Part shown: one piece after another, positions 1 to 64,000 of the stretch
Layout: each line of letters starts with the position of its first letter
Numbering within the stretch: position 1 is the first letter of the stretch
Assembly (NCBI GenBank): GCA_016182905.1
Contig: JACPFR010000024.1
Location: forward strand, 62,001-126,000
Direction of reading: 5' to 3'
DNA: 64,000 nucleotides
DNA from: Elusimicrobiota bacterium
GTDB taxonomy: Bacteria > Elusimicrobiota > Elusimicrobia > UBA1565 > UBA9628
Made by a program: the position numbers and the translations under genes
The notes under the pieces: generated by a model
The model's input: only the letters and a program-made list of their open reading frames with translations
Told to the model about the DNA's origin: nothing
Database searches by the model: none

Positions 1-149
1 GTTAGCCCCTTCAATCGCCGCAGTAAAGCCAGCTGGACCGGCAGCGGCCGGCGCGAGAGCTCCGCGAAGTACTCCTCGGCGTACGCCGGGTCGTTCCCGA
101 TCGCGCGCCGTATGTCTCCCGTCAACCCCGCCTGGGCGGCCTTTTTCAT
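1..149 (-). CDS. Putative antitoxin, partial (runs off window start)
   Basis: About 49 residues are visible, starting MKKAAQAGLTGDIRRAIGND. The ATG overlaps the stop of the RelE/HigB-like toxin gene just upstream (ATGA overlap), which is the usual translational coupling of toxin-antitoxin operons. By position it should be the antitoxin; the visible helical part with 'YAEEYFAELSRRPLPVQLAL' fits the N-terminal part of HigA-like or other small helix-turn-helix antitoxins. The DNA-binding domain itself would lie outside the window, so the family assignment is inference. Confidence 0.6.
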   Translation of the reverse strand, partial: MKKAAQAGLTGDIRRAIGNDPAYAEEYFAELSRRPLPVQLALLRRLKGL

Positions 150-502
150 CGCACCCCTCCCAAAACCAGCCTCATGCGCCGATACGCCTTCTCGAGCTCC
201 CTGCGCGGCGCGGCCTCCGATTTCTTCTCATAGGCGGACAGCAGCCAGAGTTCGCCTCCTCGGACACAGAAGAAAATCCGGTACGCGGTCTTGTCGCAAC
301 GCCGCTTGAGCTCCAGCAGCGGTTCCCAGCCCTTCAATCCGCGCACCGTCACATTCAGGGTCTCCGGCCAGAATTCCTCGAGCGTCTGAAGATCGAGGTC
401 GAGCCTGACGGCCGCTTTCAGCGTCCGCGCGTCCCGCCGCAGCGCCTGCAGATAATCCCGGACTTCTCCCGTCTCTCCCTGCGGATAGTGACATATGCGC
501 AA
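146..502 (-). CDS. RelE/HigB-like (Gp49 family) toxin
   Basis: This 118-residue protein has the size and pattern of phage-derived Gp49/HigB ribosome-dependent mRNA interferases. Near the middle is 'GWEPLLELK', then 'YRIFFCVRGGELWLLSAYEKKS' split over the beta strands that carry the catalytic Arg and Lys/Tyr residues in the family, and a basic C-terminal helix. The start is taken as TTG at 502, with GGAGG about ten bases upstream; no in-frame ATG lies nearby. The toxin gene comes first and the antitoxin second, as in higBA. A TATACT -10 hexamer lies at 521-526 on the minus strand. Confidence 0.75.
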   Translation of the reverse strand: MRICHYPQGETGEVRDYLQALRRDARTLKAAVRLDLDLQTLEEFWPETLNVTVRGLKGWEPLLELKRRCDKTAYRIFFCVRGGELWLLSAYEKKSEAAPRRELEKAYRRMRLVLGGVR

Positions 503-585
503 TAGAATTAGACCTCCAATAGTATATACCCAGGAATGTCTTTATTCCAGGGGGGAAGCTTCTCGCCGGGCGGCCCTCCACCCTT

Positions 586-620
586 CATACGATCGACCCC
601 CCGAAAAAGTTGCATGCGCC
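586..620 (-). repeat. Dispersed 32-bp motif, copy A
   Basis: On the minus strand it reads GCATGC, then AACTTTTTCGGGGGGTC, then GATCGTATG. It lies between two toxin-antitoxin modules and points toward the one at 1-502. The matching copies B-F are listed separately. A GC-rich CCGGGC stretch just 5' of the motif is shared with copy B. Confidence 0.9.
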
Positions 621-654
621 CGGGCGGGCGCTTAGGCGGGAGACGGGGTGGCGG

Positions 655-954
655 TCAACGCGCGCCCGGCCGGACTCCGACGGACAGCCTCAACCCGGCC
701 GCCTGGAGAAGGTGGAGCACGCTTTGCAGATGCGGATTGCCCCGATGGGACAGCATCTTGTACAAGCTCACGCGGTTGAGCTTGGCCCGCCGGGAGATCG
801 CGGCCATGCCCTGCGCCTCCGCGACGTCGCGCAGCGCCAGCAGAAAAGTATCCAGATCGTTCTCTCCGATCGCCGCGTTGATGTACTCGGCGGCTTCGGA
901 GGGATCTCTGAGCGCTTTGCGCAGGCTGTCACGATAATTTTTCGCGGGCCGCAT
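655..954 (-). CDS. HigA-like addiction-module antidote
   Basis: This 99-residue protein matches the pattern of the 'probable addiction module antidote' HTH family. An N-terminal helix contains 'RDSLRKALRDPSEAAEYINA', followed by a helix-turn-helix around 'AEAQGMAAISRRAKLNRVSL' and 'GNPHLQSVLHLLQAAGLRLSV'. It neutralises the upstream toxin and, in this family, binds the operon promoter. It starts 26 bases inside the toxin gene (655-954 versus 929-1285), so the two genes are translationally coupled. The toxin-first order is typical for higBA. Confidence 0.85.
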   Translation of the reverse strand: MRPAKNYRDSLRKALRDPSEAAEYINAAIGENDLDTFLLALRDVAEAQGMAAISRRAKLNRVSLYKMLSHRGNPHLQSVLHLLQAAGLRLSVGVRPGAR

Positions 955-1285
955 GGTGACGCCTCCGGTAATCGGCCCAATAGTCGCGGGCCGCTTTGAT
1001 GTCCTTCGTCTGAGTGCTTTTGTCGCCGCCGCAGAGCAGAATGACGATCTCCGCTCCCTCCTCGCCGAAATACACGCGATAACCGGGCCCGAAATCGATC
1101 TTCAGTTCGAAGACGCCTCCGCCCACCGGCTCGCATCTCCCCAAATTCCCCGCGCGAACCCGGGCGATCCGCGCTCGGATCTTCGCGCGGCCCGTGCGAT
1201 CCCGCATCGACTCCAGCCACTCTTCGAACGGGCAGCGCCCGGACGGGAAACGATAGAGATACGCCTCTTTCGGGGTGACGTGCAT
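929..1285 (-). CDS. HigB-like addiction-module killer toxin
   Basis: This 118-residue protein belongs to the RelE/ParE-related 'addiction module killer protein' family. It carries the typical 'FEEWLESMRDRTGRAKIRAR' helix, 'GVFELKIDFGPGYRVYF', and 'LLCGGDKSTQTKDIKAA', in which the GDK-S/TQ..DI.A pattern is diagnostic for this subfamily. Members cleave mRNA on the ribosome. The ATG lies 13 bases after a clear TACACT -10 element. It is paired with the downstream HigA-like antidote. Confidence 0.88.
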   Translation of the reverse strand: MHVTPKEAYLYRFPSGRCPFEEWLESMRDRTGRAKIRARIARVRAGNLGRCEPVGGGVFELKIDFGPGYRVYFGEEGAEIVILLCGGDKSTQTKDIKAARDYWADYRRRHHAAREKLS

Positions 1286-1298
1286 TTCACCCTAGGAT

Positions 1299-1327
1299 AG
1301 TGTAGTCCACGGACTACATATAGTCAA
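1299..1327 (-). promoter_or_regulatory. Promoter and operator of the 655-1285 toxin-antitoxin operon
   Basis: Reading on the minus strand: TTGACT (1322-1327), a 17-bp spacer, and TACACT (1299-1304). A perfect inverted repeat, TGTAGTCC-AC-GGACTACA at 1301-1318, covers the -10 element and most of the spacer. This is the expected place for an autoregulatory antitoxin operator. Confidence 0.8.
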
Positions 1328-1354
1328 GAGCCTGCGGGATAAGGTCATACTCAT

Positions 1355-1380
1355 CATACGATCGACCCCCCGAAAAAGTT
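1355..1380 (-). repeat. Dispersed 32-bp motif, copy B
   Basis: The core AACTTTTTCGGGGGGTC followed by GATCGTATG is identical to copy A, but the GCATGC end is replaced by CGTGG. It lies about 30 bp upstream of the promoter of the 655-1285 operon and points toward it. Copies A and B therefore bracket exactly one toxin-antitoxin module of about 0.75 kb. Confidence 0.9.
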
Positions 1381-1491
1381 CCACGAGCCTGCCCGGGCGG
1401 CGGCGGGAAAAAGTTCAAGAAGTCGTTTCACGGACCGCATGGGAAGCTTCGGTCCCCGGGGCTACACTCCTATCGAGGGAGGTGCATTCCC

Positions 1492-1653
1492 ATGCGAAAA
1501 CCGAACAAGCCGAAGCGGGGCGAGGACGTGTCGGCGCGCAAGGAGCCGGAGCGGCCGGCGCCCGAGCCGGCTCCGGACGAGGAGACCCTCGACGAGGAGC
1601 TCGACGGCGCCGGCCTCGGGAAGCGGCCGCCGGACCACGAGGACGAGCTGTAG
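1492..1653 (+). CDS. Small acidic/proline-rich hypothetical protein
   Basis: This 53-codon frame starts with ATG preceded by a good GAGGGAGG ribosome-binding site. It encodes a charged, low-complexity peptide that begins MRKPNKPKRGEDV and ends PPDHEDEL. No domain is recognised and it is probably disordered. The ribosome-binding site and clean termination argue for a real gene, but the composition gives little support. Confidence 0.45.
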   Translation: MRKPNKPKRGEDVSARKEPERPAPEPAPDEETLDEELDGAGLGKRPPDHEDEL

Positions 1654-1756
1654 AGGGGCTTCCTTATCGTTCCAGAGCGCCTAAGGATTTGTATTCTAGT
1701 CGGGTGAACCCCTCGCGCCCGGCTCGTCCTCTTGCCGCCCCGCCCGGGGCGGCCGC

Positions 1757-1963
1757 GTGATGGAACTCTCCGAGATCCGCGTCGGCGACGTCATTTGGAA
1801 CGTCGATACCGGGCATACCGGGCGCGTGTCCTCGGTCGCGGGCACGAAGATGGTGCTGCTGGACCCGACGGGCGAGGAGACGCCGTTCTATTTCGTGGCC
1901 GGGCTCTGGGAGAAGCTGCACGATCAGGCGGCGGCGGAGTTCATCGCGCTGCTGCAGAAGTAG
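1757..1963 (+). CDS. Hypothetical small beta-rich protein
   Basis: This 68-residue protein has a pattern 'VGDVIWNVDTGHTGRVSSVAG' then 'KMVLLDPTGEETPFYF' that suggests a small SH3-like or KOW-like beta barrel followed by a C-terminal helix (AAAEFIALLQK). GTG at 1757 or ATG at 1760 may be the start. It is located just upstream of the tRNA-Ser gene. Function is unknown. Confidence 0.55.
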   Translation: MMELSEIRVGDVIWNVDTGHTGRVSSVAGTKMVLLDPTGEETPFYFVAGLWEKLHDQAAAEFIALLQK

Positions 1964-1975
1964 GGACCGATTTAG

Positions 1976-2062
1976 GGAGAGGTGGCCGAGCGGTTTAAGG
2001 CACCAGTCTTGAAAACTGGCGACGTGTAACAGCGTCCGTGGGTTCGAATCCCACCCTCTCCG
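1976..2062 (+). tRNA. tRNA-Ser (anticodon TGA)
   Basis: The acceptor stem GGAGAGG (1976-1982) pairs with CCTCTCC (2055-2061), with discriminator G2062. The anticodon stem-loop is CCAGT-CTTGAAA-ACTGG. A long variable arm (GACGTGTAACAGCGTC) and the T-arm GTTCGAATC are typical of a type II serine tRNA. The 3' CCA is not encoded. The gene borders the defence-like genes that begin at 2191, which makes it a candidate island attachment site, but I found no second copy of its 3' end in the window. Confidence 0.97.
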
Positions 2063-2190
2063 AAGATTTGACTCGCCCCGTTCCGCCGCTAAATTCTTCC
2101 GAAAACCAGCGCCTCGAAGTCGTTCAGGAGCATGAAATCGAAAGTGTACTGTGGAGGTGGTCGCATTGGGCGACCGCCTATTTGGTATGA

Positions 2191-3141
2191 ATGCTCTCCA
2201 TGTCGCCTGAACCTGGGGCTTTGAATGACCCCGAACAACTGGACTTCCTTGTCCGCACGGCCGCCTTTGAATTCCTGACCCAGCAGAAGCAACTATTCGG
2301 CGAGGTCGTTCCTCGCAGGGTGCTGGAAAAAGGCTTCGTCTTCGCGGAGCGGCGCGTGCCCCTTGTAGGTCCGCAGGGAATCTTTAAACCTGCTATTCTG
2401 CCCGAGATCCCGATCAGCATCACGACCGTTCCTGTCGTCGAGGGCTCCCCCCGGCCGTATAACGACGAAGTGAGCTTAGATGGCCTCCTGCTCTATCGCT
2501 ATCGCGGTCAAGACCCCCAACACCCGGAAAATCGCGGGTTGCGCAAGGCCATGGAGCAGAAGATCCCGCTCGTTTATCTCTACGGGGTCGTGCCCGGTCA
2601 GTATATGCCGGTCTGGCCTATCTATATTGTCGGCGATAATCCTCGGGCGTTGACCTTCACCGTCGCAATGGACGATGCAAAGTTGCCTGCCATGCACTCT
2701 CAGGTGGTCGATGATCCGATCAACGCTCGTCGTCTGTACATCACTGTTACGACCCGCCAGCGCCTACATCAGCGAAGTTTCCGCGAGCGAGTGCTGAAGG
2801 CTTACCACGAGCAATGCGCAATCTGCCGTCTTCGCCATGAGCAGCTTCTCGAGGCGGCGCACATCCTGCCCGACAATCATCCGCAAGGCGAGCCCACCAC
2901 CTCTAACGGTATCGCTCTCTGCAAGATCCATCACGCGGCATACGACTGCCACATCTTGGGCATTCGTCCCGATCTGGTGGTGGAACTGCGTACGGACATA
3001 CTGAAGGAGATCGACGGCCCGATGCTCAAGTACGGGCTGCAGGAGTTCCACGGCACGAGCCTCAGTATTCCGCGGAAAACGGAGTTGCGGCCCAATCCGA
3101 AGTTCCTCGAAGAGCGCTACGCGATATTTAGGGCGGCTTAG
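2191..3141 (+). CDS. HNH endonuclease (HNH_2 type)
   Basis: The 316-residue protein ends with an HNH nuclease domain: C209-x2-C212, then 'EAAHILPDNH' with the central His near 224, then 'NGIALCKIHHAAYDCH' near 238-252. This is the zinc-binding, restriction-type HNH_2 layout. The N-terminal 190 residues contain 'YRYRGQDPQHPENRGLRKA' and 'YMPVWPIYIVGD', a region often fused to such nucleases that may act as an SRA/PUA-like DNA-reading domain; that part is inference. It is the first gene after the tRNA-Ser and is followed by three further nuclease/helicase genes, so a phage-defence or restriction role is likely. Confidence 0.8.
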   Translation: MLSMSPEPGALNDPEQLDFLVRTAAFEFLTQQKQLFGEVVPRRVLEKGFVFAERRVPLVGPQGIFKPAILPEIPISITTVPVVEGSPRPYNDEVSLDGLLLYRYRGQDPQHPENRGLRKAMEQKIPLVYLYGVVPGQYMPVWPIYIVGDNPRALTFTVAMDDAKLPAMHSQVVDDPINARRLYITVTTRQRLHQRSFRERVLKAYHEQCAICRLRHEQLLEAAHILPDNHPQGEPTTSNGIALCKIHHAAYDCHILGIRPDLVVELRTDILKEIDGPMLKYGLQEFHGTSLSIPRKTELRPNPKFLEERYAIFRAA

Positions 3142-3175
3142 ATCCTTCCGGGATTCAAATTAGCGCGCGGAATAT

Positions 3176-3643
3176 TTAGCGCAGGTTGATTTGGTACTGA
3201 GTGCGCTTTACTTTGATGAGGCCTTGGAGGTCACCGTAGGAGATGAGCTTGTGGGAACGGGTTTCGGCGTGGAGGCAGACGAAGCAGAACCGATAGGATT
3301 CCCCCAACCTTTCAGCCAGCTTGAACTCGTTTTCGGTCGCGCCGAAGAAGAAGCCGCCGGGATTCTGGGGCAGCCGTTTTTGCGTCGTCTTAAGCTCGAT
3401 GAGAATGATGGTGGCCGGATCGATGATGAGTTCCGTCGCCCCGTCCCGCTTTCGTCCGGGAATCCAGACCAGGTCGAATGCGCGCCTGAATTGGTTGTCC
3501 AAACCGAGCGCGACGAGAATCGCTTTTCGGCCGGCGCTGTCGGGGACAAACCACTCGGGCTCCATTTCCAGCAGGTGAGCCAGACCGGCTTTTTCGGTGA
3601 TGTTGTTGCTGAGGGTGATCTTAAACGAGTGTTCGCGGGCCAC
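3176..3643 (-). CDS. PD-(D/E)XK-like nuclease-fold protein
   Basis: This 155-residue protein has 'RRAFDLVWIPG', then 'TIILIELKTTQKRLP', then 'GATENEFKLAERLGESYRFC'. An acidic residue, an E-x-K on the next strand and a downstream (N)E-x-x-x-A helix fit the restriction-endonuclease-like fold seen in DUF3883-type proteins. Active-site assignment is by pattern only. It starts with GTG at 3643, five bases after a TACACT element. It is convergent with the HNH gene and lies inside the nuclease/helicase cluster. Confidence 0.55.
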   Translation of the reverse strand: MAREHSFKITLSNNITEKAGLAHLLEMEPEWFVPDSAGRKAILVALGLDNQFRRAFDLVWIPGRKRDGATELIIDPATIILIELKTTQKRLPQNPGGFFFGATENEFKLAERLGESYRFCFVCLHAETRSHKLISYGDLQGLIKVKRTQYQINLR

Positions 3644-3648
3644 GGCTG

Positions 3649-3677
3649 AGTGTAGCCTAGGGGGGCGTGTAGATCAA
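3649..3677 (-). promoter_or_regulatory. Promoter of the PD-(D/E)XK-like gene
   Basis: On the minus strand: TTGATC (3672-3677), a 17-bp spacer, and TACACT (3649-3654), then only five bases to the GTG start at 3643. The spacing implies a leaderless transcript. Confidence 0.7.
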
Positions 3678-3765
3678 GATCTGATTTCCTTGAGGTGCGG
3701 ATCAGCCTGGTGTAGATGAGACTGGCGCCGTTCCCCGCCTTCTGTTAGGCTCTGGCCGTGGCCCT

Positions 3766-5604
3766 ATGGCGAAGCTAATACCAGCTATCGGCGCATGCGG
3801 CCCCCGCATGCAGGCGGGAGAACGGCGCCTCGCCCAGCGCCTGGAAGACAAGCTCGAAGACGATTACCTGTGCTGGTATGACGTTTCCATAGGCCATCGC
3901 ACCCTCCACCCGGATTTCGTCATCTTCCATCCCGGCCGCGGCCTTTTGGTCCTCGAGGTGAAGGACTGGAAGATTTCCACGATCCAGAGCATCGACAAGA
4001 GTAATGTCGTCATCTGCCCCTCCGGGACCGTCAAGCAAGTCCCCAATCCGATCGAGCAAGCTCGTCAGTACATGTTTGCCGTCACCAATCGGATGGAGCA
4101 GGACCCGCAATTGGTATTGCGCGACGGACCGCACCGGGGGAAGCCTCTTTTTCCCTATGGCCATGGCGTCGTCTTGACGAGCATCACCCGGAAGCAGTTC
4201 GAAGATAACCGGCTCGGTGAGGCGATCCCCTCCCACTTGGTCATCTGCCAGGACGAGATGACGGAGACGGTCGATCCCGAGGCCTTCCAGAAGCGCCTGT
4301 GGGACATGTTCCCGGTCCGGTTCGCTATCAAGCTGTCTTTGCCTCAGATCGACCGGATCCGCTGGCACATGTTCCCGGAGATCCGGATTCCCGCCCAAAC
4401 GGATCTGTTCGAGGATTTCTCGCGGAAGGTCGTGGAGATGCCGGACCTTATCCGGGTCATGGACCTTCAGCAGGAACAGCTGGCGCGTAGCCTCGGTGAA
4501 GGTCACCGGGTCATCCACGGCGTCGCCGGCTCGGGGAAGACCTTGATCTTGGGCTTCCGCGCCGAGCACCTGGCCAAGGCGTGCTCGCGGCCGATCCTTG
4601 TGCTCTGCTACAACAAGGCGTTGGCGGCCAAGCTCGGCGGCATGATGGCCGCCCGGGGGCTGCAGGAGAAGGTCACCGTCGTGAGCTTCCACGCCTGGTG
4701 CCGGCGGCAGCTGCAGACCTATAACGCGGGCCTGCCCCCGCCGAACGCCGACATGGACGCCTTTTTTGCGGCGATGGTGGATAGAGTGATTCATTCCGTC
4801 GGAAAAAACCTGATCCCCGCCGCGCAGTACGACGCGGTGCTCATCGACGAGGGTCATGACTTCAAGCCGGAGTGGTTCAAGCTCGTCGTCCAGATGATCC
4901 ACCCGAACAGCAACTCCCTGCTTGTTCTCTACGATGACGCCCAGTCGATCTACGGCGGCAAGAAGAAGCTTCGGTTCTCATTCTCCAGCGTCGGCGTCCA
5001 AGCGAAGGGACGCACGACGATCCTGAAGCTGAATTACCGGAACACGCGGGAGATTCTCGCGGTCGCGCGGGCCTTCGCGGACGAGCTTCTGTCTCCCAAA
5101 GACGAGGAGGAGGAGTTCGCCCCGACCGTCCAGCCGATGAGCGCCGGCCGGCGCGGCCCCAAGCCGCTTCTCATCGAGTTCCCGACCCTTCAGGCCGAAG
5201 CCGACTACTTCGCCGGCCTCCTTTTTGAGGCCAATAAGGACGGCACCCCGTGGAGCGACATGGCCGTGATCTGCCGCCACCGGGGCATCGGCGCGGAGGT
5301 AAGTCGGGCGTTCTCCCGGAAGGGGGTCCCGTTCCAGATGCCGGATGCGACGCATGCCTTCGTGCCGGGCCAGGACGGCGTGGCGGTCGTGACCATGCAC
5401 GCCAGCAAAGGCCTCGAGTTCCCGCTGGTGTGCATCCCCGGCGTCGGCGCGCCTTTCGCGCACAGCGAGGAGCCGAGCGACGAGGCAAAGCTGCTGTATG
5501 TCGCCATGACGCGGGCGACCCATGAGCTCGTGATGACGCACGGCGCGGAGTCCCCGTTCGTGAGCAAGATGCGGGCCGCGATGAAGTCTCTCGACGCGCT
5601 TTAG
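3766..5604 (+). CDS. NERD nuclease domain fused to UvrD-like SF1 helicase
   Basis: Residues 1 to about 130 form a NERD (nuclease-related) domain, with 'HPDFVIFHPGRGLLVLEVKDWK' split around the D and E-x-K residues. A superfamily 1 helicase follows: Walker A GVAGSGKT near 252, Walker B-like 'VLIDEGHDF' near 359, 'LKLNYRNTREIL', motif V 'TMHASKGLEFPLVCIPG' near 543, and motif VI 'YVAMTRATHELV' near 578. The length of 612 residues fits the NERD-helicase family, which is often found in defence islands. It is likely an ATP-driven nuclease-helicase acting on foreign DNA. ATG at 3766 is supported by the NERD start. Confidence 0.85.
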   Translation: MAKLIPAIGACGPRMQAGERRLAQRLEDKLEDDYLCWYDVSIGHRTLHPDFVIFHPGRGLLVLEVKDWKISTIQSIDKSNVVICPSGTVKQVPNPIEQARQYMFAVTNRMEQDPQLVLRDGPHRGKPLFPYGHGVVLTSITRKQFEDNRLGEAIPSHLVICQDEMTETVDPEAFQKRLWDMFPVRFAIKLSLPQIDRIRWHMFPEIRIPAQTDLFEDFSRKVVEMPDLIRVMDLQQEQLARSLGEGHRVIHGVAGSGKTLILGFRAEHLAKACSRPILVLCYNKALAAKLGGMMAARGLQEKVTVVSFHAWCRRQLQTYNAGLPPPNADMDAFFAAMVDRVIHSVGKNLIPAAQYDAVLIDEGHDFKPEWFKLVVQMIHPNSNSLLVLYDDAQSIYGGKKKLRFSFSSVGVQAKGRTTILKLNYRNTREILAVARAFADELLSPKDEEEEFAPTVQPMSAGRRGPKPLLIEFPTLQAEADYFAGLLFEANKDGTPWSDMAVICRHRGIGAEVSRAFSRKGVPFQMPDATHAFVPGQDGVAVVTMHASKGLEFPLVCIPGVGAPFAHSEEPSDEAKLLYVAMTRATHELVMTHGAESPFVSKMRAAMKSLDAL

Positions 5605-5643
5605 CTCCGCGCCCTCCCGACAAACGAGGTTCCCGCTCCCGGC

Positions 5644-5675
5644 GCATGCAACTTTTTCGGGGGGTCAATCGTATG
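5644..5675 (+). repeat. Dispersed 32-bp motif, copy C
   Basis: GCATGC followed directly by AACTTTTTCGGGGGGTC and AATCGTATG; there is one change from copy A (G to A in the last block). It lies 40 bp after the NERD-helicase gene and 25 bp upstream of the promoter of the 5740-6392 toxin-antitoxin operon, pointing toward it. Confidence 0.9.
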
Positions 5676-5699
5676 GTAAGTGAGGCCGCGGGGCGGGCC

Positions 5700-5728
5700 T
5701 TGAATATACAGCGTATACGCTGTATACT
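5700..5728 (+). promoter_or_regulatory. Promoter and palindromic operator of the 5740-6392 operon
   Basis: TTGAAT (5700-5705), a 17-bp spacer, and TATACT (5723-5728). The spacer is almost entirely a perfect 22-bp palindrome at 5705-5726 (TATACAGCGTA and its complement). The antitoxin's HTH domain probably binds here to repress the operon. AGGAGGG follows as ribosome-binding site for the toxin ATG at 5740. Confidence 0.85.
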
Positions 5729-5739
5729 AGGAGGGCCGC

Positions 5740-6096
5740 ATGGGGTATCGGTTGGAGTTTTACCGCACGACGCGAGGAGACGAGCCCGCGTTGGACTACA
5801 TCCGGGCGCAGGTTAAGGCGCATAAGGCGAAGATCGGGTTCGCGTTGGAGTGCCTGAAGGAGTTGGGGCATTGGGCGCGCAGGCCGATGGTCGATTACCT
5901 TGGAAACGATATATACGAGCTGCGGGTGCCGGCTGAGGGACATCAACACCGGGTCCTGTATTTCTTTCATGAAAGGACCATTATCGTCGTCACGAGCGCG
6001 TTTTTGAAGAACGAGGACAAGGTGCCGCCTGAGGAATTGACGCGCGCCCGTCGCCGAAGAGCGGAGTGGATCCAAAGACGCACAGAGGGGATATGA
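5740..6096 (+). CDS. RelE/HigB-like (Gp49 family) toxin
   Basis: The 118-residue protein is a phage-derived Gp49-like/HigB toxin: 'YRTTRGDEPALDYI', 'LGHWARRPMVDYLGNDIYELRV', 'HRVLYFFHERTIIVVTSAFLKN' in two strands, and a basic C-terminus. The 'IYELR...HRVLYF...I.....F.KK' arrangement is the family signature for ribosome-dependent mRNA cleavage. AGGAGGG lies just upstream of the ATG. Its stop overlaps the antitoxin start (ATGA). Confidence 0.88.
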   Translation: MGYRLEFYRTTRGDEPALDYIRAQVKAHKAKIGFALECLKELGHWARRPMVDYLGNDIYELRVPAEGHQHRVLYFFHERTIIVVTSAFLKNEDKVPPEELTRARRRRAEWIQRRTEGI

Positions 6097-6392
6097 AGAA
6101 ACGCGTGAAACGAGGAACGACGCTGGAAGAGTTTCTGGCCGTGGAGATGAAGGATCCGGAGTTCCGGCAGCTTTACGCCGACGCCGAGATCGAGATGAAG
6201 GTCGCGTTCGAGATCACGAAGGCACGGGAGGCCGCGAAGATGACGCAGGGGGAGCTCGCGCGGCGCATCAAGTCGAAGCAGCAGACGGTCTCGCGCATCG
6301 AGCAGGGAGGGCAGAACCTGACGCTGGTGACGCTTGACCGGATCGCGCGGGCGTTGAAGGGCAGCCTCCAGATACGGATCGTTACGCCTTGA
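6093..6392 (+). CDS. XRE-family antitoxin (HigA-like)
   Basis: This 99-residue protein has a Cro/C1 helix-turn-helix: 'KAREAAKMTQGELARRIKSK', then 'QQTVSRIEQGGQNLTLVTLD', 'IARALKGSLQI'. The N-terminus 'TLEEFLAVEMKDPEFRQLY' is the usual antitoxin arm. ATG at 6093 overlaps the toxin stop, which fixes the start over a longer in-frame candidate at 6066. It should neutralise the toxin and repress the promoter at 5700-5728. Its last 11 bases overlap the convergent DUF2075 gene. Confidence 0.88.
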   Translation: MKKRVKRGTTLEEFLAVEMKDPEFRQLYADAEIEMKVAFEITKAREAAKMTQGELARRIKSKQQTVSRIEQGGQNLTLVTLDRIARALKGSLQIRIVTP

Positions 6393-8289
6393 GAGCCGAA
6401 GCCAGACGCGTGTTGAGGTAGTCCCTCAGCGCGGCGTCCTTGCACCAGACAAAGCACCCCCTGCGCCCCCGCGACAGCAGCACCCGATAAGTCCCCTTGA
6501 TGATCTCATCCACCTTGGCCATGATCGCCTTCTGCGCCGCGGGATCGTCCTTCGCGGCCTTGAACTCGCCCTTCCACCCGTGCAGGCTCTTGTCCGTCCT
6601 GGCGCGCTTCGCCGGATCGCTGCGCACGGCGCCGTCCTTATAATACAGGTCGTCGCCGATGAGCACCCCCATCCAATCGAACTCGAGCCCTTGGCTCGTA
6701 TGAATGCACCCCACCTGCTCGATGCCGTCCTTGGACGCGGCCCAGCTCTCGCCCGAGTAATTCCACGGCAAGGACAGTCCGTCCGCCTGCACATGCTTCA
6801 CCGCGCCGCCTCGCTCGCGCCCCTTCGTCGGCCACTCCCAGGAGTAGCCCGCGATCAGCCGGGCCTTGTTGTCGGAGTTCTTGGCCTTCAAGGCCGCGTA
6901 TAAGTCCTCGGCCCGGTCGAAGACCCTGAAGTCGTACTGGCCGTCGCCCCAGTTCTCGAAGTTGCCGGTGGGCCGGATCTGAAGGACGTCGTCGAGCCAG
7001 TTGAGATAGCCCGTCGAGCCGTTGCAGCGGAACTGCGCCGCGAGCTTCAAAGGAGGATGGAAGACCGCGCCGAACTCCCGCGCGGCGGCCTTGATCGCGG
7101 CCACCGAGCCGGAGTCGTTCCAGGTCACGCGCTGGGACTCGTCGATGAAGAAGACCGAGATGCGCGAGCCGCGCACCATGTCGGAGACCATGCTCTTGCC
7201 CTTGTACTGATAGGCCTTGTCCCGCAGGCGGTGGGCCTCGTCAACGACCAGTATCTCGTTGCGAGCGTCTTTTCCCCAGTCCGACTGATGGAAGGACCAT
7301 GACGACTTGAAGAGCGCGTCGCCGTCTTCGCGATAGCCCCGGTCGCCGCGCGCGAGGCTCTCGACCAAGGCGTTGCGAAAGGCCATGTTGGGCGCTACGA
7401 AGAACGCCATGCGCTTTTTCTTGAGCGTCTCGGCCAGCAAGCGCACCGCGATGACGGACTTCCCCGTGCCGGGGCCGCCCTCGACCACGAAGACATGGCG
7501 CTTGAAACGGTCCTCTTCATCGAGGACCTGGTGGCGGATGATGCGGAAGGCCTCGTCCTGCTCGTCGATGAGAGTGAACTCCTCGTTGCCCTCGAGCATG
7601 CTGCCCACCCGGCTGATGAGCTCGTCCGCCGGCCGCCATTTCCCGTGCTCGAGGAGGAAGAGGATGTCGTTCTTCGCCTTGCGGGGCACCAGCCGCTCGA
7701 GGTAGGCCTTGAGCGGGGCCGCGTCGTTGGCGAGGAACAGCCGGGACTCGGAGAGGAGGTCTTGATAGCGGGCGTCCTCGAGCGGCTCGGGATCGCGCCG
7801 GTAGAGGTTGAAGAGGTAGGCGGACGGGTGCAGCTGAACGCCTTTCTCGAGGATGTCCTGGTTGAAGCGCAGGATCATGCCCTTGTATTGGCGCGCCTGC
7901 AGATTCGGGTGCTGCTTGACCGTGCCGCCGCCGATGGGGGAGACGACCATGTTCTCGATGGGAGTGGCGGAGGCCGTGTCCCAGGCCTTGAGCTCGATGA
8001 TGAGGGCGTTGTCGTTCTGGCCGTCGCCGCCGGCCAGGAGGACGTCGATGCGGGAGCGGCCGACCGGGGAGCAGTGGTACTCGATGGCGACCGTGATGTC
8101 GTCGGCCACGGCCGCCTGGCTCAGGACGGTGGAGAAGCGGGCGTAGTCGTTGGCCCAGCCGCGGCTGTCGGCGGGCAAGGAGCCGGTCTTTTTGAGGAAC
8201 GCGTCCTCGATGCGCGCCGCGAAATAGTTGTTGGCGATGTCGTCGACGAAGCCGGCCTTGGTGTCCTGGTAGATGATCACGAGGGACAT
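6382..8289 (-). CDS. DUF2075 nuclease-helicase (Schlafen-group-3-like)
   Basis: The 635-residue protein has an N-terminal nuclease-like domain, with 'GRSRIDVLLAG' near 78 and 'ALIIELKAWD' near 96 giving a D...E-x-K pattern. A DUF2075 helicase follows, with Walker A EGGPGTGKS near 267, 'ILVVDEAHRLRD' near 346, 'CIHTSQGLEFDWMGVLIGDD' near 540 and 'YRVLLSRGRRGCFVWCKD' near 606. Such two-domain proteins are known or suspected single-gene antiphage systems; the staphylococcal Nhi nuclease-helicase has, as I recall, a comparable plan. It lies between motif copies C and D and is divergent from the ORF6N gene. Confidence 0.85.
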   Translation of the reverse strand: MSLVIIYQDTKAGFVDDIANNYFAARIEDAFLKKTGSLPADSRGWANDYARFSTVLSQAAVADDITVAIEYHCSPVGRSRIDVLLAGGDGQNDNALIIELKAWDTASATPIENMVVSPIGGGTVKQHPNLQARQYKGMILRFNQDILEKGVQLHPSAYLFNLYRRDPEPLEDARYQDLLSESRLFLANDAAPLKAYLERLVPRKAKNDILFLLEHGKWRPADELISRVGSMLEGNEEFTLIDEQDEAFRIIRHQVLDEEDRFKRHVFVVEGGPGTGKSVIAVRLLAETLKKKRMAFFVAPNMAFRNALVESLARGDRGYREDGDALFKSSWSFHQSDWGKDARNEILVVDEAHRLRDKAYQYKGKSMVSDMVRGSRISVFFIDESQRVTWNDSGSVAAIKAAAREFGAVFHPPLKLAAQFRCNGSTGYLNWLDDVLQIRPTGNFENWGDGQYDFRVFDRAEDLYAALKAKNSDNKARLIAGYSWEWPTKGRERGGAVKHVQADGLSLPWNYSGESWAASKDGIEQVGCIHTSQGLEFDWMGVLIGDDLYYKDGAVRSDPAKRARTDKSLHGWKGEFKAAKDDPAAQKAIMAKVDEIIKGTYRVLLSRGRRGCFVWCKDAALRDYLNTRLASALKA

Positions 8290-8384
8290 CGTACCAATCG
8301 CGGGGCCGAAGTCTTATTAAACGTTAAGGCCTTATCGTTTAATAACGGATTTCGCTATTAAAGTTTCGATTATCATCGCGATTG

Positions 8385-8416
8385 GCATGCAACTTTTTCG
8401 GGGGGTCAGTCGTATG
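8385..8416 (+). repeat. Dispersed 32-bp motif, copy D
   Basis: GCATGC, then AACTTTTTCGGGGGGTC, then AGTCGTATG. Its final ATG (8414) may itself be the start codon of the ORF6N gene. The ATG inside GCATGC opens the same frame but only translates the repeat. Confidence 0.9.
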
Positions 8417-8932
8417 ATTAGTATGGAAATCACCAAGATCGGGATGTTGATCTATGTCGTGCGCGGACAGCGGGTCATGATGGACCGCGATCTGGCGGCT
8501 CTGTACGGCGTTAAGACCGGAGCTTTGAACCAGGCCGTGAGCCGCAATATGGAGCGCTTTCCGGAACACTTCATGTTTCAGCTGACGGCTAAGGAGACGG
8601 AAAATTGGATATCACAAATTGTGATATCCAATTCGGGCCTTAAAATGGGCCAACGCAAGCGTCCGTATGCGTTCACCGAGCAAGGAGTCTCGTCGCTGTC
8701 AGCCGTGCTGAGGAGCAAACGCGCGATCCGAGTCTACATCGAGATCATAGACGCCTTCGTGAGCATGAGGCGCGTGCTCGGGAACAATAAGAAGCTCGCC
8801 CAACGCATGGAAAAGGCGGAGGAGCAGTTGAGCCGCCATGAGGGGGAGATCAACACGCTGTTCGAGGATATCGAGGCGCTCTCGAATCCGTCGACGGGGC
8901 CGAAGCGCAGCATCGGCTTCTCGGGGGCTTGA
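8414..8932 (+). CDS. ORF6N (KilA-N related) DNA-binding protein
   Basis: The 172-residue protein starts MISMEITKIG. The ORF6N domain spans residues 4 to about 110: 'RGQRVMMDRDLAALYGVKTG', 'LNQAVSRNMERFPEHFMFQL', 'RPYAFTEQGVSSLSAVL', 'RAIRVYIEIIDAFVSMR'. A coiled-coil tail follows (KLAQRMEKAEEQL...). ORF6N proteins are phage and mobile-element DNA-binding regulators. I prefer the starts at 8414 or 8423 because the longer frame would translate the dispersed repeat. A 31-bp perfect palindrome (8603-8633) is embedded in the coding sequence just before the 'AFTEQG' segment. Confidence 0.85.
   Translation: MISMEITKIGMLIYVVRGQRVMMDRDLAALYGVKTGALNQAVSRNMERFPEHFMFQLTAKETENWISQIVISNSGLKMGQRKRPYAFTEQGVSSLSAVLRSKRAIRVYIEIIDAFVSMRRVLGNNKKLAQRMEKAEEQLSRHEGEINTLFEDIEALSNPSTGPKRSIGFSGA
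8603..8633. repeat. 31-bp perfect palindrome inside the ORF6N gene
   Basis: Arms AATTGGATATCACAA and the exact complement with a single central A. It lies in frame in the coding sequence and encodes part of 'ENWISQIVISNS'. The same 15+1+15 layout occurs at 10579-10609 in the DUF1016 gene, with a different sequence. Confidence 0.9.
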
Positions 8933-8963
8933 TTAAACGATGCCGCGGCCCTATCCTTACGCC

Positions 8964-9785
8964 ATGACCCCTCGCCTGCGGCTCGTAGCACTCCTGTGCC
9001 TCGCGGCCGTCTCCGCGCGCGCCTTGGACTGCTCGACGGTCAAGCCCGGCGCCAGGGACTTCTCCCTGGAAGAGCTCGCCTGCCTGAAGACGGGCCCCGC
9101 CGCCGGCGACGCGGCGGCCATGTTCCAGGCCCTGTCCTCGGTCCAGTGGCCTCCCGGCCTGACCCGGAGCCTGACCCAGGCCGGCCTGCGCGTGCGCTTC
9201 GCCGCCCCGAACGCGCGCGCCCAGACGGAGCAGAGCGGCGTCTACGACTGGCAGGACAAGACGATCTACCTGTGGGACCGCCCCCGGGCCGCGGTGGTCG
9301 TCCACGAGCTCGGCCACGCGATCGACGACCTGCTGCGGCCCGACGAGCTCGGCTCCGACCCGTGCCGGGTCATGACCTCGAACACCGACGAGGAGTTCAC
9401 GGGGCTCTGGAAGGCGTACCTGCGCCGCGTCAACGCACACATGGGCATCAAGGTCGACGACGACGGCGGGCGCCTCCTGCCGATCAGCGAGGGCTCGGCC
9501 CGGGCGTTCCTGGGGAGCTTCTCGGGCAGCGCGTCGGGCTGGTTCACCGACCTGCCCCTGTTCGACGACCCCAAGAACCCCATCACCGGACCCCGCGGCT
9601 ATCTCGCCATCCAGGAATACTGGGCCGAGACCGTCCAGCGCCGCGTCACCTCGAGCGCGTGGCTGAAGGCGAGAGACGAGAAGGCCTTTGCTTATATCGA
9701 GCGGAAGCTCGCCCAGGCCGAGAAGGGCCCGCTTGAGACGGTGAAGCTCCCCGTCGACGCGAGCCGCTGCAAGAACGTCCGCTAG
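8964..9785 (+). CDS. Secreted HExxH zinc metalloprotease-like protein
   Basis: ATG at 8964 gives a signal peptide (MTPRLRLVALLCLAAVSARA). The roughly 250-residue mature domain has H114-E-L-G-H118 in 'AAVVVHELGHAIDDLL', preceded by 'YDWQDKTIYLWDRPRA'. It also has a downstream 'YLAIQEYWAETVQ', whose Glu residues could be the third zinc ligand, as in anthrax-lethal-factor-like and related peptidases. Cysteines at both ends of the mature chain could form a disulphide. It is probably a periplasmic or secreted peptidase; the substrate is unknown. It begins 32 bp after the ORF6N gene and ends 40 bp before motif copy E. Confidence 0.65.
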   Translation: MTPRLRLVALLCLAAVSARALDCSTVKPGARDFSLEELACLKTGPAAGDAAAMFQALSSVQWPPGLTRSLTQAGLRVRFAAPNARAQTEQSGVYDWQDKTIYLWDRPRAAVVVHELGHAIDDLLRPDELGSDPCRVMTSNTDEEFTGLWKAYLRRVNAHMGIKVDDDGGRLLPISEGSARAFLGSFSGSASGWFTDLPLFDDPKNPITGPRGYLAIQEYWAETVQRRVTSSAWLKARDEKAFAYIERKLAQAEKGPLETVKLPVDASRCKNVR

Positions 9786-9824
9786 CGTCGCGGCGGAAGG
9801 CCGGGCGGGTCCTCCGCTTCGGCG

Positions 9825-9856
9825 GCATGCAACTATTTCGGAGGCTCGATCGTATG
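9825..9856 (+). repeat. Dispersed 32-bp motif, copy E (divergent)
   Basis: GCATGC, then AACTATTTCGGAGGCTC, then GATCGTATG: three substitutions from copy A. It points toward the 9874-10032 / 10134-11310 gene group. Confidence 0.85.
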
Positions 9857-9873
9857 GTAAGTGGGAGCCCGGG

Positions 9874-10032
9874 CTACTTGTTCGTCTTGCCGAGGGCCGC
9901 TTCGAGCAGGACGACGATCTCGCTGCTGATCGAGCGGCGTTCGGCGTCCGCCCGCTTGGCGAGCTTCTCGTAAAGATCCTTCGGTATCGAGGCCGAAGTC
10001 CGAACGAGATTGCCGGTCGATTTTTGACGCAT
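9874..10032 (-). CDS. Ribbon-helix-helix (Arc/CopG-like) small protein
   Basis: This 52-residue protein starts MRQKSTGNLVRTSASIPKDL and continues 'YEKLAKRADAERRSISSEI' then 'VVLLEAALGKTNK'. The beta strand with 'RTSASIP' and the two helices match the Arc/CopG ribbon-helix-helix fold, typical for antitoxins and plasmid regulators. AGGAG lies nine bases upstream of the ATG. It is divergent from the ORF6N/DUF1016 genes and overlaps their promoter region, so it may repress them. Confidence 0.75.
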   Translation of the reverse strand: MRQKSTGNLVRTSASIPKDLYEKLAKRADAERRSISSEIVVLLEAALGKTNK

Positions 10033-10042
10033 GATGCTCCTA

Positions 10043-10071
10043 TTGACAAATACGTCTTAGTGATGTATAAT
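10043..10071 (+). promoter_or_regulatory. Perfect sigma-70 consensus promoter
   Basis: TTGACA (10043-10048), a 17-bp spacer, and TATAAT (10066-10071): an exact match to the consensus, the strongest promoter in the window. It reads toward the second ORF6N gene at 10134. The ribbon-helix-helix gene starts only 10 bp away on the other strand. Confidence 0.92.
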
Positions 10072-10133
10072 GATGCACAACAGCGCGGCGCGGTCCGTTC
10101 CTAGCGATTCATTTTAGCTTAGGAGGTGGGATC

Positions 10134-10508
10134 ATGGGGAAATCCTATGCGGCCGGAACGCTGGAGTCTTTGATGCGCCCCGCCCGGGGGCGCCGGGTGC
10201 TGCTGGATCGCGACGCGGCGGAATACTTCCAAGTCCGCTTGAGCACGCTCAGCGCGACCGTCGAGAGGCGGCGCGATCGGTTCCCGGGGGACTTCTTGCT
10301 CGCATTCCGGGGCTGCGAGGCCGCCGGCATCGAGCGGCGATACGGGGTGTCGAGACCCCGGAAGTTCGTCCGGGCGTTCACCGAAGTCGGGATCGAGGCG
10401 TTGGCGGGATCGTTGAAGTCTGAGCGGGCGATCGCGCATAGCCTTGAGACCATCCGCCGCTTCTTCGCCGATCGCGAGCGGCTGCGGTCGCGGGGAGGAA
10501 AGTCATGA
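10134..10508 (+). CDS. ORF6N (KilA-N related) DNA-binding protein
   Basis: This 124-residue protein has the ORF6N pattern 'RGRRVLLDRDAAEYFQVRLS', 'LSATVERRRDRFPGDFLLAF', 'KFVRAFTEVGIEALAGSLKS', 'RAIAHSLETIRRFF'. It is shorter than the 8414 homologue and lacks the coiled-coil tail. AGGAGG precedes the ATG. Its stop overlaps the start of the DUF1016 remnant (ATGA). An inverted repeat CGGGGT-N6-ACCCCG at 10343-10360 sits at the same place in the protein as the long palindrome in the other ORF6N gene. Confidence 0.85.
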   Translation: MGKSYAAGTLESLMRPARGRRVLLDRDAAEYFQVRLSTLSATVERRRDRFPGDFLLAFRGCEAAGIERRYGVSRPRKFVRAFTEVGIEALAGSLKSERAIAHSLETIRRFFADRERLRSRGGKS

Positions 10509-11310
10509 ACCCCGCGAGCTACGCGAAGCTTCTGGAAACGATCAAGGCTCGCATCCATTCGGCTCGGGTGCGAAGAAGTCAATTTTGCAGACAGTGTCTG
10601 CAAAATTGAGCTGGTCCCACAATACGGCTCTCATCGACAAGATCAAGAACGAAACGATCAGGGACTGGTATGCCCGCCAAGCTCTCGAGAACGGTTGGAG
10701 CTTGAATGTGCTGCTGTTCCATATCGCCGCGGATCTATTTGGACGGCAAGGAAAGGCGGTCAACAATTTTTCCCGAACGCTGCCTGAGGAGGGGTCTGAT
10801 CTGGCGCGGGCCATACTGAAGGATCCCTATGATCTGGAGTTCCTCGGACTCGACGGTGACGCGGACGAGCGCGTAACCGAGAAAGGTCTTATCGATCGTC
10901 TTCAGCGCTTCCTGCTCGAATTGGGCATCGGATTCGCTTTCGTGGGCCGGCAAGTGCGTCTGGACGTCGGCGGAGAAGACTTTTTCTTGGACCTGCTTTT
11001 TTACCACTGTCGCCTGCGCTGTTATGTCGTGTTAGAGCTGAAAGCCGGGAAATTCAAGCCTGAGCACGCGGGAAAGATGAGCTTCTATCTGGCGGCCGTC
11101 GATGATAAACTGCGCCACCCGGAAGACCGCCCGAGTATCGGGATCATTCTGTGCCGCTCGAAGAGCAGCGTCCTGGTCGAATATTCCCTGCGCGCGACGG
11201 GCAAGCCGATCGGAGTCGCGTCCTACACGCTGGCTAAGAAGCTGCCGCAAAGCCTCGAAGGCGAGCTGCCGGCCCCCGAAGACCTGGAAAAAGCTTTGCG
11301 CGCGGACTAA
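10505..11310 (+). pseudogene. DUF1016/YhcG-family nuclease, internally deleted and frameshifted
   Basis: ATG at 10505 gives 'MNPASYAKLLETIKARIHSA', the usual YhcG start, but the frame stops at 10607-10609 after 34 residues. The C-terminal PD-(D/E)XK nuclease part continues in another frame to 11310: 'ILQTVSAKLSWSHNTALIDK', 'WYARQALENGWSLNVLLFHI', 'LLELGIGFAFVGRQVRLDVG', 'EDFFLDLLFYHCRLRCYVVL' and 'ELKAGKFKPEHAGKMSFYL' with an intact ELK. Compared with family members of about 340-380 residues, some 80-100 N-terminal residues are missing. The break lies at a 31-bp perfect palindrome. The nuclease half could still be made if an internal start (for example GTG) is used. Confidence 0.8.
10579..10609. 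repeat. 31-bp perfect palindrome at the DUF1016 break point
   Basis: Arms TCAATTTTGCAGACA and its complement around a single G. In the C-terminal frame it encodes SILQTVSAKLS, a normal family segment; in the N-terminal frame it encodes the premature stop. Confidence 0.9.
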
Positions 11311-12365
11311 GCGACGGCCAAGGCGGGGTAGTCGGTGTAGCCCTTGGGGCCCTCGGCGTAGAAGGTGGACATGTCCCAGGCGTTGAGCGGCGCGTCCGCG
11401 GCCAGGCGGGCGGGCAGGTCGGGGTTGGCGATGAAGAGCTTGCCGAAGGCGACGGCGTCGGCCTCTCCGGCGTCGATCAGGCGCGAGGCGGCCGGCTTGT
11501 CGAGGCCCTCGTTGGCGATGTAGACACCGCCGAATTCTCTCTTGAGCGCGGGCCCCAGTCGCGGTGCGGCCTGGGATTCGCGGGCGCACAGGAAGGCGAG
11601 CTTGCGCTTTCCCAGCTCGCGGGCGACATAGCCGAAGGTCGCGGCGGGGTCCGCGTCGCCCATGTCGTGGCCGTCGCGGCGCGGGGCCAGGTGCATGCCC
11701 ACGCGGCCGGGGCCCCAGACCGAGGCGCAGGCGTCGGCGACCTCGAGCATCAGGCGGGCGCGGTTGGCGATGGTGCCGCCGTAATCGTCGGCGCGCAGGT
11801 TCGAGCCGGACTGGAGAAATTGGTCCAGCAGATACCCGTTCGCGCCGTGGATCTCGACGCCGTCGAAGCCCGCGGCCTGGGCGTTCTCGGCGCCGCGGCG
11901 GAAATCGGCGACGACGCCGGCCACCTCGCCGGTGCGCAGGGCGCGGGGGACGGGGTAGGCGCGGCGGGGGCGCAGGAGGCTCACCGCGCCGCGGGCGGCG
12001 ACGGCGCTCGGAGCGACGGGCGCCTGGCCGTTTAGGAAGGACGGGTCCGAGATCCGGCCGACATGCCAGAGCTGAAGGAAGATGCGCCCGCCGGCGGCGT
12101 GGACGGCGGAGGTCGTGAGCTTCCAGCCTTCGACCTGCTCCGCGGACCAGATGCCGGGTGTGTCAGGATAGCCGATGCCTTGGGCGGAGACGACGGTCGC
12201 CTCGGTGATGATGAGGCCGGCGGAGGCGCGCTGGGCGTAGTACTCGGCCATGAGGGCGTTGGGGACGCGCTCGCGGCCGGAGCGGCAGCGGGTCAGCGGT
12301 GCCATGATCACGCGGTTGGGAAGGGAGAGCTCGCCTAAGCGCAGAGTGGAGAAGAGGGATGACAT
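11307..12365 (-). CDS. nemA: Old Yellow Enzyme-family NADH:flavin oxidoreductase (NemA-like)
   Basis: This 352-residue TIM barrel has the OYE hallmarks: 'LPNRVIMAPLTRCRSG' at the N-terminus, 'GLIITEATVVSAQGIGYPDT', 'IFLQLWHVGRISDPSF', 'FDGVEIHGANGYLLDQFLQS' carrying the His-x-x-Asn ligand pair, 'LRADDYGGTIANRARL', and 'DAVAFGKLFIANPDLPARL'. It binds FMN and reduces activated alkenes, nitroesters or N-ethylmaleimide with NAD(P)H. Its stop overlaps the DUF1016 remnant by four bases. The length is close to NemA (365). The true substrate is unknown. Confidence 0.9.
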   Translation of the reverse strand: MSSLFSTLRLGELSLPNRVIMAPLTRCRSGRERVPNALMAEYYAQRASAGLIITEATVVSAQGIGYPDTPGIWSAEQVEGWKLTTSAVHAAGGRIFLQLWHVGRISDPSFLNGQAPVAPSAVAARGAVSLLRPRRAYPVPRALRTGEVAGVVADFRRGAENAQAAGFDGVEIHGANGYLLDQFLQSGSNLRADDYGGTIANRARLMLEVADACASVWGPGRVGMHLAPRRDGHDMGDADPAATFGYVARELGKRKLAFLCARESQAAPRLGPALKREFGGVYIANEGLDKPAASRLIDAGEADAVAFGKLFIANPDLPARLAADAPLNAWDMSTFYAEGPKGYTDYPALAVA

Positions 12366-12402
12366 GAGGGGATTATAGCGCCTGGCTTGACACAGCCGCT
12401 AC

Positions 12403-12423
12403 GTTTCGCCCCTGGCGCGAAAC
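12403..12423. promoter_or_regulatory. Inverted repeat between divergent genes
   Basis: GTTTCGC (12403-12409), seven bases, then GCGAAAC (12417-12423), between the divergent nemA and 12496 genes. It could be an operator. No binding protein can be named. Confidence 0.4.
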
Positions 12424-12495
12424 CCGCGCGCGCTATATACTCCTGGTCCCGGCGCCCACAACCGGCGCCGGATCCCCCAGCTGTTCGGAGGCCTC

Positions 12496-12861
12496 ATGGC
12501 TGACCCGAGACTGGATGTGGTCGTGGTGCCGAGGAAGGGCGGTTTCCAATGGCCCGGACGCGAGACGCTCGACGAGCGCACGCGCATCCTCTTCGAGTCG
12601 CGCACGCTCAAGGAGCTCGCCTACGCGACCGGCACGATCGACGCCGAGAACCTGGAGTCGGTGCTGGGGTTCTGGGAGTACCTGCAGGCGGACTGGCGCT
12701 GGCTGCACGACGCCGAGTTCCGCGCGCAGAACCCGGAGTATTTTTCCTGGCACAACGCCAGCCTGCGCGAGGGCGGGCACTACCTGCGCGAGACGCATTG
12801 GAAAGGCGGCATCCCCGAGACCGAGAGCGTCTCCGAGTACCTCGACTCGCTGGCCAACTAG
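12496..12861 (+). CDS. Hypothetical 121-residue protein
   Basis: A soluble, aromatic-rich small protein: 'RKGGFQWPGRETLDERTRIL', 'ENLESVLGFWEYLQADWRWL', 'EYFSWHNASLREGGHYLRET'. No known domain was recognised. GGAGG lies four bases upstream of the ATG. The next gene starts four bases after its stop, so it is probably co-transcribed with the M50 protease. Confidence 0.7.
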   Translation: MADPRLDVVVVPRKGGFQWPGRETLDERTRILFESRTLKELAYATGTIDAENLESVLGFWEYLQADWRWLHDAEFRAQNPEYFSWHNASLREGGHYLRETHWKGGIPETESVSEYLDSLAN

Positions 12862-12864
12862 AGC

Positions 12865-14022
12865 GTGAATATCCTGGGCGGCAAGGTCAGCGTGCGGACC
12901 GAGCCGTTCTTCTGGCTGATGGCGGGCCTGTTCGGCCTGTCCTTCGGCCGGGGCCGGACGGAGGACGTCGTCCTCTGGGGCGGGGTGATCGCCTTCTCGG
13001 TGCTGCTTCACGAGCTCGGCCACGCGGCCGCGTGCCTGGCGTTCGGCTCGGGGGCGGACATCACCCTTCACGGGTTCGGAGGCTCGACCCGGCCGCGCGA
13101 TCCGTCGCGGTTCGGGACCTGGAGGACGGCCGCGCTGGACCTGGCCGGGTGCGCGGCGGGATTCGGGGTCGCCGCCGCGGCGTTCGGCGTCTTGTTCGCC
13201 GGCGCCGTCTACAAGGGAATGATCCCGCCGACGGCGCTCTCGGTCGCGCGGGCGCTCGTGATGGTCAACGTCTGGTTCTCGCTGTTCAACCTGCTGCCCG
13301 TCTCGCCGATGGACGGCGGGAAGCTCGTCTCCGGCTTGCTGAGCGCGCGCTGGGGCGTCAATGGACGGCGCGCCGCGCATGGGCTCGGCCTGGCGCTCGG
13401 GGCCGCGGCGGCGTTCTGGTTCTACCGAGGAGGGGCGCTGTACGGGGCGCTGCTGTGCGGGGCCATGGCGGCGGGGGAGGGGCGGGCGCTGAAGCGCTCT
13501 CTGTCGATGACGGCGGCCGACTCCGACGCGACGTTGACCGCGGAGCTGCCGCGGGGCATGGAGCTGTGGGAGAACGGACGGCAAGAGGAGGCGATCGCGG
13601 CGTTGACCGCTTTGCGGGAGAAAGCCAAGGCCGGCCTGACCTATGAGGCGGCGACGCTCCAGCTCGCGTTCTACCTGTATCTGAAGGAGCGCGTCCCGGA
13701 GGCCTACGCGATGTTCAAGGCGGCCGGCGAAAGCGACATGACGCCGGGGGCCAAGCGCGCGTACGCGGACGCCGCGCGGCGAAGCGGGGATTTCGCCGCG
13801 GCCCTGCGCCTGGGGCGGACGAATTTCCACGACGAGCCGGGGCCGGACACCGCGCTCGAGGCGGCGCTGGCGGCCGCGGGGCTCGGCGACGCGAGGGAGA
13901 CGGCGTCATGGCTCAAGACCGGGGTGCGCCTGGGCCTCGACCGCGCGGAGCTGCGCGCCAAGGAGTTCGACGGCGTGCGCGGCTCGGCGGAGTTCCGCGA
14001 GCTGATCGACGGCCCGCGCTGA
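12865..14022 (+). CDS. M50-family membrane zinc protease with TPR-like C-terminus
   Basis: GTG at 12865 starts a 385-residue protein. Residues 1 to about 215 form a hydrophobic site-2-protease core with H49-E-L-G-H53 and 'LFNLLPVSPMDGGKLVSGLL' near 140-160, which supplies the Asp ligand. The remaining part is soluble and helical with TPR-like repeats ('ELWENGRQEEAIAALTAL', 'YADAARRSGDFAAALRLGR'). M50 proteases cut within membranes, often to release regulators. The TPR part may select partners. No PDZ domain is present. Confidence 0.85.
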   Translation: MNILGGKVSVRTEPFFWLMAGLFGLSFGRGRTEDVVLWGGVIAFSVLLHELGHAAACLAFGSGADITLHGFGGSTRPRDPSRFGTWRTAALDLAGCAAGFGVAAAAFGVLFAGAVYKGMIPPTALSVARALVMVNVWFSLFNLLPVSPMDGGKLVSGLLSARWGVNGRRAAHGLGLALGAAAAFWFYRGGALYGALLCGAMAAGEGRALKRSLSMTAADSDATLTAELPRGMELWENGRQEEAIAALTALREKAKAGLTYEAATLQLAFYLYLKERVPEAYAMFKAAGESDMTPGAKRAYADAARRSGDFAAALRLGRTNFHDEPGPDTALEAALAAAGLGDARETASWLKTGVRLGLDRAELRAKEFDGVRGSAEFRELIDGPR

Positions 14023-14029
14023 AGCGCGC

Positions 14030-14058
14030 TTGACAGGACGCGGAGCCGGGCTTATCCT
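14030..14058 (+). promoter_or_regulatory. Promoter of the JAB-like secreted protein
   Basis: TTGACA (14030-14035), a 17-bp spacer, and TATCCT (14053-14058), then seven bases to the ATG at 14066. A leaderless transcript is likely. Confidence 0.8.
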
Positions 14059-14065
14059 AAAGGTC

Positions 14066-14659
14066 ATGGCGGTCCTCTCCCCCCTCATCGCCTTCCTGGT
14101 CGCGCTCGCGCCTCGCGCCGCCGCCATGCCCTCGTCCTACCCGTCCCTGGACGAGGCGGCGGTCGCCTTCGTCGACCTCGTGAGGAGCTATCCCGAGCAG
14201 AGGAAGGAGTACTGCGCCTGGCTGATAAAGGAGGCCGACGGCCGCGTGCGCTTCGGGACGATCAACGAGGGGGACATGAACACGTGCCCGAGCTCGCGGC
14301 CCAAGCCGGCGGGGACCGTCGGCTCGGTGCACACGCACCCGATCTGGGGGCCGGGCGCCAAGGACGTCGCCGCCGCGGGGCAGGTGTTCTCCGAGGGGGA
14401 TTTCGGCCACGCCGAGCACGCCGACGTGAGCGTGCCGGCCTACCTGGGCGCGCCGGCGGGGCACGTCCTGAGGTACGACCCCGGCGGGAGCCTGTGCTGG
14501 GGCCGCAGCTTCATCATGCGCAAGTTCAAGATCGTACGCGACCTGAACCCCACCGTGCGCGGGCGCCTGCCCGTCAACCCCGACGAGAAGAAGTCCTTGT
14601 TCGACGTCGGGGGCCGCATGGTCCCCAAGCCGGCCTACTGCAAGGAAGCCTCGCGCTAG
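14066..14659 (+). CDS. Secreted JAB/DUF4329-like protein
   Basis: The 197-residue protein starts with a signal peptide (MAVLSPLIAFLVALAPRAAA). The mature part has 'YCAWLIKEADGRVRFGTINE', 'AGTVGSVHTHPIWGPGAKDV' and 'FSEGDFGHAEHADVSVPAYL'. The H-x-H-P with a downstream S/D motif is the metal-binding pattern of JAB/MPN and DUF4329 domains. The family includes deubiquitinase-like hydrolases and toxin domains; here it appears periplasmic. ATG at 14066 is chosen because it gives the signal peptide and sits seven bases after the -10 element. Confidence 0.65.
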   Translation: MAVLSPLIAFLVALAPRAAAMPSSYPSLDEAAVAFVDLVRSYPEQRKEYCAWLIKEADGRVRFGTINEGDMNTCPSSRPKPAGTVGSVHTHPIWGPGAKDVAAAGQVFSEGDFGHAEHADVSVPAYLGAPAGHVLRYDPGGSLCWGRSFIMRKFKIVRDLNPTVRGRLPVNPDEKKSLFDVGGRMVPKPAYCKEASR

Positions 14660-14666
14660 CGGAGGT

Positions 14667-16457
14667 TCAAGGCCGGACGGTGCCGTTCATCGGGTTGGCG
14701 GTGAACTTCTCGCCGTCGGGGGCGCGCAGTATGGTCCAGTTGCCGTAGGAGGCGAGGCCGAACCGGCTCTGTTCCGGCCCGCTCGGGCCGCGCGTGCCGA
14801 CGACGAACTTCTGGCGCACGAGGACCTCGCCGAAAGCCGCCTCGACGGCGTAGGGGGCGATCTCGTCCTTGATGGTCGCCACGCCGACGAGGTACTTGCC
14901 GTCCTTGAGGACGACGGAGCCGCGGCGGTAGGGGTTGACGCGCACGAAGAAGGTCTCCGGGCCCTCGTAGAGCATGAGGATGTGGTGGGCCGTGCCGTTC
15001 TCGACCAAGGCGACGCTGCGGCCGGCCAGGCCGGAGGTCCCGACGGCCTCGGGCGGCGCGCCGCGGCCGGCGGCGGCGCGCGCGAGCTCGGCGCCTCGGG
15101 CCGCGGCCTCGCGGCGCGCGGCGCGGGCCTCGGGGTCGTCGGGGAAGGCGTCGGCGAGCAGGGACAGAGCGAAGACCCGTTTATTGAGGGACTCCTTTTC
15201 GGCGTCCGCGGCCATGGCGGCCAGGCCCGTCTTGAACTCGGCGTAGAACGGGTCTTCGAGGGGCGGGGTGCCGACCTCGGCGATCAGGAAGGCGGAGAGG
15301 TCGACGAGGCGGTCGAAGGACTTGGCGTCGCGGGCCTTGCGCCAGACCTCGACCATGGCCTCGAGCGCGCGCTGGCGGCGGTCCTCGTCCTTGCCGTCGC
15401 GCAACAGCGGGCGCAGCTCGGCGAAGGCGGCTTCGGGGCTGGTGTCGAGCAGCTTGAGCGTGGCCGACAGGCGGGCGTCGAGGGATTTCCTGGAGAGGCG
15501 GGCGACGGCGGCTTCGTCCGGGGGCCGGCGCTCGCGGCTGGCGGCCTCGGTGAGGCGGCGCTGGGCCTCGTCGTACAGCGGGCCGCACAGCCCGGGCTCG
15601 GCGTCGAGCAGCTCGTCGGCGCGCGCCTCGATGATGGCGGCCGCGAGGCTCAGCGCCTCGGTCCGGCGCGGGCCGCTGACGCGCAGGTAGAGGTCGACGG
15701 AGGGCGGCGGGCCGTCGGGCCGGGGACGGGCGAGCGCGGGGTCGGCGGCGAGGCCCATGACCGCGTCGTCGAACAGGGACTGGGCCAGGGCCCGGGTCCG
15801 GTCGCCGCGGGCCATGAGGACCGCGCGCAAGAGCACGGCGGCCGAGGCGGGGGCGTGGTCCTTCAGCGCGGCCTGCGCCAGGGTCAGGAGCTCGGCCGGC
15901 TCGGCGGCGGCCACGAGGTCGCGCGGCAGGTCCGAGTCGAGGGGCTCCCAGGCGCTCATGGCCGCGAGCGCGGCGGACGCGGCGGCGTCGTTCTTGGCGG
16001 CGCGGGCCGCGCGCCACTTCTCGAACTGGCGGGCGCGCCACTCCTTGAGGGCGTGGCGGGGGTTGATCTCGTCGTTGGCGGTGTCGACGATCATCGCCGC
16101 GGCGAGGAGGTCGGCGGAGGCGTCGTCGTTCTCCTTGAGGGCGCGCAGCAGCCAGCTCGCGCGGTCGTCCTGGATCAGGCGCCGCCGGCTGGGCGCGTCG
16201 GCGCTGCGGGAGACGATCTCCGTCCACAGCGAGGCCTGCCGCGGCCAGTCCTTGGCGGCGCCCGCCGCGCGGTGGACGGCGACGAGGGCGGCGACGGGGT
16301 CGACGGGCGCGGGCGGCGGGGCGGCTTCGCGCGCGGCCTCGGCCGGTCCGCCCGCGGCCGGGGCCGTCAGGCGCGCGAAGGCCCACCAGCCGCCGCAGCC
16401 GAGGACGCAGAGAACGAGCGCGATCTTCAGCCGTTTTTTGGCTTCGTCGAAATCCAC
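14667..16457 (-). CDS. Membrane-anchored helical repeat protein, unknown function
   Basis: This 596-residue protein starts with GTG at 16457. A single N-terminal membrane segment ('IALVLCVLGCGGWWAFARL', residues 11-30) is followed by an Ala/Pro linker and about 400 residues of Ala/Arg-rich helices, probably TPR-like. A beta-rich C-terminal domain has 'HHILMLYEGPETFFVRVNPY' and 'FGEVLVRQKFVVGTRG'. It would face the periplasm. No family was recognised. It lies eight bases from the convergent JAB-like gene, and its promoter is one of the clearest leaderless ones. Confidence 0.7.
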   Translation of the reverse strand: MDFDEAKKRLKIALVLCVLGCGGWWAFARLTAPAAGGPAEAAREAAPPPAPVDPVAALVAVHRAAGAAKDWPRQASLWTEIVSRSADAPSRRRLIQDDRASWLLRALKENDDASADLLAAAMIVDTANDEINPRHALKEWRARQFEKWRAARAAKNDAAASAALAAMSAWEPLDSDLPRDLVAAAEPAELLTLAQAALKDHAPASAAVLLRAVLMARGDRTRALAQSLFDDAVMGLAADPALARPRPDGPPPSVDLYLRVSGPRRTEALSLAAAIIEARADELLDAEPGLCGPLYDEAQRRLTEAASRERRPPDEAAVARLSRKSLDARLSATLKLLDTSPEAAFAELRPLLRDGKDEDRRQRALEAMVEVWRKARDAKSFDRLVDLSAFLIAEVGTPPLEDPFYAEFKTGLAAMAADAEKESLNKRVFALSLLADAFPDDPEARAARREAAARGAELARAAAGRGAPPEAVGTSGLAGRSVALVENGTAHHILMLYEGPETFFVRVNPYRRGSVVLKDGKYLVGVATIKDEIAPYAVEAAFGEVLVRQKFVVGTRGPSGPEQSRFGLASYGNWTILRAPDGEKFTANPMNGTVRP

Positions 16458-16463
16458 GGTCGA

Positions 16464-16492
16464 AGTTTAGCCCTGCGGGGAAATCGCGTCAA
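16464..16492 (-). promoter_or_regulatory. Promoter of the membrane-anchored repeat protein
   Basis: On the minus strand: TTGACG (16487-16492), 17 bp, TAAACT (16464-16469), then six bases to the GTG at 16457. Confidence 0.82.
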
Positions 16493-17529
16493 GGCTTGCG
16501 GCGCATGCGGCTCAACTGCTGGCCGATGTTGCCGCCGACGCGGGAGCGCCAGTCGGTGAGCGGCTTGCCCTTGTCCTGGGCGCGCTCCGGGACGACGCGG
16601 TAGATGAAGTGGTGGGTGACCTCGCCCAAGGCGACGAGGGCGGGAAGGCCCATCACGCCGAGCACGGCGGGGTTGTTGCCGATGATCTGGAACCAGGCGG
16701 CGACCAGGGCGAGCGCCGCGACGGGATAGACGACGGCGACCGCGCGCCAGGCCTTCTCGAAGGCGGATCTGGCGGCGGGGCCGAGCCTCGGGTAGGCATA
16801 GTAGCGGCCGGCCCAGAAGCCGGAGACGAGCGCGAAGTGGAACGGCACGAGGAGGAGCGGCGCGGCGAGGACGGCGAACGTCGCGGGGCTCGGCGCGCTG
16901 ACCAAGGTCTGCGTCCACGCCCACAGGGCCCCGCTCAAGGCCGCCATGCCGCCGCCGAGGACGGCGGAATTCTGGAAGGCGCGCTTGACGCCCTCGGGCA
17001 TGCGTCGGGACGGGCGCGGCGCGGACGGGGTCAGGGCCGGGCCGCGCGAGACGCCCGGCGCGGCGGACACCGAGGCCGCGTCCGCCGTTTTGGCGGCGCC
17101 GCCGTCGAACAAAGCGGAGATCTCGCGCGAGGCGCCGGCGGAGGCCGGCTCGGCCGCGGTCAAGGCGGCGCCGGTCCGGCGCAGGGCGTCGACCGTCTTC
17201 ACCGGCGCGGCGGGCGCGGGGGGCGCGGGGAGGGCGGCGGCGCTCAGCGCCGGACGAAGGGCCGCGGCCGCGGGCGCCAGCGCCGACGGGACGAGCGGAG
17301 CCGGGGCCTGAAGCGCCGGGGCCAGGGGCGCGGCGAGCGCGGGGGCCAGGCCCGGAGCGGTCAGGCCGGAGACGGGCGTCAGTTGGAGAGTGACCGCGGG
17401 AGACGAGCCCGTCTTGAACGTCGTCGCCTCGCCGGGCAAGGCGACCTCGACGGCGCGGCCGACGCCCGCGCGCACGGGCGCCGCCGCGCCCAGCAGGGCG
17501 GCGAGCAAGAGGGGCCTGAGGAGGCTCAC
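16489..17529 (-). CDS. Exported A/P-rich protein with C-terminal membrane domain
   Basis: GTG at 17529 gives a signal peptide (VSLLRPLLLAALLGAAAPVRA). About 170 residues rich in Ala/Pro/Leu follow ('LTAPGLAPALAAPLAPALQA'), then the motif 'EISALFDGGAAK'. The C-terminal 140 residues contain about four membrane segments ('LLLVPFHFALVSGFWAGRYY', 'VVYPVAALALVAAWFQIIG'). The A/P-rich plus LFDG arrangement recurs at 21771, 30673 and 62345. The function is unknown. A longer frame reaching 17742 would run through motif copy F and the vapB promoter and is rejected. Confidence 0.7.
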   Translation of the reverse strand: MSLLRPLLLAALLGAAAPVRAGVGRAVEVALPGEATTFKTGSSPAVTLQLTPVSGLTAPGLAPALAAPLAPALQAPAPLVPSALAPAAAALRPALSAAALPAPPAPAAPVKTVDALRRTGAALTAAEPASAGASREISALFDGGAAKTADAASVSAAPGVSRGPALTPSAPRPSRRMPEGVKRAFQNSAVLGGGMAALSGALWAWTQTLVSAPSPATFAVLAAPLLLVPFHFALVSGFWAGRYYAYPRLGPAARSAFEKAWRAVAVVYPVAALALVAAWFQIIGNNPAVLGVMGLPALVALGEVTHHFIYRVVPERAQDKGKPLTDWRSRVGGNIGQQLSRMRRKP

Positions 17530-17535
17530 ACCGGA

Positions 17536-17564
17536 AGGATAGGGCCGGGGCGCGGGAAATTCAA
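17536..17564 (-). promoter_or_regulatory. Promoter of the A/P-rich exported protein
   Basis: On the minus strand: TTGAAT (17559-17564), 17 bp, TATCCT (17536-17541), then six bases to the GTG at 17529. It decides the start. Confidence 0.78.
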
Positions 17565-17578
17565 GGGTGGGGAGGACG

Positions 17579-17605
17579 GAACTTTTCGGGGGCCTCGATC
17601 GTATG
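17579..17605 (+). repeat. Dispersed 32-bp motif, copy F (divergent)
   Basis: AACTTTTCGGGGGCCTC followed by GATCGTATG; it lacks GCATGC and one T. It points toward vapBC, 15 bp upstream of that operon's -35 element. Confidence 0.8.
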
Positions 17606-17619
17606 ATGAAGGGGGGCAC

Positions 17620-17648
17620 TTGACGGATGCATATTCGGGAGGCATACT
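17620..17648 (+). promoter_or_regulatory. vapBC promoter with flanking inverted repeat
   Basis: TTGACG (17620-17625), 17 bp, CATACT (17643-17648). ATGCATA in the spacer and TATGCAT after the -10 form an inverted repeat that brackets the -10, a plausible VapBC operator. ATG at 17656 lies seven bases after the -10. Confidence 0.75.
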
Positions 17649-17655
17649 TATGCAT

Positions 17656-17844
17656 ATGAGAACGACCTTGATCATTCGGGACGACCTGATGGCCCGGGCG
17701 GCCAAGCTGGCGGGGCTGACGGAGAAGACGGCGCTGGTGCACGCCGGCTTGGAGGCCCTCATCGAGAAGAAATCGCGCGAGCGGCTGGCGGCCCTCGGGG
17801 GCTCGGAGCCGGATCTCAAGGCGCCCCCGCGCCGGCGGGGCTGA
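17656..17844 (+). CDS. vapB: VapB-family antitoxin
   Basis: This 62-residue protein starts MRTTLIIRDDLMARAAKLAG, the usual VapB ribbon-helix-helix N-terminus, followed by 'LTEKTALVHAGLEALIEKKS' and a proline/arginine tail that would bind VapC. ATG at 17656 is preferred over 17650 because family members begin MRTTL and because of the spacing to the -10. The stop overlaps the vapC start (ATGA). Confidence 0.9.
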   Translation: MRTTLIIRDDLMARAAKLAGLTEKTALVHAGLEALIEKKSRERLAALGGSEPDLKAPPRRRG

Positions 17845-18200
17845 TGCTGCTCGTCGATACCTCGGTGTGGGTGGACCATCTCCGGCGCGGCGACGCGGAG
17901 CTGGCCCGGCGGCTCGAGGAGGGCGTGGTGCTGACCCACCGCCTGGTGGTCGAGGAGCTGGCGTGCGGCTCGATGGCCCGCCGCGGGGAGATCCTGAGCC
18001 TGCTGGGGACCTTGCCCCGCGCCGGCGAGGCGGAGCACGCCGAGTTCCTGTATTTCGTCGAGAAGCACGGCCTGCACGGGACCGGGCTCGGAGCGGTGGA
18101 CGCCCGCCTGCTCGCCGCGGCGAAGCTGTCTCGCGCGCGGCTGTGGACGAAGGATGCGGCGTTGGCCCGGGCGGCGGCGAAGCTCGGCTTGGGGCTCTAG
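17844..18200 (+). CDS. vapC: VapC-family PIN-domain ribonuclease toxin
   Basis: This 118-residue PIN domain begins MLLVDTSVWVDHLRRGD, with the first catalytic Asp at position 5. It has 'RLVVEELACGS' with Glu near 38-39, 'LGAVDARLLAAAKLSRA' with Asp near 86, and 'RLWTKDAALARAA' with Asp near 103. These are the four acidic residues that hold Mg2+ in VapC RNases, which usually cut tRNA or rRNA. It is coupled to vapB. Its stop overlaps the end of the convergent DUF3293 gene. Confidence 0.92.
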   Translation: MLLVDTSVWVDHLRRGDAELARRLEEGVVLTHRLVVEELACGSMARRGEILSLLGTLPRAGEAEHAEFLYFVEKHGLHGTGLGAVDARLLAAAKLSRARLWTKDAALARAAAKLGLGL

Positions 18201-18598
18201 CGCCAGCGCGCTCGGCGCGCGCGCCAGGAGCCGGCGGGCATGAGCGGACCGCCGGCGGAGGAGCCGAGGTAGATGCGGCCGCCCGAGACCCAGTAGAAGG
18301 CGTTCTGGTCGAACTCGGCCGCCAGCTCGCGCGCGGTCGCGGGCGAGGCGACGATCAGCCCCCAGCCGGCCTCGCGGTGCGTTCCGTCCTCGCTGCCGCC
18401 GGTGACGCGGAAGTGTCGGATCTTCAGCGCGTCGAGCCGCCGGCGCAGGGCCGCGTCGAGCTTCCTGTTCGCGGCCGGGGAGAAGCGATGTCCCATCGGG
18501 TCGTGCGCGGTGACGACGGCGAAGCGCGCGGGGAGCTTGCCGCGGAGGGCGGAGCGGAACCAGGCGGCGAAGTAGGGAGCTGGGAGGCGCGAGGCCAC
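18197..18598 (-). CDS. DUF3293 family protein
   Basis: The 133-residue protein contains 'FAVVTAHDPMGHRFSPAANR', 'RLDALKIRHFRVTGGSEDGT' and 'HREAGWGLIVASPATARELA', the conserved core of DUF3293. Its members are small cytoplasmic proteins without known function. The C-terminus is very Arg-rich (GSWRARRARWR). It lies directly next to the zinc-ribbon protein gene in the same direction. Confidence 0.75.
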   Translation of the reverse strand: MASRLPAPYFAAWFRSALRGKLPARFAVVTAHDPMGHRFSPAANRKLDAALRRRLDALKIRHFRVTGGSEDGTHREAGWGLIVASPATARELAAEFDQNAFYWVSGGRIYLGSSAGGPLMPAGSWRARRARWR

Positions 18599-18602
18599 GG
18601 GA

Positions 18603-18899
18603 TCAGATCTGCTGCGGCGGCGTCGTCGGTGGCGTCGCCGCGGGGCCGCTGCAGACGCTGATGTGGGTGAGCAGGCTCGTGACCTTCTCGCCGCAGCGCT
18701 TGCAGCAGCCGGGCTTGTTGATGCGGCCGAGCCCGCCCTTGCCCGCGGCCTTGTTCTTGTGGCTGTAGCGGTTGATGATATCCTTGACGCCGTCGGCGCG
18801 CTCCTTCCTGTCGCGCAGCACTGGGCACTCCGGCTTGTGGTCGGAGAGCTTGACGACGTTCACCGCGTTGCAGCGGAAGCAGATCTTCACCGCGTCCAT
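18603..18899 (-). CDS. Small protein with two Cys-rich zinc-binding sites
   Basis: This 98-residue protein has 'ICFRCNAVNVV...KPECPVL' near the N-terminus and 'GCCKRCGEKVTSLLTHISVC' near the C-terminus. The latter C-x2-C...H-x3-C spacing resembles a zinc finger. A basic linker between them ('YSHKNKAAGKGGLGRINKPG') could bind nucleic acid. It ends in a Pro/Thr tail. No family is assigned. Confidence 0.65.
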   Translation of the reverse strand: MDAVKICFRCNAVNVVKLSDHKPECPVLRDRKERADGVKDIINRYSHKNKAAGKGGLGRINKPGCCKRCGEKVTSLLTHISVCSGPAATPPTTPPQQI

Positions 18900-18949
18900 T
18901 GTAGAACATCATGATTCGGCTTCGCTGATCAATAACGACCCGCGCGGCC

Positions 18950-18978
18950 TTGACGCACCGCGCCGATAGAGTTATATA
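18950..18978 (+). promoter_or_regulatory. Promoter of the DUF4404 gene
   Basis: TTGACG (18950-18955), 17 bp, TATATA (18973-18978), then GGGAGC and the ATG at 18985: a six-base gap. Confidence 0.8.
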
Positions 18979-18984
18979 GGGAGC

Positions 18985-19242
18985 ATGATCGAAGAAACCG
19001 TCGCGAAGATCGAGGCCGCCATCAAGGAAGCCCGGGGCGCCGACCCCAAGAACAAGGCCGAGCTCATCGCCTTGCTCGAGAAGCTCAAGGCCGAGGTTCA
19101 GCGCGACATGCGCTCCAAGGACATGATCGACAAGGCCGAGGAGGCCGTCAAGGACGCGACCCTCGAGTTCGACGTCACTCACCCCAAGCTGGCCGCCGTC
19201 ATCGGGGAGATCAGCTCGATGCTCGCCAAGATCGGCATCTAG
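18985..19242 (+). CDS. DUF4404 family protein
   Basis: This 85-residue all-helical protein has 'IEAAIKEARGADPKNKAELI' and the C-terminal 'FDVTHPKLAAVIGEISSMLAKIGI' pattern (HPxLAAVI.EIS..La.iGI), which defines DUF4404. The function is unknown. A hairpin directly after the stop overlaps the promoter of the next gene. Confidence 0.8.
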   Translation: MIEETVAKIEAAIKEARGADPKNKAELIALLEKLKAEVQRDMRSKDMIDKAEEAVKDATLEFDVTHPKLAAVIGEISSMLAKIGI

Positions 19243-19245
19243 CGG

Positions 19246-19266
19246 CTTGGGCCTTGACGGCCCAAG
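19246..19266 (+). terminator. Hairpin whose loop is the next gene's -35
   Basis: CTTGGGCC (19246-19253), loop TTGAC, GGCCCAAG (19259-19266). It starts four bases after the DUF4404 stop. There is no U-tract, so terminator activity is uncertain. The loop is the -35 core of the downstream promoter. Confidence 0.45.
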
Positions 19267-19282
19267 ACCCCCCTGTTACACT
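19254..19282 (+). promoter_or_regulatory. Promoter of the TPR protein
   Basis: TTGACG (19254-19259), 17 bp, TACACT (19277-19282). Unlike most promoters here it is followed by a leader of about 140 bases before the ATG at 19432, which has a strong GAGGAGGG ribosome-binding site. Confidence 0.75.
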
Positions 19283-19431
19283 GAGATTGTCGGACGGTGA
19301 TGTTCGACGGCCCTGAATACGGGACCCAAAGCGTTCGGACCCTGGTCTTTCTTGAGAAAGCGGATCGGGGTCGCTTCTTTATACGAGAAGCGGCTCCGAG
19401 GCCTCCAAGCCGGAAACGACGAGGAGGGTTT

Positions 19432-20226
19432 ATGTCCATCCAATCGAGCGGTGAGTACCAAGACCGAGGACTCGAGTTGCTCTTGGCGGACGATGCGGAA
19501 GAAGCGCTTTCGGTCTTCGAGGAAGGCATCCGGAAGTTCCCCGGCGACGCGGAGCTGAACCTGGGGCGGGCCCTGGCGCTCAACCGCCTGGGAGAGTACG
19601 TCCGGGCGGGCGAGATCCTCGAAGCCCTGCGCGTGACGTCGAATCAGGTCGAGGACGTGCTGACGGGTCTCGTCGAGGCCTACCTGGGACGCGGCATGGT
19701 CCTGCAGGCCAAGACCGTGGCGAAGGACCTGGCCGACGGCCCGGCCAAGCGCGATGCCGAGACCCTGTGCCGGCTGGGCAGGCTTTTCTACATGAAGAAG
19801 CGCTACCGCGACGCGCTTCCGTACTACGAGCGGGGCGCGGAGCTCTCGCCGAAGTGGGGCGAGGCGTGGTTCGGGCTGGGAGCGTGCCAGTGGGCGCTGT
19901 CGCATCCGGCGGGAGCGGAGGCCGCGCTGCGCCGCGCCGTCGAGCTCGAGCCGGAAGACTGGCAGGCCCGTCAGTTCCTGGGCTGCGTGCTGCACGACTT
20001 GGGACGCAAGAAGGACGCGCGCGAGATGCTGGAAGCGGTGCCGTTGGACGTCTCGTGGCAGAGGCCGGCCCTGGAGAGGATGGTCGCGATGGCCTGGTGG
20101 CCCCAGGACGCGGAGAAGCGCAAGCAGATGGAGTCGCTGTGGAAGAGCGTGATGGGCGGCGCCCCTGGGCGTGGGGCAATGGACGTGCTTGAGGAAGTCA
20201 GCCGCAAGATGGAGTTCAAGCCGTAG
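19432..20226 (+). CDS. TPR-repeat protein
   Basis: This 264-residue soluble protein consists of tetratricopeptide repeats: 'GLELLLADDAEEALSVFEEG', 'LNLGRALALNRLGEYVRAGE', 'LCRLGRLFYMKKRYRDALPY', 'AWFGLGACQWALSHPAGAEA', 'QFLGCVLHDLGRKKDAREML'. It is a likely protein-interaction scaffold with no signal peptide. ATG at 19432 is chosen for its GAGGAGGG ribosome-binding site. A strong terminator follows at 20254. Confidence 0.82.
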   Translation: MSIQSSGEYQDRGLELLLADDAEEALSVFEEGIRKFPGDAELNLGRALALNRLGEYVRAGEILEALRVTSNQVEDVLTGLVEAYLGRGMVLQAKTVAKDLADGPAKRDAETLCRLGRLFYMKKRYRDALPYYERGAELSPKWGEAWFGLGACQWALSHPAGAEAALRRAVELEPEDWQARQFLGCVLHDLGRKKDAREMLEAVPLDVSWQRPALERMVAMAWWPQDAEKRKQMESLWKSVMGGAPGRGAMDVLEEVSRKMEFKP

Positions 20227-20253
20227 ACCGTCGCCGTTCGCACAGCCGAGCGG

Positions 20254-20287
20254 GGGCCGCCGGGACTCTTCCGGCGGCCCTTCTCGT
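20254..20287 (+). terminator. Rho-independent terminator
   Basis: GGGCCGCCGG (20254-20263), loop GACTCTT, CCGGCGGCCC (20271-20280), then TTCTCGTT. It ends the TPR gene transcript. Confidence 0.85.
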
Positions 20288-20297
20288 TCCCAGGGAT

Positions 20298-20323
20298 GGT
20301 GTCAGTCCTCCCGATATTTTCAG
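20298..20323 (+). repeat. Left inverted half-repeat around the MazG-like gene
   Basis: Starts GGTGTCAG and ends ATATTTTCAG. It matches the right copy (20715-20740) in inverted orientation at 22 of 26 positions. It belongs by its end sequence to the GGTGYC hairpin family. Confidence 0.8.
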
Positions 20324-20333
20324 AATTCTCGGC

Positions 20334-20678
20334 TTAGCGCTTCTTATGGATGCGGCCGCGGTTGAGGTGGGCGGGATACTTGATCGCGTTCTTCTTCATC
20401 TTCGCCAGCGCCGCCTCGGTGAGGTCGATGCCGAAATGGTCGCCGATCTTCTTGAGATAGACGTAGGTGTCGGCGAGCTCCTCGGCGAGATGGGCGCGCT
20501 GCGCGGGCGTGAGCTTCCTGGACTGGGCGGGCGTCAGCCACTGGAATATCTCGACGATCTCGGCGGCTTCCTTGACCATCGCCATCGCGAGGTTCTTCGG
20601 GCCGTGGTATTTGCCCCATTTGCGCTCGCGGGCGAAGCGGGTGATGGTCTCGTCGAGCTCGGCGCGGCGGTCTTTCAT
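20334..20678 (-). CDS. MazG-like nucleotide pyrophosphohydrolase
   Basis: This 114-residue protein has the all-alpha NTP-PPase pattern: 'WGKYHGPKNLAMAMVKEAAE' followed by 'IVEIFQWLTPAQ' and 'HLAEELADTYVYLKKIGDHF'. The E-x2-E...E-x2-D Mg-binding residues are present (KEAAEIVE and EELAD). The shape is close to dCTP pyrophosphatase 1-type enzymes, which hydrolyse non-canonical or excess dNTPs. ATG at 20678 lies six bases after GATAAT. The gene sits alone between inverted repeats. Confidence 0.85.
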   Translation of the reverse strand: MKDRRAELDETITRFARERKWGKYHGPKNLAMAMVKEAAEIVEIFQWLTPAQSRKLTPAQRAHLAEELADTYVYLKKIGDHFGIDLTEAALAKMKKNAIKYPAHLNRGRIHKKR

Positions 20679-20714
20679 GGCTCCATTATCGCATAGCGCG
20701 CCGCGGGCGAAATA

Positions 20715-20740
20715 CTGAAAATACCGGAATGCCTGACACC
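20715..20740 (-). repeat. Right inverted half-repeat around the MazG-like gene
   Basis: On the minus strand starts GGTGTCAGGC and ends GTATTTTCAG. It is the partner of 20298-20323. Confidence 0.8.
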
Positions 20741-20750
20741 AAGATTATCG

Positions 20751-21662
20751 TTAGCGGAGGGCGTTCAGGCCGTCTTGGATGACGGCCAGGCGCTGCGGGA
20801 CGGTGAGGGACGCGGGCTTGGTCTGGAGCTTGAGGCCTATGATGGGGCAGCCCGGCGCGGCGGAAAGCGCGGCTCGGGCGGCGGCGGGGGTGAGGAGGGA
20901 CTCGGGGACGGTCGTGGAGAAGGGGACGTGGGAATCGCGCCAGGCGCCGTACTCCGGGTGGGCGGGCGCGGCGCCGGAGAAGAACAGGGCGCCGAGCAGG
21001 TCGGCCTGGACGGCGCGGGCGATGTGCTCGAGCGGACCCTCGGCGGAGCGAGTCTCGACGGCGGAGCGGCCCCAGTTGATCGCGACGGCGACGGGCGTGC
21101 GGCCGCCGGAGAGCTTGGCCGCGAGGACGTCGTCCTCCACGCTCAGGAAGCCCTTGTCGGGCTCGAGGCCGGGCACGGCCGCGTCGCAATGCTCGACGAG
21201 CAAGGAGGCGCCCTGCCAGTCGCGCTCGCGCAGGTCGGTGAGGGCCTCGGCGAAGCCGTCGAGCGAGCGCTTGGCGCGCGAGCCGTCCAGGCGCGGGGCC
21301 GAGTGCACCATGACCGCGCGCACGGCGCGGCGGCCGAGGGCGGCGTTCAGCTTCTCCACGGCCCGGCGCGCGCTCTCGACGTAGTCGACGGCGCGGCTCC
21401 GGGCGTCGGAGTCGGCGCTCGCCAGTCCGAAGCGCCGGTCGCCGGCGAGGCGGTCCATCGTGCCGGGCAAGGTGGTGAGGACGAGCGACCACTCGGGGCG
21501 GATCTGGCCGATCAGCCAGCCCTCGTCGCGGCGGTGCAAAGACCCGAAGAACGGCTGCTCGAGGCCGGCGAGGTCCATGTCGGCGAGCCCTTCGTACAGG
21601 GCGGCTTCGGCGGCTTCATCGAGGCCGGACGAGGCGGCGTAGGCGCCGACGTGGATCTTCAC
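20751..21662 (-). CDS. DUF4862 family protein (TIM-barrel-like)
   Basis: This 303-residue cytoplasmic protein starts 'MKIHVGAYAASSG' (GTG at 21662) and has 'LAGLEQPFFGSLHRRDEGWL', 'WSLVLTTLPGTMDRLAGDRR', 'VRAVMVHSAPRLDGSRAKRS' and 'LLVEHCDAAVPGLEPDKGFL', the conserved blocks of DUF4862. The fold looks like a sugar-isomerase-type TIM barrel with 'INWGRSAVETRS'. No activity is established for the family. Confidence 0.75.
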   Translation of the reverse strand: MKIHVGAYAASSGLDEAAEAALYEGLADMDLAGLEQPFFGSLHRRDEGWLIGQIRPEWSLVLTTLPGTMDRLAGDRRFGLASADSDARSRAVDYVESARRAVEKLNAALGRRAVRAVMVHSAPRLDGSRAKRSLDGFAEALTDLRERDWQGASLLVEHCDAAVPGLEPDKGFLSVEDDVLAAKLSGGRTPVAVAINWGRSAVETRSAEGPLEHIARAVQADLLGALFFSGAAPAHPEYGAWRDSHVPFSTTVPESLLTPAAARAALSAAPGCPIIGLKLQTKPASLTVPQRLAVIQDGLNALR

Positions 21663-21770
21663 GCGCCTATCCTATATAAGAATCGTCGTCCCGGGCCTAG
21701 GCCTTTTGCCGAGAGGTCGCCTAGGCCGTTTGGACGAAGCTCCGGCGCCGCGCGGGAGTAGACTTGGCTC

Positions 21771-23195
21771 ATGGCGAACACAAGACATCGTTTTGCGCTC
21801 GTTCTCGCGATGTTGCCGTCGTTGTGCGCCGCTCAGGTCCGGTTCTCGTCGTCGTTAGGGCCCGTCGGGACGCTGCCCGTTCCGTTGACGCCGTTCTCTT
21901 CCTTCACCGCTCCCGCCCTCTCCCTCTCTGCGTTGTCCGTCCCGTCCCTGTCCCCGAGCCTGACGCCGTCGTTCGCCCCCGCGCTCACGGCCGCCGTGCC
22001 GGTCTCCCTCGAGCAGGGCCGCGTCTTCTTCGACGGCGCGGCCGCGAAAGCGGACGCGCCGGCCCCGGCGAGCCCCGCGGTCGCTCCGCGCGGAGACTCC
22101 GTCTCCTTGAACGGAGAGGTCCTCCCGTCGCGCATGTTCTCCGACCAGACCTCGATCTCCGGCCATCTGATCCGCGCCATCGACGCCTCGCGGGAATCGA
22201 TCGACATCGCCATCCACGGCCTGGCCCTGCGCGAGGTGGCCGCCGCCCTGGTGCGCGCCAAGAAGCGCGGCGTGAAGGTCCGCGTCGTGATGAACCAGAC
22301 CCACGTGTTCCCGGAGAAGCCGCGCGACACGCGCAGCGCCGAGGTCCAGCAGCTCATCGACCTCGGCTTCGCCATGAAGATGCTCCGCGGCGGCGACATG
22401 TTCGGCGTCATGCACAACAAGATCGCGATCTTCGACGGGACGGTCCTCGAGACCGGCTCCTACAACTGGACCCACGCCGCCGACGCCTGGCATTGGGAGA
22501 ACGCGATGTTCCTCGCCGAGCAGGCGCGCGTCAAGGCGTTCCAGGCCTACTGGGAGTGGATGTGGTCCATCTCCGCGAGGATCACGAGCCAGGCGCCCCC
22601 GCGCCCGGAGCCGATCCCCGAGGGCCAGCCCCACCCCGGCCTGCCGCCCGCGCCCCAGGACCCGGCGCGTCCGGTGAGCTTCAACGGGGAGGCGTTCCCC
22701 GCCCAGGCCTTCTCGCCGCTGGGCGTGACCGCCCACCTCGTGCGCGCGATCGACGCGTCGCGAGCCTCGATCGACCTGGCCAACTTCTCCTTCACCTCCG
22801 AGGACCTGCGCGACGCCCTGCTGCGGGCCAAGGAACGCGGCGTGAAGGTCCGCATCGTCTTCGACGCGCAGCAGTACAAGTATCTTTCCGAGATGCACTG
22901 GTTCGCCGACCACGGCTTCGACGTCCTGCTCTCCGCCGGCAAGGGCGGGGAGAAGGGCGTCATGCACAACAAGTTCGCGGTGTTCGACGGCGCGCTGGTG
23001 GAGGCGGGCTCGTTCAACTGGACGCGCAACGGCGAGAAGAACAACTACGAGAACGCGATGTTCCTCGACGCGCCGGACGACGTCGCCGCCTTCATGGCCG
23101 CCTTCAAGCGCGTCCGCGACCAGGCCTGGGCGCCCGCGCCGGACGATCACTCCGGCCCTCACGCCGCCCCCGAGGATTTCAACCACGCGCACTGA
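21771..23195 (+). CDS. Secreted phospholipase-D-like protein, two HKD domains
   Basis: The 474-residue protein has a signal peptide (MANTRHRFALVLAMLPSLCA), a Ser/Pro/Leu-rich stretch ('LSPSLTPSFAPALTAAVPVS') and 'VFFDGAAAK'. Two PLD-like domains follow: 'GVMHNKIAIFDGTVLETGSY' near 212 and 'GVMHNKFAVFDGALVEAGSF' near 399, each with H-x-K-x4-D and a following S-x-N-W-T. Both halves begin with the same 'SLNGEVLPSRMFSD'/'SFNGEAFPAQAFSP' segment, so it is an internal duplication. Nuc/cardiolipin-hydrolase-like hydrolysis of phosphodiesters (nuclease or lipase) in the periplasm or outside is likely. TAGACT ends six bases before the ATG. Confidence 0.88.
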   Translation: MANTRHRFALVLAMLPSLCAAQVRFSSSLGPVGTLPVPLTPFSSFTAPALSLSALSVPSLSPSLTPSFAPALTAAVPVSLEQGRVFFDGAAAKADAPAPASPAVAPRGDSVSLNGEVLPSRMFSDQTSISGHLIRAIDASRESIDIAIHGLALREVAAALVRAKKRGVKVRVVMNQTHVFPEKPRDTRSAEVQQLIDLGFAMKMLRGGDMFGVMHNKIAIFDGTVLETGSYNWTHAADAWHWENAMFLAEQARVKAFQAYWEWMWSISARITSQAPPRPEPIPEGQPHPGLPPAPQDPARPVSFNGEAFPAQAFSPLGVTAHLVRAIDASRASIDLANFSFTSEDLRDALLRAKERGVKVRIVFDAQQYKYLSEMHWFADHGFDVLLSAGKGGEKGVMHNKFAVFDGALVEAGSFNWTRNGEKNNYENAMFLDAPDDVAAFMAAFKRVRDQAWAPAPDDHSGPHAAPEDFNHAH

Positions 23196-23204
23196 TTTTC
23201 AGGG

Positions 23205-23233
23205 TTGACGGCGGGAGGGTCTGAGGCTACACT
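23205..23233 (+). promoter_or_regulatory. Promoter of the TPR-kinase gene
   Basis: TTGACG (23205-23210), 17 bp, TACACT (23228-23233), then six bases to the GTG at 23240. No Shine-Dalgarno sequence can fit, so a leaderless mRNA is expected. Confidence 0.85.
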
Positions 23234-23239
23234 GGGCGG

Positions 23240-25300
23240 GTGAGGCGGTCCCGATCCAAGAGGCTTGTTTCCCTGTCCGTTCTCGCGGCGGGCCTCGCGC
23301 TGGTCTTCGCGCGGCCTCCGTCGGCCCTCGGCCAGAAAGAGGGGGTGGCGGCTCCCATCGATCCCTGCGCGGGGCCGGCGGCCGCCGTAAATCCGCGGTG
23401 CAACCCCGGCGCCGCCAACATGGTCGCGCCGGGCGCCAACCCGCCGCCGTCGGGAAACGGGACCAACACGGCCCCGCCGAACCTCGACCTCGGCGGTCCG
23501 CATAACGGGAGCGGCGCCGGCGGCGGCCCATCGAACCTCCTCGGCGGCGCCCTGACCGCGGCGGTCAATACGCCGGGCGCCGCCGCCGCTCCAGCGGGCG
23601 CCGGCGCAGCCGGCCAGGCCGGCGCCGGAGGGATCCCGGGCGGGGGCGCGCCGGCCTCGGCCGCTTCGCCGTTCGGCCCGGGCTCGGAGCTGGCGATCAA
23701 GGCCGGCGTCCAACTGCAGATGGGCGACCTGTCCGCCGCCTGCGAGACCTCCCGCGCCGCCCTCGCCCTCGACCCCAAGGACGCCAAAGTGCTCAAGATC
23801 GAGGGGCTCGCCTGCCGCTCCGGCCTGGCGAGCGGACCGAAAGCCGTCAACGGCGGCGACCTCAAGCCCGCGCCCGGAGGAAAGGAAGTGGCCCTCGACG
23901 CGGGCTCCCGCTCGAAGCTGCTGCGCGGCGCCGCCGGCGGGGGGGCCATGACCGGCCCGGACGCGCTGCAAGCCTGGCTGGCGCGCATCGGCGAGATGAA
24001 GGCGCTCGGCGACGACGGCCAGGTGATCATGCTGTGCGACGAGGCCCTGCAGGAGTTTCCCGGCAACACGAACCTCCTCGACGCGAAGGCCACGGCGCAG
24101 AACAAGCTCAAGGACTTCAAGGGAGCCCTCAAGGCGGCCAACGAGGCGCTCGAGCTCGACCCGAAGGACGCCGTCGCCTGGGCGAACCGGGCGTTCGCGC
24201 TCGGCGGCCTCGGCGACGATAAAGGGATGATCGCCTCCCTGCGCGAGGCGGCCGCGCTCGATCCGCGCTTCGAGGCGGCGTTGAAGGCCGCTTTGGCCGC
24301 CGAGGCGGCGGGGCTGTTCGACGCCGCGGCCAAGCCGGGGTTCAAGCTGCCGGCCCTGCCGATGGCGGTCTGGATCGGCGTGCCGGCCGCGCTGGGCTTC
24401 TTCCTGATGCTGGTCGTCGTGCTCCTCGTCCGGCGTTCGGCGCCGCGGCCGGAGGCCGCCGCCGCGCCCATGGGGCCGGTGACGCCGCGAGCGATCGGGG
24501 CCGGGGACGTCCTGGGAGGGAACTTCCGCGTCGACGGCGAGCTCGGCCGCGGCGGCATGGGCATCGTCTACGACGCCCACGACGAGAAGCTCGACCGGCG
24601 CGTGGCGATCAAGCAGCTCCAGCGCGACGCGGGCACCACGCCCGGCGACGTCGCGCGCTTCCTCAAGGAGGCGCGCCTCGTCGCCAAGCTCAAGCATCCC
24701 AACCTGGCCGAGATCCACACCGTCCTCGAGGAGAGGGGCGAGCTCCTGCTCGTCTTCGAGTTCGTCGACGGGCGCACGCTCGACAAGGTCATCGCGACCA
24801 ACCGCGGCCTGCCGCTGGCGCAGGCGGAGAAGATCCTCGACGGGATCGCCGGAGCGCTCGACTACGCGCACCGCCTGAAGATCATCCACCGCGACCTCAA
24901 GCCGTCGAACGTGATGGTCTCGCGGGACGGCGCGACGATCAAGGTGATGGACTTCGGCATCGCGCATCAGGCGACCTCGACCGGGCTGACGCGGACCGAG
25001 GCCTCGGGCACGCCGCCGTACATGGCGCCCGAGCAGGGCATGGGCTCCGTCTCGAAGTCCTCCGACCTGTACGCGCTGGGCGTGATGACCTACGAGATGC
25101 TCTCCGGAGTCCGTCCCTTCGACGGGCCGGACTTCCTCGAGCCGAAGCTGCGCAAGGAGTTCGTCCCCGTCACCCAGCGCGGCCGAGCCCTGCCCGCCGG
25201 GCTCGACGCGTTCTTCGCCGCGGCGCTCGATCCCGACCCGACGAAGCGCCCGGCCACGGGCGCGGCGTTCCTCCTCGCCTTCCGCCAGGCCTGCTCCTGA
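23240..25300 (+). CDS. Transmembrane Ser/Thr protein kinase with extracytoplasmic TPR domain
   Basis: The 686-residue protein has a signal-like N-terminus, a Gly/Pro/Asn-rich linker (about 30-150) and TPR repeats ('ACETSRAALALDPKDAKVLK', 'LKAANEALELDPKDAVAWAN') to about 365. A membrane segment lies near 373-397 ('VWIGVPAALGFFLMLVVVLL'). A Hanks-type kinase follows: 'GELGRGGMGIVYDAHDEKLD', 'VAIKQL', 'IIHRDLKPSNVMVSRDG' near 547, 'VMDFGIAHQ' near 569, 'GTPPYMAPEQG' near 592. The TPR part would sense periplasmic or protein signals and the kinase acts in the cytoplasm. This is the reverse of the common PknB order of N-terminal kinase and C-terminal sensor. Confidence 0.9.
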   Translation: MRRSRSKRLVSLSVLAAGLALVFARPPSALGQKEGVAAPIDPCAGPAAAVNPRCNPGAANMVAPGANPPPSGNGTNTAPPNLDLGGPHNGSGAGGGPSNLLGGALTAAVNTPGAAAAPAGAGAAGQAGAGGIPGGGAPASAASPFGPGSELAIKAGVQLQMGDLSAACETSRAALALDPKDAKVLKIEGLACRSGLASGPKAVNGGDLKPAPGGKEVALDAGSRSKLLRGAAGGGAMTGPDALQAWLARIGEMKALGDDGQVIMLCDEALQEFPGNTNLLDAKATAQNKLKDFKGALKAANEALELDPKDAVAWANRAFALGGLGDDKGMIASLREAAALDPRFEAALKAALAAEAAGLFDAAAKPGFKLPALPMAVWIGVPAALGFFLMLVVVLLVRRSAPRPEAAAAPMGPVTPRAIGAGDVLGGNFRVDGELGRGGMGIVYDAHDEKLDRRVAIKQLQRDAGTTPGDVARFLKEARLVAKLKHPNLAEIHTVLEERGELLLVFEFVDGRTLDKVIATNRGLPLAQAEKILDGIAGALDYAHRLKIIHRDLKPSNVMVSRDGATIKVMDFGIAHQATSTGLTRTEASGTPPYMAPEQGMGSVSKSSDLYALGVMTYEMLSGVRPFDGPDFLEPKLRKEFVPVTQRGRALPAGLDAFFAAALDPDPTKRPATGAAFLLAFRQACS

Positions 25301-25302
25301 CC

Positions 25303-25331
25303 TTGACTTCCGCCGGCCCCGGGGCTATAAT
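25303..25331 (+). promoter_or_regulatory. marR-pirin promoter
   Basis: TTGACT (25303-25308), 17 bp, TATAAT (25326-25331). Between it and the ATG at 25359 lies ATAGTT-N8-AACTAT (25339-25358), a MarR-type operator, so the operon is probably autorepressed. Confidence 0.85.
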
Positions 25332-25358
25332 GAAGGTAATAGTTCAACATTAAACTAT

Positions 25359-25808
25359 ATGGGACCGCGCTACCGGGGTACGAAGACGGAAGTCCGCGCG
25401 CTCGTCGCGTTCGTGGCGCTGCAGCGCGCGGCGGAGTCCGTGATGAGCGCCACCCAAGAGGAGATCGTCCGCGCGGGGCTGACGCAGAGCCAGTTCGGGG
25501 TGCTCGAGGCGCTGCTGCACCTGGGGCCGCTGTGCGCGAAGGACCTCGCGAGGAAGATCCTGCGCACGAAGGGCAACCTGACGCTCGTCATCGAGAATCT
25601 GGAGAAGGGGGGCCTCGTCGTCCGGACGGCGCGCGACGAGGACCGGCGCTATCTCACGGTGGCGCTGACGAGGAAGGGCCGCCGCCTGGTCGCCGGGATG
25701 TTCCCGCGCCACGCGGGGACGATCGTGAAGGCGTTCAAGATACTGACGGCGGAGGAGCAGGAGGAGCTGCGGCGGCTGTGCCGCAAACTCGGCAAGGCGC
25801 AGGGCTAA
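25359..25808 (+). CDS. MarR-family transcriptional regulator
   Basis: This 149-residue winged-helix protein has 'RAGLTQSQFGVLEALLHLGP', 'CAKDLARKILRTKGNLTLVI' as recognition helix region, and 'NLEKGGLVVRTARDEDRRYL' with the DxRxx wing. MarR dimers release DNA on binding phenolic or oxidised ligands. The inverted repeat in front of its own ATG and the pirin gene 11 bases downstream suggest it represses both. Confidence 0.9.
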   Translation: MGPRYRGTKTEVRALVAFVALQRAAESVMSATQEEIVRAGLTQSQFGVLEALLHLGPLCAKDLARKILRTKGNLTLVIENLEKGGLVVRTARDEDRRYLTVALTRKGRRLVAGMFPRHAGTIVKAFKILTAEEQEELRRLCRKLGKAQG

Positions 25809-25819
25809 AGGAGGCGGTC

Positions 25820-26545
25820 ATGAACACCAAGGAAGGCTACATCGAGGTCCGGAAGGCGGGAGACCGTTTCCACACGAAGATCTCCTGGCTCGACGGCAGT
25901 CACAGCTTCAGCTTCGGGTCGCACTACGACCCGACGAACACGCATCACGGCCTGCTCCTCGTCAACAACGAGGACTACATCGAGCCGATGAAGGGCTTCT
26001 CCACGCACCCGCACCAGGACATGGAGATCGTGACCTGGATGCTCGAGGGCGAGGTCGAGCACAAGGATTCGATGGGCAACGCCGGGATCATCTATCCCGG
26101 CCTGGCCCAGCGCATGAGCGCCGGCACGGGCATCTACCACTCGGAGATGAACTCCCGCGGCGAGACGCGCGCGCATCTCGTGCAGATGTGGGTGCCGCCG
26201 GACACGGACCGCATCACGCCCGGCTACGAGCAGCTCGACATCACCTCGGAGCTCGCCAAGGGCGGGCTCGTCGCGCTCGCCTCGGGGAATAAGGACCTCG
26301 CCGCCATCCGCATCAAGCAGAAGGACGCGACCTTGTGGGTCGGCCGTCTGGCTCCGGGCAAGACGGTCAAGGTCCCCGAGGCCTCCCACGTCCACCTGTT
26401 CGTCGCCAAGGGCTCCGGCACGCTCGCCGGCGCCGGCGACCTGTCCCAAGGCGACGCCGCCCGCCTCGTCCGCGCCGGCTCCCCCGTCTGGACCGCGGGC
26501 CCCAAGGGCTCCGAGATCCTCATCTGGCAGACCCAGGTCGGCTGA
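25820..26545 (+). CDS. Pirin-family protein (quercetin 2,3-dioxygenase-like)
   Basis: This 241-residue bicupin has 'SFSFGSHYDPTNTHHGLLLV', 'GFSTHPHQDMEIVTWMLEGE' (metal ligands H-x-H and E/H in the first cupin), 'VEHKDSMGNAGIIYPGLAQR' and 'GTGIYHSEMNS'. E. coli YhhW-like pirins oxidise quercetin in vitro; cellular substrates are unclear. AAAGGAGGCGG is a strong ribosome-binding site for the ATG at 25820. It is co-transcribed with the MarR regulator. Confidence 0.88.
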   Translation: MNTKEGYIEVRKAGDRFHTKISWLDGSHSFSFGSHYDPTNTHHGLLLVNNEDYIEPMKGFSTHPHQDMEIVTWMLEGEVEHKDSMGNAGIIYPGLAQRMSAGTGIYHSEMNSRGETRAHLVQMWVPPDTDRITPGYEQLDITSELAKGGLVALASGNKDLAAIRIKQKDATLWVGRLAPGKTVKVPEASHVHLFVAKGSGTLAGAGDLSQGDAARLVRAGSPVWTAGPKGSEILIWQTQVG

Positions 26546-26549
26546 AACC

Positions 26550-26625
26550 GGTGCCAGGCCTCCCATTATCCCATTACCCACCCCGCCGGCGATGGGGGTA
26601 ATGGGATAATGGGAGGCCTGGCACC
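26550..26625. repeat. 76-nt palindromic element, copy 1
   Basis: Two perfect 30-base arms (26550-26579 and 26596-26625), beginning GGTGCCAGGCCTCCCATTAT, enclose a 16-base loop. It starts four bases after the pirin stop codon. The same element with a different loop is at 48729-48804. Confidence 0.95.
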
Positions 26626-26678
26626 TTAACTCCAGTCGGCTGAAGGCGGCGGCGGGCGATAAATGCCACAATGACGGG

Positions 26679-28682
26679 ATGAGAGGACGAGGACGCGGCG
26701 GGTTCCACAGCCCGAAGGGCGGCAACCGGGGCGGGGGCAAGAGCTCCGGGGGCGGGCAGTTCCTCGACGGCAAGCTCCAGCACAAGGGGCGCTTCGGCTT
26801 CCTGCTCTCCGAGGCCGTCGGCGTGGCGGACGTGTTCGTCAGCGGCCCGACGCTGAGCCTCGCCATGGACGGCGACCGGGTCAAGGTCCGCCTCGGCGGC
26901 GAGCGCAACGGCAAGCGCATGGGCGAGATCGTCGAGGTCCTCACGCGCGCCCGCACGACGGCCGTCGGCTTCCTGCGCAAGGCCGGCAAGTACTGGGCCG
27001 TCGTCCCCGAGGGCACCGACGAGTCCCAGGCGATCGTCGTCCTGTCCCTCGCGCCGGGCGTCAGCCCCGAATCGGGCATGCTCGCCGCGATCAAGATCGA
27101 CCGCTGGCCCACCGAGAACCAGGTCGCCGGCGGGACGCTCACGCAGATCCTCGGCCGCGCCGAGGAGCCGAAGGTCCGCCTCGCCGCCACGCTCGCCCAG
27201 CGCGAGATCGACGTCAAGTTCCCGAAGGCCGTCGAGAGCGAGGCCGCGAGGTTCGGCCTCGACCCGACGCCCGAGCAGTGGGCCGGGCGCAAGGAGCTGT
27301 TCCACCTCCCGGTCTTCACGATCGACGGCGCCGACGCGAAGGACTTCGACGACGCCGTGTCCCTCGAGGAGCTTCCCGGCGGGCGTTGGCGCCTGGGCGT
27401 GCACATCGCCGCCGTCGCCGAGTACGTCAAGCGCGGCTCGGCCGTGGACGCCGAGGCGGTCAAGCGCGCCACCAGCGTGTACCTGCCCGGCCGCGTCATC
27501 CCGATGCTGCCGCCGAACCTCTCCGACCACCTGTGCTCGCTGCGTCCCGACGTGCCGCGGCTGACCGTGACCTGCTGGCTCGAGCTCGACGAGCACGGCG
27601 CGCCGGGAAAGGTGGAGCTCGAAGAGACCGTCATCCGCTCCTGCCGGCGCTTCACGTATGAGGAAGTGCAGGACGTCGTCGACGGGAAGGCCGTCGAGCG
27701 CGTGACGCCGGAAGTCAAAGCGGTGGTCCTTAAGATGGGAGCCCTCGCCAAGAAGCTGACCAAGGTCCGCATGAGAAGAGGGGCGCTCGATTTCATGACG
27801 ACCGAGTATTACGTCAAGATGGACGAGCAGGGCCAGCCGCTCGTCGTCCTCAAGCGCCCGCGCCTCGACAGCCACCGCCTCATCGAGGAGTTCATGGTCG
27901 CGGCCAACGAGGCCGTCGCCCGCACCTTGTCGAAGCACAAGGTCCCCTTCATGCGCCGCCTGCATGAGACGCCCGACCCCGTCCGGCTCCAGGCGCTGCA
28001 GGAGGAGATGGGCCAGCTCGGCATCGTGGCCAAGACCTCGCTCGTCGCGCATCCCGTGGAAGGACTGCAGAGCCTGCTCGCGGCTGCCGTCGGCCATCCG
28101 TTCGAGGAGACCGCCAACATCCAGGTCATCCGCAGCCTGAAGCAGGCGCGCTACTCCGCCGAGGCCGGCGGCCACTTCGGCCTCGCGTCGAAGGACTACT
28201 GCCACTTCACCTCGCCGATCCGCCGCTACCCCGACCTGGTCGTCCACCGCGCCGTCAAAGGCCTGCTCAAGGGCGACAAGACGAGCCACGTCAGCGGCAT
28301 CGACCTGGAAGGCCTGGCCGTGCACTGCTCCGAGCGCGAGCGCGGGGCCGCCGAGGCCGAGCGCAAGGCCGTGGACATGGCGCGCGCCGCGATCCTGGGC
28401 CGTTCCGTGGGCGAGATCTTCGACGGCGTCGTCATCAACGTCACCACCGCGGGAGCCTTCGTGTCCCTGTCCGAGTCCGGCGCCGTCGGCCTGTGGCGCG
28501 GCGCCAACGCGACGGTCGGCCAGAAGCTCAAGGTGAAGCTCACCGGCGTCGACGAGGCCATGGGCCGCATCGAGCTCGAGCCCGTCAAGGACTCCTTGCC
28601 CAACCAGATCCGCGTCACTCCCTGGCAGAACAAGCACAAGCCCGCCAAGCCCTCCCCCTGGCAGAAGCGCCGCCGCCGCTAG
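26679..28682 (+). CDS. rnr: Ribonuclease R (RNB exoribonuclease)
   Basis: The 667-residue protein starts with an Arg/Gly-rich tail and cold-shock-like OB domains (about 25-190, 'KGRFGFLLSEAVGVADVFVS'). The RNB catalytic domain has 'FTIDGADAKDFDDAVSLEEL' near 215 with the conserved Asp cluster, 'YLPGRVIPMLPPNLSDHLCS' and 'FTSPIRRYPDLVVHRAV' near 510. A C-terminal S1 domain follows ('GEIFDGVVINVTTAGAFVSL'). It degrades structured RNA 3' to 5'. CACAAT ends six bases before the ATG. It is shorter than E. coli RNase R (813). Confidence 0.93.
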   Translation: MRGRGRGGFHSPKGGNRGGGKSSGGGQFLDGKLQHKGRFGFLLSEAVGVADVFVSGPTLSLAMDGDRVKVRLGGERNGKRMGEIVEVLTRARTTAVGFLRKAGKYWAVVPEGTDESQAIVVLSLAPGVSPESGMLAAIKIDRWPTENQVAGGTLTQILGRAEEPKVRLAATLAQREIDVKFPKAVESEAARFGLDPTPEQWAGRKELFHLPVFTIDGADAKDFDDAVSLEELPGGRWRLGVHIAAVAEYVKRGSAVDAEAVKRATSVYLPGRVIPMLPPNLSDHLCSLRPDVPRLTVTCWLELDEHGAPGKVELEETVIRSCRRFTYEEVQDVVDGKAVERVTPEVKAVVLKMGALAKKLTKVRMRRGALDFMTTEYYVKMDEQGQPLVVLKRPRLDSHRLIEEFMVAANEAVARTLSKHKVPFMRRLHETPDPVRLQALQEEMGQLGIVAKTSLVAHPVEGLQSLLAAAVGHPFEETANIQVIRSLKQARYSAEAGGHFGLASKDYCHFTSPIRRYPDLVVHRAVKGLLKGDKTSHVSGIDLEGLAVHCSERERGAAEAERKAVDMARAAILGRSVGEIFDGVVINVTTAGAFVSLSESGAVGLWRGANATVGQKLKVKLTGVDEAMGRIELEPVKDSLPNQIRVTPWQNKHKPAKPSPWQKRRRR

Positions 28683-28702
28683 CCGCTCCCGTCCACTTTT
28701 CG

Positions 28703-28756
28703 GTGTCAGGCCTCATAATTTGAACAAAGAATGTTTCAAATTATGAGGCCTGACAC
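28703..28756. repeat. Palindromic element, GTGTCAGG type
   Basis: Two perfect 22-base arms (28703-28724, 28735-28756) start GTGTCAGGCCTCATAATTTG and enclose a 10-base loop. It lies 21 bases after the rnr stop. It shares its end but not its inner arm with the 76-nt elements. It may also work as a terminator. Confidence 0.92.
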
Positions 28757-28852
28757 TCTTAGTGACGCTAATTACTCGATCCTGAAATAGCGGCGTAACA
28801 GGTCGCGGGCATACTCCCGAGGTCGGGTCCCCTCCGACGGGAGTACACCGAG

Positions 28853-29053
28853 ATGAACATCATGATGGTCGCGGCGGTCGCCGGTCATGGAAGCAACCCA
28901 GGTCTGCCGTGCCAGGAGGGGACGTTGTTCTGCCTGTTCCTGGCGATCGCGGGCTTGATGCTGCTCACCGCCGCGGCTTTGCTGGTCCGCCGCGAGGCGC
29001 CGAGGGACGCCGTGCGCTACGCGCGCTCACACCGCCGCACGAACGGTCTTTAG
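28853..29053 (+). CDS. Small single-pass membrane protein
   Basis: A 66-residue candidate has one hydrophobic segment ('LFCLFLAIAGLMLLTAAALL') followed by a basic tail ('VRREAPRDAVRYARSHRRTN'), so it would be N-out/C-in. Two Cys precede the membrane segment. Its 3' end overlaps the convergent umuC by 27 bases. The ribosome-binding site is weak, so the gene is plausible but not certain. Confidence 0.45.
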   Translation: MNIMMVAAVAGHGSNPGLPCQEGTLFCLFLAIAGLMLLTAAALLVRREAPRDAVRYARSHRRTNGL

Positions 29054-30280
29054 GTCCTCCCACCGGGTCGTCCAGCACGGGGACCGGCTCTCGCAGCGCG
29101 AGGCCCAGGACGTCGACGACTTCTCCCCGCCGTAGCGCAGGGCCCCCGCGCCGAGCGCGGCGTTGAGCCGGTCGACGGTCTTCGACAGCCGCGCCGACCT
29201 CTCCCCGGACCCGTCGTCGAAGAACTCGCTCTGCGCGGCGTCCGCGGCCTCCAGGCCGCCGAGCACGATCCCCGCCTTCTTGTACGCGCGCCCCTCCACG
29301 AAGAGCTTGTCGGCCAGCGCCTTCGCCGCGCGGATCAAGGTCGGAGTGTCGTTGGTCGGCGAGAGGTGGACGCTCTCGCCGTCCATCACGGGGCGGTCGT
29401 CCTCGCGCCAGCCGAAGTGCACGCCGAGCTCGCCGGCGCGCAGGCCGTGGCGGCGCGCGCGCTCCGCGGCGCGGGCGGCGAACGTGCCCAGCGCCGACTG
29501 CAGCGCCTCGAGGGAGTACACCGGCTTGCCGAAGGAGCGGGAGACGGTCACCGACTTGCGCGCGGCGGGCGCGTCGGCCAAGGTCAGGCAGGAGACGCCG
29601 CGCAGCTCGTGGGCCAGCTTCAGGCCGCCGATGCCGAGCGCGTTCTGGATGACCGCGTCGCGCGCGCGGGTGAAGTCCCCGGCGGTGCGCACGCCGTAGG
29701 GCGCCAGGCGCAGGGCGGAGCGCTTGGCGATGCCCCAGACGTAGGTGACGGGCGTCTCGTCCAAGATCTTTTCCCTCAGACCCGCGTCGAGCAGGGACAG
29801 CACGCCGCCGCATTTCTTCGCCTTGTCCGAGGCGAGCTTCGCCAGGGCCTTCGTCGGCGCCAGGCCGACGGCCACCGGCAGGCCGGTCCAGCGGCGCACC
29901 TCGGCGCGCAGGGCGTGGGCGCGGGTCTCGAGGAGATCGGCGCCTTCGGCGGGGAGCGTCAAAAAGGACTCGTCGACCGAGTAGTTCTCGACGACGGGAG
30001 CGTGGCGGTCGAGGACGGCGGAGACGCGGCGGGACATGTCCACGTACAGCTCGTGGTTGGCCGACAGCGAGACGATCTTGTGCTCGGCGACGAGCGCGCG
30101 GATCTCGAAGAAGGGCGCCGCCATGCCGACGCCGAGGGCCTTGGCCTCCTCGGAGCGGGAGATGACGCAGCCGTCGTTGTTGGAGAGCACGACGACGGGG
30201 CGCCCCTCGAGCTCGGGGCGGAAGGCGCGCTCGCAGGAGACGAAGAAGTTGTTGCAGTCGACGAGGGCGAAGACGGGCAT
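29027..30280 (-). CDS. umuC: Translesion DNA polymerase V catalytic subunit (UmuC-like)
   Basis: This 417-residue Y-family polymerase (E. coli UmuC is 422) begins 'MPVFALVDCNNFFVSCERAF', with the first catalytic Asp. It has 'PVVVLSNNDGCVISRSEEAK', 'VENYSVDESFLTLP' with the D-E pair near 103, and 'GLAPTKALAKLASDKAKK'. The C-terminus 'WTTRWEDLKTV' is the UmuC-type end, probably for the beta clamp and UmuD' contact. It lies two bases after the umuD-like gene, in one SOS operon. It copies past lesions at the cost of mutation. Confidence 0.93.
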   Translation of the reverse strand: MPVFALVDCNNFFVSCERAFRPELEGRPVVVLSNNDGCVISRSEEAKALGVGMAAPFFEIRALVAEHKIVSLSANHELYVDMSRRVSAVLDRHAPVVENYSVDESFLTLPAEGADLLETRAHALRAEVRRWTGLPVAVGLAPTKALAKLASDKAKKCGGVLSLLDAGLREKILDETPVTYVWGIAKRSALRLAPYGVRTAGDFTRARDAVIQNALGIGGLKLAHELRGVSCLTLADAPAARKSVTVSRSFGKPVYSLEALQSALGTFAARAAERARRHGLRAGELGVHFGWREDDRPVMDGESVHLSPTNDTPTLIRAAKALADKLFVEGRAYKKAGIVLGGLEAADAAQSEFFDDGSGERSARLSKTVDRLNAALGAGALRYGGEKSSTSWASRCESRSPCWTTRWEDLKTVRAAV

Positions 30281-30282
30281 CG

Positions 30283-30573
30283 CTACGGCGCGCGCACGAC
30301 GAAGGTCACCACGCCCCAGATCTCGAGGCCGTCGTCCTCCCGCCAGCCGGGCGGCAGGCGCCGCGTCAGCATCTCGCCGCGCACGACCGCCACGATCACG
30401 CGCCCCGGAGCCGGAGGCTCGGCGCGGTCCACGATCAGGAGGTCGCCGTCCTTGACGTCGGCGTCGGGCGCCGACCCCGCGGCGCGCAGGAAGAAGGTGG
30501 CCGCCGGCCGCTTGATGAGGCGGTCGTCGAGCTTGAGGCCGACGTCGTCATAGTCCTCGCTGGCGACGAACAT
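30283..30573 (-). CDS. umuD: UmuD'-like protein lacking the autocleavage apparatus
   Basis: From ATG 30573 this 96-residue protein aligns with processed E. coli UmuD', not full UmuD. It begins 'MFVASEDYDDVGLKLDDRLI' (compare the UmuD' start around SPAADYVEQ) and has no cleavable N-terminal arm with a Cys-Gly site. The serine region reads 'RAAGSAPDADVKDGDLLIVD', without the usual GDSM. The catalytic Lys position is Arg ('RGEMLTRRL'), and the loop after it is shortened. So it should not self-cleave and may be ready to bind UmuC at once. A longer in-frame start at 30609 would run through the promoter and is rejected. Confidence 0.85.
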   Translation of the reverse strand: MFVASEDYDDVGLKLDDRLIKRPAATFFLRAAGSAPDADVKDGDLLIVDRAEPPAPGRVIVAVVRGEMLTRRLPPGWREDDGLEIWGVVTFVVRAP

Positions 30574-30580
30574 GGGGCTT

Positions 30581-30609
30581 AGTATAATCGAACAAGCGTT
30601 CGAGCGCAA
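30581..30609 (-). promoter_or_regulatory. umuDC promoter with LexA-type SOS box
   Basis: On the minus strand: TTGCGC (30604-30609), 17 bp, TATACT (30581-30586), then seven bases to the ATG. The spacer holds a perfect palindrome TCGAACGCTTGTTCGA (30588-30603). Its GAAC-N4-GTTC core is the LexA/DinR box type known from Bacillus and other non-proteobacteria. LexA there would block RNA polymerase. Confidence 0.88.
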
Positions 30610-30625
30610 GGGGTCGGGAAAGAAG

Positions 30626-30658
30626 AAGGGCCTCGCTTTCGCGAGGCCCTTTCGTCTT
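30626..30658 (-). terminator. Rho-independent terminator after the LFDG secreted protein
   Basis: AAGGGCCTCGC, loop of four bases, GCGAGGCCCTT (30626-30651), with pyrimidine-rich tails on both strands. It separates the 30673 gene from umuD. Confidence 0.8.
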
Positions 30659-30672
30659 GAACGGCTTAAGGC

Positions 30673-31224
30673 TTAATAGGCGCCGATCTCGCTCTCGAGG
30701 TCCTGCTCGGGGAGGCTCTGGTGGCGGTCGGAGCGCACCGGGGACTTCTCGGCGGGCTGGCGGCGGCCGTCGAAAAGGTTGTCCAGGGCGTCGCGCTCGG
30801 CGACGGCGTCTTTGGGATTGTCGTCCTTGGCCGGCGCGGCGAGCTGGGCGCGCAGGGCAGGGTAGGGGAGGACGCCCTCGTGCGCGTTGAGCTTCCACAT
30901 GTGCTCGGGGATCGCGGAGATGGGAAGAGAGGGCATCGTGGGGGCGATGACGGGGACCACCGGGGTCGGGATTTGGGCCGGGACCGGGGTCTGCGCCGGG
31001 GTCGGGGCGGGGGCGGCCGTCAGCACGATGGACGGGGCGAGGAGCGGCGCGGGGAGGCTGATGCGCGGGCTGATCACGATGTTGGGCACCGGGCCGGGGA
31101 GGTTCACGCCGGTACCGATGTAGATGTTGCCGCGGCCGCCGGGGAGGATCGAGGTCACCTGGGCCGAGGCCGAGGTCGCGAGGATCAGGGAGAGAACGGT
31201 GAAGAAAGTCGACTTGGTGTTCAT
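30673..31224 (-). CDS. Secreted Pro-rich protein with LFDG motif
   Basis: ATG at 31224 gives a signal peptide (MNTKSTFFTVLSLILATSASA), then 'GGRGNIYIGTGVNLPGPV' and a Pro/Ala-rich region ('APTPAQTPVPAQIPTPVV'). The C-terminus is charged with 'ALDNLFDGRRQPAEKSPVRS'. There is no catalytic domain. It looks like a minimal version of the A/P-rich leader found in the proteins at 16489, 21771 and 62345. TATACT ends nine bases before the ATG; GTAGGGGCA may serve as ribosome-binding site. The function is unknown. Confidence 0.7.
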   Translation of the reverse strand: MNTKSTFFTVLSLILATSASAQVTSILPGGRGNIYIGTGVNLPGPVPNIVISPRISLPAPLLAPSIVLTAAPAPTPAQTPVPAQIPTPVVPVIAPTMPSLPISAIPEHMWKLNAHEGVLPYPALRAQLAAPAKDDNPKDAVAERDALDNLFDGRRQPAEKSPVRSDRHQSLPEQDLESEIGAY

Positions 31225-31349
31225 TGCCCCTACAGTATATGGGGCGGGGCGGGAAACGCCGATGAGACCGGTCAACCCATGTAATTGATGTTAATCAATC
31301 GCAAATCGGATGTAAAAACAATACAAAATTTAAATATTGCCCGAAGGAC
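31225..31349. other. AT-rich intergenic stretch
   Basis: The part at 31275-31340 is unusually AT-rich for this genome (TTAATCAATCGC, TACAAAATTTAAATATTGCC). Apart from the promoter of the 30673 gene I see no clear element. Confidence 0.5.
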
Positions 31350-31808
31350 CTAGAAGGTTTCGGTGTCCAAAACGATGGTCACGGGCCCGTCGTTGACCGA
31401 TTCCACCGCCATGGAGGCGCCGAATTCGCCGGTCCGCACGGTCAGGCCCGCGGCCGCGAGCAGCGCGGCGGCGCGGCGATACAGCGGCTCGGCCTGGTCC
31501 GGGCGCGCGGCGGACGTGAAGTCGGGGCGGCGGCCGCCCTTGAGCGAGGCGCACAGGGTGAACTGGGAGACGAGGAGGATCTCGCCTTTGACGTCGGTCA
31601 CCGACCGGTCGAACCTGCCTTCGTCGTTGGCGAAGATCCGGAGGGCGAGGAGCTTGTCCACGAGCTTCTTGAGCGAGGCTTCGTTATCCTCGAGGCCGAC
31701 CCCCAGCAGGACGAGGAGCCCGGGGCCGGTCGAGCGCGTCTCGCCGGCATGGGCGCCGTCGCGCAAGGTCACGGAGGCCGACAAGACTCGTGTCGCCACG
31801 GCTCTCAT
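31350..31808 (-). CDS. dtd: D-aminoacyl-tRNA deacylase
   Basis: This 152-residue protein has all DTD hallmarks: 'MRAVATRVLSASVTLRDG', 'GPGLLVLLGVGLEDNE', the active-site 'LLVSQFTLCASLKGGRRPDF' (SQFTL) and 'VNDGPVTIVLDTE' (the NxGPVT-type motif, here NDGPVT, with the GP cross-subunit element). It removes D-amino acids or glycine mischarged on tRNA. TAAACT ends seven bases before the ATG. It is divergent from thpR. Confidence 0.96.
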   Translation of the reverse strand: MRAVATRVLSASVTLRDGAHAGETRSTGPGLLVLLGVGLEDNEASLKKLVDKLLALRIFANDEGRFDRSVTDVKGEILLVSQFTLCASLKGGRRPDFTSAARPDQAEPLYRRAAALLAAAGLTVRTGEFGASMAVESVNDGPVTIVLDTETF

Positions 31809-31828
31809 GAGATATAGTTTATCTTCTT

Positions 31829-32368
31829 ATGCGCCTGTTCATCGCCGTCGCCGCGGACGAGGAGGTCAAGGCGGCCGCCGCCGAGGCCGTCGCGCGCCTG
31901 CGCCGGGCCGGCGGGAGCTTCCGCTGGGTGGACCCGCGCGACATGCACACGACCTTGCGCTGGTTCGGCGCGGTGGACGAGAGCCGGCTGCCCGAGATCC
32001 GGGAGCTGATGACGCGCGCCGCCGCGGCGACGGCGCCGTTTTCGGTCGTGTACGGCGCCGTGGACGCGTTCGACTCCCACGAGGAGGCGCGCGTGGTCTG
32101 GATCGGCCTGGCCGAGGGCAAGGAGCCGATGGAGAGGCTCGCGGGGCTGCTCTACCGAAACGAGCCGCGGCCCTACGCGCCGCATCTCACCTTGGGGCGC
32201 AACCGGGACGACGCCGCCCCGCCCGGGTTCGTCGCCGCGCTCAAGGCGGAGCCGGTCCTGGGCCTGCGCCGCCCGGTGACGAAGATCAGCCTGTACGCGA
32301 GCAAGCCCGCGCCCTTCGGCCACGCCTACGAGATACTCTTCGAGGCCGACCTGACCGGGGCCGTTTAA
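31829..32368 (+). CDS. thpR: RNA 2',3'-cyclic phosphodiesterase (2H family)
   Basis: The 179-residue protein has the two H-x-T-x motifs of the 2H phosphoesterase superfamily: 'DMHTTLRWFG' near 47 and 'YAPHLTLGRNRD' near 114. It begins 'MRLFIAVAADEEVKAAAAEA', as is usual for LigT/ThpR. It hydrolyses RNA 2',3'-cyclic phosphates and can join tRNA half molecules in vitro. Its stop overlaps the convergent gene by four bases. Confidence 0.93.
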   Translation: MRLFIAVAADEEVKAAAAEAVARLRRAGGSFRWVDPRDMHTTLRWFGAVDESRLPEIRELMTRAAAATAPFSVVYGAVDAFDSHEEARVVWIGLAEGKEPMERLAGLLYRNEPRPYAPHLTLGRNRDDAAPPGFVAALKAEPVLGLRRPVTKISLYASKPAPFGHAYEILFEADLTGAV

Positions 32369-33585
32369 TTCGGCGGCGTGTCGGTCGCCGGCTCGACTTC
32401 GGGGATGGTCGGGATCAGGCTTTCCAGGTTGGAATTCCCGGGAGCCGTGTCCGTCGAGGACTTCAGCGGCGTGCCCGGCGCCGATCTCGGCGCCGAGCCG
32501 CTCGAGCCTGCGGGCGCGCCCGAGGAGCCGCCCCCGCCTCCGCCGCCGCCCACGGCCTGCGAGGTGGTCCCGCGCAGGAGCTCGGGGTGGTTGATGACTT
32601 CCTTCCAGCTGCACACCGGCGAGACGTTCGAGCAGGCCCCGACCCAGCCGTTGCCGTAGGCCCAGGCGAGGAACGGGTTGACGGGCTGGACCTCGACGCT
32701 GCCGTTGCCTTTGTAGGTCCAGCGCGGACCGATCCTGCCTTCGCGGTTCCTTCCCAGGACCTCGCCCTCGCACTGGACGCGCAGGGGGTCGCCCTCCGGG
32801 CGCAGGGGACAGCACCCGCGGCCGGAGAACCCGACCGCCGAGCAGTAGCTTCCCGAGCAGACGATGGGTGTCGAGTCCACGACGCGGCGGTTGCCGTTGC
32901 CGCCCATCAGGTGGAGATTGATGTGATGCAGCCCCGGGGGCTTCGGCCAGCAGCCGGTGACGCCGGGAGGCGGCGTGAGGGCGTTCGAGCCCGCGGCGGG
33001 ACCGGCCGAGGTCCCGGATCCGGCCGCGGGCGAGGGCAGCCCCGTGTAGCCGGCGGGCGAGACGTACGGCTTCTCGAAGCCTTTGGGCGCGGAGTGGCCG
33101 GCGTCGTAAGCGTTCCACTGCCACTTGGGCTTGCCGTCGGCGCCGTCGACCACCGTGACGTAGCCGCCGTTGCCGGCGAGGTCCGTGGCGCCGCCCTTGC
33201 CGTGGCTGGCGTTGTCCTGGCCCAAGGCCTGCTCGATGAGCTTCTGGTTCTCGGGCGTGGGCGGCAGGGACTGGGCCAGGCGGGCGAACTCGCTCTTGGG
33301 CGAGCCCGGCAAAGTGCTTCCGTCACCGGAGAAGCCGGAGAGGAGGTTGGCGAAGGCGCCCTTCTCGTAGCCGTCGCCTTTCTGGATGAGAGCGTCTCCC
33401 ATCTTGGCGCGGGCCGCCGCGGCGTCCGCCGCCGCGTTCGAGCCCTTGGCGTCCGCGGCGATCTTGTCGGCGTCGAGCGCGGGGCCGCAGCCGCTCCCTC
33501 CGCCGCCGATCCCGCCGCAGGCCATCGCCGCGAAGACGACGACGAGGGGCGCGGCCCGGCGCGCGTCGAGGCCGAGCATGCTCAT
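32365..33585 (-). CDS. Secreted protein with novel His/Cys-rich C-terminal domain (paralogue 1)
   Basis: ATG at 33585 gives a hydrophobic leader ('APLVVVFAAMACGG'), possibly a lipoprotein although the lipobox is not ideal. A low-complexity middle follows. A domain at about 210-345 has 'PGLHHINLHLMGGNGNRRVV', 'DSTPIVCSGSYC', 'CCPLRPEGDPLRVQCEGEVL', 'WTYKGNGSVEVQPVNPFLAW' and 'ACSNVSPVC'. The same domain is in the next gene. Many paired Cys suggest disulphides outside the cytoplasm. No known family was recognised. Confidence 0.75.
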   Translation of the reverse strand: MSMLGLDARRAAPLVVVFAAMACGGIGGGGSGCGPALDADKIAADAKGSNAAADAAAARAKMGDALIQKGDGYEKGAFANLLSGFSGDGSTLPGSPKSEFARLAQSLPPTPENQKLIEQALGQDNASHGKGGATDLAGNGGYVTVVDGADGKPKWQWNAYDAGHSAPKGFEKPYVSPAGYTGLPSPAAGSGTSAGPAAGSNALTPPPGVTGCWPKPPGLHHINLHLMGGNGNRRVVDSTPIVCSGSYCSAVGFSGRGCCPLRPEGDPLRVQCEGEVLGRNREGRIGPRWTYKGNGSVEVQPVNPFLAWAYGNGWVGACSNVSPVCSWKEVINHPELLRGTTSQAVGGGGGGGGSSGAPAGSSGSAPRSAPGTPLKSSTDTAPGNSNLESLIPTIPEVEPATDTPPN

Positions 33586-33587
33586 GG

Positions 33588-34361
33588 CTAGGGCTTGTAG
33601 TTGGGCACCTGATAGGACGTCTCGCCGCACGCCTTGGACACGTTCGAGCAGGCGCGGACGACGCCCTTGCCGTACGCGAAGGCCAGGAAGGGGTTATCCG
33701 GGTGCCGTTCGACCCTGCCGTCGCCGCCGGCGTAGGACCAATGCGGCCCCGCGATGCCGTCGGTGGGGTCCGTTCCGAGCAGGATCAGCTCGCAGGCCAC
33801 GCGCAGGGGATGGCCCTCGGGCTTGACCGGGCAGCAGCGGCGGTTGTCGTCGCCCATCGTCTCCTGGCAGTAGCGCTCGTGCCGCGTGCCGGCGTCGGTC
33901 GAGCAGACGATGGGGGTGGAGTCGACCCGGAAGCGGTTCCCGTTGCCGCCCATCAAGTGGACGTTGATGTGGTGAAGGGGAGGCATGTCGCAGCCCTTGT
34001 CGTCCTTCGGCGGCTTGCCCAGGGGCGGGGTCGGCGAGGAGGACTGGTCGTCCTCTTCCTCGTCGCCGGCGCCTGGACGGCGCGGCAGCGCTCCGCCGCC
34101 TCCTCCCCCGCCTCCTTCGTCGCGGCGCGCGGCCGCCGGGCGGGGATGATTCTTGTAGCCCCGCGCGGCTTTCTTGACCGGGATCGGTTCCGCCGCGGGC
34201 GCGGCCGCCTCCGTCGTGGTGGTGGTCGTCGTCGGGGCTTGGTCGGCCTCCTGCGCGGCGGCCTCCTCGGTGTTCTCGTCTTCTTCGGCTGGAGCCCGGC
34301 TCGGGAAGGCGGCGAAAGCGGCCAGGACGGCGCACACGGCCAGGAAACGGGGGATATTCAT
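33588..34361 (-). CDS. Secreted protein with novel His/Cys-rich C-terminal domain (paralogue 2)
   Basis: The 257-residue protein has a signal peptide (MNIPRFLAVCAVLAAFAAFP) and an acidic Thr/Pro/Gly-rich region including a run of glycines. The same C-terminal domain follows as in the neighbour: 'PPLHHINVHLMGGNGNRFRV', 'DSTPIVCSTDAG', 'CCPVKPEGHPLRVACELILL', 'WSYAGGDGRVERHPDNPFLA' and 'ACSNVSKAC'. The two genes are two bases apart and form an operon made by tandem duplication. The function is unknown. Confidence 0.75.
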   Translation of the reverse strand: MNIPRFLAVCAVLAAFAAFPSRAPAEEDENTEEAAAQEADQAPTTTTTTTEAAAPAAEPIPVKKAARGYKNHPRPAAARRDEGGGGGGGGALPRRPGAGDEEEDDQSSSPTPPLGKPPKDDKGCDMPPLHHINVHLMGGNGNRFRVDSTPIVCSTDAGTRHERYCQETMGDDNRRCCPVKPEGHPLRVACELILLGTDPTDGIAGPHWSYAGGDGRVERHPDNPFLAFAYGKGVVRACSNVSKACGETSYQVPNYKP

Positions 34362-34382
34362 GGATGGACCTCGCGTGACAAA

Positions 34383-34411
34383 AGTGTAGGTCCAGCCCCG
34401 GGCCTTGTCAA
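34383..34411 (-). promoter_or_regulatory. Promoter of the tandem His/Cys-domain genes
   Basis: On the minus strand: TTGACA (34406-34411), 17 bp, TACACT (34383-34388). The ATG follows 21 bases later with GCGAGGTCC in between, so this mRNA has a short leader. Confidence 0.82.
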
Positions 34412-34431
34412 GGTTGTAATTAGGCCGCGGA

Positions 34432-37158
34432 TCAGAACGCTTCGTACTGCGGCTTCCACAGCCGCGAGAAGCCGATGGACACGCCCAAGGTCGTGACGTA
34501 GCCCTTGTCCGGGCGGGTCTTGAGCTGGAACCAGTAGAAGTCGAAGTAGGGTGCGACCGACAGGTACTTGCGGACCGGGATGCGCAGCTTGACGTTGAAG
34601 TCTCCCTCCAGACGCAGGTCGCCCGCGGTGTCCTGCTTGGTCAGGAAGAAGTAGTTGTTCCACAGCTCGCCGTGGAGCAGCGCCTTGGCGGGGCCGATCT
34701 CCCGCGAGAACACGGAGCGCAGGCGCAGACCGCTCTGGGTGTTCGGCGGCTCGCGGCCGAGGTCGCGCTTGAGGATGCCGGAGAGCACGAGCGTGCGCAC
34801 GAAGGTCCCGTCGAAGAACTCGACGCCGGGGAAAAGGCTGTAGGCCTGCTTGCGGCGCAGCCCCAGGGTGGACTCGAACTCGCCGTCGTACTGCAGGCCG
34901 AGCGAGGGGCCCCAGGAGCGCGCGAGCCACTCCCGGCGGATCTGGCCCGCGCGGTGAGTGCCCAAGGTCAGCAGCATGACGCGGTTGGAGGCGAGGTTGA
35001 CGGTCGCCGGCGCGTTGCGCGGCTCGATGCGGCTCTTCGCGTACTCCGCCTCGACGGTGTTCGTCCACTTGAACTCGCTCTTGAGGTACTCGGCGTCGGC
35101 CTTGAACACTCCTCCGACGAGCATCTCGTTGAAGCCCTGGATGCGGGAGTTGGGCACCGCGTTGAACTCGTCGGAGCGCACGACCTTGGTCTGGCGCAGG
35201 TTCAGGCCCACGTCGCGGAAGTTCAGGCGCCAGAGGCCGGGTGCGCTCAGCGGCGCGCCGGCCATCCACGCGCGCCAGTCGGAGGCGCTCGCGCCGTCGG
35301 AGCGGGGCCTCAGCTCGCCGAGCACGGCGTCGTCCACCGTCGGAGTCCCGGCGAGCAGCTCATAGGGTTCGGGCAGGCCCAGCGCCTCGGCGGCCGTCCT
35401 GGAGGTCGCGAGCCGGTAAGCGCCCTTGGCGTCGAGGGGCACGCCGCGAAGGCGGCCCTTCGGGTCGAAGCCGGACACCGTGAAGCGCAGCTTCGCGTCG
35501 ACCGGCAGGCCGGCATCCTCGCGGCGCGCCTGCCCGGCGGCTTCGGCCGCGAGGCTCTTGAGCCGCGAGCCCGGGAGCGAGACGAGCACGGCCTGCCCGG
35601 CTCCGCCGAGGTTCGCGCGGATCAGGCCCTCTCGGACGCCGCCCGGCGTGTCGCCCATCATCCGCGACACGGGCAGCAGGCCCGCCTCGGCGCGCCCCCG
35701 CTCGGACAGCAGGCCCGCCGAGAGCGTCCAGAACTCGCGCGCCGTGTAGAACGGCCACCGGCGTCCCGTGCCCGCGAAGACGGCGCGCGCGGGCGGGATC
35801 AAAGGGCTCTCGGTCGAGGCCGACGCGACGAAGGCATCCCACGCGCGGATCGGGAAGCCGTCGAGCTGCAGCGCGAGGTCGTCGAGCAGGCGCGCGGAGC
35901 TCGTCACCGTCCACGACGCCCGCTCGTCCTCGACGCGCCGGTCGATCTCGTAGACGTTCAGCGCGGGGCGGTACGCGCGCAGCGCCGGGAACGGCTGAGC
36001 GTAGGCCGGGCGCTCGGCCTGGGCGACGGCGACCGAGGGCGGCGGGACGGTCGAGAAGCCATCGGGCCCCTCGCCGAGCACGAGGTCGACGCCGGTCTCG
36101 TTCATGATGCGCGCGGAGCGCGCGAGCTCCGGCGGGGCGAGCAGGACGACGACGTCGGCGTCGGCGCGCAGGCGGGGGATGAGCTCGTCGACGGCGGTCG
36201 CCGCGTCGCGCACGGCCAGGCGGCCGGGCCCGAAGCGGGGGAGGAGCTCGCCGGCGGAGTCGGGCGTCAGCCCCACGAGGGCGACGCGCGTGCCGGAGGC
36301 GTCGACGACCGCGTACGGGGGGAAGGGCCCGCGCGCGGAGTCCGTCGAGTAGATGAGGTTCGCCGAGAGGAAGCGCACGCCGTCGGGATGCCCGTTCCGG
36401 TAGGCCTCGAGGTCGGACCAATGCTCGACCTCGGAGGCGGAGACCGCCGACCAGCGCAGGCCCGTCCGCTCGAGGGCGTCGAGGACCTCCAGCGGCGTCC
36501 CGTCGGACATCGTCGAGCCCAAGGTCCCCCCGCGGGCGACGCCGATCCACGGCCGCGGCGCCTCGGCCGCGGCGGCCGCCAGGCGGGCGAGGCCGCCGTG
36601 CTCGCGGGCGGGGATGAGCACCGCCATGTCCCGTCCTTTCCAGCGCACGCGGTAGAAGCCGGCGATGCCTTGGCGCCAGCGGCGGGTCGCGGGGCGGTCG
36701 AGCTCGGCGCTCAGAGTCAGCGTCGTCGCGCCGGTCCGGGAGACGTAAGCCGAGGCCTCGGCTTCCCGCTCGCGCAGCGCCATCGCGCCGTAGACCGGGA
36801 ACGTCGTCGGGTCGGCGGCCGACTTCACGAGCGCGGCGACGAAGTCCTCCGCCGGCGGGTAGACGAACGCGACGCCGTGCTCCGACTCGAGCGCGACGGC
36901 GGTGGAGGCGGAGTCCGTCGGCGGCGCGCCGAGCGCGCTCGGCAGGCGGCAGATGTGGTCGTCGCCGGTGAACGAGCAGGCGACGAAGTCGACGCCGAGC
37001 AGCTCGGCGTCGCCGCCGGCGTCGCGCAGCGCGCGCTCGAGGGCCGGGAGGACGGCCGTCGTCGCGGCCGAGGGCGTGTCCTCGATCAGAGCCAAACGCA
37101 CGGGAGGCGCCGCATTCGCGGAAACGGCGACGGCTACGGCGAGCAGGAACGCGATCAC
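34432..37158 (-). CDS. 5'-nucleotidase/CapA-like protein fused to an outer-membrane barrel
   Basis: This 908-residue protein starts with GTG at 37158 and a signal peptide. The first ~430 residues resemble a periplasmic metallophosphatase-like domain ('VRFLSANLIYS', 'PYAVVDASGTRVALVGLTPD'). Residues ~470-640 look like the UshA-type C-terminal domain ('PVDAKLRFTVSGFDPKGRLR', 'YRLATSRTAAEALGLPEPYE'). The last 260 residues have alternating beta strands ('VEAEYAKSRIEPRNAPATVN', 'SVAPYFDFYWFQLKTRPDKG') and end in Phe, the usual outer-membrane barrel signature. The classic metallophosphatase His/Asp motifs are not clear, so the first domain may be inactive. TAGAAT ends nine bases before the GTG. Confidence 0.7.
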   Translation of the reverse strand: MIAFLLAVAVAVSANAAPPVRLALIEDTPSAATTAVLPALERALRDAGGDAELLGVDFVACSFTGDDHICRLPSALGAPPTDSASTAVALESEHGVAFVYPPAEDFVAALVKSAADPTTFPVYGAMALREREAEASAYVSRTGATTLTLSAELDRPATRRWRQGIAGFYRVRWKGRDMAVLIPAREHGGLARLAAAAAEAPRPWIGVARGGTLGSTMSDGTPLEVLDALERTGLRWSAVSASEVEHWSDLEAYRNGHPDGVRFLSANLIYSTDSARGPFPPYAVVDASGTRVALVGLTPDSAGELLPRFGPGRLAVRDAATAVDELIPRLRADADVVVLLAPPELARSARIMNETGVDLVLGEGPDGFSTVPPPSVAVAQAERPAYAQPFPALRAYRPALNVYEIDRRVEDERASWTVTSSARLLDDLALQLDGFPIRAWDAFVASASTESPLIPPARAVFAGTGRRWPFYTAREFWTLSAGLLSERGRAEAGLLPVSRMMGDTPGGVREGLIRANLGGAGQAVLVSLPGSRLKSLAAEAAGQARREDAGLPVDAKLRFTVSGFDPKGRLRGVPLDAKGAYRLATSRTAAEALGLPEPYELLAGTPTVDDAVLGELRPRSDGASASDWRAWMAGAPLSAPGLWRLNFRDVGLNLRQTKVVRSDEFNAVPNSRIQGFNEMLVGGVFKADAEYLKSEFKWTNTVEAEYAKSRIEPRNAPATVNLASNRVMLLTLGTHRAGQIRREWLARSWGPSLGLQYDGEFESTLGLRRKQAYSLFPGVEFFDGTFVRTLVLSGILKRDLGREPPNTQSGLRLRSVFSREIGPAKALLHGELWNNYFFLTKQDTAGDLRLEGDFNVKLRIPVRKYLSVAPYFDFYWFQLKTRPDKGYVTTLGVSIGFSRLWKPQYEAF

Positions 37159-37191
37159 GAGACGGGCATTCTATCAAACGCCGATATGGGC

Positions 37192-37313
37192 GGGGGCCGG
37201 CGACGTGATGTCCTCGGGGACGCGCGGCATTGAGCCGCGCTCGGGTCTTGCGCGACCCATGAGCATCGCGGTCGCGCGACCCACGCCCCTCGGACATCGC
37301 GTCGCCGGCCCCC
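37192..37313. repeat. Structured inverted-repeat element I
   Basis: Arms at 37192-37219 and 37286-37313 match at 25 of 28 positions, enclosing 66 bases with further short hairpins (GCGCGACCC repeats). It lies 33 bases upstream of the nucleotidase-barrel start codon. Confidence 0.8.
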
Positions 37314-37358
37314 CTGCATGAACGAAGATGGAGGAAACCCCCGGGCGGACGAGCCCTA

Positions 37359-37482
37359 GCCGCCGTCGATCCGATGTCTGGCGGGGCGTGGGGTCGCCGC
37401 GACGTTTGCTCCGTCGATCGCGGACGACCCCGAGCGAGGCTCAATGCCGAGCGGCCCCGCCAGACATCGGATCGACGGCGGC
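37359..37482. repeat. Structured inverted-repeat element II
   Basis: Perfect 28-base arms at 37359-37386 and 37455-37482 (GCCGCCGTCGATCCGATGTC... and complement) enclose 68 bases. The outer flanks GGAAACCCCCGGGCGG and CCGCCCGGGGGCTTCC also pair. Confidence 0.88.
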
Positions 37483-37511
37483 GACGCGAACCCTCCGCCC
37501 GGGGGCTTCCG

Positions 37512-39824
37512 CTATTGGGTGACGGCGTTGCGGGAGCGGCGCTCGGCCTGGCCGACGGGCGGCGGCGTCAGCGCGGTCAGGTCGGCCGCGATGCGCAAAG
37601 TCTCGTCGAGCACGGAGTCGGGCGCGTCGGACGAGGCCCCGGGGGCGTCCTCGTCGTCGTCGAGCGGCGCGGGAGGCGTCGCGGCCGTCGCGGTCGACAC
37701 GGCGGGGGCCTTGCCGTCGAGTATGGCCAAGGTGATCTCCTCGGAGGCGAAGGGCTTGTCCTTGCGGGCGGCGCGCTCCTTCTTGCGGGCGGCGGAGCGC
37801 TCCTCGTCGGTCTTGCGCTCGGCCAGCCGCGCCTTCTCGTTGAGCGAGAGGGCCTTGTCCTTCTTCTGCTTCTCCCAGCGCGCCATGTCCTCCTTGATCC
37901 ACTGGAACTCACGGGAGGCGGCGACGCGGGCCGTCGAGGCCTTGGCCAAAGTCGAGAGGCGGGCCTGCAAAGTCGCGCTTCTGTCATAAGGCGCGGGCTC
38001 GACCTCGTCGTAGGGCAAGGCGCTCTTCTGGGAGCTTTCGGTGGACTCGCTGATGTCCCCGTAGAAGGGGATGTGGATGTCGGGCAGCACGCCGCGGTGC
38101 TGCGTCGAGCCGCCGGAGACCCGGTAGAACTTCTGGATCGTCAGCTTCAGCGCGCCGGGCTTGTAGGAGCGGTAGGCGGGGGGAAGGTACTGGTTCAGCT
38201 CGAGCACGGACTGCACGGTGCCCTTGCCGAACGTCTTGTTCTCGCCGACGACGATGCCGCGGCCGTAGTCCTGCAGGGCCGCCGCGAAGATCTCCGAGGC
38301 CGAGGCGGAGCCGTGCGCCGTCAGCACGATCATCGGGCCGTCGAAGCCGGTCATCGAGTCCGTGTCGCGCAGGAGCTTGATCGTGCCGCGCGCGTCCTTG
38401 ACCTGGACGACGGGGCCGGCGTTGATGAAGAGCCCCGTCAGCGAGACGGCCTCCGACAGGGAGCCGCCGCCGTCGCGGCGCAGGTCGATGATCAGGGAGT
38501 CCACGCCGCGGCGCTTCATCTCGCCCACGAGGCGCTCGGTGTCGCGGGTGGCGCTCTTGCCGCCCTCGCCGCCGCGCATGTCGGCGTAGAACGATGGCAG
38601 GTCGAGCACCCCGACCTTCGAGGCCTTGCCGCCCTTGCCGGGCACGGTGAAGATCTTGGCCTTGGCCTCCTGGTCGGTGAGCTTGATCTCGTCGCGCACG
38701 AGCGTGATGACCACGCGCGTCGAGGGATCGATCGCGTCCGCGGGGATGACGCGCATGCGCACGACGGAGCCCTTCTCGCCGCGGATCATCTGCACGAGGC
38801 GGTCGAGCTTCATGCCGACGGCCTCGACGAACGGGCCGTCGCCCTGGGCGACCGCCTCGATCTTGTCGTTGGGCTTGAGGCGCTTGTCGGAGTCGGCGGG
38901 ACCGCCGGGGACGAGCGAGACGATGCGCGCGTAGCCGTCCTCGGAGCGCAGCACGGCGCCGATGCCGACGAGGGAGAGCTTCATGCTGATGTCGAAGTTC
39001 TCCTTCTGGGCGGCGGCGAGGTAGTCGGTGTGCGGATCGAAGACGCGCGTCAGCGCGGAGACGAAGGTGGAGAAGATGTCGATGCCGTCGTACTCCTTGT
39101 AGCTGCGCAGGATGCGGTCGTAGCGCTGGTCGATCGTCTCCTTGGCGGTGAGCTCCTTCGCGGGCTTGGCCGGCGCGGCGCCTTCGGCGCCGGTCTGCGC
39201 CTCCTCCTTCTTGGCCTCGGGCTTCGGCGCCTCGGCGACGGCGGGGGCCTTATCCTTCTTCTCCTGCGCCGCCTTGGCGGCGGCGGCCTTGGCCTCGTCG
39301 CTCTTGAGCTTGGCGAGGCGCTCGAGCAGGACCTCGTGCTTGATGCGCAGGCGCCACAGCTCCTTGGCCTCCGCGGGCGTCGCGGGCCAGGGCAGCTCGT
39401 GGCGGTCGAGGACGATCTTGTCGTCGTTGGTGAAGGTGAAGGTGGAGGACGTCAGCGTCTTGACGAGGGCGACGCGCTCGTCGAGGCGCATCAGCACGCG
39501 CTCGTAGATCTCGTAGGCGGCCTCGACGTCGCCGTCCTTGATGCGGTCGTCGAGGGTCGTCGCGTACTTGGCCTCGAACTCGTCCACGTCGCTCTTCTCG
39601 AGGATCATGTGGTTGTAGTCGTAGGCCTCGAGGTAGTTGCGCAGGAACTCCTTGGAGACGGCGTCGTCGATCGGGCGGCGCGCGTAGTGGGTCTGCTCGA
39701 GCAGGCGGCCGACGAGCTCGGCGACGATCGGGCCGCCGCCGTATTTGTCGAAGGCGGAGGCCGGGACCGCGAGGATCAGGGCCAGGGAGACGGCGAGCAG
39801 ACGGCGTAAGATCGGGAAGTTCAT
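37512..39824 (-). CDS. Tail-specific S41 peptidase (Prc/Tsp-like)
   Basis: ATG at 39824 gives a signal peptide (MNFPILRRLLAVSLALILAV). It has the Tsp N-terminal domain ('LLEQTHYARRPIDDAVSKEF', 'YDYNHMILEKSDVDEFEAKY'), an Ala/Lys-rich insert and a PDZ domain ('VSLVPGGPADSDKRLKPNDK'). The S41 core has 'LTAHGSASASEIFAAALQDY' for the catalytic Ser and 'VVGENKTFGKGTVQS' for the catalytic Lys. The C-terminal Tsp domain contains 'YKPGALKLTIQKFYRVSGGS'. It degrades periplasmic proteins with apolar C-termini. The 770-residue length fits Prc (682 in E. coli) plus the insert. Confidence 0.93.
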   Translation of the reverse strand: MNFPILRRLLAVSLALILAVPASAFDKYGGGPIVAELVGRLLEQTHYARRPIDDAVSKEFLRNYLEAYDYNHMILEKSDVDEFEAKYATTLDDRIKDGDVEAAYEIYERVLMRLDERVALVKTLTSSTFTFTNDDKIVLDRHELPWPATPAEAKELWRLRIKHEVLLERLAKLKSDEAKAAAAKAAQEKKDKAPAVAEAPKPEAKKEEAQTGAEGAAPAKPAKELTAKETIDQRYDRILRSYKEYDGIDIFSTFVSALTRVFDPHTDYLAAAQKENFDISMKLSLVGIGAVLRSEDGYARIVSLVPGGPADSDKRLKPNDKIEAVAQGDGPFVEAVGMKLDRLVQMIRGEKGSVVRMRVIPADAIDPSTRVVITLVRDEIKLTDQEAKAKIFTVPGKGGKASKVGVLDLPSFYADMRGGEGGKSATRDTERLVGEMKRRGVDSLIIDLRRDGGGSLSEAVSLTGLFINAGPVVQVKDARGTIKLLRDTDSMTGFDGPMIVLTAHGSASASEIFAAALQDYGRGIVVGENKTFGKGTVQSVLELNQYLPPAYRSYKPGALKLTIQKFYRVSGGSTQHRGVLPDIHIPFYGDISESTESSQKSALPYDEVEPAPYDRSATLQARLSTLAKASTARVAASREFQWIKEDMARWEKQKKDKALSLNEKARLAERKTDEERSAARKKERAARKDKPFASEEITLAILDGKAPAVSTATAATPPAPLDDDEDAPGASSDAPDSVLDETLRIAADLTALTPPPVGQAERRSRNAVTQ

Positions 39825-39989
39825 GGTGTTTTTACCTTTGCGCGGCGTTGCGGTCGACAAATCGGTTCACGAAGTCTGCGTCATTTTGGAGCGCCCAGTC
39901 CAGGTCGGCTGCCGACGCCGTCCCGCGGGACGGAGGGCATCACGAGGCCACTATAACAGGAGTTCGGAAGACGCGCCAGGGGGAGGACG

Positions 39990-40448
39990 TCAGGGTTTTA
40001 CGACGAGCGCTTTCATCTGGCGCAGGTAGACGATCATCGCGGCCAGGCTATTATAAGGAACACGGACGCCTTTCTTGGACCAGCCGGTGTAGCCGGCCTC
40101 GATCACCCACTCGCGCAGGTCGATGCCCACCGTGCCCTTGTGCAAGGTCACGCGGACGACCAGCTCGACGCCCATCTTCCTGGGCACGCGCACCAGCTCG
40201 CGGTCCTCGGCGCCGGCGGGCTCAGCCGGGAGCTTCTCGAGGACGGGGATGGTCTCCTCCAGCACGCGGGCGTTCAAGGTGACCCCGGCCTTGGTGGGGC
40301 CGGAGTAGGCGTCGCCGGTCACGAACGTGCGGATCGACCCGTAGCGGTGGCCCTTGAACTCGTCGACGTAGAACTTGAGCTCGCTCGCCTCGCTGAGCGG
40401 GATCGCTCCCAGGTCCTTGAGCGGCTTGAATTCCTTGGCTTCGGCCAT
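39990..40448 (-). CDS. Double PC4/ssDNA-binding-domain protein
   Basis: From ATG 40448 (MAEAKEFKPLKDLG) the 152-residue protein carries two PC4-like repeats. The first is 'LKFYVDEFKGHRYGSIRTFV' with 'GPTKAGVTLNARVLEETIPV'. The second is 'LVVRVTLHKGTVGIDLREWV' with 'GWSKKGVRVPYNSLAAMIVY'. PC4 domains bind single-stranded DNA and usually act as homodimers; a tandem copy could form the dimer within one chain. ATG 40448 is preferred over 40463. Confidence 0.7.
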   Translation of the reverse strand: MAEAKEFKPLKDLGAIPLSEASELKFYVDEFKGHRYGSIRTFVTGDAYSGPTKAGVTLNARVLEETIPVLEKLPAEPAGAEDRELVRVPRKMGVELVVRVTLHKGTVGIDLREWVIEAGYTGWSKKGVRVPYNSLAAMIVYLRQMKALVVKP

Positions 40449-40472
40449 GGCCCATCCTAGCAAACCCCCGCC

Positions 40473-40501
40473 TTGACAGGAATCGGCGGCGGGCGTATCC
40501 T
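40473..40501 (+). promoter_or_regulatory. Promoter of the DUF2339 gene
   Basis: TTGACA (40473-40478), 17 bp, TATCCT (40496-40501), then nine bases to the ATG at 40511. Confidence 0.83.
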
Positions 40502-40510
40502 TGGGCGTTC

Positions 40511-43006
40511 ATGGCGACAAACGAAGATCTCCAGTCCGAGCTGCGCGCGTTGAGCCTCGAGGTCCGTTCCCTTCGGGACGAGGTGGAGAGGCTGAAGTGG
40601 GGCAGGCCCGCCGAGGCCCCTTTTCCCAGGATCGAGACCCCGGCGCCGAAGCCCGCCCCCGTCCCGAAGCCCTCGTCCCCGCCCCCTCCGGCCCCGGCCG
40701 AGCGGTCCGAGACTTTCGCGGACCTCGTGCGCAAGGCGAAGGGATTGCCGCCGCTCCCCAAGGCGTCCGGGCCGCTGCGCTCCGCGCCCGCGGCGCCGCG
40801 CGATTATTCCTCGGCGTTCACCGAGAAGTTCATCGGCGAGAAGATGCTCCAGTACGTCGGCGCGCTGATCCTCGGCCTCGGCGTCGTCTTCTTCCTGATC
40901 TGGCGCGCCCAGCACACCAGCCCGCACGAGCGCGCGCTGATGGCCGCCGCCGCGGGCGCCGCCCTCGTCGGCCTCGGCGTGTTCGTCCGCGCGCGGCCCC
41001 CGTACCAGAACCTGTCCGGCGCCCTGCTCGGCGGAGGCTGGTCGGTCCTCTATATCACGGCCTACGCCGTCTATCACTTCGAGCCGGTGAAGATCGTCGA
41101 CTCGCCCCAGGTCGCGCTCGGGCTCCTGCTGGCGGCGGCCGGCGGCATGATCACGCACGCGCTGTCGACGGGCTCGAGGCCCTTCCGGTTGTACGCCGTC
41201 GGCCTGACCTATTTCCTGCTGCTGTTCCTTCGGGCGGACATCGCCTCCTTCGACCTGTTCCTGCTGCTGCTGGCCGCTTCCGCGGCCATCGCCGTGGAGT
41301 CCGGCGAGGCCGACGTGCTGATCCCGGCGCTGATCGGCTTCCACGCCAACTACGTCCCCGAGTACTTCCGCACCATCGGCCTGCCGCCCGCGGAACACAC
41401 CGCGGCGAACTTCGCCCAGCCGTTCGGCTGGCTCGCCGGGGGCTACCTGATCGTCGCGTTGATGCCGTTCGTGCCCCGGACGCGCGAGCGCCTCTTCACC
41501 GGCGCCCAGAAGAGCATCCTCGACTCGGCGCTGTGCCTGAACGCGGCCCTGTTCGCCCTCGTCGCCGGCTCGATGGGACGGGTGTACTTCGGCCGCGCCA
41601 GCCTGCCGCGCGCCGGGGCGTTGAGCGCGCTCTTCCTCCTGCCCGCGATCGGCCATCTGCGCGTGCTGGGGCGCGCCGCGGCGTCGGTGAGCCTGGGCGG
41701 CGTGATCCCGCTCGCTCTGATGGCGGCCGCCGTCTTCGAGATGCCGGACCCGATGTGGAAGCTGGTCGCCTGGGTCGGGGTCTCGACGGGCTGGGTGTTC
41801 GTCGGCCTGTTCCTGAACCAGCCCGTCTGGCGCGCGGCCGGCCTGTGCATGGCCCTGCTGACCTTCATGTTCTACACCGAGGTCGCGCGCCGCGGCGACG
41901 ACGCGCGCCGCGCCGCGGCGATGGCGCTGTACGTGTTCTCCGGCCTGTCCTATTTCTTCTCGCGCTTTCACCGCCTGTGGCTCGCCGACCCCGAGGAGTG
42001 GGAGAGGCCCGTCACCGAGTACTGGCTGTACATCGGCACGGCGGCGCTCGTGCTCGGCCTGTGGGGCGCGCTCGACGCGGCGCCGTTCCTGTGCTGTCTC
42101 GTGGCGCTCGCCATCGCCGGCGAGCACCTGGCGGTGCGCCTCGGACGCGTGCACCTGTGGGTGCAGGCCGCCGTCCTCGAGCTCGGCTTCGGGTTCTACT
42201 CCTTCTTCGTCGACTACGGGGCCGGGACGCCGGCGATGGGCGTGTCGCCGCGACTACTCGTCACCGCGGTGGTGATCGGGGCCTACCTGTACCTCCTGTT
42301 CGCCGATCCGATGGATGAGGAGCTGTCAAAACGCTGGGAGCCGTTCTCCCGCGCCGACCAGCGCCGCGCGCTGTCCTGGATGCTCCTCGCGGTGGCCTCG
42401 TTCGCGGTCTACCGCGAGTTCGACGGGCGCCTGCGCCTGCCGATCTGGGCGTTCACCTCGCTCGGCCTTTTCTGGCTCGGGCGGACCGCGAAGAGCGCGG
42501 ACTTCCGCGCCCAGGCCCTGCTGCTCGCGGCGGGCGCCGCGCTCGAGGCCGGGGTGTCCTATCTCACCGCGCCGGCGGCCCTGCTGTCGCCCCTCACCGT
42601 GCCCCGCGCGCTGCTGTTCTGGTCGTCGATCGGCGCCCTTCTCGGGGGCCTGTCGTTCGCCAAGTCGGCGCAGGCCGAGGAGGACCGCGACGACCAGGCG
42701 GCGACGATGTTCGCGCTCCTGGCGCTGGTCCTCGGCGCGGCCTACTTCGCCAAGGAGCTCGACCGCGTCCAGCTGACGATGGCGTGGACGGGGCTGGGCA
42801 TCGCCTTCCTGGCCGGCGGCATCGGCCTGGGCTGGCGCGAGCTGCGCCTGCCCGGCCTCGGCCTGCTCGGCCTGTGCGTGGCGAAGGCGCTGCTCTCGGA
42901 CACGGCCAACCTCCCGCTGCCGCACCGCGTGGCGAGCTTCGTCGCCCTCGGCGTCGTGCTGATCTTCGCCTCGACCCTCTACAACAAGGCGGGCTCCGGG
43001 GAGTGA
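40511..43006 (+). CDS. DUF2339 polytopic membrane protein
   Basis: The 831-residue protein starts with a coiled coil ('LQSELRALSLEVRSLRDEVE'), a Pro-rich linker and 'EKFIGEKMLQYVGALILGLG', the conserved DUF2339 entry. More than twenty hydrophobic segments follow. 'NLSGALLGGGWSVLYITAYA' and 'FRLYAVGLTYFLLLFLRADI' match the family. The function is unknown; members are large inner-membrane proteins. Its stop overlaps the GTG of the M48 protease gene. Confidence 0.85.
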   Translation: MATNEDLQSELRALSLEVRSLRDEVERLKWGRPAEAPFPRIETPAPKPAPVPKPSSPPPPAPAERSETFADLVRKAKGLPPLPKASGPLRSAPAAPRDYSSAFTEKFIGEKMLQYVGALILGLGVVFFLIWRAQHTSPHERALMAAAAGAALVGLGVFVRARPPYQNLSGALLGGGWSVLYITAYAVYHFEPVKIVDSPQVALGLLLAAAGGMITHALSTGSRPFRLYAVGLTYFLLLFLRADIASFDLFLLLLAASAAIAVESGEADVLIPALIGFHANYVPEYFRTIGLPPAEHTAANFAQPFGWLAGGYLIVALMPFVPRTRERLFTGAQKSILDSALCLNAALFALVAGSMGRVYFGRASLPRAGALSALFLLPAIGHLRVLGRAAASVSLGGVIPLALMAAAVFEMPDPMWKLVAWVGVSTGWVFVGLFLNQPVWRAAGLCMALLTFMFYTEVARRGDDARRAAAMALYVFSGLSYFFSRFHRLWLADPEEWERPVTEYWLYIGTAALVLGLWGALDAAPFLCCLVALAIAGEHLAVRLGRVHLWVQAAVLELGFGFYSFFVDYGAGTPAMGVSPRLLVTAVVIGAYLYLLFADPMDEELSKRWEPFSRADQRRALSWMLLAVASFAVYREFDGRLRLPIWAFTSLGLFWLGRTAKSADFRAQALLLAAGAALEAGVSYLTAPAALLSPLTVPRALLFWSSIGALLGGLSFAKSAQAEEDRDDQAATMFALLALVLGAAYFAKELDRVQLTMAWTGLGIAFLAGGIGLGWRELRLPGLGLLGLCVAKALLSDTANLPLPHRVASFVALGVVLIFASTLYNKAGSGE

Positions 43007-43824
43007 AGCGGCTCGCGCCGGCCGCGCTCATCCTCCTCGCCCTCGGCGCCGCGTTCGTCGTCGGCCGCGGCGGCCCCAGCCGGGAGAGCCTTCTCCCCGT
43101 GTCCCGCGCCGTCGCCGAGCACGGCAAGGCCCTCGACCGGGGCGCCGCGGTCGTCTTCCCGCTCTCGAGCGGCGAGGAACGGGCCATCGGCGAGAAGATC
43201 GACAAGGACCTGCGGCGCGGGACCGAGCCGGCGCCCGGCACGCCCGGGGCCTCGCGCGCGGCGCTGTGGAAGGAGCTCGGCCTCGAGGCGGCCGGCTCGC
43301 CGCTGGTGACTCGCTTCCGCGGGCGCTACGAGTTCCGGGCCGTCGATCACGGCGGGATCAACGCCTTCGCCGTCCCCGGCGGCTTCGTCTACGCGACCTT
43401 CGACCTTCTCGAGAGACTTCACGCGGACCCCGACGCGCTCCTGTTCGTGCTCGGCCACGAGATCGGCCATATCGAGCTCGCCCATTGCGCCGACCGCTAC
43501 CGCCTGCGCGCGGGCGAGAAGGACCCCGTGCGCGTGGTGCTCGGCGGCGCGATCTTCCTGCCGCGCATGCTCGCCTCCCTGCATTTCTCGCCGAGCCAGG
43601 AGCTCGAGGCCGACGCGTACGCCGTGCGTCTGATGCGCTCGCGCAAGCGCGACCCCGCCGCGGGCCTGCGCCTCTTCGACGCCCTCGGCCTCAAGGCGGA
43701 GGAGGACACGAAGCGCGGCCCGGGCGAGGTCGCCGCCGAGGGCCTCTCCGACTACTTCCGCACGCACCCCGGCTCCTGGGAGCGGCGCGCGGCGCTCGAG
43801 CGCGAGGCCCGGGAGAGCCGATGA
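43003..43824 (+). CDS. M48-family membrane-associated zinc metalloprotease
   Basis: GTG at 43003 overlaps the previous stop. The 273-residue protein has an N-terminal membrane anchor/signal ('LAPAALILLALGAAFVVG'), 'GGINAFAVPGGFVYATFDLL', H152-E-I-G-H156 ('VLGHEIGHIELAHCADRY') and 'SQELEADAYAVRLM' near 198, which supplies the third zinc ligand. This is the BepA/LoiP-like periplasmic M48 layout used for outer-membrane protein quality control. It is coupled on both sides (ATGA overlap with the next gene). Confidence 0.9.
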   Translation: MKRLAPAALILLALGAAFVVGRGGPSRESLLPVSRAVAEHGKALDRGAAVVFPLSSGEERAIGEKIDKDLRRGTEPAPGTPGASRAALWKELGLEAAGSPLVTRFRGRYEFRAVDHGGINAFAVPGGFVYATFDLLERLHADPDALLFVLGHEIGHIELAHCADRYRLRAGEKDPVRVVLGGAIFLPRMLASLHFSPSQELEADAYAVRLMRSRKRDPAAGLRLFDALGLKAEEDTKRGPGEVAAEGLSDYFRTHPGSWERRAALEREARESR

Positions 43825-46800
43825 GGCGGGGCGTCTCCTCGAGGGGCTTCCTCGCCTTCCTGGCCGCGCAGGCGACGAGCGCGTTCAACGACAACGCCTT
43901 CAAGACCTTCGTCATCCTGCTGACGGTCGCGGCCGATCCCGACGGCGCGCCGGCGCTCATCGCGGCGGCCAGCGCGGCGTTCATCGTCCCGTTCCTCCTG
44001 TTCTCGACGCTCGCCGGCGACGCCGCCGACCGCTGGCCGAAGGCCCGCCTCGTCGCCCTGTTCAAGGCGCTGGAGGTGGCACTCCTCCTGCTCGCCGTGC
44101 CGGCTCTCGCGGCGCGCAGCGTGCCGGCCCTGCTGGTCCTCGTCTTCCTGATGGGCGTCCACTCCGCGTTCTTCGGCCCGGTCAAGTTCGCGATCCTCCC
44201 CGAGCTCGTCGAGGACGGCGAGCTGTCCAACGCGAACGGCCTCGTGCAGATGACGAGCTTCGGCGCGATCATCTTAGGCACCACCGCCGCCGCCGAGCTC
44301 GTCATGCGCCTGCGCGACCGCCCTGGGCTGGCGGCGGCCCTGCTCGCCGCCGTCGCCCTCGCGGGCTTCCTTGGGTCCCTGCTGATCCCCGCCTCGGCCC
44401 CGGCGCGCCCGGGGGCGGCGCTGTCGCTCGACCCGTTCTCGAGCACGGCCGCCAACCTCCGGCACCTCGCCTCTTTGCCGAACGTGAACCTCGCCATCTA
44501 CGCGGCCGCCTTCTTCTGGTTCGTCGGAGCGCTGTTCCAGCTGAACCTGCTCGTCTACGGCACGCGCCTCATGGGCCTGAGCGAGGCGGCCTGCGGGCGC
44601 TTCCAGGTGATGCTGGCCCTCGGCATCGGCGCGGGCTCCTTCATCGCCGGGCGGCTGTCGCGCGGCCGCGTCGAGCTCGGCCTCGTCCCGGCGGGCGCGC
44701 TCGGCCTCGTGCTGTTCGGGGCGGACCTGGGCTTCGCCTATCATTCGCCGAACCGCGTGATCTTCGACCTGCTCATGGCGGGGCTGTCCGCCGGCTTCTA
44801 CGCGGTGCCGCTTCAGGCCTTCATCCAGCAGCGCAGCCCCGCCGACGAGCGCGGCCGCGTCGTGGCGACGGGCAACTTCCTCTGCTTCGCCGCGATCCTC
44901 GTCGCCTCGGCCGCGCTGTGGGCCCTCGACGCCAAGTTCCGCCTCGACCCGGCCCAGGTCTTCCTCGTCGCCGCCGCGATGTCGGCGGTGATCGCCTACG
45001 AGCTGCTCAAGCGCCTGCCGGATTTCTTCCTGCGGCTTCTCTTCCTGCCGCTGACGCGGTGCATCTACAGCATACGAACGGTCGGCCAAGACAACGTGCC
45101 CATCGACGGCCCGGTCCTCCTCGTCGCCAACCACGTGTCGTTCATCGACGCCATCCTCATCGCGATGGCCAACCAGCGCCTCGTGCGCTTCCTCATGCTG
45201 CGAGCCTTCTACGACCTGCCCGTCGCCGGCTGGTTCTTCAAGGCGATGGGCTGCATCCCCGTCTCGAGCGGCGACGGCCCGAAGGCCCTCGTGGCCTCGT
45301 TCAAGCGCGCGCGGGAGTACATGATGTCGGGCGAAGCGGTGTGCATATTCGCCGAAGGGGAGATCAGTCGGCACGGCCAGATGCAGCGCTTCAAGCGCGG
45401 CTTCGAGAGCATGGTGCACGGCGTCGAGGTCCCGATCGTGCCGGTGCATTTGGATCAAGTATGGGGAAGCATCTTCAGTTTTTCCGGCGGGAAAATCGTG
45501 TTCAAGTGGCCGCGGAGAATTCCGTATCGGGTTACAGTGAGTTTCGGGAAGCCGATGTCGGCGTCATCGTCGGCATTCGAAGTGAGGCAGGCCATTCTCG
45601 CCTTAGGGGCCGAGGCCTTCACCCATCGCCTTCAAGACAGTCCGCCTTTGCCATTGGCGTTCTCGCGCCAGGCAAAGGCTAAGCCGTTTGCATTGAGCAT
45701 GGCCGATTCGTCCGGCACCCGTTTGAACGCCATTCAAGCGTTGACGGGCGCCTATCTCATCGGCAGATCGATATCCGTCAACGTCGCCGAAGGCGACGAA
45801 AACATCGGCGTGTACCTCCCGCCGTCGGCCAGCGCCGCGCTCGTCAACGCGGGCCTTCTTCTGCACGGCAAGGTCGCCATAAATTTGAACTACACGGCCA
45901 GTAAAGAGGTCGTGGATGCTTGCGTCAACAAAGCCGGCATTCGAACCATCGTCTCCTCGCGCAAGTTCTCGGAAAAGACGGGCTGGGAACCCGACGGCAA
46001 GAAGATATATGTCGAGGATCTCATGCCGTCCCTGTCCGCGTTCACCAAAGCCGTTCACGCCCTTATTTTCCTCCTCATCCCGTCGTTCCTGCTTGAACGC
46101 TCGTTCTTCGCCAAGGCCCGCGGTTCCTTGGACCGTCTCGCCACCGTCATGTTCACCAGCGGCTCGACCGGGACCCCCAAAGGCGTGATGCTCACGCATG
46201 CCAATATCCTCGCGAACCTCGAGGCCGTCGCCCAGGTGATCCAATTCGGCCCGGACGACCGCATGTTGGGCGTCCTCCCGTTCTTCCACTCCTTCGGCTT
46301 CACCGTGACCCTCTGGATGCCCCTGCGCCTCGGCATGGGGACCGTCTACCACTACAATCCGCTCGACGCCCGCCGCATCGGCGAGCTCGCCTCCGATTTC
46401 AAAGTCACCTGCCTCCTCGGCACCCCGACCTTCCTCCTCGCTTGGATGCGGCGCGTCGAGCCCGAGAAGTTCAAGACCTTGCGCCGCGTCGTCGTCGGCG
46501 CCGAGAAGCTGCGCGCGGAGGTCGCCAAGGCCTTCGAGGAGAAATACGGGCTCACCCCGCTCGAGGGCTACGGCGCGACCGAGCTCTCGCCCGTGGCCTC
46601 GGCGAACATCCCCGACATCGCCTGGCCCGGCATCCATCAGACCGGGACCAAGCTCGGCACCGTGGGCCAGCCGCTTCCCGGCGTGTTCATGAAGGTCGTC
46701 GACCCCGACACCGGCAAGGAGCTCGGTGCGGACCAGCCCGGGCTGCTGCTCGTGAAGGGGCCGAACGTGATGAAGGGCTACCTCGGCGACGAGGCGAAGA

Positions 46801-47213
46801 CGAGCGAGGCCGTCAAGGACGGCTACTACGTCACCGGCGACATCGCCCGCATCGACGAAGACGGCTTCGTGACCCTGACCGACCGGCTCTCGCGCTTCTC
46901 CAAGGTGGCCGGGGAGATGGTGCCGCACGTCAAGGTCGAGGAGAGCCTGCACGAGGCGCACGGCGTCCTCGACATGACCTTCGTCGTGGCCGGCGTCCCC
47001 GACGACAAGCGCGGCGAGCGTCTCGTCGTCCTTTATAAAGCCGAGCTCGACGTCGAGGCCGTCCTGAAAAAACTCGCCGACGTCGGCCTGCCCAAGCTCT
47101 GGCTGCCCGACAAGGGCAACTTCCATAAGGTCGAGCAGTTCCCGCTCCTCGGCTCGGGCAAGCTCGACATGCAGGCCCTCAAGGCCGAAGCTCGGCGCCG
47201 AGAAGGGCTATAA
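43821..47213 (+). CDS. LplT-PlsC-acyl-ACP-synthetase fusion (Aas-like)
   Basis: This 1130-residue protein has three parts. Residues 1 to ~400 form an MFS lysophospholipid flippase ('AQATSAFNDNAFKTFVILLT'). Residues ~415-610 form a PlsC acyltransferase ('VANHVSFIDAILIAM' for H-x4-D, 'FAEGEISRHGQM'). Residues ~630-1130 form an AMP-binding acyl-ACP/CoA synthetase ('MFTSGSTGTPKGVMLTHANI', 'LEGYGATELSPVAS', 'YVTGDIARIDEDGFVTLTDR'). Together they would import, reacylate and so recycle lysophosphatidylethanolamine. ATG at 43821 overlaps the M48 stop. A segment at about 45,430-46,140 has clearly lower GC than its neighbours. Confidence 0.92.
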   Translation: MRRGVSSRGFLAFLAAQATSAFNDNAFKTFVILLTVAADPDGAPALIAAASAAFIVPFLLFSTLAGDAADRWPKARLVALFKALEVALLLLAVPALAARSVPALLVLVFLMGVHSAFFGPVKFAILPELVEDGELSNANGLVQMTSFGAIILGTTAAAELVMRLRDRPGLAAALLAAVALAGFLGSLLIPASAPARPGAALSLDPFSSTAANLRHLASLPNVNLAIYAAAFFWFVGALFQLNLLVYGTRLMGLSEAACGRFQVMLALGIGAGSFIAGRLSRGRVELGLVPAGALGLVLFGADLGFAYHSPNRVIFDLLMAGLSAGFYAVPLQAFIQQRSPADERGRVVATGNFLCFAAILVASAALWALDAKFRLDPAQVFLVAAAMSAVIAYELLKRLPDFFLRLLFLPLTRCIYSIRTVGQDNVPIDGPVLLVANHVSFIDAILIAMANQRLVRFLMLRAFYDLPVAGWFFKAMGCIPVSSGDGPKALVASFKRAREYMMSGEAVCIFAEGEISRHGQMQRFKRGFESMVHGVEVPIVPVHLDQVWGSIFSFSGGKIVFKWPRRIPYRVTVSFGKPMSASSSAFEVRQAILALGAEAFTHRLQDSPPLPLAFSRQAKAKPFALSMADSSGTRLNAIQALTGAYLIGRSISVNVAEGDENIGVYLPPSASAALVNAGLLLHGKVAINLNYTASKEVVDACVNKAGIRTIVSSRKFSEKTGWEPDGKKIYVEDLMPSLSAFTKAVHALIFLLIPSFLLERSFFAKARGSLDRLATVMFTSGSTGTPKGVMLTHANILANLEAVAQVIQFGPDDRMLGVLPFFHSFGFTVTLWMPLRLGMGTVYHYNPLDARRIGELASDFKVTCLLGTPTFLLAWMRRVEPEKFKTLRRVVVGAEKLRAEVAKAFEEKYGLTPLEGYGATELSPVASANIPDIAWPGIHQTGTKLGTVGQPLPGVFMKVVDPDTGKELGADQPGLLLVKGPNVMKGYLGDEAKTSEAVKDGYYVTGDIARIDEDGFVTLTDRLSRFSKVAGEMVPHVKVEESLHEAHGVLDMTFVVAGVPDDKRGERLVVLYKAELDVEAVLKKLADVGLPKLWLPDKGNFHKVEQFPLLGSGKLDMQALKAEARRREGL

Positions 47214-47223
47214 TCCCCGCACG

Positions 47224-48726
47224 ATGCTGATGCTCCTGGTCGCCGCCCTGATCGCCGCGAACGCCCTGTTCGTGCTGATGGAGTTCGCGCTGGTGCGGGT
47301 GCGCCCGGCGCGCGTCGAGGTGCTCGCGCGCAAGGGCGGGCGCCGCGCGCTCGCGGTGCAGGCCGCGCTGAACCGCCTCGACGACTACCTCGCCGCCTGC
47401 CAGGTCGGCATCACGATCCTCTCGCTCACCTTGGGCTGGGTCGGCGAGCCGGCGATCGCGCGCGCGGTCGAGGGGGCTCTGGGCGGCCTGACCCTGATCC
47501 TGCCGCCGATGGTCTTCCACGGCGCGGTCTTCGCGGTGTCCCTCGCCATCCTGTCCTGGCTGCACATCGTTCTGGGCGAGCTCATCCCGCGGACCATCGG
47601 CATCCAGTTCGCCGAGACCGTGGTCCTGTGGGGCATACTGCCCCTGACGGGCTTCAAGGCCTTTCTGCGCTGGCCAGTGCGCTTCCTGTCGGCGTCCTCG
47701 CGCGGCATCCTGCACGTGTTCCGGGTCAAGCCGGCGTCAGAGGCCGACCATTCCGTCACCGTCGACGAGATGCGCGTGCTGCTCGGCGAGACGCAGGAGC
47801 GCGGCGCGATGCCTCTCGAGCGGCTGCTGCTGCTCGAGAACCTCTTCGACTTCGGCTCGTCCAAGGTCTCCGACGCGATGCGCCCGCGCGAGCGCATCGC
47901 CTACCTGTCGCTGGCCCGGACCTGGGCCGAGAACCTGGCGGTCATCCGCGACAAGCGCTACTCGCGCTACCCGTTGTGCGAGACCGGCCTCGACTCGGCG
48001 ATCGGCTTCGTGCACATCAAGGACCTCCTCCTGACCGAGACCGGCGCGGAGCCCGACCTCAAGGCGCTGCGCCGCGACCTGTACGAGGTGTCCGACGGGG
48101 AGCTCCTGGAAAAGCTGCTCAAGACCATGCCCGACAAGGGCGTGCACCTCGCCGTCGCCCGCGACGGCCTCAACCGCATCATGGGCCTGCTCACGCTCGA
48201 GGACATCCTGGAGGAGCTCGTCGGCGAGGTCCGCGACGAGTTCGAGAAGACGACGGGCTGGATGGCGGGGGAGTTCTTCTCGCGCGCGGCCGTGGACGCG
48301 AACCTGCCCACGACGGAGCGCCGGGAGACGATCCGCCACCTGATGGACAAGATGAAGGCCGCCAACCCCGAGCTCGACGCCGAGGCGGCCTTCGCCGCGG
48401 TGTGGGACCGCGAGCTCAAGTTCGCCAGCGCCGTCGGCCGCGGCGTCCTCGTGCCGCACGCCCGGCTGCCCGGCTTGACGACGCCGTTGATCGCGGTGGG
48501 CCGCTTCGCCAAGGCCCCGGCCCTTCCCACCCCCGACGGCGCCCCGCTGCGCCTCGTGTTCCTCATCCTGACCCCGCTCGAGACGCCCACGCTGCAGCTC
48601 AAAGTCCTTCAGCGCATCGCGTCCTTGATCACCAACGAGACCTTGCGGCGCAAGATCCTCCGGGCGAAGTCCGACGAGTCCCTGCTCAACCTCCTGCGCA
48701 CCGCCGACACCCTCCTCGCCACTTGA
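47224..48726 (+). CDS. CorB/CNNM-type transporter with C-terminal PTS EIIA-like domain
   Basis: The 500-residue protein starts with a DUF21/CNNM membrane domain (residues 1 to ~165, 'ALNRLDDYLAACQVGITILS', 'VLGELIPRTIGIQFAETVVL'). A CBS pair follows (~200-320, 'GFVHIKDLLLTE', 'RIMGLLTLEDILEELVGEVR'). The C-terminal ~155 residues resemble a type-2 PTS EIIA/EIINtr domain: 'SAVGRGVLVPHARLPGLTTP' with the phosphoryl-type His near 411, and 'LRLVFLILTPLETPTLQLKV'. CorB/CNNM proteins move Mg2+ or similar ions. The usual CorC-HlyC domain is replaced. A TATAAT element ends nine bases before the ATG. Confidence 0.82.
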   Translation: MLMLLVAALIAANALFVLMEFALVRVRPARVEVLARKGGRRALAVQAALNRLDDYLAACQVGITILSLTLGWVGEPAIARAVEGALGGLTLILPPMVFHGAVFAVSLAILSWLHIVLGELIPRTIGIQFAETVVLWGILPLTGFKAFLRWPVRFLSASSRGILHVFRVKPASEADHSVTVDEMRVLLGETQERGAMPLERLLLLENLFDFGSSKVSDAMRPRERIAYLSLARTWAENLAVIRDKRYSRYPLCETGLDSAIGFVHIKDLLLTETGAEPDLKALRRDLYEVSDGELLEKLLKTMPDKGVHLAVARDGLNRIMGLLTLEDILEELVGEVRDEFEKTTGWMAGEFFSRAAVDANLPTTERRETIRHLMDKMKAANPELDAEAAFAAVWDRELKFASAVGRGVLVPHARLPGLTTPLIAVGRFAKAPALPTPDGAPLRLVFLILTPLETPTLQLKVLQRIASLITNETLRRKILRAKSDESLLNLLRTADTLLAT

Positions 48727-48728
48727 GT

Positions 48729-48804
48729 GGTGCCAGGCCTCCCATTATCCCATTACTCTCCAAGCAGTACGGAGGAGTAATGGGATAATGGGAGGCCTGG
48801 CACC
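48729..48804. repeat. 76-nt palindromic element, copy 2
   Basis: Two perfect 30-base arms (48729-48758 and 48775-48804) begin GGTGCCAGGCCTCCCATTAT and enclose a 16-base loop unlike that of copy 1. It starts two bases after the CNNM-EIIA stop codon. Confidence 0.95.
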
Positions 48805-48824
48805 AAGCGCCCCCGTCTAAGATG

Positions 48825-48830
48825 TATTAT
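48825..48830 (+). promoter_or_regulatory. -10 element of the hemE operon
   Basis: TATTAT ends six bases before the ATG at 48837, the same distance as at other promoters here. No good -35 is visible. It argues against the earlier in-frame ATG at 48822. Confidence 0.6.
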
Positions 48831-48836
48831 GTAGGC

Positions 48837-49865
48837 ATGATAAGCGAAAAACTGCGATTTTTGCGGGCTTGCCGCTCCCAGGCCGTCGACGCGACCCCGG
48901 TCTGGTTCATGCGTCAAGCGGGACGCTACATGGCCGAGTACCGGGAGTTGCGCAAGACGCACTCGATACTCGCTCTGGCCAAGACGCCGGAGCTCGCCTG
49001 CAAGGTGACGCTTCAGCCCGTGCGCGCTTTGCCCATCGACGCCGCCATCCTTTTCGCCGACATCCTTCTGATCCTGGAGCCCATGGGGTTGAAGCTGCGC
49101 TTCGCTCCCGGACCGACGATCTCCAATCCCGTGCGCACCGAGGCCGACATCAAGCGCCTGAAGGTCAAGGACGCCGCGGCCGAGCTCGACTGCGTTTTCT
49201 CGGCGGTCAAGCTGATCCGCCGCGAGACCGAGGGCAAGGTGGCGTTGATCGGCTTCGCCGGCGCGCCGTTCACCGTCGCCAGCTACATGATCGAGGGCGG
49301 CCACTCCGACCACTACAAGCTCACCAAGGCGATGATGACCGACCGGCCGGACCTGTGGGACGCGCTGATGCGCAAGGTCCGGACCGTCACCGTCGAGTAT
49401 CTCGAGGCCCAAATCAAGGCCGGCGCCCAGGCCGTGCAGCTCTTCGACTCCTGGATCGGCGTGCTGTCGCCCGACCAGTACCGCCGCCACGTGCGGCCGC
49501 ACTCGAAGTGGATCCTCGACCGCCTGGAGAAGTCCGGCGTGCCGGTCATCTCCTTCGGCACCGACACCAACGGCTTCCTCGAGGACTTCGCCTCGGCCGG
49601 CGGCTCGGTGATCGGCGTGGACTGGCGCATCGACATGGACGTCGCGCGCCGCCGCGTCGGCAAGAAGGCCGTGCAGGGCAACCTCGACCCGATCCTGCTG
49701 TTCTCCGGCAAAAAGGCCCTGCGGGCCGCGGTCAAGGACATCATCGACCGCAACGGCGGACGCAAAGGGCACATCTTCAACCTGGGCCACGGCATCCTGC
49801 CGACGACGCCGGTCGACACCGTCAAGATGGTCGCGGACTGGGTCCACGAGTTCAGCCGGACATGA
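48837..49865 (+). CDS. hemE: Uroporphyrinogen decarboxylase
   Basis: The 342-residue enzyme has 'TPVWFMRQAGRYMAEYRELR' (substrate-binding RQAGRY), 'DAAILFADILLILEPMGLKL' with the key Asp, 'GFAGAPFTVASYMIEGG' and 'FNLGHGILPTTPVDTVKMVA'. It removes four carboxyl groups from uroporphyrinogen III to give coproporphyrinogen III. ATG at 48837 (MISEKLRFLRACRS) is chosen from the -10 spacing and family length. It is the first gene of a six-gene coupled operon. Confidence 0.97.
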   Translation: MISEKLRFLRACRSQAVDATPVWFMRQAGRYMAEYRELRKTHSILALAKTPELACKVTLQPVRALPIDAAILFADILLILEPMGLKLRFAPGPTISNPVRTEADIKRLKVKDAAAELDCVFSAVKLIRRETEGKVALIGFAGAPFTVASYMIEGGHSDHYKLTKAMMTDRPDLWDALMRKVRTVTVEYLEAQIKAGAQAVQLFDSWIGVLSPDQYRRHVRPHSKWILDRLEKSGVPVISFGTDTNGFLEDFASAGGSVIGVDWRIDMDVARRRVGKKAVQGNLDPILLFSGKKALRAAVKDIIDRNGGRKGHIFNLGHGILPTTPVDTVKMVADWVHEFSRT

Positions 49866-51304
49866 GACCCGGAAGACCGGCGCCGACGAAGCGCGTCGTC
49901 GTCCTCGGCGGCGGCATCGCCGGCCTTGTCGCGGCCTACGAGCTCTCGAAGAAGGGCCCGTCGGTCGAGGTCACCTTGCTCGAGGCCTCGCCGGTCCTCG
50001 GCGGCAAGATCCGCACGGAGACGATCGACGGCCAGATCTTCGAGATCGGGCCGGACAGCTTCCTCACCACCAAGCCGGAGATGCTCGAGCTCGTGCGCGA
50101 GCTCGGCCTGGAGGGCGAGCTGACCGGCACCGGGCCCGACGCCGGCTTCGACATCCTCGTCGGCGGCCGCTTCGTCCCGATGCCCGCGGGCATGAACCTC
50201 ATCGCGCCGACGCGGCTGCTCCCGTTCGCGTTCAGCTCCCTGTTCACTCCGGCCGCGAAGCTGCACATGGCCCTCGAGCCGCTGCGGCCCGCGCGCAAGG
50301 ACGGGGCCGACGAGTCGCTCGCCGACTTCACGCGCCGCCGCCTCGGCCCGGAGGCCCTCGAGCGCCTCGTCGGCCCGATGCTCGCCGGCATCTACGCCGG
50401 CGACCCCGAGCGCATGAGCGTCAGGAGCACGTTCCCGCAGCTGCTCGACATGGAGAAGAAGGGCGGGCTCGTGAAATCGATGTGGCTCGGGTGGCTCGGC
50501 ACGAAGCGGGCCCCGCGCAAGGACGGGCTCACGACGTTCGTGACGCTTAAGGGCGGCCTGTCGAAGGTCGTCGAGGCGCTGAAGAGCCGCCTGCCCCCGG
50601 GCAGCGTCCGCGTCGACTGTCCGGCGCAGGCCGTGCGCCGCAGGGACGGGCATTGGGAGGTCGTCACGCCCAACGCCGTGTTCGAGGCCGACGCGGTGAT
50701 CTCCGCCCTGCCCGCCTCCGCGCTCGCCGACGTCATCGAGGGCCTCGACCCCGAGCTGTCGATGCGCCTGCGCGAGATCCCGTTCTCGTCCACCGCGACC
50801 TCGGTGCTGATCTACGACGACAAGGACGTGCCGGTCCGGCCCAAGGGCTTCGGCTTCCTCGCCCCCAAGGGCGAAGGGCTGATCGTGACGGCGGGCACGT
50901 ATTCCTCGGCGAAATTCCCCGGCCGCGCGGTCCCGGGCAGGACCACGGTCCGCGCCTTCATCGGCGGGGCCGGGCGGGAGGGCGACGCCGAGAGCGCGAT
51001 CACCCGGCTCGAGTCGCGCGTGCGCGCCGATATCGACAAGGTCCTCGGCCTGAAGGGCGCCGCGCCGCTGGCGCAGAAGACGACGCGCTGGATCAAGGCC
51101 AATCCGCAGTACGAGGTCGGCCACGCGCGCCGCCTCGACCGCATCAGCTCCTGCCTGAGGAGCCACCAGGGGCTGATCCTCGCCGGGGCCTCGTTCAACG
51201 GCGTGGGTCTGCCCGACGGCGTGAAGTCGGGACGCCGCGCGGCCGAACTCGTTCTCGCCGGTTCACGGAGGAGTCATGACGCCGCTCGACCAGGACTTGC
51301 TTAG
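49862..51304 (+). CDS. hemG: Protoporphyrinogen/coproporphyrinogen oxidase (HemY type)
   Basis: ATG at 49862 overlaps the hemE stop. The 480-residue flavoprotein has the FAD motif 'VVVLGGGIAGLVAAYELSKK', 'VTLLEASPVLGGKIRTETID', 'FEIGPDSFLTTKPEMLELVR', 'PMLAGIYAGDPERMSVRSTF' and the C-terminal 'LILAGASFNGVGLPDGVKSG'. This oxygen-dependent enzyme oxidises protoporphyrinogen IX or coproporphyrinogen III late in haem synthesis. It is often named hemY or hemG. Its end overlaps the mgtC start by 29 bases. Confidence 0.93.
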   Translation: MRPGRPAPTKRVVVLGGGIAGLVAAYELSKKGPSVEVTLLEASPVLGGKIRTETIDGQIFEIGPDSFLTTKPEMLELVRELGLEGELTGTGPDAGFDILVGGRFVPMPAGMNLIAPTRLLPFAFSSLFTPAAKLHMALEPLRPARKDGADESLADFTRRRLGPEALERLVGPMLAGIYAGDPERMSVRSTFPQLLDMEKKGGLVKSMWLGWLGTKRAPRKDGLTTFVTLKGGLSKVVEALKSRLPPGSVRVDCPAQAVRRRDGHWEVVTPNAVFEADAVISALPASALADVIEGLDPELSMRLREIPFSSTATSVLIYDDKDVPVRPKGFGFLAPKGEGLIVTAGTYSSAKFPGRAVPGRTTVRAFIGGAGREGDAESAITRLESRVRADIDKVLGLKGAAPLAQKTTRWIKANPQYEVGHARRLDRISSCLRSHQGLILAGASFNGVGLPDGVKSGRRAAELVLAGSRRSHDAARPGLA

Positions 51305-51917
51305 TCTTTTCATCGCGCTGGCGCTCGGCGCCTTCATCGGCCTCGAGCGCGAGCTCAGCGACAAGGCCGCCGGCCTGCGCACCAACATCCTGATCTGCGT
51401 GGGCTCGTGCCTGTTCGCGATCCTCTCGCGCCATCTCGCGTTCACCGCGGGGAGCGACACGACGCGCATCGCCGCGCAGATCGTCTCCGGCATCGGCTTC
51501 CTCGGCGCGGGCGCGATCATGCGCGACGGCGAGCAGGTCACGGGCCTGACCACGGCGGCGACGATCTGGGTCGTCGCCGCGATCGGCGTCACCGTCGGCT
51601 ACGGCTTCTACTCCCTGGCGGCGGCGACCGCCGTGATGACCTTGATCGTGCAGGGCGTGTTCCCGCATCTCGACACCCTGATCGACGAGCTGCGCCAGCG
51701 CCACACCTTCAAGATCACCTCGAACCTCGACGACGAGGGCCTCGAGCAGATCAAGACCATATTCCGGAACTCCGACGTGAAGGTCCTGCGCCGCAAGCTG
51801 ATGAAGCGGGCGAACCTGTACTACAGCGAGTGGTACGTCGCCGGCCCGCGTCTCGAGCAGAAGAACGTCGTGCGCCTGCTCCTCGACAACAAGCACGTCC
51901 GGGAGCTCACCTACTGA
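51276..51917 (+). CDS. MgtC/SapB family membrane protein
   Basis: The 213-residue protein has the MgtC hydrophobic domain: 'LFIALALGAFIGLERELSDK', 'AAGLRTNILICVGSCLFAIL', 'RIAAQIVSGIGFLGAGAIMR', 'GLTTAATIWVVAAIGVTVGY'. A small ACT-like soluble C-terminus follows. Family members modulate Mg2+ homeostasis and ATP synthase. A GGAGG lies upstream, inside hemG. It is translationally coupled on both sides. Confidence 0.9.
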   Translation: MTPLDQDLLSLFIALALGAFIGLERELSDKAAGLRTNILICVGSCLFAILSRHLAFTAGSDTTRIAAQIVSGIGFLGAGAIMRDGEQVTGLTTAATIWVVAAIGVTVGYGFYSLAAATAVMTLIVQGVFPHLDTLIDELRQRHTFKITSNLDDEGLEQIKTIFRNSDVKVLRRKLMKRANLYYSEWYVAGPRLEQKNVVRLLLDNKHVRELTY

Positions 51918-52957
51918 TGGACGCGGCCAAGGTCCACGCGGCCCTGACGGACCTCGGCCTGCCCAAGTTCCGTTGGGAGCAGGTGCGGCAGGCCGTCTTC
52001 GGCCGGGCCGTCTCCTCCTACGAGGAGATCTCGGTGCTGCCCGCGCAGGCGCGCAAGGACCTCGCCGAGAAGGCCCCGCTGATGAGCGTGCGCGAGCGCC
52101 GCGTCGACGTCTCCGGCGACGGCCGCGCGCACAAGGCCCTGCTCGACCTCGCGGACGGCAGCGTCGTCGAGACCGTTCTGCTGCGGCCGAGCGAGACGCG
52201 CTGGACCACCTGCATCTCCTCCCAGGTCGGCTGCGCGGTGGCCTGCACCTTCTGCGCGACGGGGCTCATGGGGCTCAAGCGGAGCCTCACGCCGGAGGAG
52301 ATCACCGACCAGGTCCTGTTCTGGCGCCAGTACATGGCCAAAAAGAACCTTCCCGGACGGCTCGACAACGTCGTCTACATGGGCATGGGCGAGCCTTTCG
52401 CCTGCTACGAGCAGGTCTCGGCGAGCCTGAAGGCGCTGCTCGACCAGAGGCAGTTCGGCATCGGCGCGCGCCACATCTCCGTCTCCACCTCCGGCGTCGC
52501 GCCCAAGATCGCTCTGTTCGGCCGCGATTTCCCGCAGGTCAACCTCGCGATCTCCCTGCACGCCGCGACCGACGAGCTGCGCACGCGCCTGGTGCCGATG
52601 AACAAGGCCTTCGACCTGGCCGCGCTCGCCGCGGCGCTCAAGGAGTACATCGGCTCGACGAACCGCAAGATCTTTTTCGAGTACGTGCTGCTCAAGGGCG
52701 AGAACGACCGCCCCCAGGACGCCGACGCCCTGGTGAAGTGGCTCGACGGCGTCGGCCCCAAGGAGCTGCTCCACGTCAATCTGATCGTGTTCAACCAGAC
52801 CGACACGGCGCACAAGCCGACCGACGAGAGCGACGCGCGCGAGTTCCAGGCGCGCCTGCTCGCGGGCGGCTACAAGTCCACGGTCCGTCAGAACCTCGGG
52901 CGCGACATCGACGGCGCCTGCGGACAGCTGGTGGTATTGGAGAAGAAGGCCAAATGA
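51917..52957 (+). CDS. rlmN: 23S rRNA/tRNA adenine-C2 methyltransferase RlmN
   Basis: This 346-residue radical-SAM enzyme has the cluster motif 'GCAVACTFCATGLMGLKRSL' (C-x3-C-x2-C near 105-112) and 'NVVYMGMGEPFACYEQV'. It has 'HISVSTSGVAPKI', 'VNLAISLHAATDELRTRLVP', and the C-terminal Cys in 'LGRDIDGACGQL' near 334 that forms the methyl-transfer thiyl/cross-link partner. It methylates A2503 of 23S rRNA and A37 of some tRNAs. The ATG overlaps the mgtC stop by one base. Confidence 0.95.
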   Translation: MDAAKVHAALTDLGLPKFRWEQVRQAVFGRAVSSYEEISVLPAQARKDLAEKAPLMSVRERRVDVSGDGRAHKALLDLADGSVVETVLLRPSETRWTTCISSQVGCAVACTFCATGLMGLKRSLTPEEITDQVLFWRQYMAKKNLPGRLDNVVYMGMGEPFACYEQVSASLKALLDQRQFGIGARHISVSTSGVAPKIALFGRDFPQVNLAISLHAATDELRTRLVPMNKAFDLAALAAALKEYIGSTNRKIFFEYVLLKGENDRPQDADALVKWLDGVGPKELLHVNLIVFNQTDTAHKPTDESDAREFQARLLAGGYKSTVRQNLGRDIDGACGQLVVLEKKAK

Positions 52958-53436
52958 GCGACGACTATCGAAAAGATCAGCCCCCGCGCGATATCCGCGA
53001 TCGCCCGTCCCGCGCGCGCTACGACAAGATCAAGTCGACCCTCGACCTCAAGTGGCGGCGCCGCGCCCTGCAGAGCGAGCGCATGACGCGCGAGCTCGCC
53101 GACGCGCTGTGGGACGCCTTCGAGAACCCGTGGACGTGGTGCGGCTTCTGGCTGCTCCAGCCCGACGGCAAGGCCTTCCAGCCCGGCCCCGCCCGCCCCG
53201 AGCCCGCGCCCGCGGCGGTTCCCGCCGAGGGCGCCATCGCCGAGGCCCTGCGCTCCGGCGACGCCAAGCCCGGCTCGACGACGATCTTCGTGCCGGTCTT
53301 CGACAAGAACATGCGCGTGTGGGCCGTGTTCGAGGCGCGCTCCTCCGCCGCGTTCGACGACATGGACGCGCGCTGGATCGAGCGCCTTTTCAAGCCCTTC
53401 CAGACGATCGAGAAGCTGCCGCCGCAGGCGCCCTGA
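52954..53436 (+). CDS. GAF-like domain protein
   Basis: This 160-residue protein has a basic N-terminus ('PPRDIRDRPSRARYDKIKST'), then 'NPWTWCGFWLLQPDGKAFQP' and 'STTIFVPVFDKNMRVWAVFE', 'ARSSAAFDDMDARWIERLFK', which resembles a small GAF domain. The ligand is unknown. ATG at 52954 overlaps the rlmN stop. Confidence 0.65.
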   Translation: MSDDYRKDQPPRDIRDRPSRARYDKIKSTLDLKWRRRALQSERMTRELADALWDAFENPWTWCGFWLLQPDGKAFQPGPARPEPAPAAVPAEGAIAEALRSGDAKPGSTTIFVPVFDKNMRVWAVFEARSSAAFDDMDARWIERLFKPFQTIEKLPPQAP

Positions 53437-53440
53437 CCGG

Positions 53441-53860
53441 ATGGACCGTCTTCCCGGCGCGGAGCACGAGTACCCGTTCCAGATCCTGGAGCGGCACCTC
53501 GACGGCTTCGGCCACGTCAACAACGCGGCCTACCTCGAGATCTTCGAGGAGGCGAGGTGGGACCTGATCACGCGCGGCGGCTTCGGGCTCGAGCAGGTCC
53601 GCGAGCGCATGATCGGGCCGGTCGTGCTCGCCGTCGACATGCGCTTCCACCGCGAGGCGGTCAACCGCGAGAGGGTCGTCATCAAGACGCGCTGCGTCGA
53701 GTACCGCGGCAAGGTCGGGCGCCTCGAGCAGGTGATGGAGCGCGCCGACGGCCTGCCGTCGTGCACCGCCGTGTTCACGTTCGGGCTCTTCGACCTGCGC
53801 ACGCGCCGCCTGCTGCGGCCGACGCCGGAGTGGCTGAAGGCCGTCGGCATCGCGCCTTAA
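53441..53860 (+). CDS. YbgC/FadM-type acyl-CoA thioesterase
   Basis: The 139-residue hot-dog-fold protein has 'ERHLDGFGHVNNAAYLEIFE', the 4HBT signature with D..GHVN...Y, and 'WDLITRGGFG'. It also has 'LAVDMRFHREAVNRERVVIK' and 'TAVFTFGLFDLRTRRLL'. It hydrolyses acyl-CoA or acyl-ACP thioesters. It is the last gene of the hemE operon, four bases after the GAF-like gene. Confidence 0.88.
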   Translation: MDRLPGAEHEYPFQILERHLDGFGHVNNAAYLEIFEEARWDLITRGGFGLEQVRERMIGPVVLAVDMRFHREAVNRERVVIKTRCVEYRGKVGRLEQVMERADGLPSCTAVFTFGLFDLRTRRLLRPTPEWLKAVGIAP

Positions 53861-53870
53861 GCGTCGCGGC

Positions 53871-55535
53871 TCAAGAGAAGAAGAGGACGAGGAGCTGGGC
53901 GCTGAGTATGCGCAGGATCATCACCGTCGGGTACACCGCCGCGTAGGCGATGGACGGGGCGTTGGAGGCCGCGATGGAGTTCGCGAATCCCAGCGCCGGC
54001 GGGTCGGTCATGCTCCCGGCGAGAAGCCCGCAGAGGCTCATGTAGTCCAGGCCCAGCAGGCGGCGGCCGGCCCAGCCCACGATGAGGAGCGGGACCAAGG
54101 TGATGGCGGCCCCGAGGAGCATCCAGGAGAACCCGGGCCCCTGGACCAGGACCTTCACGAAGCTGTCTCCGGCGTGCAGGCCCACGCAGGCGAGGAACAG
54201 GACGATGCCCATCTCGCGCAGGACCAGGTTGGAGCTGCGGGGCAGGTGCCAGGTGACCGCTCCGACGTTGCCGAGGCGGCTGAGCAGGATGGCGACGACC
54301 AGCGGCCCGCCGGCCGACCCCAGGCGTATCGGCGTGGGCAGGCCGGGGATGGGGATGGGCCAGTGTCCCAGCAGCACGCCCAGCGCGATGCCCACGAAGA
54401 CGGGCAGGATCTGCGGGTGGCCGATCTTCTCCAGCGAGTTGCCCAGGAAGCGCTCGACCGAGGCCACGTCGTCGGGCTCGCCCACCACCAGGAGCTGGTC
54501 GCCGTATTGGAGCTCCAGGTCGGGGCTCGGCACGAACGCGACGTCGGGCCGCTGCAGGCGGGCCACGGCCACGCCGTGGAGCATCTGGACCTCGCCGACG
54601 CTGCGTCCGAGGGCGTCGCGGCGGGTGACCACCAGCTTGCGGCTGAGCAGGTTCGTGGAGATCGCCTTGAGGTCCTTCTCCGACTCCGGGCCGATGAGGA
54701 CGCGCAGGCCCTCCAGGGCCGCGGCGCGCCCGACGACGCGGACCGCGTCCCCGGTGCGCAGGACCATGTCGGGGACGGCGACGGCGACTTTCCCATCGTG
54801 GAGCACGCGCGTGATGACGGCCTTGACCGACTGGAGGTGGGGGATGTCCTTGATCGCCAGGCCGTCGAGGTTGGGGTTCTGGACCTCCAGGTTCATCGCC
54901 ACCGGCGCGTCGGCGTCCTTGTGCTGCGTCTCGAGGAAGGCCCGGGCCTCGGCCGCGGGATCGACGCGGAAGACGCGCTTGATGATCAGCATGGCGACGA
55001 TGATGCCGATGATCCCGAAGGGATAGGCGACCGCGTAGCCTAGGCCGGGGAGCTTGGTGCTCTCGGGCGAGAGTCCGCTCATCGAGCCCATGGCCTGCTG
55101 CGCCGCGGCCAGCGCGGGCGTGTTGGTCGTGGCGCCGGAGAAGAGGCCCACGGCCAGGGGCATCTCCACGTCCTTGACGAGGATCGCCGCGACGGTCAGC
55201 CCCACGCCGAGCAGGACCACGGCCGCGGCCAGCAGGTTGAGCTTGAGCCCCTGGCGCTTGAGCGAGGCGGCGAAGCCCGGGCCGACCTCCAGGCCGACGG
55301 AGTACACGAACAGGATGAGTCCGAAATCCCGCACGAAGAGCATGACCTGGGGGTCGAGCGCGGCGCCTATATGCGCGGTGGCGATGCCCGCGAAGAGCAC
55401 GCCGGCGATGCCGAGGCGCACGCCCTTGAGGCTCAGGTTGCCCAAGGTCAGCCCCGAGGCGATGACCAGGCACAGGACCAGGAAGTCCCGGGCGACCGAC
55501 TCCAAGCTCAGGAAAGAGAAGAGGGAGGTCATCAC
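53871..55535 (-). CDS. YidE/AspT-family transporter with RCK_C domains
   Basis: The 554-residue protein has the duplicated AspT/YidE membrane domain at both ends ('DFGLILFVYSVGLEVGPGFA' and 'EMGIVLFLACVGLHAGDSFV', each with a GLxxG-type repeat). Two TrkA-C/RCK_C domains lie between (about 215-375, 'AVAVPDMVLRTGDAVRVVGR', 'VPSPDLELQYGDQLLVVGEP'). 'LAGSMTDPPALGFANSIA' matches the family's second repeat motif. It is probably an anion or amino-acid antiporter of the inner membrane; the substrate is unknown. It ends 10 bases from the convergent thioesterase gene. Confidence 0.9.
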   Translation of the reverse strand: MMTSLFSFLSLESVARDFLVLCLVIASGLTLGNLSLKGVRLGIAGVLFAGIATAHIGAALDPQVMLFVRDFGLILFVYSVGLEVGPGFAASLKRQGLKLNLLAAAVVLLGVGLTVAAILVKDVEMPLAVGLFSGATTNTPALAAAQQAMGSMSGLSPESTKLPGLGYAVAYPFGIIGIIVAMLIIKRVFRVDPAAEARAFLETQHKDADAPVAMNLEVQNPNLDGLAIKDIPHLQSVKAVITRVLHDGKVAVAVPDMVLRTGDAVRVVGRAAALEGLRVLIGPESEKDLKAISTNLLSRKLVVTRRDALGRSVGEVQMLHGVAVARLQRPDVAFVPSPDLELQYGDQLLVVGEPDDVASVERFLGNSLEKIGHPQILPVFVGIALGVLLGHWPIPIPGLPTPIRLGSAGGPLVVAILLSRLGNVGAVTWHLPRSSNLVLREMGIVLFLACVGLHAGDSFVKVLVQGPGFSWMLLGAAITLVPLLIVGWAGRRLLGLDYMSLCGLLAGSMTDPPALGFANSIAASNAPSIAYAAVYPTVMILRILSAQLLVLFFS

Positions 55536-55586
55536 GTCCTCATGCTACGAAACAACGGCGGATCGGCCTATGACCTAACTCAAGTC

Positions 55587-56327
55587 TCATGGCCGGCCGC
55601 CGCGGCCCCTCATCGGGACGAAACGCACGTCCATGCGCTTCTCGCGCTCCATCCCTTTCGCGGTCTTGCGCACGACGATGAGCTCCTGCGCGGAGAATGA
55701 GCCGCGGACCTCGGGCCCGACCGGGATGATCATCCGTCCTCCCGTCTTGAGCTGGGCGACCAAAGGCGGGGGGATGTGGTCGGGGGCGCAGGTCACGATG
55801 ATCGCGTCGAAGGGCGCCTTCTCGGGCCAGCCCGCGTAGCCGTCGCCGATCCGGACCGTGACGTTCGCGTAGCCGAGCCTCCTCAAGGTCCGTTCGGCCC
55901 GACGGCCGAGGGAGGGGACGATCTCGACGGTGTAGACCTCCTTGGCCAGCTTGGCGAGGATGGCCGCCTGATAGCCCGATCCGGTCCCCACCTCGAAGAC
56001 CTTGTCGGAGGGCCGCAGCTCGAGGGCCTCGGTCATGAGGCCGACGATCAGCGGCTGGGAGATGGTCTGCCCCTCCCCGATGGGGAGAGGGCCGTCGTCG
56101 TAGGCCCGGCGGACGAGGCTCTCGGGGACGAACTCGTGGCGAGGGACCTCGCGCATGGCCTCGAGGACTTTGCGGTCGCCGACCCGGTGATCGGGGGAGT
56201 AGGAGGCGACGAGGTCCACCATCTCCCGCCGGGCCCTCGCCGCCCATTCCTCGAAGGCCTCGGGCGCGCCCGCCTGGACGGCGCCCGCCAAGAGGAGGGC
56301 GGCCAGGCCGGAGAGGATCGTTCTCAT
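55587..56327 (-). CDS. pcm: Exported protein-L-isoaspartate O-methyltransferase
   Basis: The 246-residue protein has a signal peptide (MRTILSGLAALLLAGAVQAG) followed by a complete PIMT: 'MREVPRHEFVPESLVRRAYD', 'PLPIGEGQTISQPLIVGLMT', 'VFEVGTGSGYQAAILAKLAK' (SAM motif I), 'FDAIIVTCAPDHIPPPLVAQ' and 'GRMIIPVG'. It methylates isoaspartyl residues for repair. Cytoplasmic PIMTs lack a signal peptide, so this one may act in the periplasm, where SAM supply is a puzzle. Confidence 0.9.
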   Translation of the reverse strand: MRTILSGLAALLLAGAVQAGAPEAFEEWAARARREMVDLVASYSPDHRVGDRKVLEAMREVPRHEFVPESLVRRAYDDGPLPIGEGQTISQPLIVGLMTEALELRPSDKVFEVGTGSGYQAAILAKLAKEVYTVEIVPSLGRRAERTLRRLGYANVTVRIGDGYAGWPEKAPFDAIIVTCAPDHIPPPLVAQLKTGGRMIIPVGPEVRGSFSAQELIVVRKTAKGMEREKRMDVRFVPMRGRGGRP

Positions 56328-56409
56328 GGGCGCAGTGTAGAAAGGATCCCCGTTCCGGGGCCATCGGGGCCTTGTCTCGGTTTTATCGCCTCGGGCGCCG
56401 ATGAAAATG

Positions 56410-56442
56410 GCCCGCCCGGGACCATATAGGTCCCGGGCGGGC
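56410..56442. terminator. GC-rich hairpin upstream of pcm and the HEAT operon
   Basis: Perfect 14-base arms GCCCGCCCGGGACC and complement around ATATA. No U-tract follows, and both neighbours start away from it. It could be a divergent-region structure rather than a terminator. Confidence 0.5.
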
Positions 56443-56602
56443 GCTCCTGGTGGGGTCGACGCGAACTGGTGTCGTTCGAGTAAGACGTTCTGTCGCGTCT
56501 AAAAGTATTCTAACAGGTCGCCGTTTCGAATTTATTTCGGCCTCATTAAATTCACGCGCCGGACCGTGGAAGATTCGGGAAGGATAAGCCATACTTATGG
56601 GG

Positions 56603-57445
56603 ATGAGACCGGCGCTCAAGCTGAGCCTGCTTCCGGCCCTCGCGCTCCTGTCGAGCTGCGGCGAGGTCACGGTGCGCACCGACATCCCGTCGGCCTACGG
56701 CGCGCCGGCGCCCGGCACCTCGCCGTTGGCGCCCGGCGAGACCCGCCTCGACCCCGCGATCTCCAACGCCCTGATCAGGCTCGCCGAGGACCGCCGCGGC
56801 CTCAAACGCGACCTCACCAAGGTCGAGGGCACGCCGATCGCCGACATCCTGACCGGCGGCTCGCCGATCGGCTAGAGCCTCAGGAACCGCTTCCTCAACG
56901 TGGGCATCCCGCTCGGCGACGCCTTCTCGCACAGCACGGATCCCGCCTTCAGGGCTCAGCTGCTCGAGCTGTCCCGTTGGGACCGCGACGGCGAGTCGCG
57001 CGCCGCGGCGCTGATCGCGCTGGCGCGCACGCACGACCTCAAGTACCTCCAGGTGTTCAACGAGGCGCTGATCCATCTCGACCCCGCGGTGCGCTTCGGC
57101 GCCCTCGAGGCGCTCGTCGTCTTCGAGCACCCGCGCGAGGCGATGCCGCTGCTGGCCGCCGCCTCCGAGCGGGACACCGAGCCCCTGCTGCGAGTCTACG
57201 CCGCCGCGGGCCTGGCCCGCATGGGCGACGTCGCGGGCCTGCACCGCGTGCGCTCCTTCCTCGACAACCCCTCCTGGGTGGTCAAGGCGCTGGCCGCGAA
57301 GTACCTCGGCGAACTCGGCACGGCCGAGGACTACGACCTCCTGCTCCGCCGCGTCGACGGCGAGGTCGGCAACGACTTCGTCGTCGCCGAGTTCTGCGTC
57401 TCGGCGCTGAAGCTCTGGCCGAAGAAGAAGGCGGCCGCCAAATGA
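56603..57445 (+). pseudogene. HEAT-repeat lipoprotein gene with in-frame amber codon
   Basis: ATG 56603 gives a lipoprotein leader (MRPALKLSLLPALALLSSCG). The frame stops at TAG 56873-56875 but continues in the same frame to 57445 without other defects: 'SLRNRFLNVGIPLGDAFSHS', 'AAALIALARTHDLKYLQVFN', 'RFGALEALVVFEHPREAMPL', 'VKALAAKYLGELGTAEDYDL'. The downstream paralogue has Tyr (GGC TAC) at exactly this place ([10 protein letters not shown] versus PIG-stop-SLRNRF). A single base change, a sequencing error or amber read-through could explain it. CATACT ends seven bases before the ATG. Confidence 0.75.
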
Positions 57446-58281
57446 AGACGATCCTGGCCGCCGTCCTGCTCCTGGCGCCGCTGCTCGCCGGCGCGGCCGA
57501 GCCGCTGCCCGTGAACCTGGGCGCCGACGCGGGCATGCTGTTCTCGCTCGAGCCGCTGACGATCACCGCCCCGCGCGTCAAGCAGGAGGACCTGATCGAC
57601 CCGCGCATCAACGCGCACCTGATCCGCCTCCTGCAGCAGCGCATGGACGCGCGGCCCGACACCCTCGCCTCGAGCGACGCGTCGCTGTTCAACCTCGCGC
57701 GCCTGTCCACTTTGACCGGCTACTCGCTGAAGACGCGCTACACCGAGCTCGGCTTCCTGCTCACCGAGGGCCTCGCGGGCACGAAGGACTATCAGCTCCA
57801 GCGCGAGCTCGAGAACGCGGCGCGCTTGGCCAAGAACGTGCAGACGCGCGCCGCCGCGCTCGTCGCGCTGTCCTACGCCAAGGACATGCGCCACCTGAGC
57901 CTCTTTCAGGGCGCGCTCAACGACCCCAGCGTCACCGTGCGCTTCGCCGCTCTCGAGTCCCTGCTGACCCTCGGCGACGCCTCGATCCAGCTCCAGCTCG
58001 GCGGCGCGGCGCGCAACGACCAGTCGGTCGCCGTCCAGGTCTACGCCGCGGCCGGGATGTGGCGCAAGGGCGACAACTTCGGCAAGGAGATACTATTGCG
58101 CTTCCTCGACCATCAGGACTGGTTCGCCCGCGCGATGGCGGCCTACTACCTCGGCGAGATGGGCGGCGGCTACGAGTACCGCCGCATGGCCCAGTACCTC
58201 GAGCGCGAGACCGATCCCTCGACGAAGGCGGAGCTGGCGACCGCCCTCATGAAACTCCATCCGAAAAAGGACGAGAATTGA
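57442..58281 (+). CDS. Exported HEAT-repeat protein of the TonB operon
   Basis: This 279-residue protein has a signal peptide ([20 protein letters not shown]) and HEAT-like helical repeats ('[20 protein letters not shown]', '[20 protein letters not shown]', '[20 protein letters not shown]'). It is a paralogue of the preceding gene and is translationally coupled to it (ATGA) and to the following exbB-like gene. It probably serves as a periplasmic partner of the ExbB/ExbD/TonB machine. Confidence 0.78.
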
Positions 58282-58871
58282 ACAACAGCCCCTTGATGGC
58301 GTTGGCGCTCACCGGCGGCGGCTGGGTCATCTGGGCCCTGATCATAAGTTCCATCGGCGGCGTCGCCGTGGCCTACGACCGCTGGAACCTGCTCAAGGAG
58401 GAATCGAAGGCGCTCTCGGCCCTGCGTCCCGTGTTCCTCGCCGCGCTCGCCGCGGGCGACCACGACGCGGCCGACAAGGCCGTCAAGGCCAACCCCGGCG
58501 CCGCGTCGCGCGTGCTCTCCGAGCCGGAGAACCTCCAGGCCGCCCTGTCCGACGAGAGGCGCCACCTCGAGGGCCGCCTGCTCTGGCTCGGCACGCTCGG
58601 CAACAACGCGCCGTTCGTCGGCTTGTTCGGCACCGTGCTCGGCGTCATCAAGGCCTTCCACGACCTGGCCGAGTCCGGCGCGGGACCGGAGGTCGTCATG
58701 GCCGGCCTCTCCGAGGCGCTGGTTGCCACCGCCGTCGGCCTGCTCGTCGCGATCCCGTCCGTGCTCGCCTTCAATTTCCTGCAGAAGAAGATGCGCGACC
58801 TGCTCTTGGAAACGGAGGCGCTCGGCCTGCGCTACGCCGCCGTGCGGACCCACCATGCACGCCACCGATGA
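58278..58871 (+). CDS. exbB: ExbB/TolQ-family proton channel
   Basis: The 197-residue protein has a first membrane segment ('[20 protein letters not shown]'), a cytoplasmic loop, and '[20 protein letters not shown]', '[20 protein letters not shown]', the MotA/TolQ/ExbB signature. A TTG start at 58278 overlaps the previous stop (TTGA); ATG at 58296 is an alternative. It uses the proton gradient together with ExbD to energise TonB. Confidence 0.92.
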
Positions 58872-59256
58872 CGCCGACAGCCCCATAACCGGGATCAACA
58901 TCACCCCGCTCGTCGACGTCGTCCTCGTCGTCCTCATCATCTTCATGGCCACCGCCCCCATGATCGCCCGCCGCGCGATCAAGGTCGACGTCCCCAAGGT
59001 CTCCAAGTCGGACAAGACCGCGACGGAAGCCATCGCGGTCGCGTTGAACGACAAACGAGAACTGACCGTGACTGGAAAGCCCACAACGCTTGATGATTTG
59101 AAGAAGATGCTGTCGGCCGCGACCGCGCTCAAGCCCGATCAGGCCGTCACCCTCTCCGCCGACAAGACGCTTCCCTACGGCGAGATCGCGGAGCTCCTCG
59201 ACGCGGTGCGCTCCGCCGGCGTCAAGAAGGTCGGCCTGGAGGTCCAGCGCAAGTGA
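58855..59256 (+). CDS. exbD: ExbD/TolR-family protein
   Basis: This 133-residue protein has '[20 protein letters not shown]' with the membrane Asp that carries protons, then a periplasmic domain ('[20 protein letters not shown]', '[18 protein letters not shown]'). It overlaps the exbB end by 17 bases. Its stop overlaps the tonB GTG. Confidence 0.94.
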
Positions 59257-60008
59257 CGACGGCCCAGAAGAAGCGGGCGCCTTCTCCGCCGCCGTTCCAG
59301 CGGTCGGTGGCGATGTCCGCGGGCATGCACGTCCTCTTCTTCGCCGCGCTGTGGCTGCTGCCGCGCCTGAGCTTCGACTCGCCGCCCCCGTTCGAGGTCG
59401 AGATCACGAGCCCCTTCCTCGGCGACGGCCCCGCGAAACTCGGCGCGCCCAAGGCCTTCGTGCCCGGCGTGCCCGCCAAGATCAACGTGACGCCCGACGT
59501 CCCCGTCCCGCCCAACCCCATCGAGAAGGCTCCCGAGCCTCCCAAGGATTGGACCTTGCCCGGCCCCAGCACCAAGGTCGTCGAGACTCCGGAGCCGGTC
59601 GCCCCGACGCCCGGCGGCGAGGTCGGCGGCACCGGCACGGCGGCCAAGACCGGCGGCTCGGGGGAAGGCTCCGACGACGGCGTTCCCGGCGGCACCGGCC
59701 ACGGCGGCACCCCCCTCAAGGAACTGCCGCGCCTGCTCAACCGCGACGAGGTGCTGGCCGGCCTCAAGCGCCTATATCCGGAGAGCGAGCGTCAGGCCGG
59801 CCGAGAGGGCGCCGTCGTCATCATGATCCACCTCGGGACCGACGGCCTGGTCTCCTCCTCCGACATCACCCGCGCCGCCGGCCCCGCCTTCGACGCCGCC
59901 GCCCGCAAGGTCGGCGCCCTCATGCGCTTCTCTCCCGCCATCGGCCTGAATGGCAAACCGGTGCCCGTGCGCATGCCCCAGGAAGTCCGCTTCAGGCTGA
60001 CGGACTAA
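59253..60008 (+). CDS. tonB: TonB-family energy transducer
   Basis: GTG at 59253. The 251-residue protein has one N-terminal membrane segment ('AGMHVLFFAALWLLPRL'), a Pro/Gly-rich periplasmic spanner ('VPVPPNPIEKAPEPPKDWTL') and a TonB C-terminal domain ('GREGAVVIMIHLGTDGLVSS', 'FDAAARKVGALMRFSPAIGL'). It transmits ExbBD energy to outer-membrane transporters. A hairpin element directly downstream with a T-run ends the operon. Confidence 0.93.
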   Translation: MTTAQKKRAPSPPPFQRSVAMSAGMHVLFFAALWLLPRLSFDSPPPFEVEITSPFLGDGPAKLGAPKAFVPGVPAKINVTPDVPVPPNPIEKAPEPPKDWTLPGPSTKVVETPEPVAPTPGGEVGGTGTAAKTGGSGEGSDDGVPGGTGHGGTPLKELPRLLNRDEVLAGLKRLYPESERQAGREGAVVIMIHLGTDGLVSSSDITRAAGPAFDAAARKVGALMRFSPAIGLNGKPVPVRMPQEVRFRLTD

Positions 60009-60024
60009 GAATTTCGGTGATTTT

Positions 60025-60088
60025 GGTGCCTGACTCGCAAATTCGTCGAATTCGAATTCAATGAATTTGCGAGTCAGGCACCTTTTTT
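60025..60088 (+). terminator. Palindromic element acting as terminator
   Basis: Perfect 20-base arms GGTGCCTGACTCGCAAATTC (60025-60044) and complement (60063-60082) with an 18-base loop, followed by TTTTTT. It has the GGTGCC end of the palindrome family and a true U-tract, so it both belongs to the family and can end tonB transcription. Confidence 0.9.
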
Positions 60089-60596
60089 AGGGGCGCCGGA
60101 TCTCGTAGACGACGGTGGGGTCGGGGGAGCCGTCGGGCTTGGCGCGCTCGAGGCGGCCGACGAGCTTGGCGCCGATCTTCTCCAGGGCGCGGCGCGAGCG
60201 GAGGTTGAGCGGGCCGACGTGGAAGAGCGCGCGGCGCACGGCGAAGAAGGCGTGGTCGAGCATCATGAACTTCAGCTCGCGGTTGTAGCTCCCGCCCCAG
60301 TGATCGCGAGTGAGGAACGTGAAGCCGATGCAGACGGAGTCCTTCCCCTCGAGGTCGTAGTAGCGCGAGGTGCCGACGATCTTCCTCGTCGCCTTGTCGA
60401 CGACGGCCAGCGCGCCGCGCGACTTGAGGGCGCGGTCGAAGAATTCCTCGAAGACCCGGAGTTCGTGGCGGTTCGGCGCCGGGTGCTGCTCCCAGATGAG
60501 GGGATCGGAGGCCGCGGCGTAGAGCTCGTCGAAGTCGGCGGCCTTGAGCGGGCGCAGGCGCAGACGCGGCCCTTCGAGGACGGGCTGAAGCTCCAT
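60087..60596 (-). CDS. GNAT-family N-acetyltransferase (RimJ/RimL type)
   Basis: From ATG 60596 the 169-residue protein has 'GPRLRLRPLKAADFDELYAA', 'IVGTSRYYDLEG', 'IGFTFLTRDHWGGSYNRELK' and 'RALFHVGPLNLRSRRALEKI', the latter being the acetyl-CoA/NxxS...A region of RimJ/RimL-type GNATs. The substrate is unknown. The start overlaps the stop of the MFS gene, so it is the third gene of the 63685-60087 operon. Confidence 0.88.
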   Translation of the reverse strand: MELQPVLEGPRLRLRPLKAADFDELYAAASDPLIWEQHPAPNRHELRVFEEFFDRALKSRGALAVVDKATRKIVGTSRYYDLEGKDSVCIGFTFLTRDHWGGSYNRELKFMMLDHAFFAVRRALFHVGPLNLRSRRALEKIGAKLVGRLERAKPDGSPDPTVVYEIRRP

Positions 60597-62338
60597 CAGG
60601 GCTTCAGGCGGCGCGAGGCGAGGTACACCGTGAGCGCCAGCGCGCTGAAGCCGCCGCAGATCCAGTACAGCGCGACGGCCGCCGGCATCGCGCCGAGCAG
60701 GCCGCCGAGCGCCAGCGACAGCAGCGACGAGCCGATCACGAAGGCGCCGTACAGGAAGCTGATCGCGCGGGGCTGGTCCTTCTCCGAGACCGTCCGCTGG
60801 ACCTCGGAGCGCAGCGACAGGTCGCTGGCGGCCCAGGTGAGCGAAGAGAAGAGGATCAGGGGCAGGAGCAGCGGCAGGCTCGTCGAGAAGGCCAGGACCC
60901 AGGTGAGCAGGAGGCCGAGCGCGCCCCACTTGACCCAGCCGTGGGAGCCGGGGAAGCGCGCGGCCAGGCGCAGCAGTACGGCCGCGCCGGCGAGCTCGCC
61001 GGCGTTCGAGGCGGTGAGCAGCCAGGCCGAGGCCGCGGGGTTCTCGAGCACGGTCTTCGCGAAGACGGGGATCAGCAGGTTCTCGAAGACGCGATGGACG
61101 ATCTGCGGCAGGACGAAGGCGAGCGCCACCCAGCGCATGCGCCCGTCGCCGATCACGAGCTTCGCGCCGGCCTTGATGTCGCTGAAATAGGCGCGGACCT
61201 TGGCGACGGCGCCGCTCTTGGCGGGAGGGTCGCCGGCGGGCAGGGGATGGCGGACGCGCCAGAAATACCACGCGGCGAGGGCGAACGCCGGGGGCTGGAT
61301 CGCGAGGGACCACAGCGGGCCGACGAAGGCGATGAGCGCGCCCGCCGTCAGCGCGCCGATCACGCCCGCGACCTCGTAGGAGATGTGCAGCTTCGCGTTG
61401 TACTTCTTGAGCGCGGCCTCGTCCTGGCCGAGGAGCAAAGTGGGGATCGAGTGGCGCGTGGTCTCGATGACGCCGGTGACGCCGCCGATGAGGAGGTAGA
61501 GGGGGATCAAGGTCGGCATCGACAGCGCGCCGGCGGCGCCGACGGCGATCAAGGTCCCGACGAGGGCGGCCTGCGCGAGGACGGCTCCCGCGAGGACTTT
61601 GCGGGCGGAGAAGCGGTCGGCGAGGCCGCCCGCCATGGCGGCGAAGATCGCCTGAGAGAGGCCGTAGACGACGACGAGGCCGGCGACGGCGGAGATGCCG
61701 CCGAAGGCGGTGAGCGCCAGCATGGGCACGCTGAGGGTGATGGTCTCCATGCCGGACTTCATGACGGCGGTGCCGACCATCATGCGGCGGACGTTCTTGG
61801 AGGTCTCGGGGGCGGGGGTCGGAGTACGCGGCGCGGGGTCGGACGGGACGGCGGAAAGGAAGGGAGAGTCGAAGTGCGCGGGGGCGGCGAGGACGGCGGG
61901 GGAGTCGGCGCGGCGGGTCAGGGCCTCTCCGGTCAGCAGGGAGAAGCTTTCGGCGGCGGCGGCGGGGGCGTGCGAGACGGGGAGGTCGGGAAGAGCCTTC
62001 GTGAGGGCCGAGGCGGCTTCGACGCGGACGGATAACGGCGACGGTTTGACGGGCTCCATCCCGGGAACGGCGACGGATCTGATGCTTGCCGGCGAAACGG
62101 CGGCCTGGAGCGCCGGCGCGGCCGCGACGGATAATCCGAGGGAGGAGGGCGACATCAACGGCGACGGCAACGACATTAACGACAACGGAGTGGAGAAGCT
62201 CGAGGAGAGACCGGCGCCCGCAACGGAAGGAACGACGCGCGGGGCGTTGATCGTAATGGTACGGATTTGTGCGACGGCGTCGGCGGGGACCGAAGCCGAG
62301 ACCAATGATAATACGGCGAGGAAGCGGACGGCTCTCAT
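60596..62338 (-). CDS. MFS transporter with exported A/P/S-rich N-terminal extension
   Basis: The 580-residue protein starts with a signal peptide (MRAVRFLAVLSLVSASVPAD). About 170 residues rich in Ser/Pro/Ala/Leu follow ('LSLMSLPSPLMSPSSLGLSV'), then a 12-segment MFS core ('IFAAMAGGLADRFSARKVLA' for the loop 2-3 motif, 'LLPLILFSSLTWAASDLSLR'). An exported low-complexity leader in front of an MFS protein is unusual. It lies six bases after the CPBP gene and overlaps the GNAT gene. Confidence 0.82.
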   Translation of the reverse strand: MRAVRFLAVLSLVSASVPADAVAQIRTITINAPRVVPSVAGAGLSSSFSTPLSLMSLPSPLMSPSSLGLSVAAAPALQAAVSPASIRSVAVPGMEPVKPSPLSVRVEAASALTKALPDLPVSHAPAAAAESFSLLTGEALTRRADSPAVLAAPAHFDSPFLSAVPSDPAPRTPTPAPETSKNVRRMMVGTAVMKSGMETITLSVPMLALTAFGGISAVAGLVVVYGLSQAIFAAMAGGLADRFSARKVLAGAVLAQAALVGTLIAVGAAGALSMPTLIPLYLLIGGVTGVIETTRHSIPTLLLGQDEAALKKYNAKLHISYEVAGVIGALTAGALIAFVGPLWSLAIQPPAFALAAWYFWRVRHPLPAGDPPAKSGAVAKVRAYFSDIKAGAKLVIGDGRMRWVALAFVLPQIVHRVFENLLIPVFAKTVLENPAASAWLLTASNAGELAGAAVLLRLAARFPGSHGWVKWGALGLLLTWVLAFSTSLPLLLPLILFSSLTWAASDLSLRSEVQRTVSEKDQPRAISFLYGAFVIGSSLLSLALGGLLGAMPAAVALYWICGGFSALALTVYLASRRLKP

Positions 62339-62344
62339 CTCTGT

Positions 62345-63685
62345 TTAGGCCTTCCGGCTCCGGAGCATCGTGATCCCCTTCACGATCAGCGCGATCGCGC
62401 CGATGATCCAGAAGATGTTGGGCATGAGGAAGAAGTAGCCGAGGGCCAGGACGCCGGCCATGAGGAACGAGAGTCCGGCGGTCAGGGGCTTAGGGGTCAG
62501 GGCGCCGGAGGCGATGTCGGGCTTCTGGGCGCGGACGACCTTGGCGGCGCGCAGGGCGAAGTACAGCGCCGCGGGGACGACCGCGAGGCCGAGCCAGGGC
62601 AGGCCGAGGGCGGAGAAGACGACGGAGAGGGCGAGCAGGCCGTTGAAGAAGCCGTGGGCGGCCATCGAGGCGAGGATGCCTTCCTTGTGGTAGACGTGGC
62701 TGAGGATGAGGGCGTGAACGAAGCGGGTGAAGAAAAGCACCGGATCGGAGGTCTCGTGCAGGGCGACGAAGATGAACGAGGTGATGGCCGCGGGAACGAC
62801 GAAGTCGCCGATGCGGAGCTTGGCCGTCAGTTGGGAGAGCTTCTTCTGAAGGCCGCCGCGGAAGATGGCCTCCTCGGAGACCGGGGCCATCACGGCGGCG
62901 CCGATCCACATCGCCAGCGCCGACAGGATGGTCGGCACTTCGCCCGCGCTGGGGCCCTGGTAGTTCGGGTGCAAGACGTAGCCGAACAGCTGGGCGATCA
63001 CGACGGTGACCATGGTGACCGCGATCGGCACGACGGCGGCAAGGAAGCCGACGGAGAGCGTGCGCTTGACCGAGGTCGCGGGCGCTTCGTCCGGGCCGCG
63101 GAAGGACTTGACCCAGCGCGGGCCTTGGGCGGGGCCGCGGGACGGATCGAGGCGGGGGGCGCCGGAGGCGGCGGAGCGGGCGGAGACGGCGAGGGCGTCG
63201 GGGCGGGCGGCGGAGCCTTCGAACAGGCCGTCGAGGGCGGTCCGCGGGGCCTCGGCCGCGCCGGTCCTGGCGGCGGTCTCCAGGGCCTTCGTTCCGGTCT
63301 GAAGCGAGGAGAGAGCGGCGACGGGGGCGGCGGCTATAACGGGTGCGTTCGCCGCCGGTGCGGCGGACGCGGCGACGGCCTTGAGCGCGGCCGGCGAGGC
63401 GATCGACGGCACCGCGGCGAAGACGCCGGCGGGCGCGTTCAGGACCGGCGTCAGCGCGGCGGAGGGGGTCAGCGAGGGGACGAGGCCGAGCCGGAGGCTC
63501 GCCGCCGGCAGGGCGAGGTTGGCGCCGCCCAGGCCGTGGATCGAGGCGCCCGCGGCGCCGATGGAGCCTGCGGGAACGGCCGCGCGCGCGGCGCCGACCG
63601 TCTGCGCGGCGGCCTGGTACGGGGCGAGGCCGGGGGCGGCGAGGAGGAGCGACAGCGCGACGAAAAAGCGGGCGATCCGGTTCAT
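62345..63685 (-). CDS. CPBP intramembrane protease with exported A/P-rich extension
   Basis: The 446-residue protein has a signal peptide (MNRIARFFVALSLLLAAPGL), an Ala/Pro/Ser/Leu-rich stretch ('LVPSLTPSAALTPVLNAPAG') and 'ALDGLFEGSAARPDALAV'. A CPBP (Rce1-like) membrane domain follows with 'APVSEEAIFRGGLQKKL' (E-E-x3-R), 'FIFVALHETSDPV' and 'ILASMAAHGFFNGLLAL'. These are the three conserved motifs of intramembrane glutamic/metal proteases. TATACT ends six bases before the ATG. It is first in the operon with the MFS and GNAT genes. Confidence 0.88.
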   Translation of the reverse strand: MNRIARFFVALSLLLAAPGLAPYQAAAQTVGAARAAVPAGSIGAAGASIHGLGGANLALPAASLRLGLVPSLTPSAALTPVLNAPAGVFAAVPSIASPAALKAVAASAAPAANAPVIAAAPVAALSSLQTGTKALETAARTGAAEAPRTALDGLFEGSAARPDALAVSARSAASGAPRLDPSRGPAQGPRWVKSFRGPDEAPATSVKRTLSVGFLAAVVPIAVTMVTVVIAQLFGYVLHPNYQGPSAGEVPTILSALAMWIGAAVMAPVSEEAIFRGGLQKKLSQLTAKLRIGDFVVPAAITSFIFVALHETSDPVLFFTRFVHALILSHVYHKEGILASMAAHGFFNGLLALSVVFSALGLPWLGLAVVPAALYFALRAAKVVRAQKPDIASGALTPKPLTAGLSFLMAGVLALGYFFLMPNIFWIIGAIALIVKGITMLRSRKA

Positions 63686-63691
63686 GGGACC

Positions 63692-63697
63692 AGTATA
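63692..63697 (-). promoter_or_regulatory. -10 element of the CPBP operon
   Basis: TATACT on the minus strand, six bases before the ATG at 63685. The -35 is weak. Confidence 0.6.
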
Positions 63698-63785
63698 GCG
63701 GGAGGAGGAGGGGCGGGCTCGGTCCGAGAGGGCGTTATTGGGGCGGCACAGTGCCTATGAGGAAGGAGGACCTAGGTCCTAGGGT

Positions 63786-64000
63786 CTAAGCGGCTTTGCC
63801 GTTGGCGCGGGCGGCGGCGATGACCTTGAGGATGTCGTCGCCGTAGCGGGAGCGCTTGAGCTCGGACAGAGGGCCGAGCGGGTCCCCGCCGTGGTCGCGG
63901 CAGGCGTGGATGGCCAGCGTGCGCAGGTTCTCGGTCGTCATGATGACGACGGGCTCGACGGCGTCCTTCTCGGAGCGGCTCTTGCGCCAGGCGCGCAAGG
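63786..64000 (-). CDS. Hypothetical protein, partial (C-terminal end)
   Basis: The frame is open to the window edge and ends 'SRYGDDILKVIAAARANGKAA'. It contains 'MTTENLRTLAIHACRDHGGD'. The 5' end is outside the window, or it starts at an internal ATG near 63941. No family was recognised. A perfect palindrome AGGACCTAGGTCCT lies just after the stop, at about 63767-63780. Confidence 0.5.
   Translation of the reverse strand, partial: LRAWRKSRSEKDAVEPVVIMTTENLRTLAIHACRDHGGDPLGPLSELKRSRYGDDILKVIAAARANGKAA

Follow-up and report, generated by a model that had tools for sequence, protein, structure and literature searches.

An Elusimicrobiota umuD gene encodes a predicted pre-cut UmuD' without the catalytic dyad, under predicted LexA control

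The window, the whole 64,000-nt stretch of Elusimicrobiota DNA analysed here, carries on its minus strand a short umuD' gene followed by umuC, preceded by a compact promoter (Table 1). The gene order rnr-umuC-umuD'-dtd-thpR is common to several genomes, and the nearest named relatives by UmuC are Elusimicrobia/Elusimicrobiota MAGs, with identities of up to 92%. The umuD' product exceeded the cut-off of the Pfam family Peptidase_S24 and matched the solved UmuD' structure 1umu (E 4.9e-12); its match to the NCBIfam UmuD model NF007621 (E 3.5e-19, 68.9 bits) lay under the curated cut-off of 110 bits. An AlphaFold2 model had a mean pLDDT of 87, with low confidence in the N-terminal 9 residues, and its closest PDB structures were those of UmuD' (1umu, 1ay9 and 8gmt). 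The predicted fold is that of UmuD', the core sequence agrees with it, and the gene shares its operon with a umuC bearing the UmuD'-binding tail. Elsewhere in the window (32365-34361, minus strand), two adjacent ORFs have the common motif HHIN-HLMGGNGNR--VDSTPIVC together with low-complexity stretches.

Table 1 Features of the umuD'-umuC locus (window coordinates)
Feature	Position	Strand	Remarks
Intrinsic terminator	30626..30651	minus	insulates the operon from the upstream gene; ~50 bp upstream
-35 element TTGCGC	30604..30609	minus	weak, 3/6 match; missed by a consensus scan
LexA box TCGAACGCTTGTTCGA	30588..30603	minus	occupies the whole -35/-10 spacer
-10 element TATACT	30581..30586	minus	same in 11 genomes
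umuD', 96 aa	30573..30283	minus	ATG at 30573, stop TAG 30285-30283; ORF plus family and structure searches
umuC, 417 aa	30280..29027	minus	IMS, IMS_C and full DUF4113 tail; begins two bases past the umuD' stop codon

In an alignment with E. coli UmuD, the umuD' ATG adjoins the position equivalent to the C24-G25 cleavage point, where self-cleavage leaves the N-terminus of E. coli UmuD', and translation starts where it does in HumD-type pre-cut UmuD' proteins. The N-terminal arm is short (Met-Phe-Val-Ala-...-Glu-Asp-Tyr), and its residue 2 is Phe in all compared Elusimicrobiota, corresponding to F26 beside the E. coli cleavage point. Published models place the UmuD' arm in the UmuC cleft (PMC11791011); given the match to F26, this cleft-entering arm is kept in shortened form. 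The first-pass annotation had proposed that the gene encodes an already cut UmuD', and the promoter, which fixes the ATG at the cleavage point, bears this out. The range given there nevertheless reached 30609, because the TTG at that position was taken as the start codon. A 108-aa product from this TTG was rejected, since the triplet belongs to the -35 hexamer and the 12 extra codons are promoter.

The same alignment showed that GSAP replaces the GDSM motif, with the nucleophile S60 changed to Ala and the base K97 to Arg, as had been noted from the sequence at first reading; in addition, ~17 residues following K97 are absent. No Cys-Gly or Ala-Gly cleavage site was found in the protein when aligned to E. 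coli UmuD. With neither the Ser-Lys dyad nor the N-terminal cleavage site by which UmuD processes itself, autocleavage is impossible by the known mechanism, in agreement with the earlier proposal that the autocleavage delay is lost.

This form is characteristic of the lineage, whose members are uncultured. Among 341 Elusimicrobiota genomes (species representatives, some of them incomplete), a complete UmuC tail occurred in 13, 12 of them in the genus of the window and the other in a different genus of its family; matches elsewhere covered the first half of the model only. All 13 UmuC-positive genomes encode the pre-cut, dyad-less UmuD with the same start. Position 97 is Arg in 12 of them, Ser in one and Lys in none; at position 60, 11 have Ala, G009 has Cys and G004 has Ser. 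A full-length catalytic UmuD in related genomes had been named beforehand as an observation that would speak against a pre-cut protein; a profile search across all 341 genomes yielded none, and the matches read were LexA-like proteins of ~200 aa. The window's own genome gave two UmuD-profile matches only, the umuD' gene and a LexA. Among near relatives, dN/dS was 0.06-0.12 for umuD' against 0.19-0.25 for umuC at similar distances, and 0.3-0.6 for umuD' at larger distances, indicating that umuD' is under purifying selection. UmuD' and UmuC are absent from several of the 19 genomes in the genus, some of them incomplete. In one congener that is 98% complete (G013, locus L344), the interval from rnr to its neighbour is cleanly devoid of umuD'C, so the system is dispensable.

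The promoter is built around the LexA box. Its weak -35 element has the form TTGACA in a relative (G026), and the -10 element lies seven bases ahead of the ATG in the window and 5-7 nt ahead of it across the 11 genomes compared. Transcription normally starts ~7 nt past the -10 element, and the umuD' mRNA is therefore probably leaderless. The box, TCGAAC-N4-GTTCGA, had been described as a perfect palindrome between -35 and -10; the position stands and the arms are perfect, but the N4 core is not palindromic. Across the 11 genomes the arms are nearly invariant and the N4 variable. In the 3.98-Mb genome, the perfect 12-base palindrome occurs four times, against 0.1-0.4 expected by chance, upstream of recA, lexA, radA and umuD'. 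The lexA promoter is laid out alike, with the box inside the spacer and the -10 element a few bases ahead of the ATG, and the genome's LexA has a DNA-binding domain, KGDSM and TVKRL motifs and a PAG cleavage site. The motif GAAC-N4-GTTC is the LexA box type of B. subtilis and M. tuberculosis (PMC3323433). With the box shared by lexA and recA of its own genome, LexA/SOS control of umuD'-umuC through a Firmicutes-type box, as first suggested, is well supported by sequence. Perfect boxes thereby define a small SOS regulon of lexA (L127), recA (L125), umuD' and also radA (L128). In the same genome, a RecQ-like helicase ORF (L139) is immediately preceded by a box with one mismatch, TCGAACTATTGTACGA.

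A decaying pseudogene that has lost its 5' end, active site and function could account for the missing N-terminus, dyad and post-K97 segment, and frameshifts are present in both umuD and umuC of one relative, G012. In that genome, however, rnr is likewise split between frames, which indicates indel errors of the assembly. The strong purifying selection seen in dN/dS contradicts decay, as do the intact umuC and a start, promoter and box conserved in 11 genomes of two genera, making loss of function extremely unlikely. It is just as improbable that the true product starts further upstream with a cleavable arm, even though UmuD of E. coli extends 24 residues further and the window offers an in-frame TTG 12 codons ahead of the ATG. 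Besides the assignment of that TTG to the -35 element, the terminator lies close upstream, and the longer start that the first-pass annotation asked to be looked for was not encountered in the start-site survey of relatives: two genomes (G018 and G006) have an in-frame stop one codon ahead of the ATG, and most of the remaining genomes offer no other start codon in frame. An upstream extension would also lack an Ala/Cys-Gly site, and self-cleavage would be impossible anyway with the dyad absent.

Capture of a phage HumD relative beside umuC is suggested by the fact that HumD-type proteins also begin at the cleavage point and that several have an altered GDSM motif. Scans of viral contigs, however, gave only relatives with 33-49% identity, whose matches began at residue 5, and the protein scored 48.7 of the 120 bits set for the HumD family NF051876. 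HumD keeps K97 and the segment missing here, its arm reads GFPSPA instead of FVA, and the umuD' gene is chromosomal, syntenic within the genus and adjacent to umuC; such a capture is very unlikely. A similarly small probability attaches to a dyad-less protein that only stabilises or restrains UmuC without lesion bypass, like uncleavable E. coli UmuD. UmuD-S60A, which carries the arm, strongly reduces UV mutagenesis in E. coli (review PMC3901139), but the arm it retains is absent here, and the UmuC tail in the window is complete.

The reading we prefer, and consider highly likely, is that the gene product is a functional accessory subunit of Pol V, obligately 'primed'. It builds on the start, dyad loss, LexA box, conservation, purifying selection and predicted fold seen in the sequence, and from these we infer Pol V activity, the leaderless start, dimer and complex formation, and the kinetics. 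DNA damage would give rise to RecA filaments, the cleavable LexA would cut itself and the umuD'-umuC promoter would open. Translation of the probably leaderless transcript would yield the short-armed UmuD' directly. This UmuD' would pair with UmuC without RecA-stimulated self-cleavage, so that UmuD'2C most likely assembles once LexA has been cleaved. RecA would still be required to activate UmuC. Judged from its position, the DUF4113 region should hold the RecA-binding motif as well as the UmuD'-binding tail, and E. coli Pol V is activated by RecA (PMC6511836, PMC11791011). As UmuC retains the whole of this region along with IMS and IMS_C, RecA activation is probably kept in this lineage. The LexA box noted at first reading is thus in place, but to call LexA repression the only visible control was an overstatement in view of this putative RecA-binding region.

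UmuD autocleavage is taught as a safety delay, by which mutagenic synthesis is held back until accurate repair has had time. A stable lineage without autocleavage, the switch having been removed both at the substrate arm and at the active site, makes the purpose of this delay testable. In E. coli, mutagenesis is held up by UmuDC in its uncut form, and the signals for Lon and ClpX lie in the UmuD arm (PMC5342242). By analogy, the uncut UmuD2C stage and the signal-bearing arm being absent, this delay and the Lon and ClpX routes would be missing in Elusimicrobiota.

To judge by a survey of limited coverage, several further bacterial groups have lost UmuD self-cleavage as well. Among UmuDs read beside umuC, 39 of 128 lacked the dyad, 11 of these being from Elusimicrobiota; the phyla were partly picked because dyad-less cases had already been seen in them, so no frequency is to be read from this count. 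On UmuC trees (quick trees, support by SH-aLRT only), the dyad state changed at least 12-13 times, with 8-9 changes forced by supported branches. Stable dyad-less clades were found in Elusimicrobiota, in Saccharibacteria and, twice, in Bacteroidota, and further dyad-less UmuDs adjoin umuC in a Dependentiae and others. The dyad-less UmuDs of Saccharibacteria, Bacteroidota, Dependentiae and the others resemble the window protein in having lost the Ser-Lys dyad while being paired with UmuC, but they retain some 7-28 residues of N-terminal arm and may therefore be permanently uncut rather than pre-cut. In one Bacteroidota clade (L302, L287, L301, L298, L283 and L293), the UmuD beside umuC carries Ala for S60, Arg for K97 and a conserved TGFGAAADDY arm. 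In Babeliales (L046 / L250), the best start of UmuD lies at the cleavage point and both Ser and Lys are kept, giving a protein that is pre-cut yet catalytically intact.

The segment following K97 had its normal length in all dyad-bearing UmuDs of the sample. It was short only in dyad-less ones, namely those of Elusimicrobiota, of Saccharibacteria and other members of that phylum, and of one Bacteroidota. This restriction of the loss to dyad-less UmuDs, seen across roughly three or four lineages, points to a role of the segment in cleavage rather than in polymerase function. On balance, we favour the view that UmuD self-cleavage, commonly presented as the post-translational switch of Pol V, is a dispensable trait that umuDC operons of cellular genomes have shed many times, leading to two stable end states, permanently pre-cut in Elusimicrobiota and permanently uncut in Saccharibacteria and some Bacteroidota, with the post-K97 segment as a cleavage-only part.

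A pre-cut UmuD' is a known concept, with phage HumD as its clear precedent: a 2020 paper singles out P1 as the exception whose UmuD is encoded in already activated form (PMC7092418). P1 HumD and its relatives (N15 gp26, phiKO2 gp23 and HK140 gp28) start at the cleavage point, and LexA sites are annotated for the genes of P1 and phiKO2. In the N15, phiKO2 and HK140 proteins, the serine position aligns with Thr. The lysine and the segment after it are retained throughout this phage group, whose arm begins with Met/Val-GFPSPA exactly at the cut. Unlike the Elusimicrobiota gene, the phage genes had no adjoining umuC in the stretches read. The open-licence literature searched yielded no chromosomal UmuC whose only UmuD partner is a pre-cut, dyad-less UmuD', and it mentioned neither umuD for Elusimicrobiota nor UmuD for Saccharibacteria. 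The YqjX/YolD partners of Gram-positive YqjW are small proteins that likewise pair with a Y-family polymerase and have no described self-cleavage (PMC6511836, PMC12926913), but their sequence family is unrelated to UmuD. With the E. coli UmuD/UmuD' of DNA polymerase V, the Elusimicrobiota system shares the fold, the umuD-umuC order, LexA control and the DUF4113 tail of UmuC. It differs in that UmuD' is encoded directly, the Ser-Lys dyad and the post-K97 segment are missing, the LexA box is of the Firmicutes type and the operon is probably leaderless; the protein thus resembles a natural minimal UmuD'.
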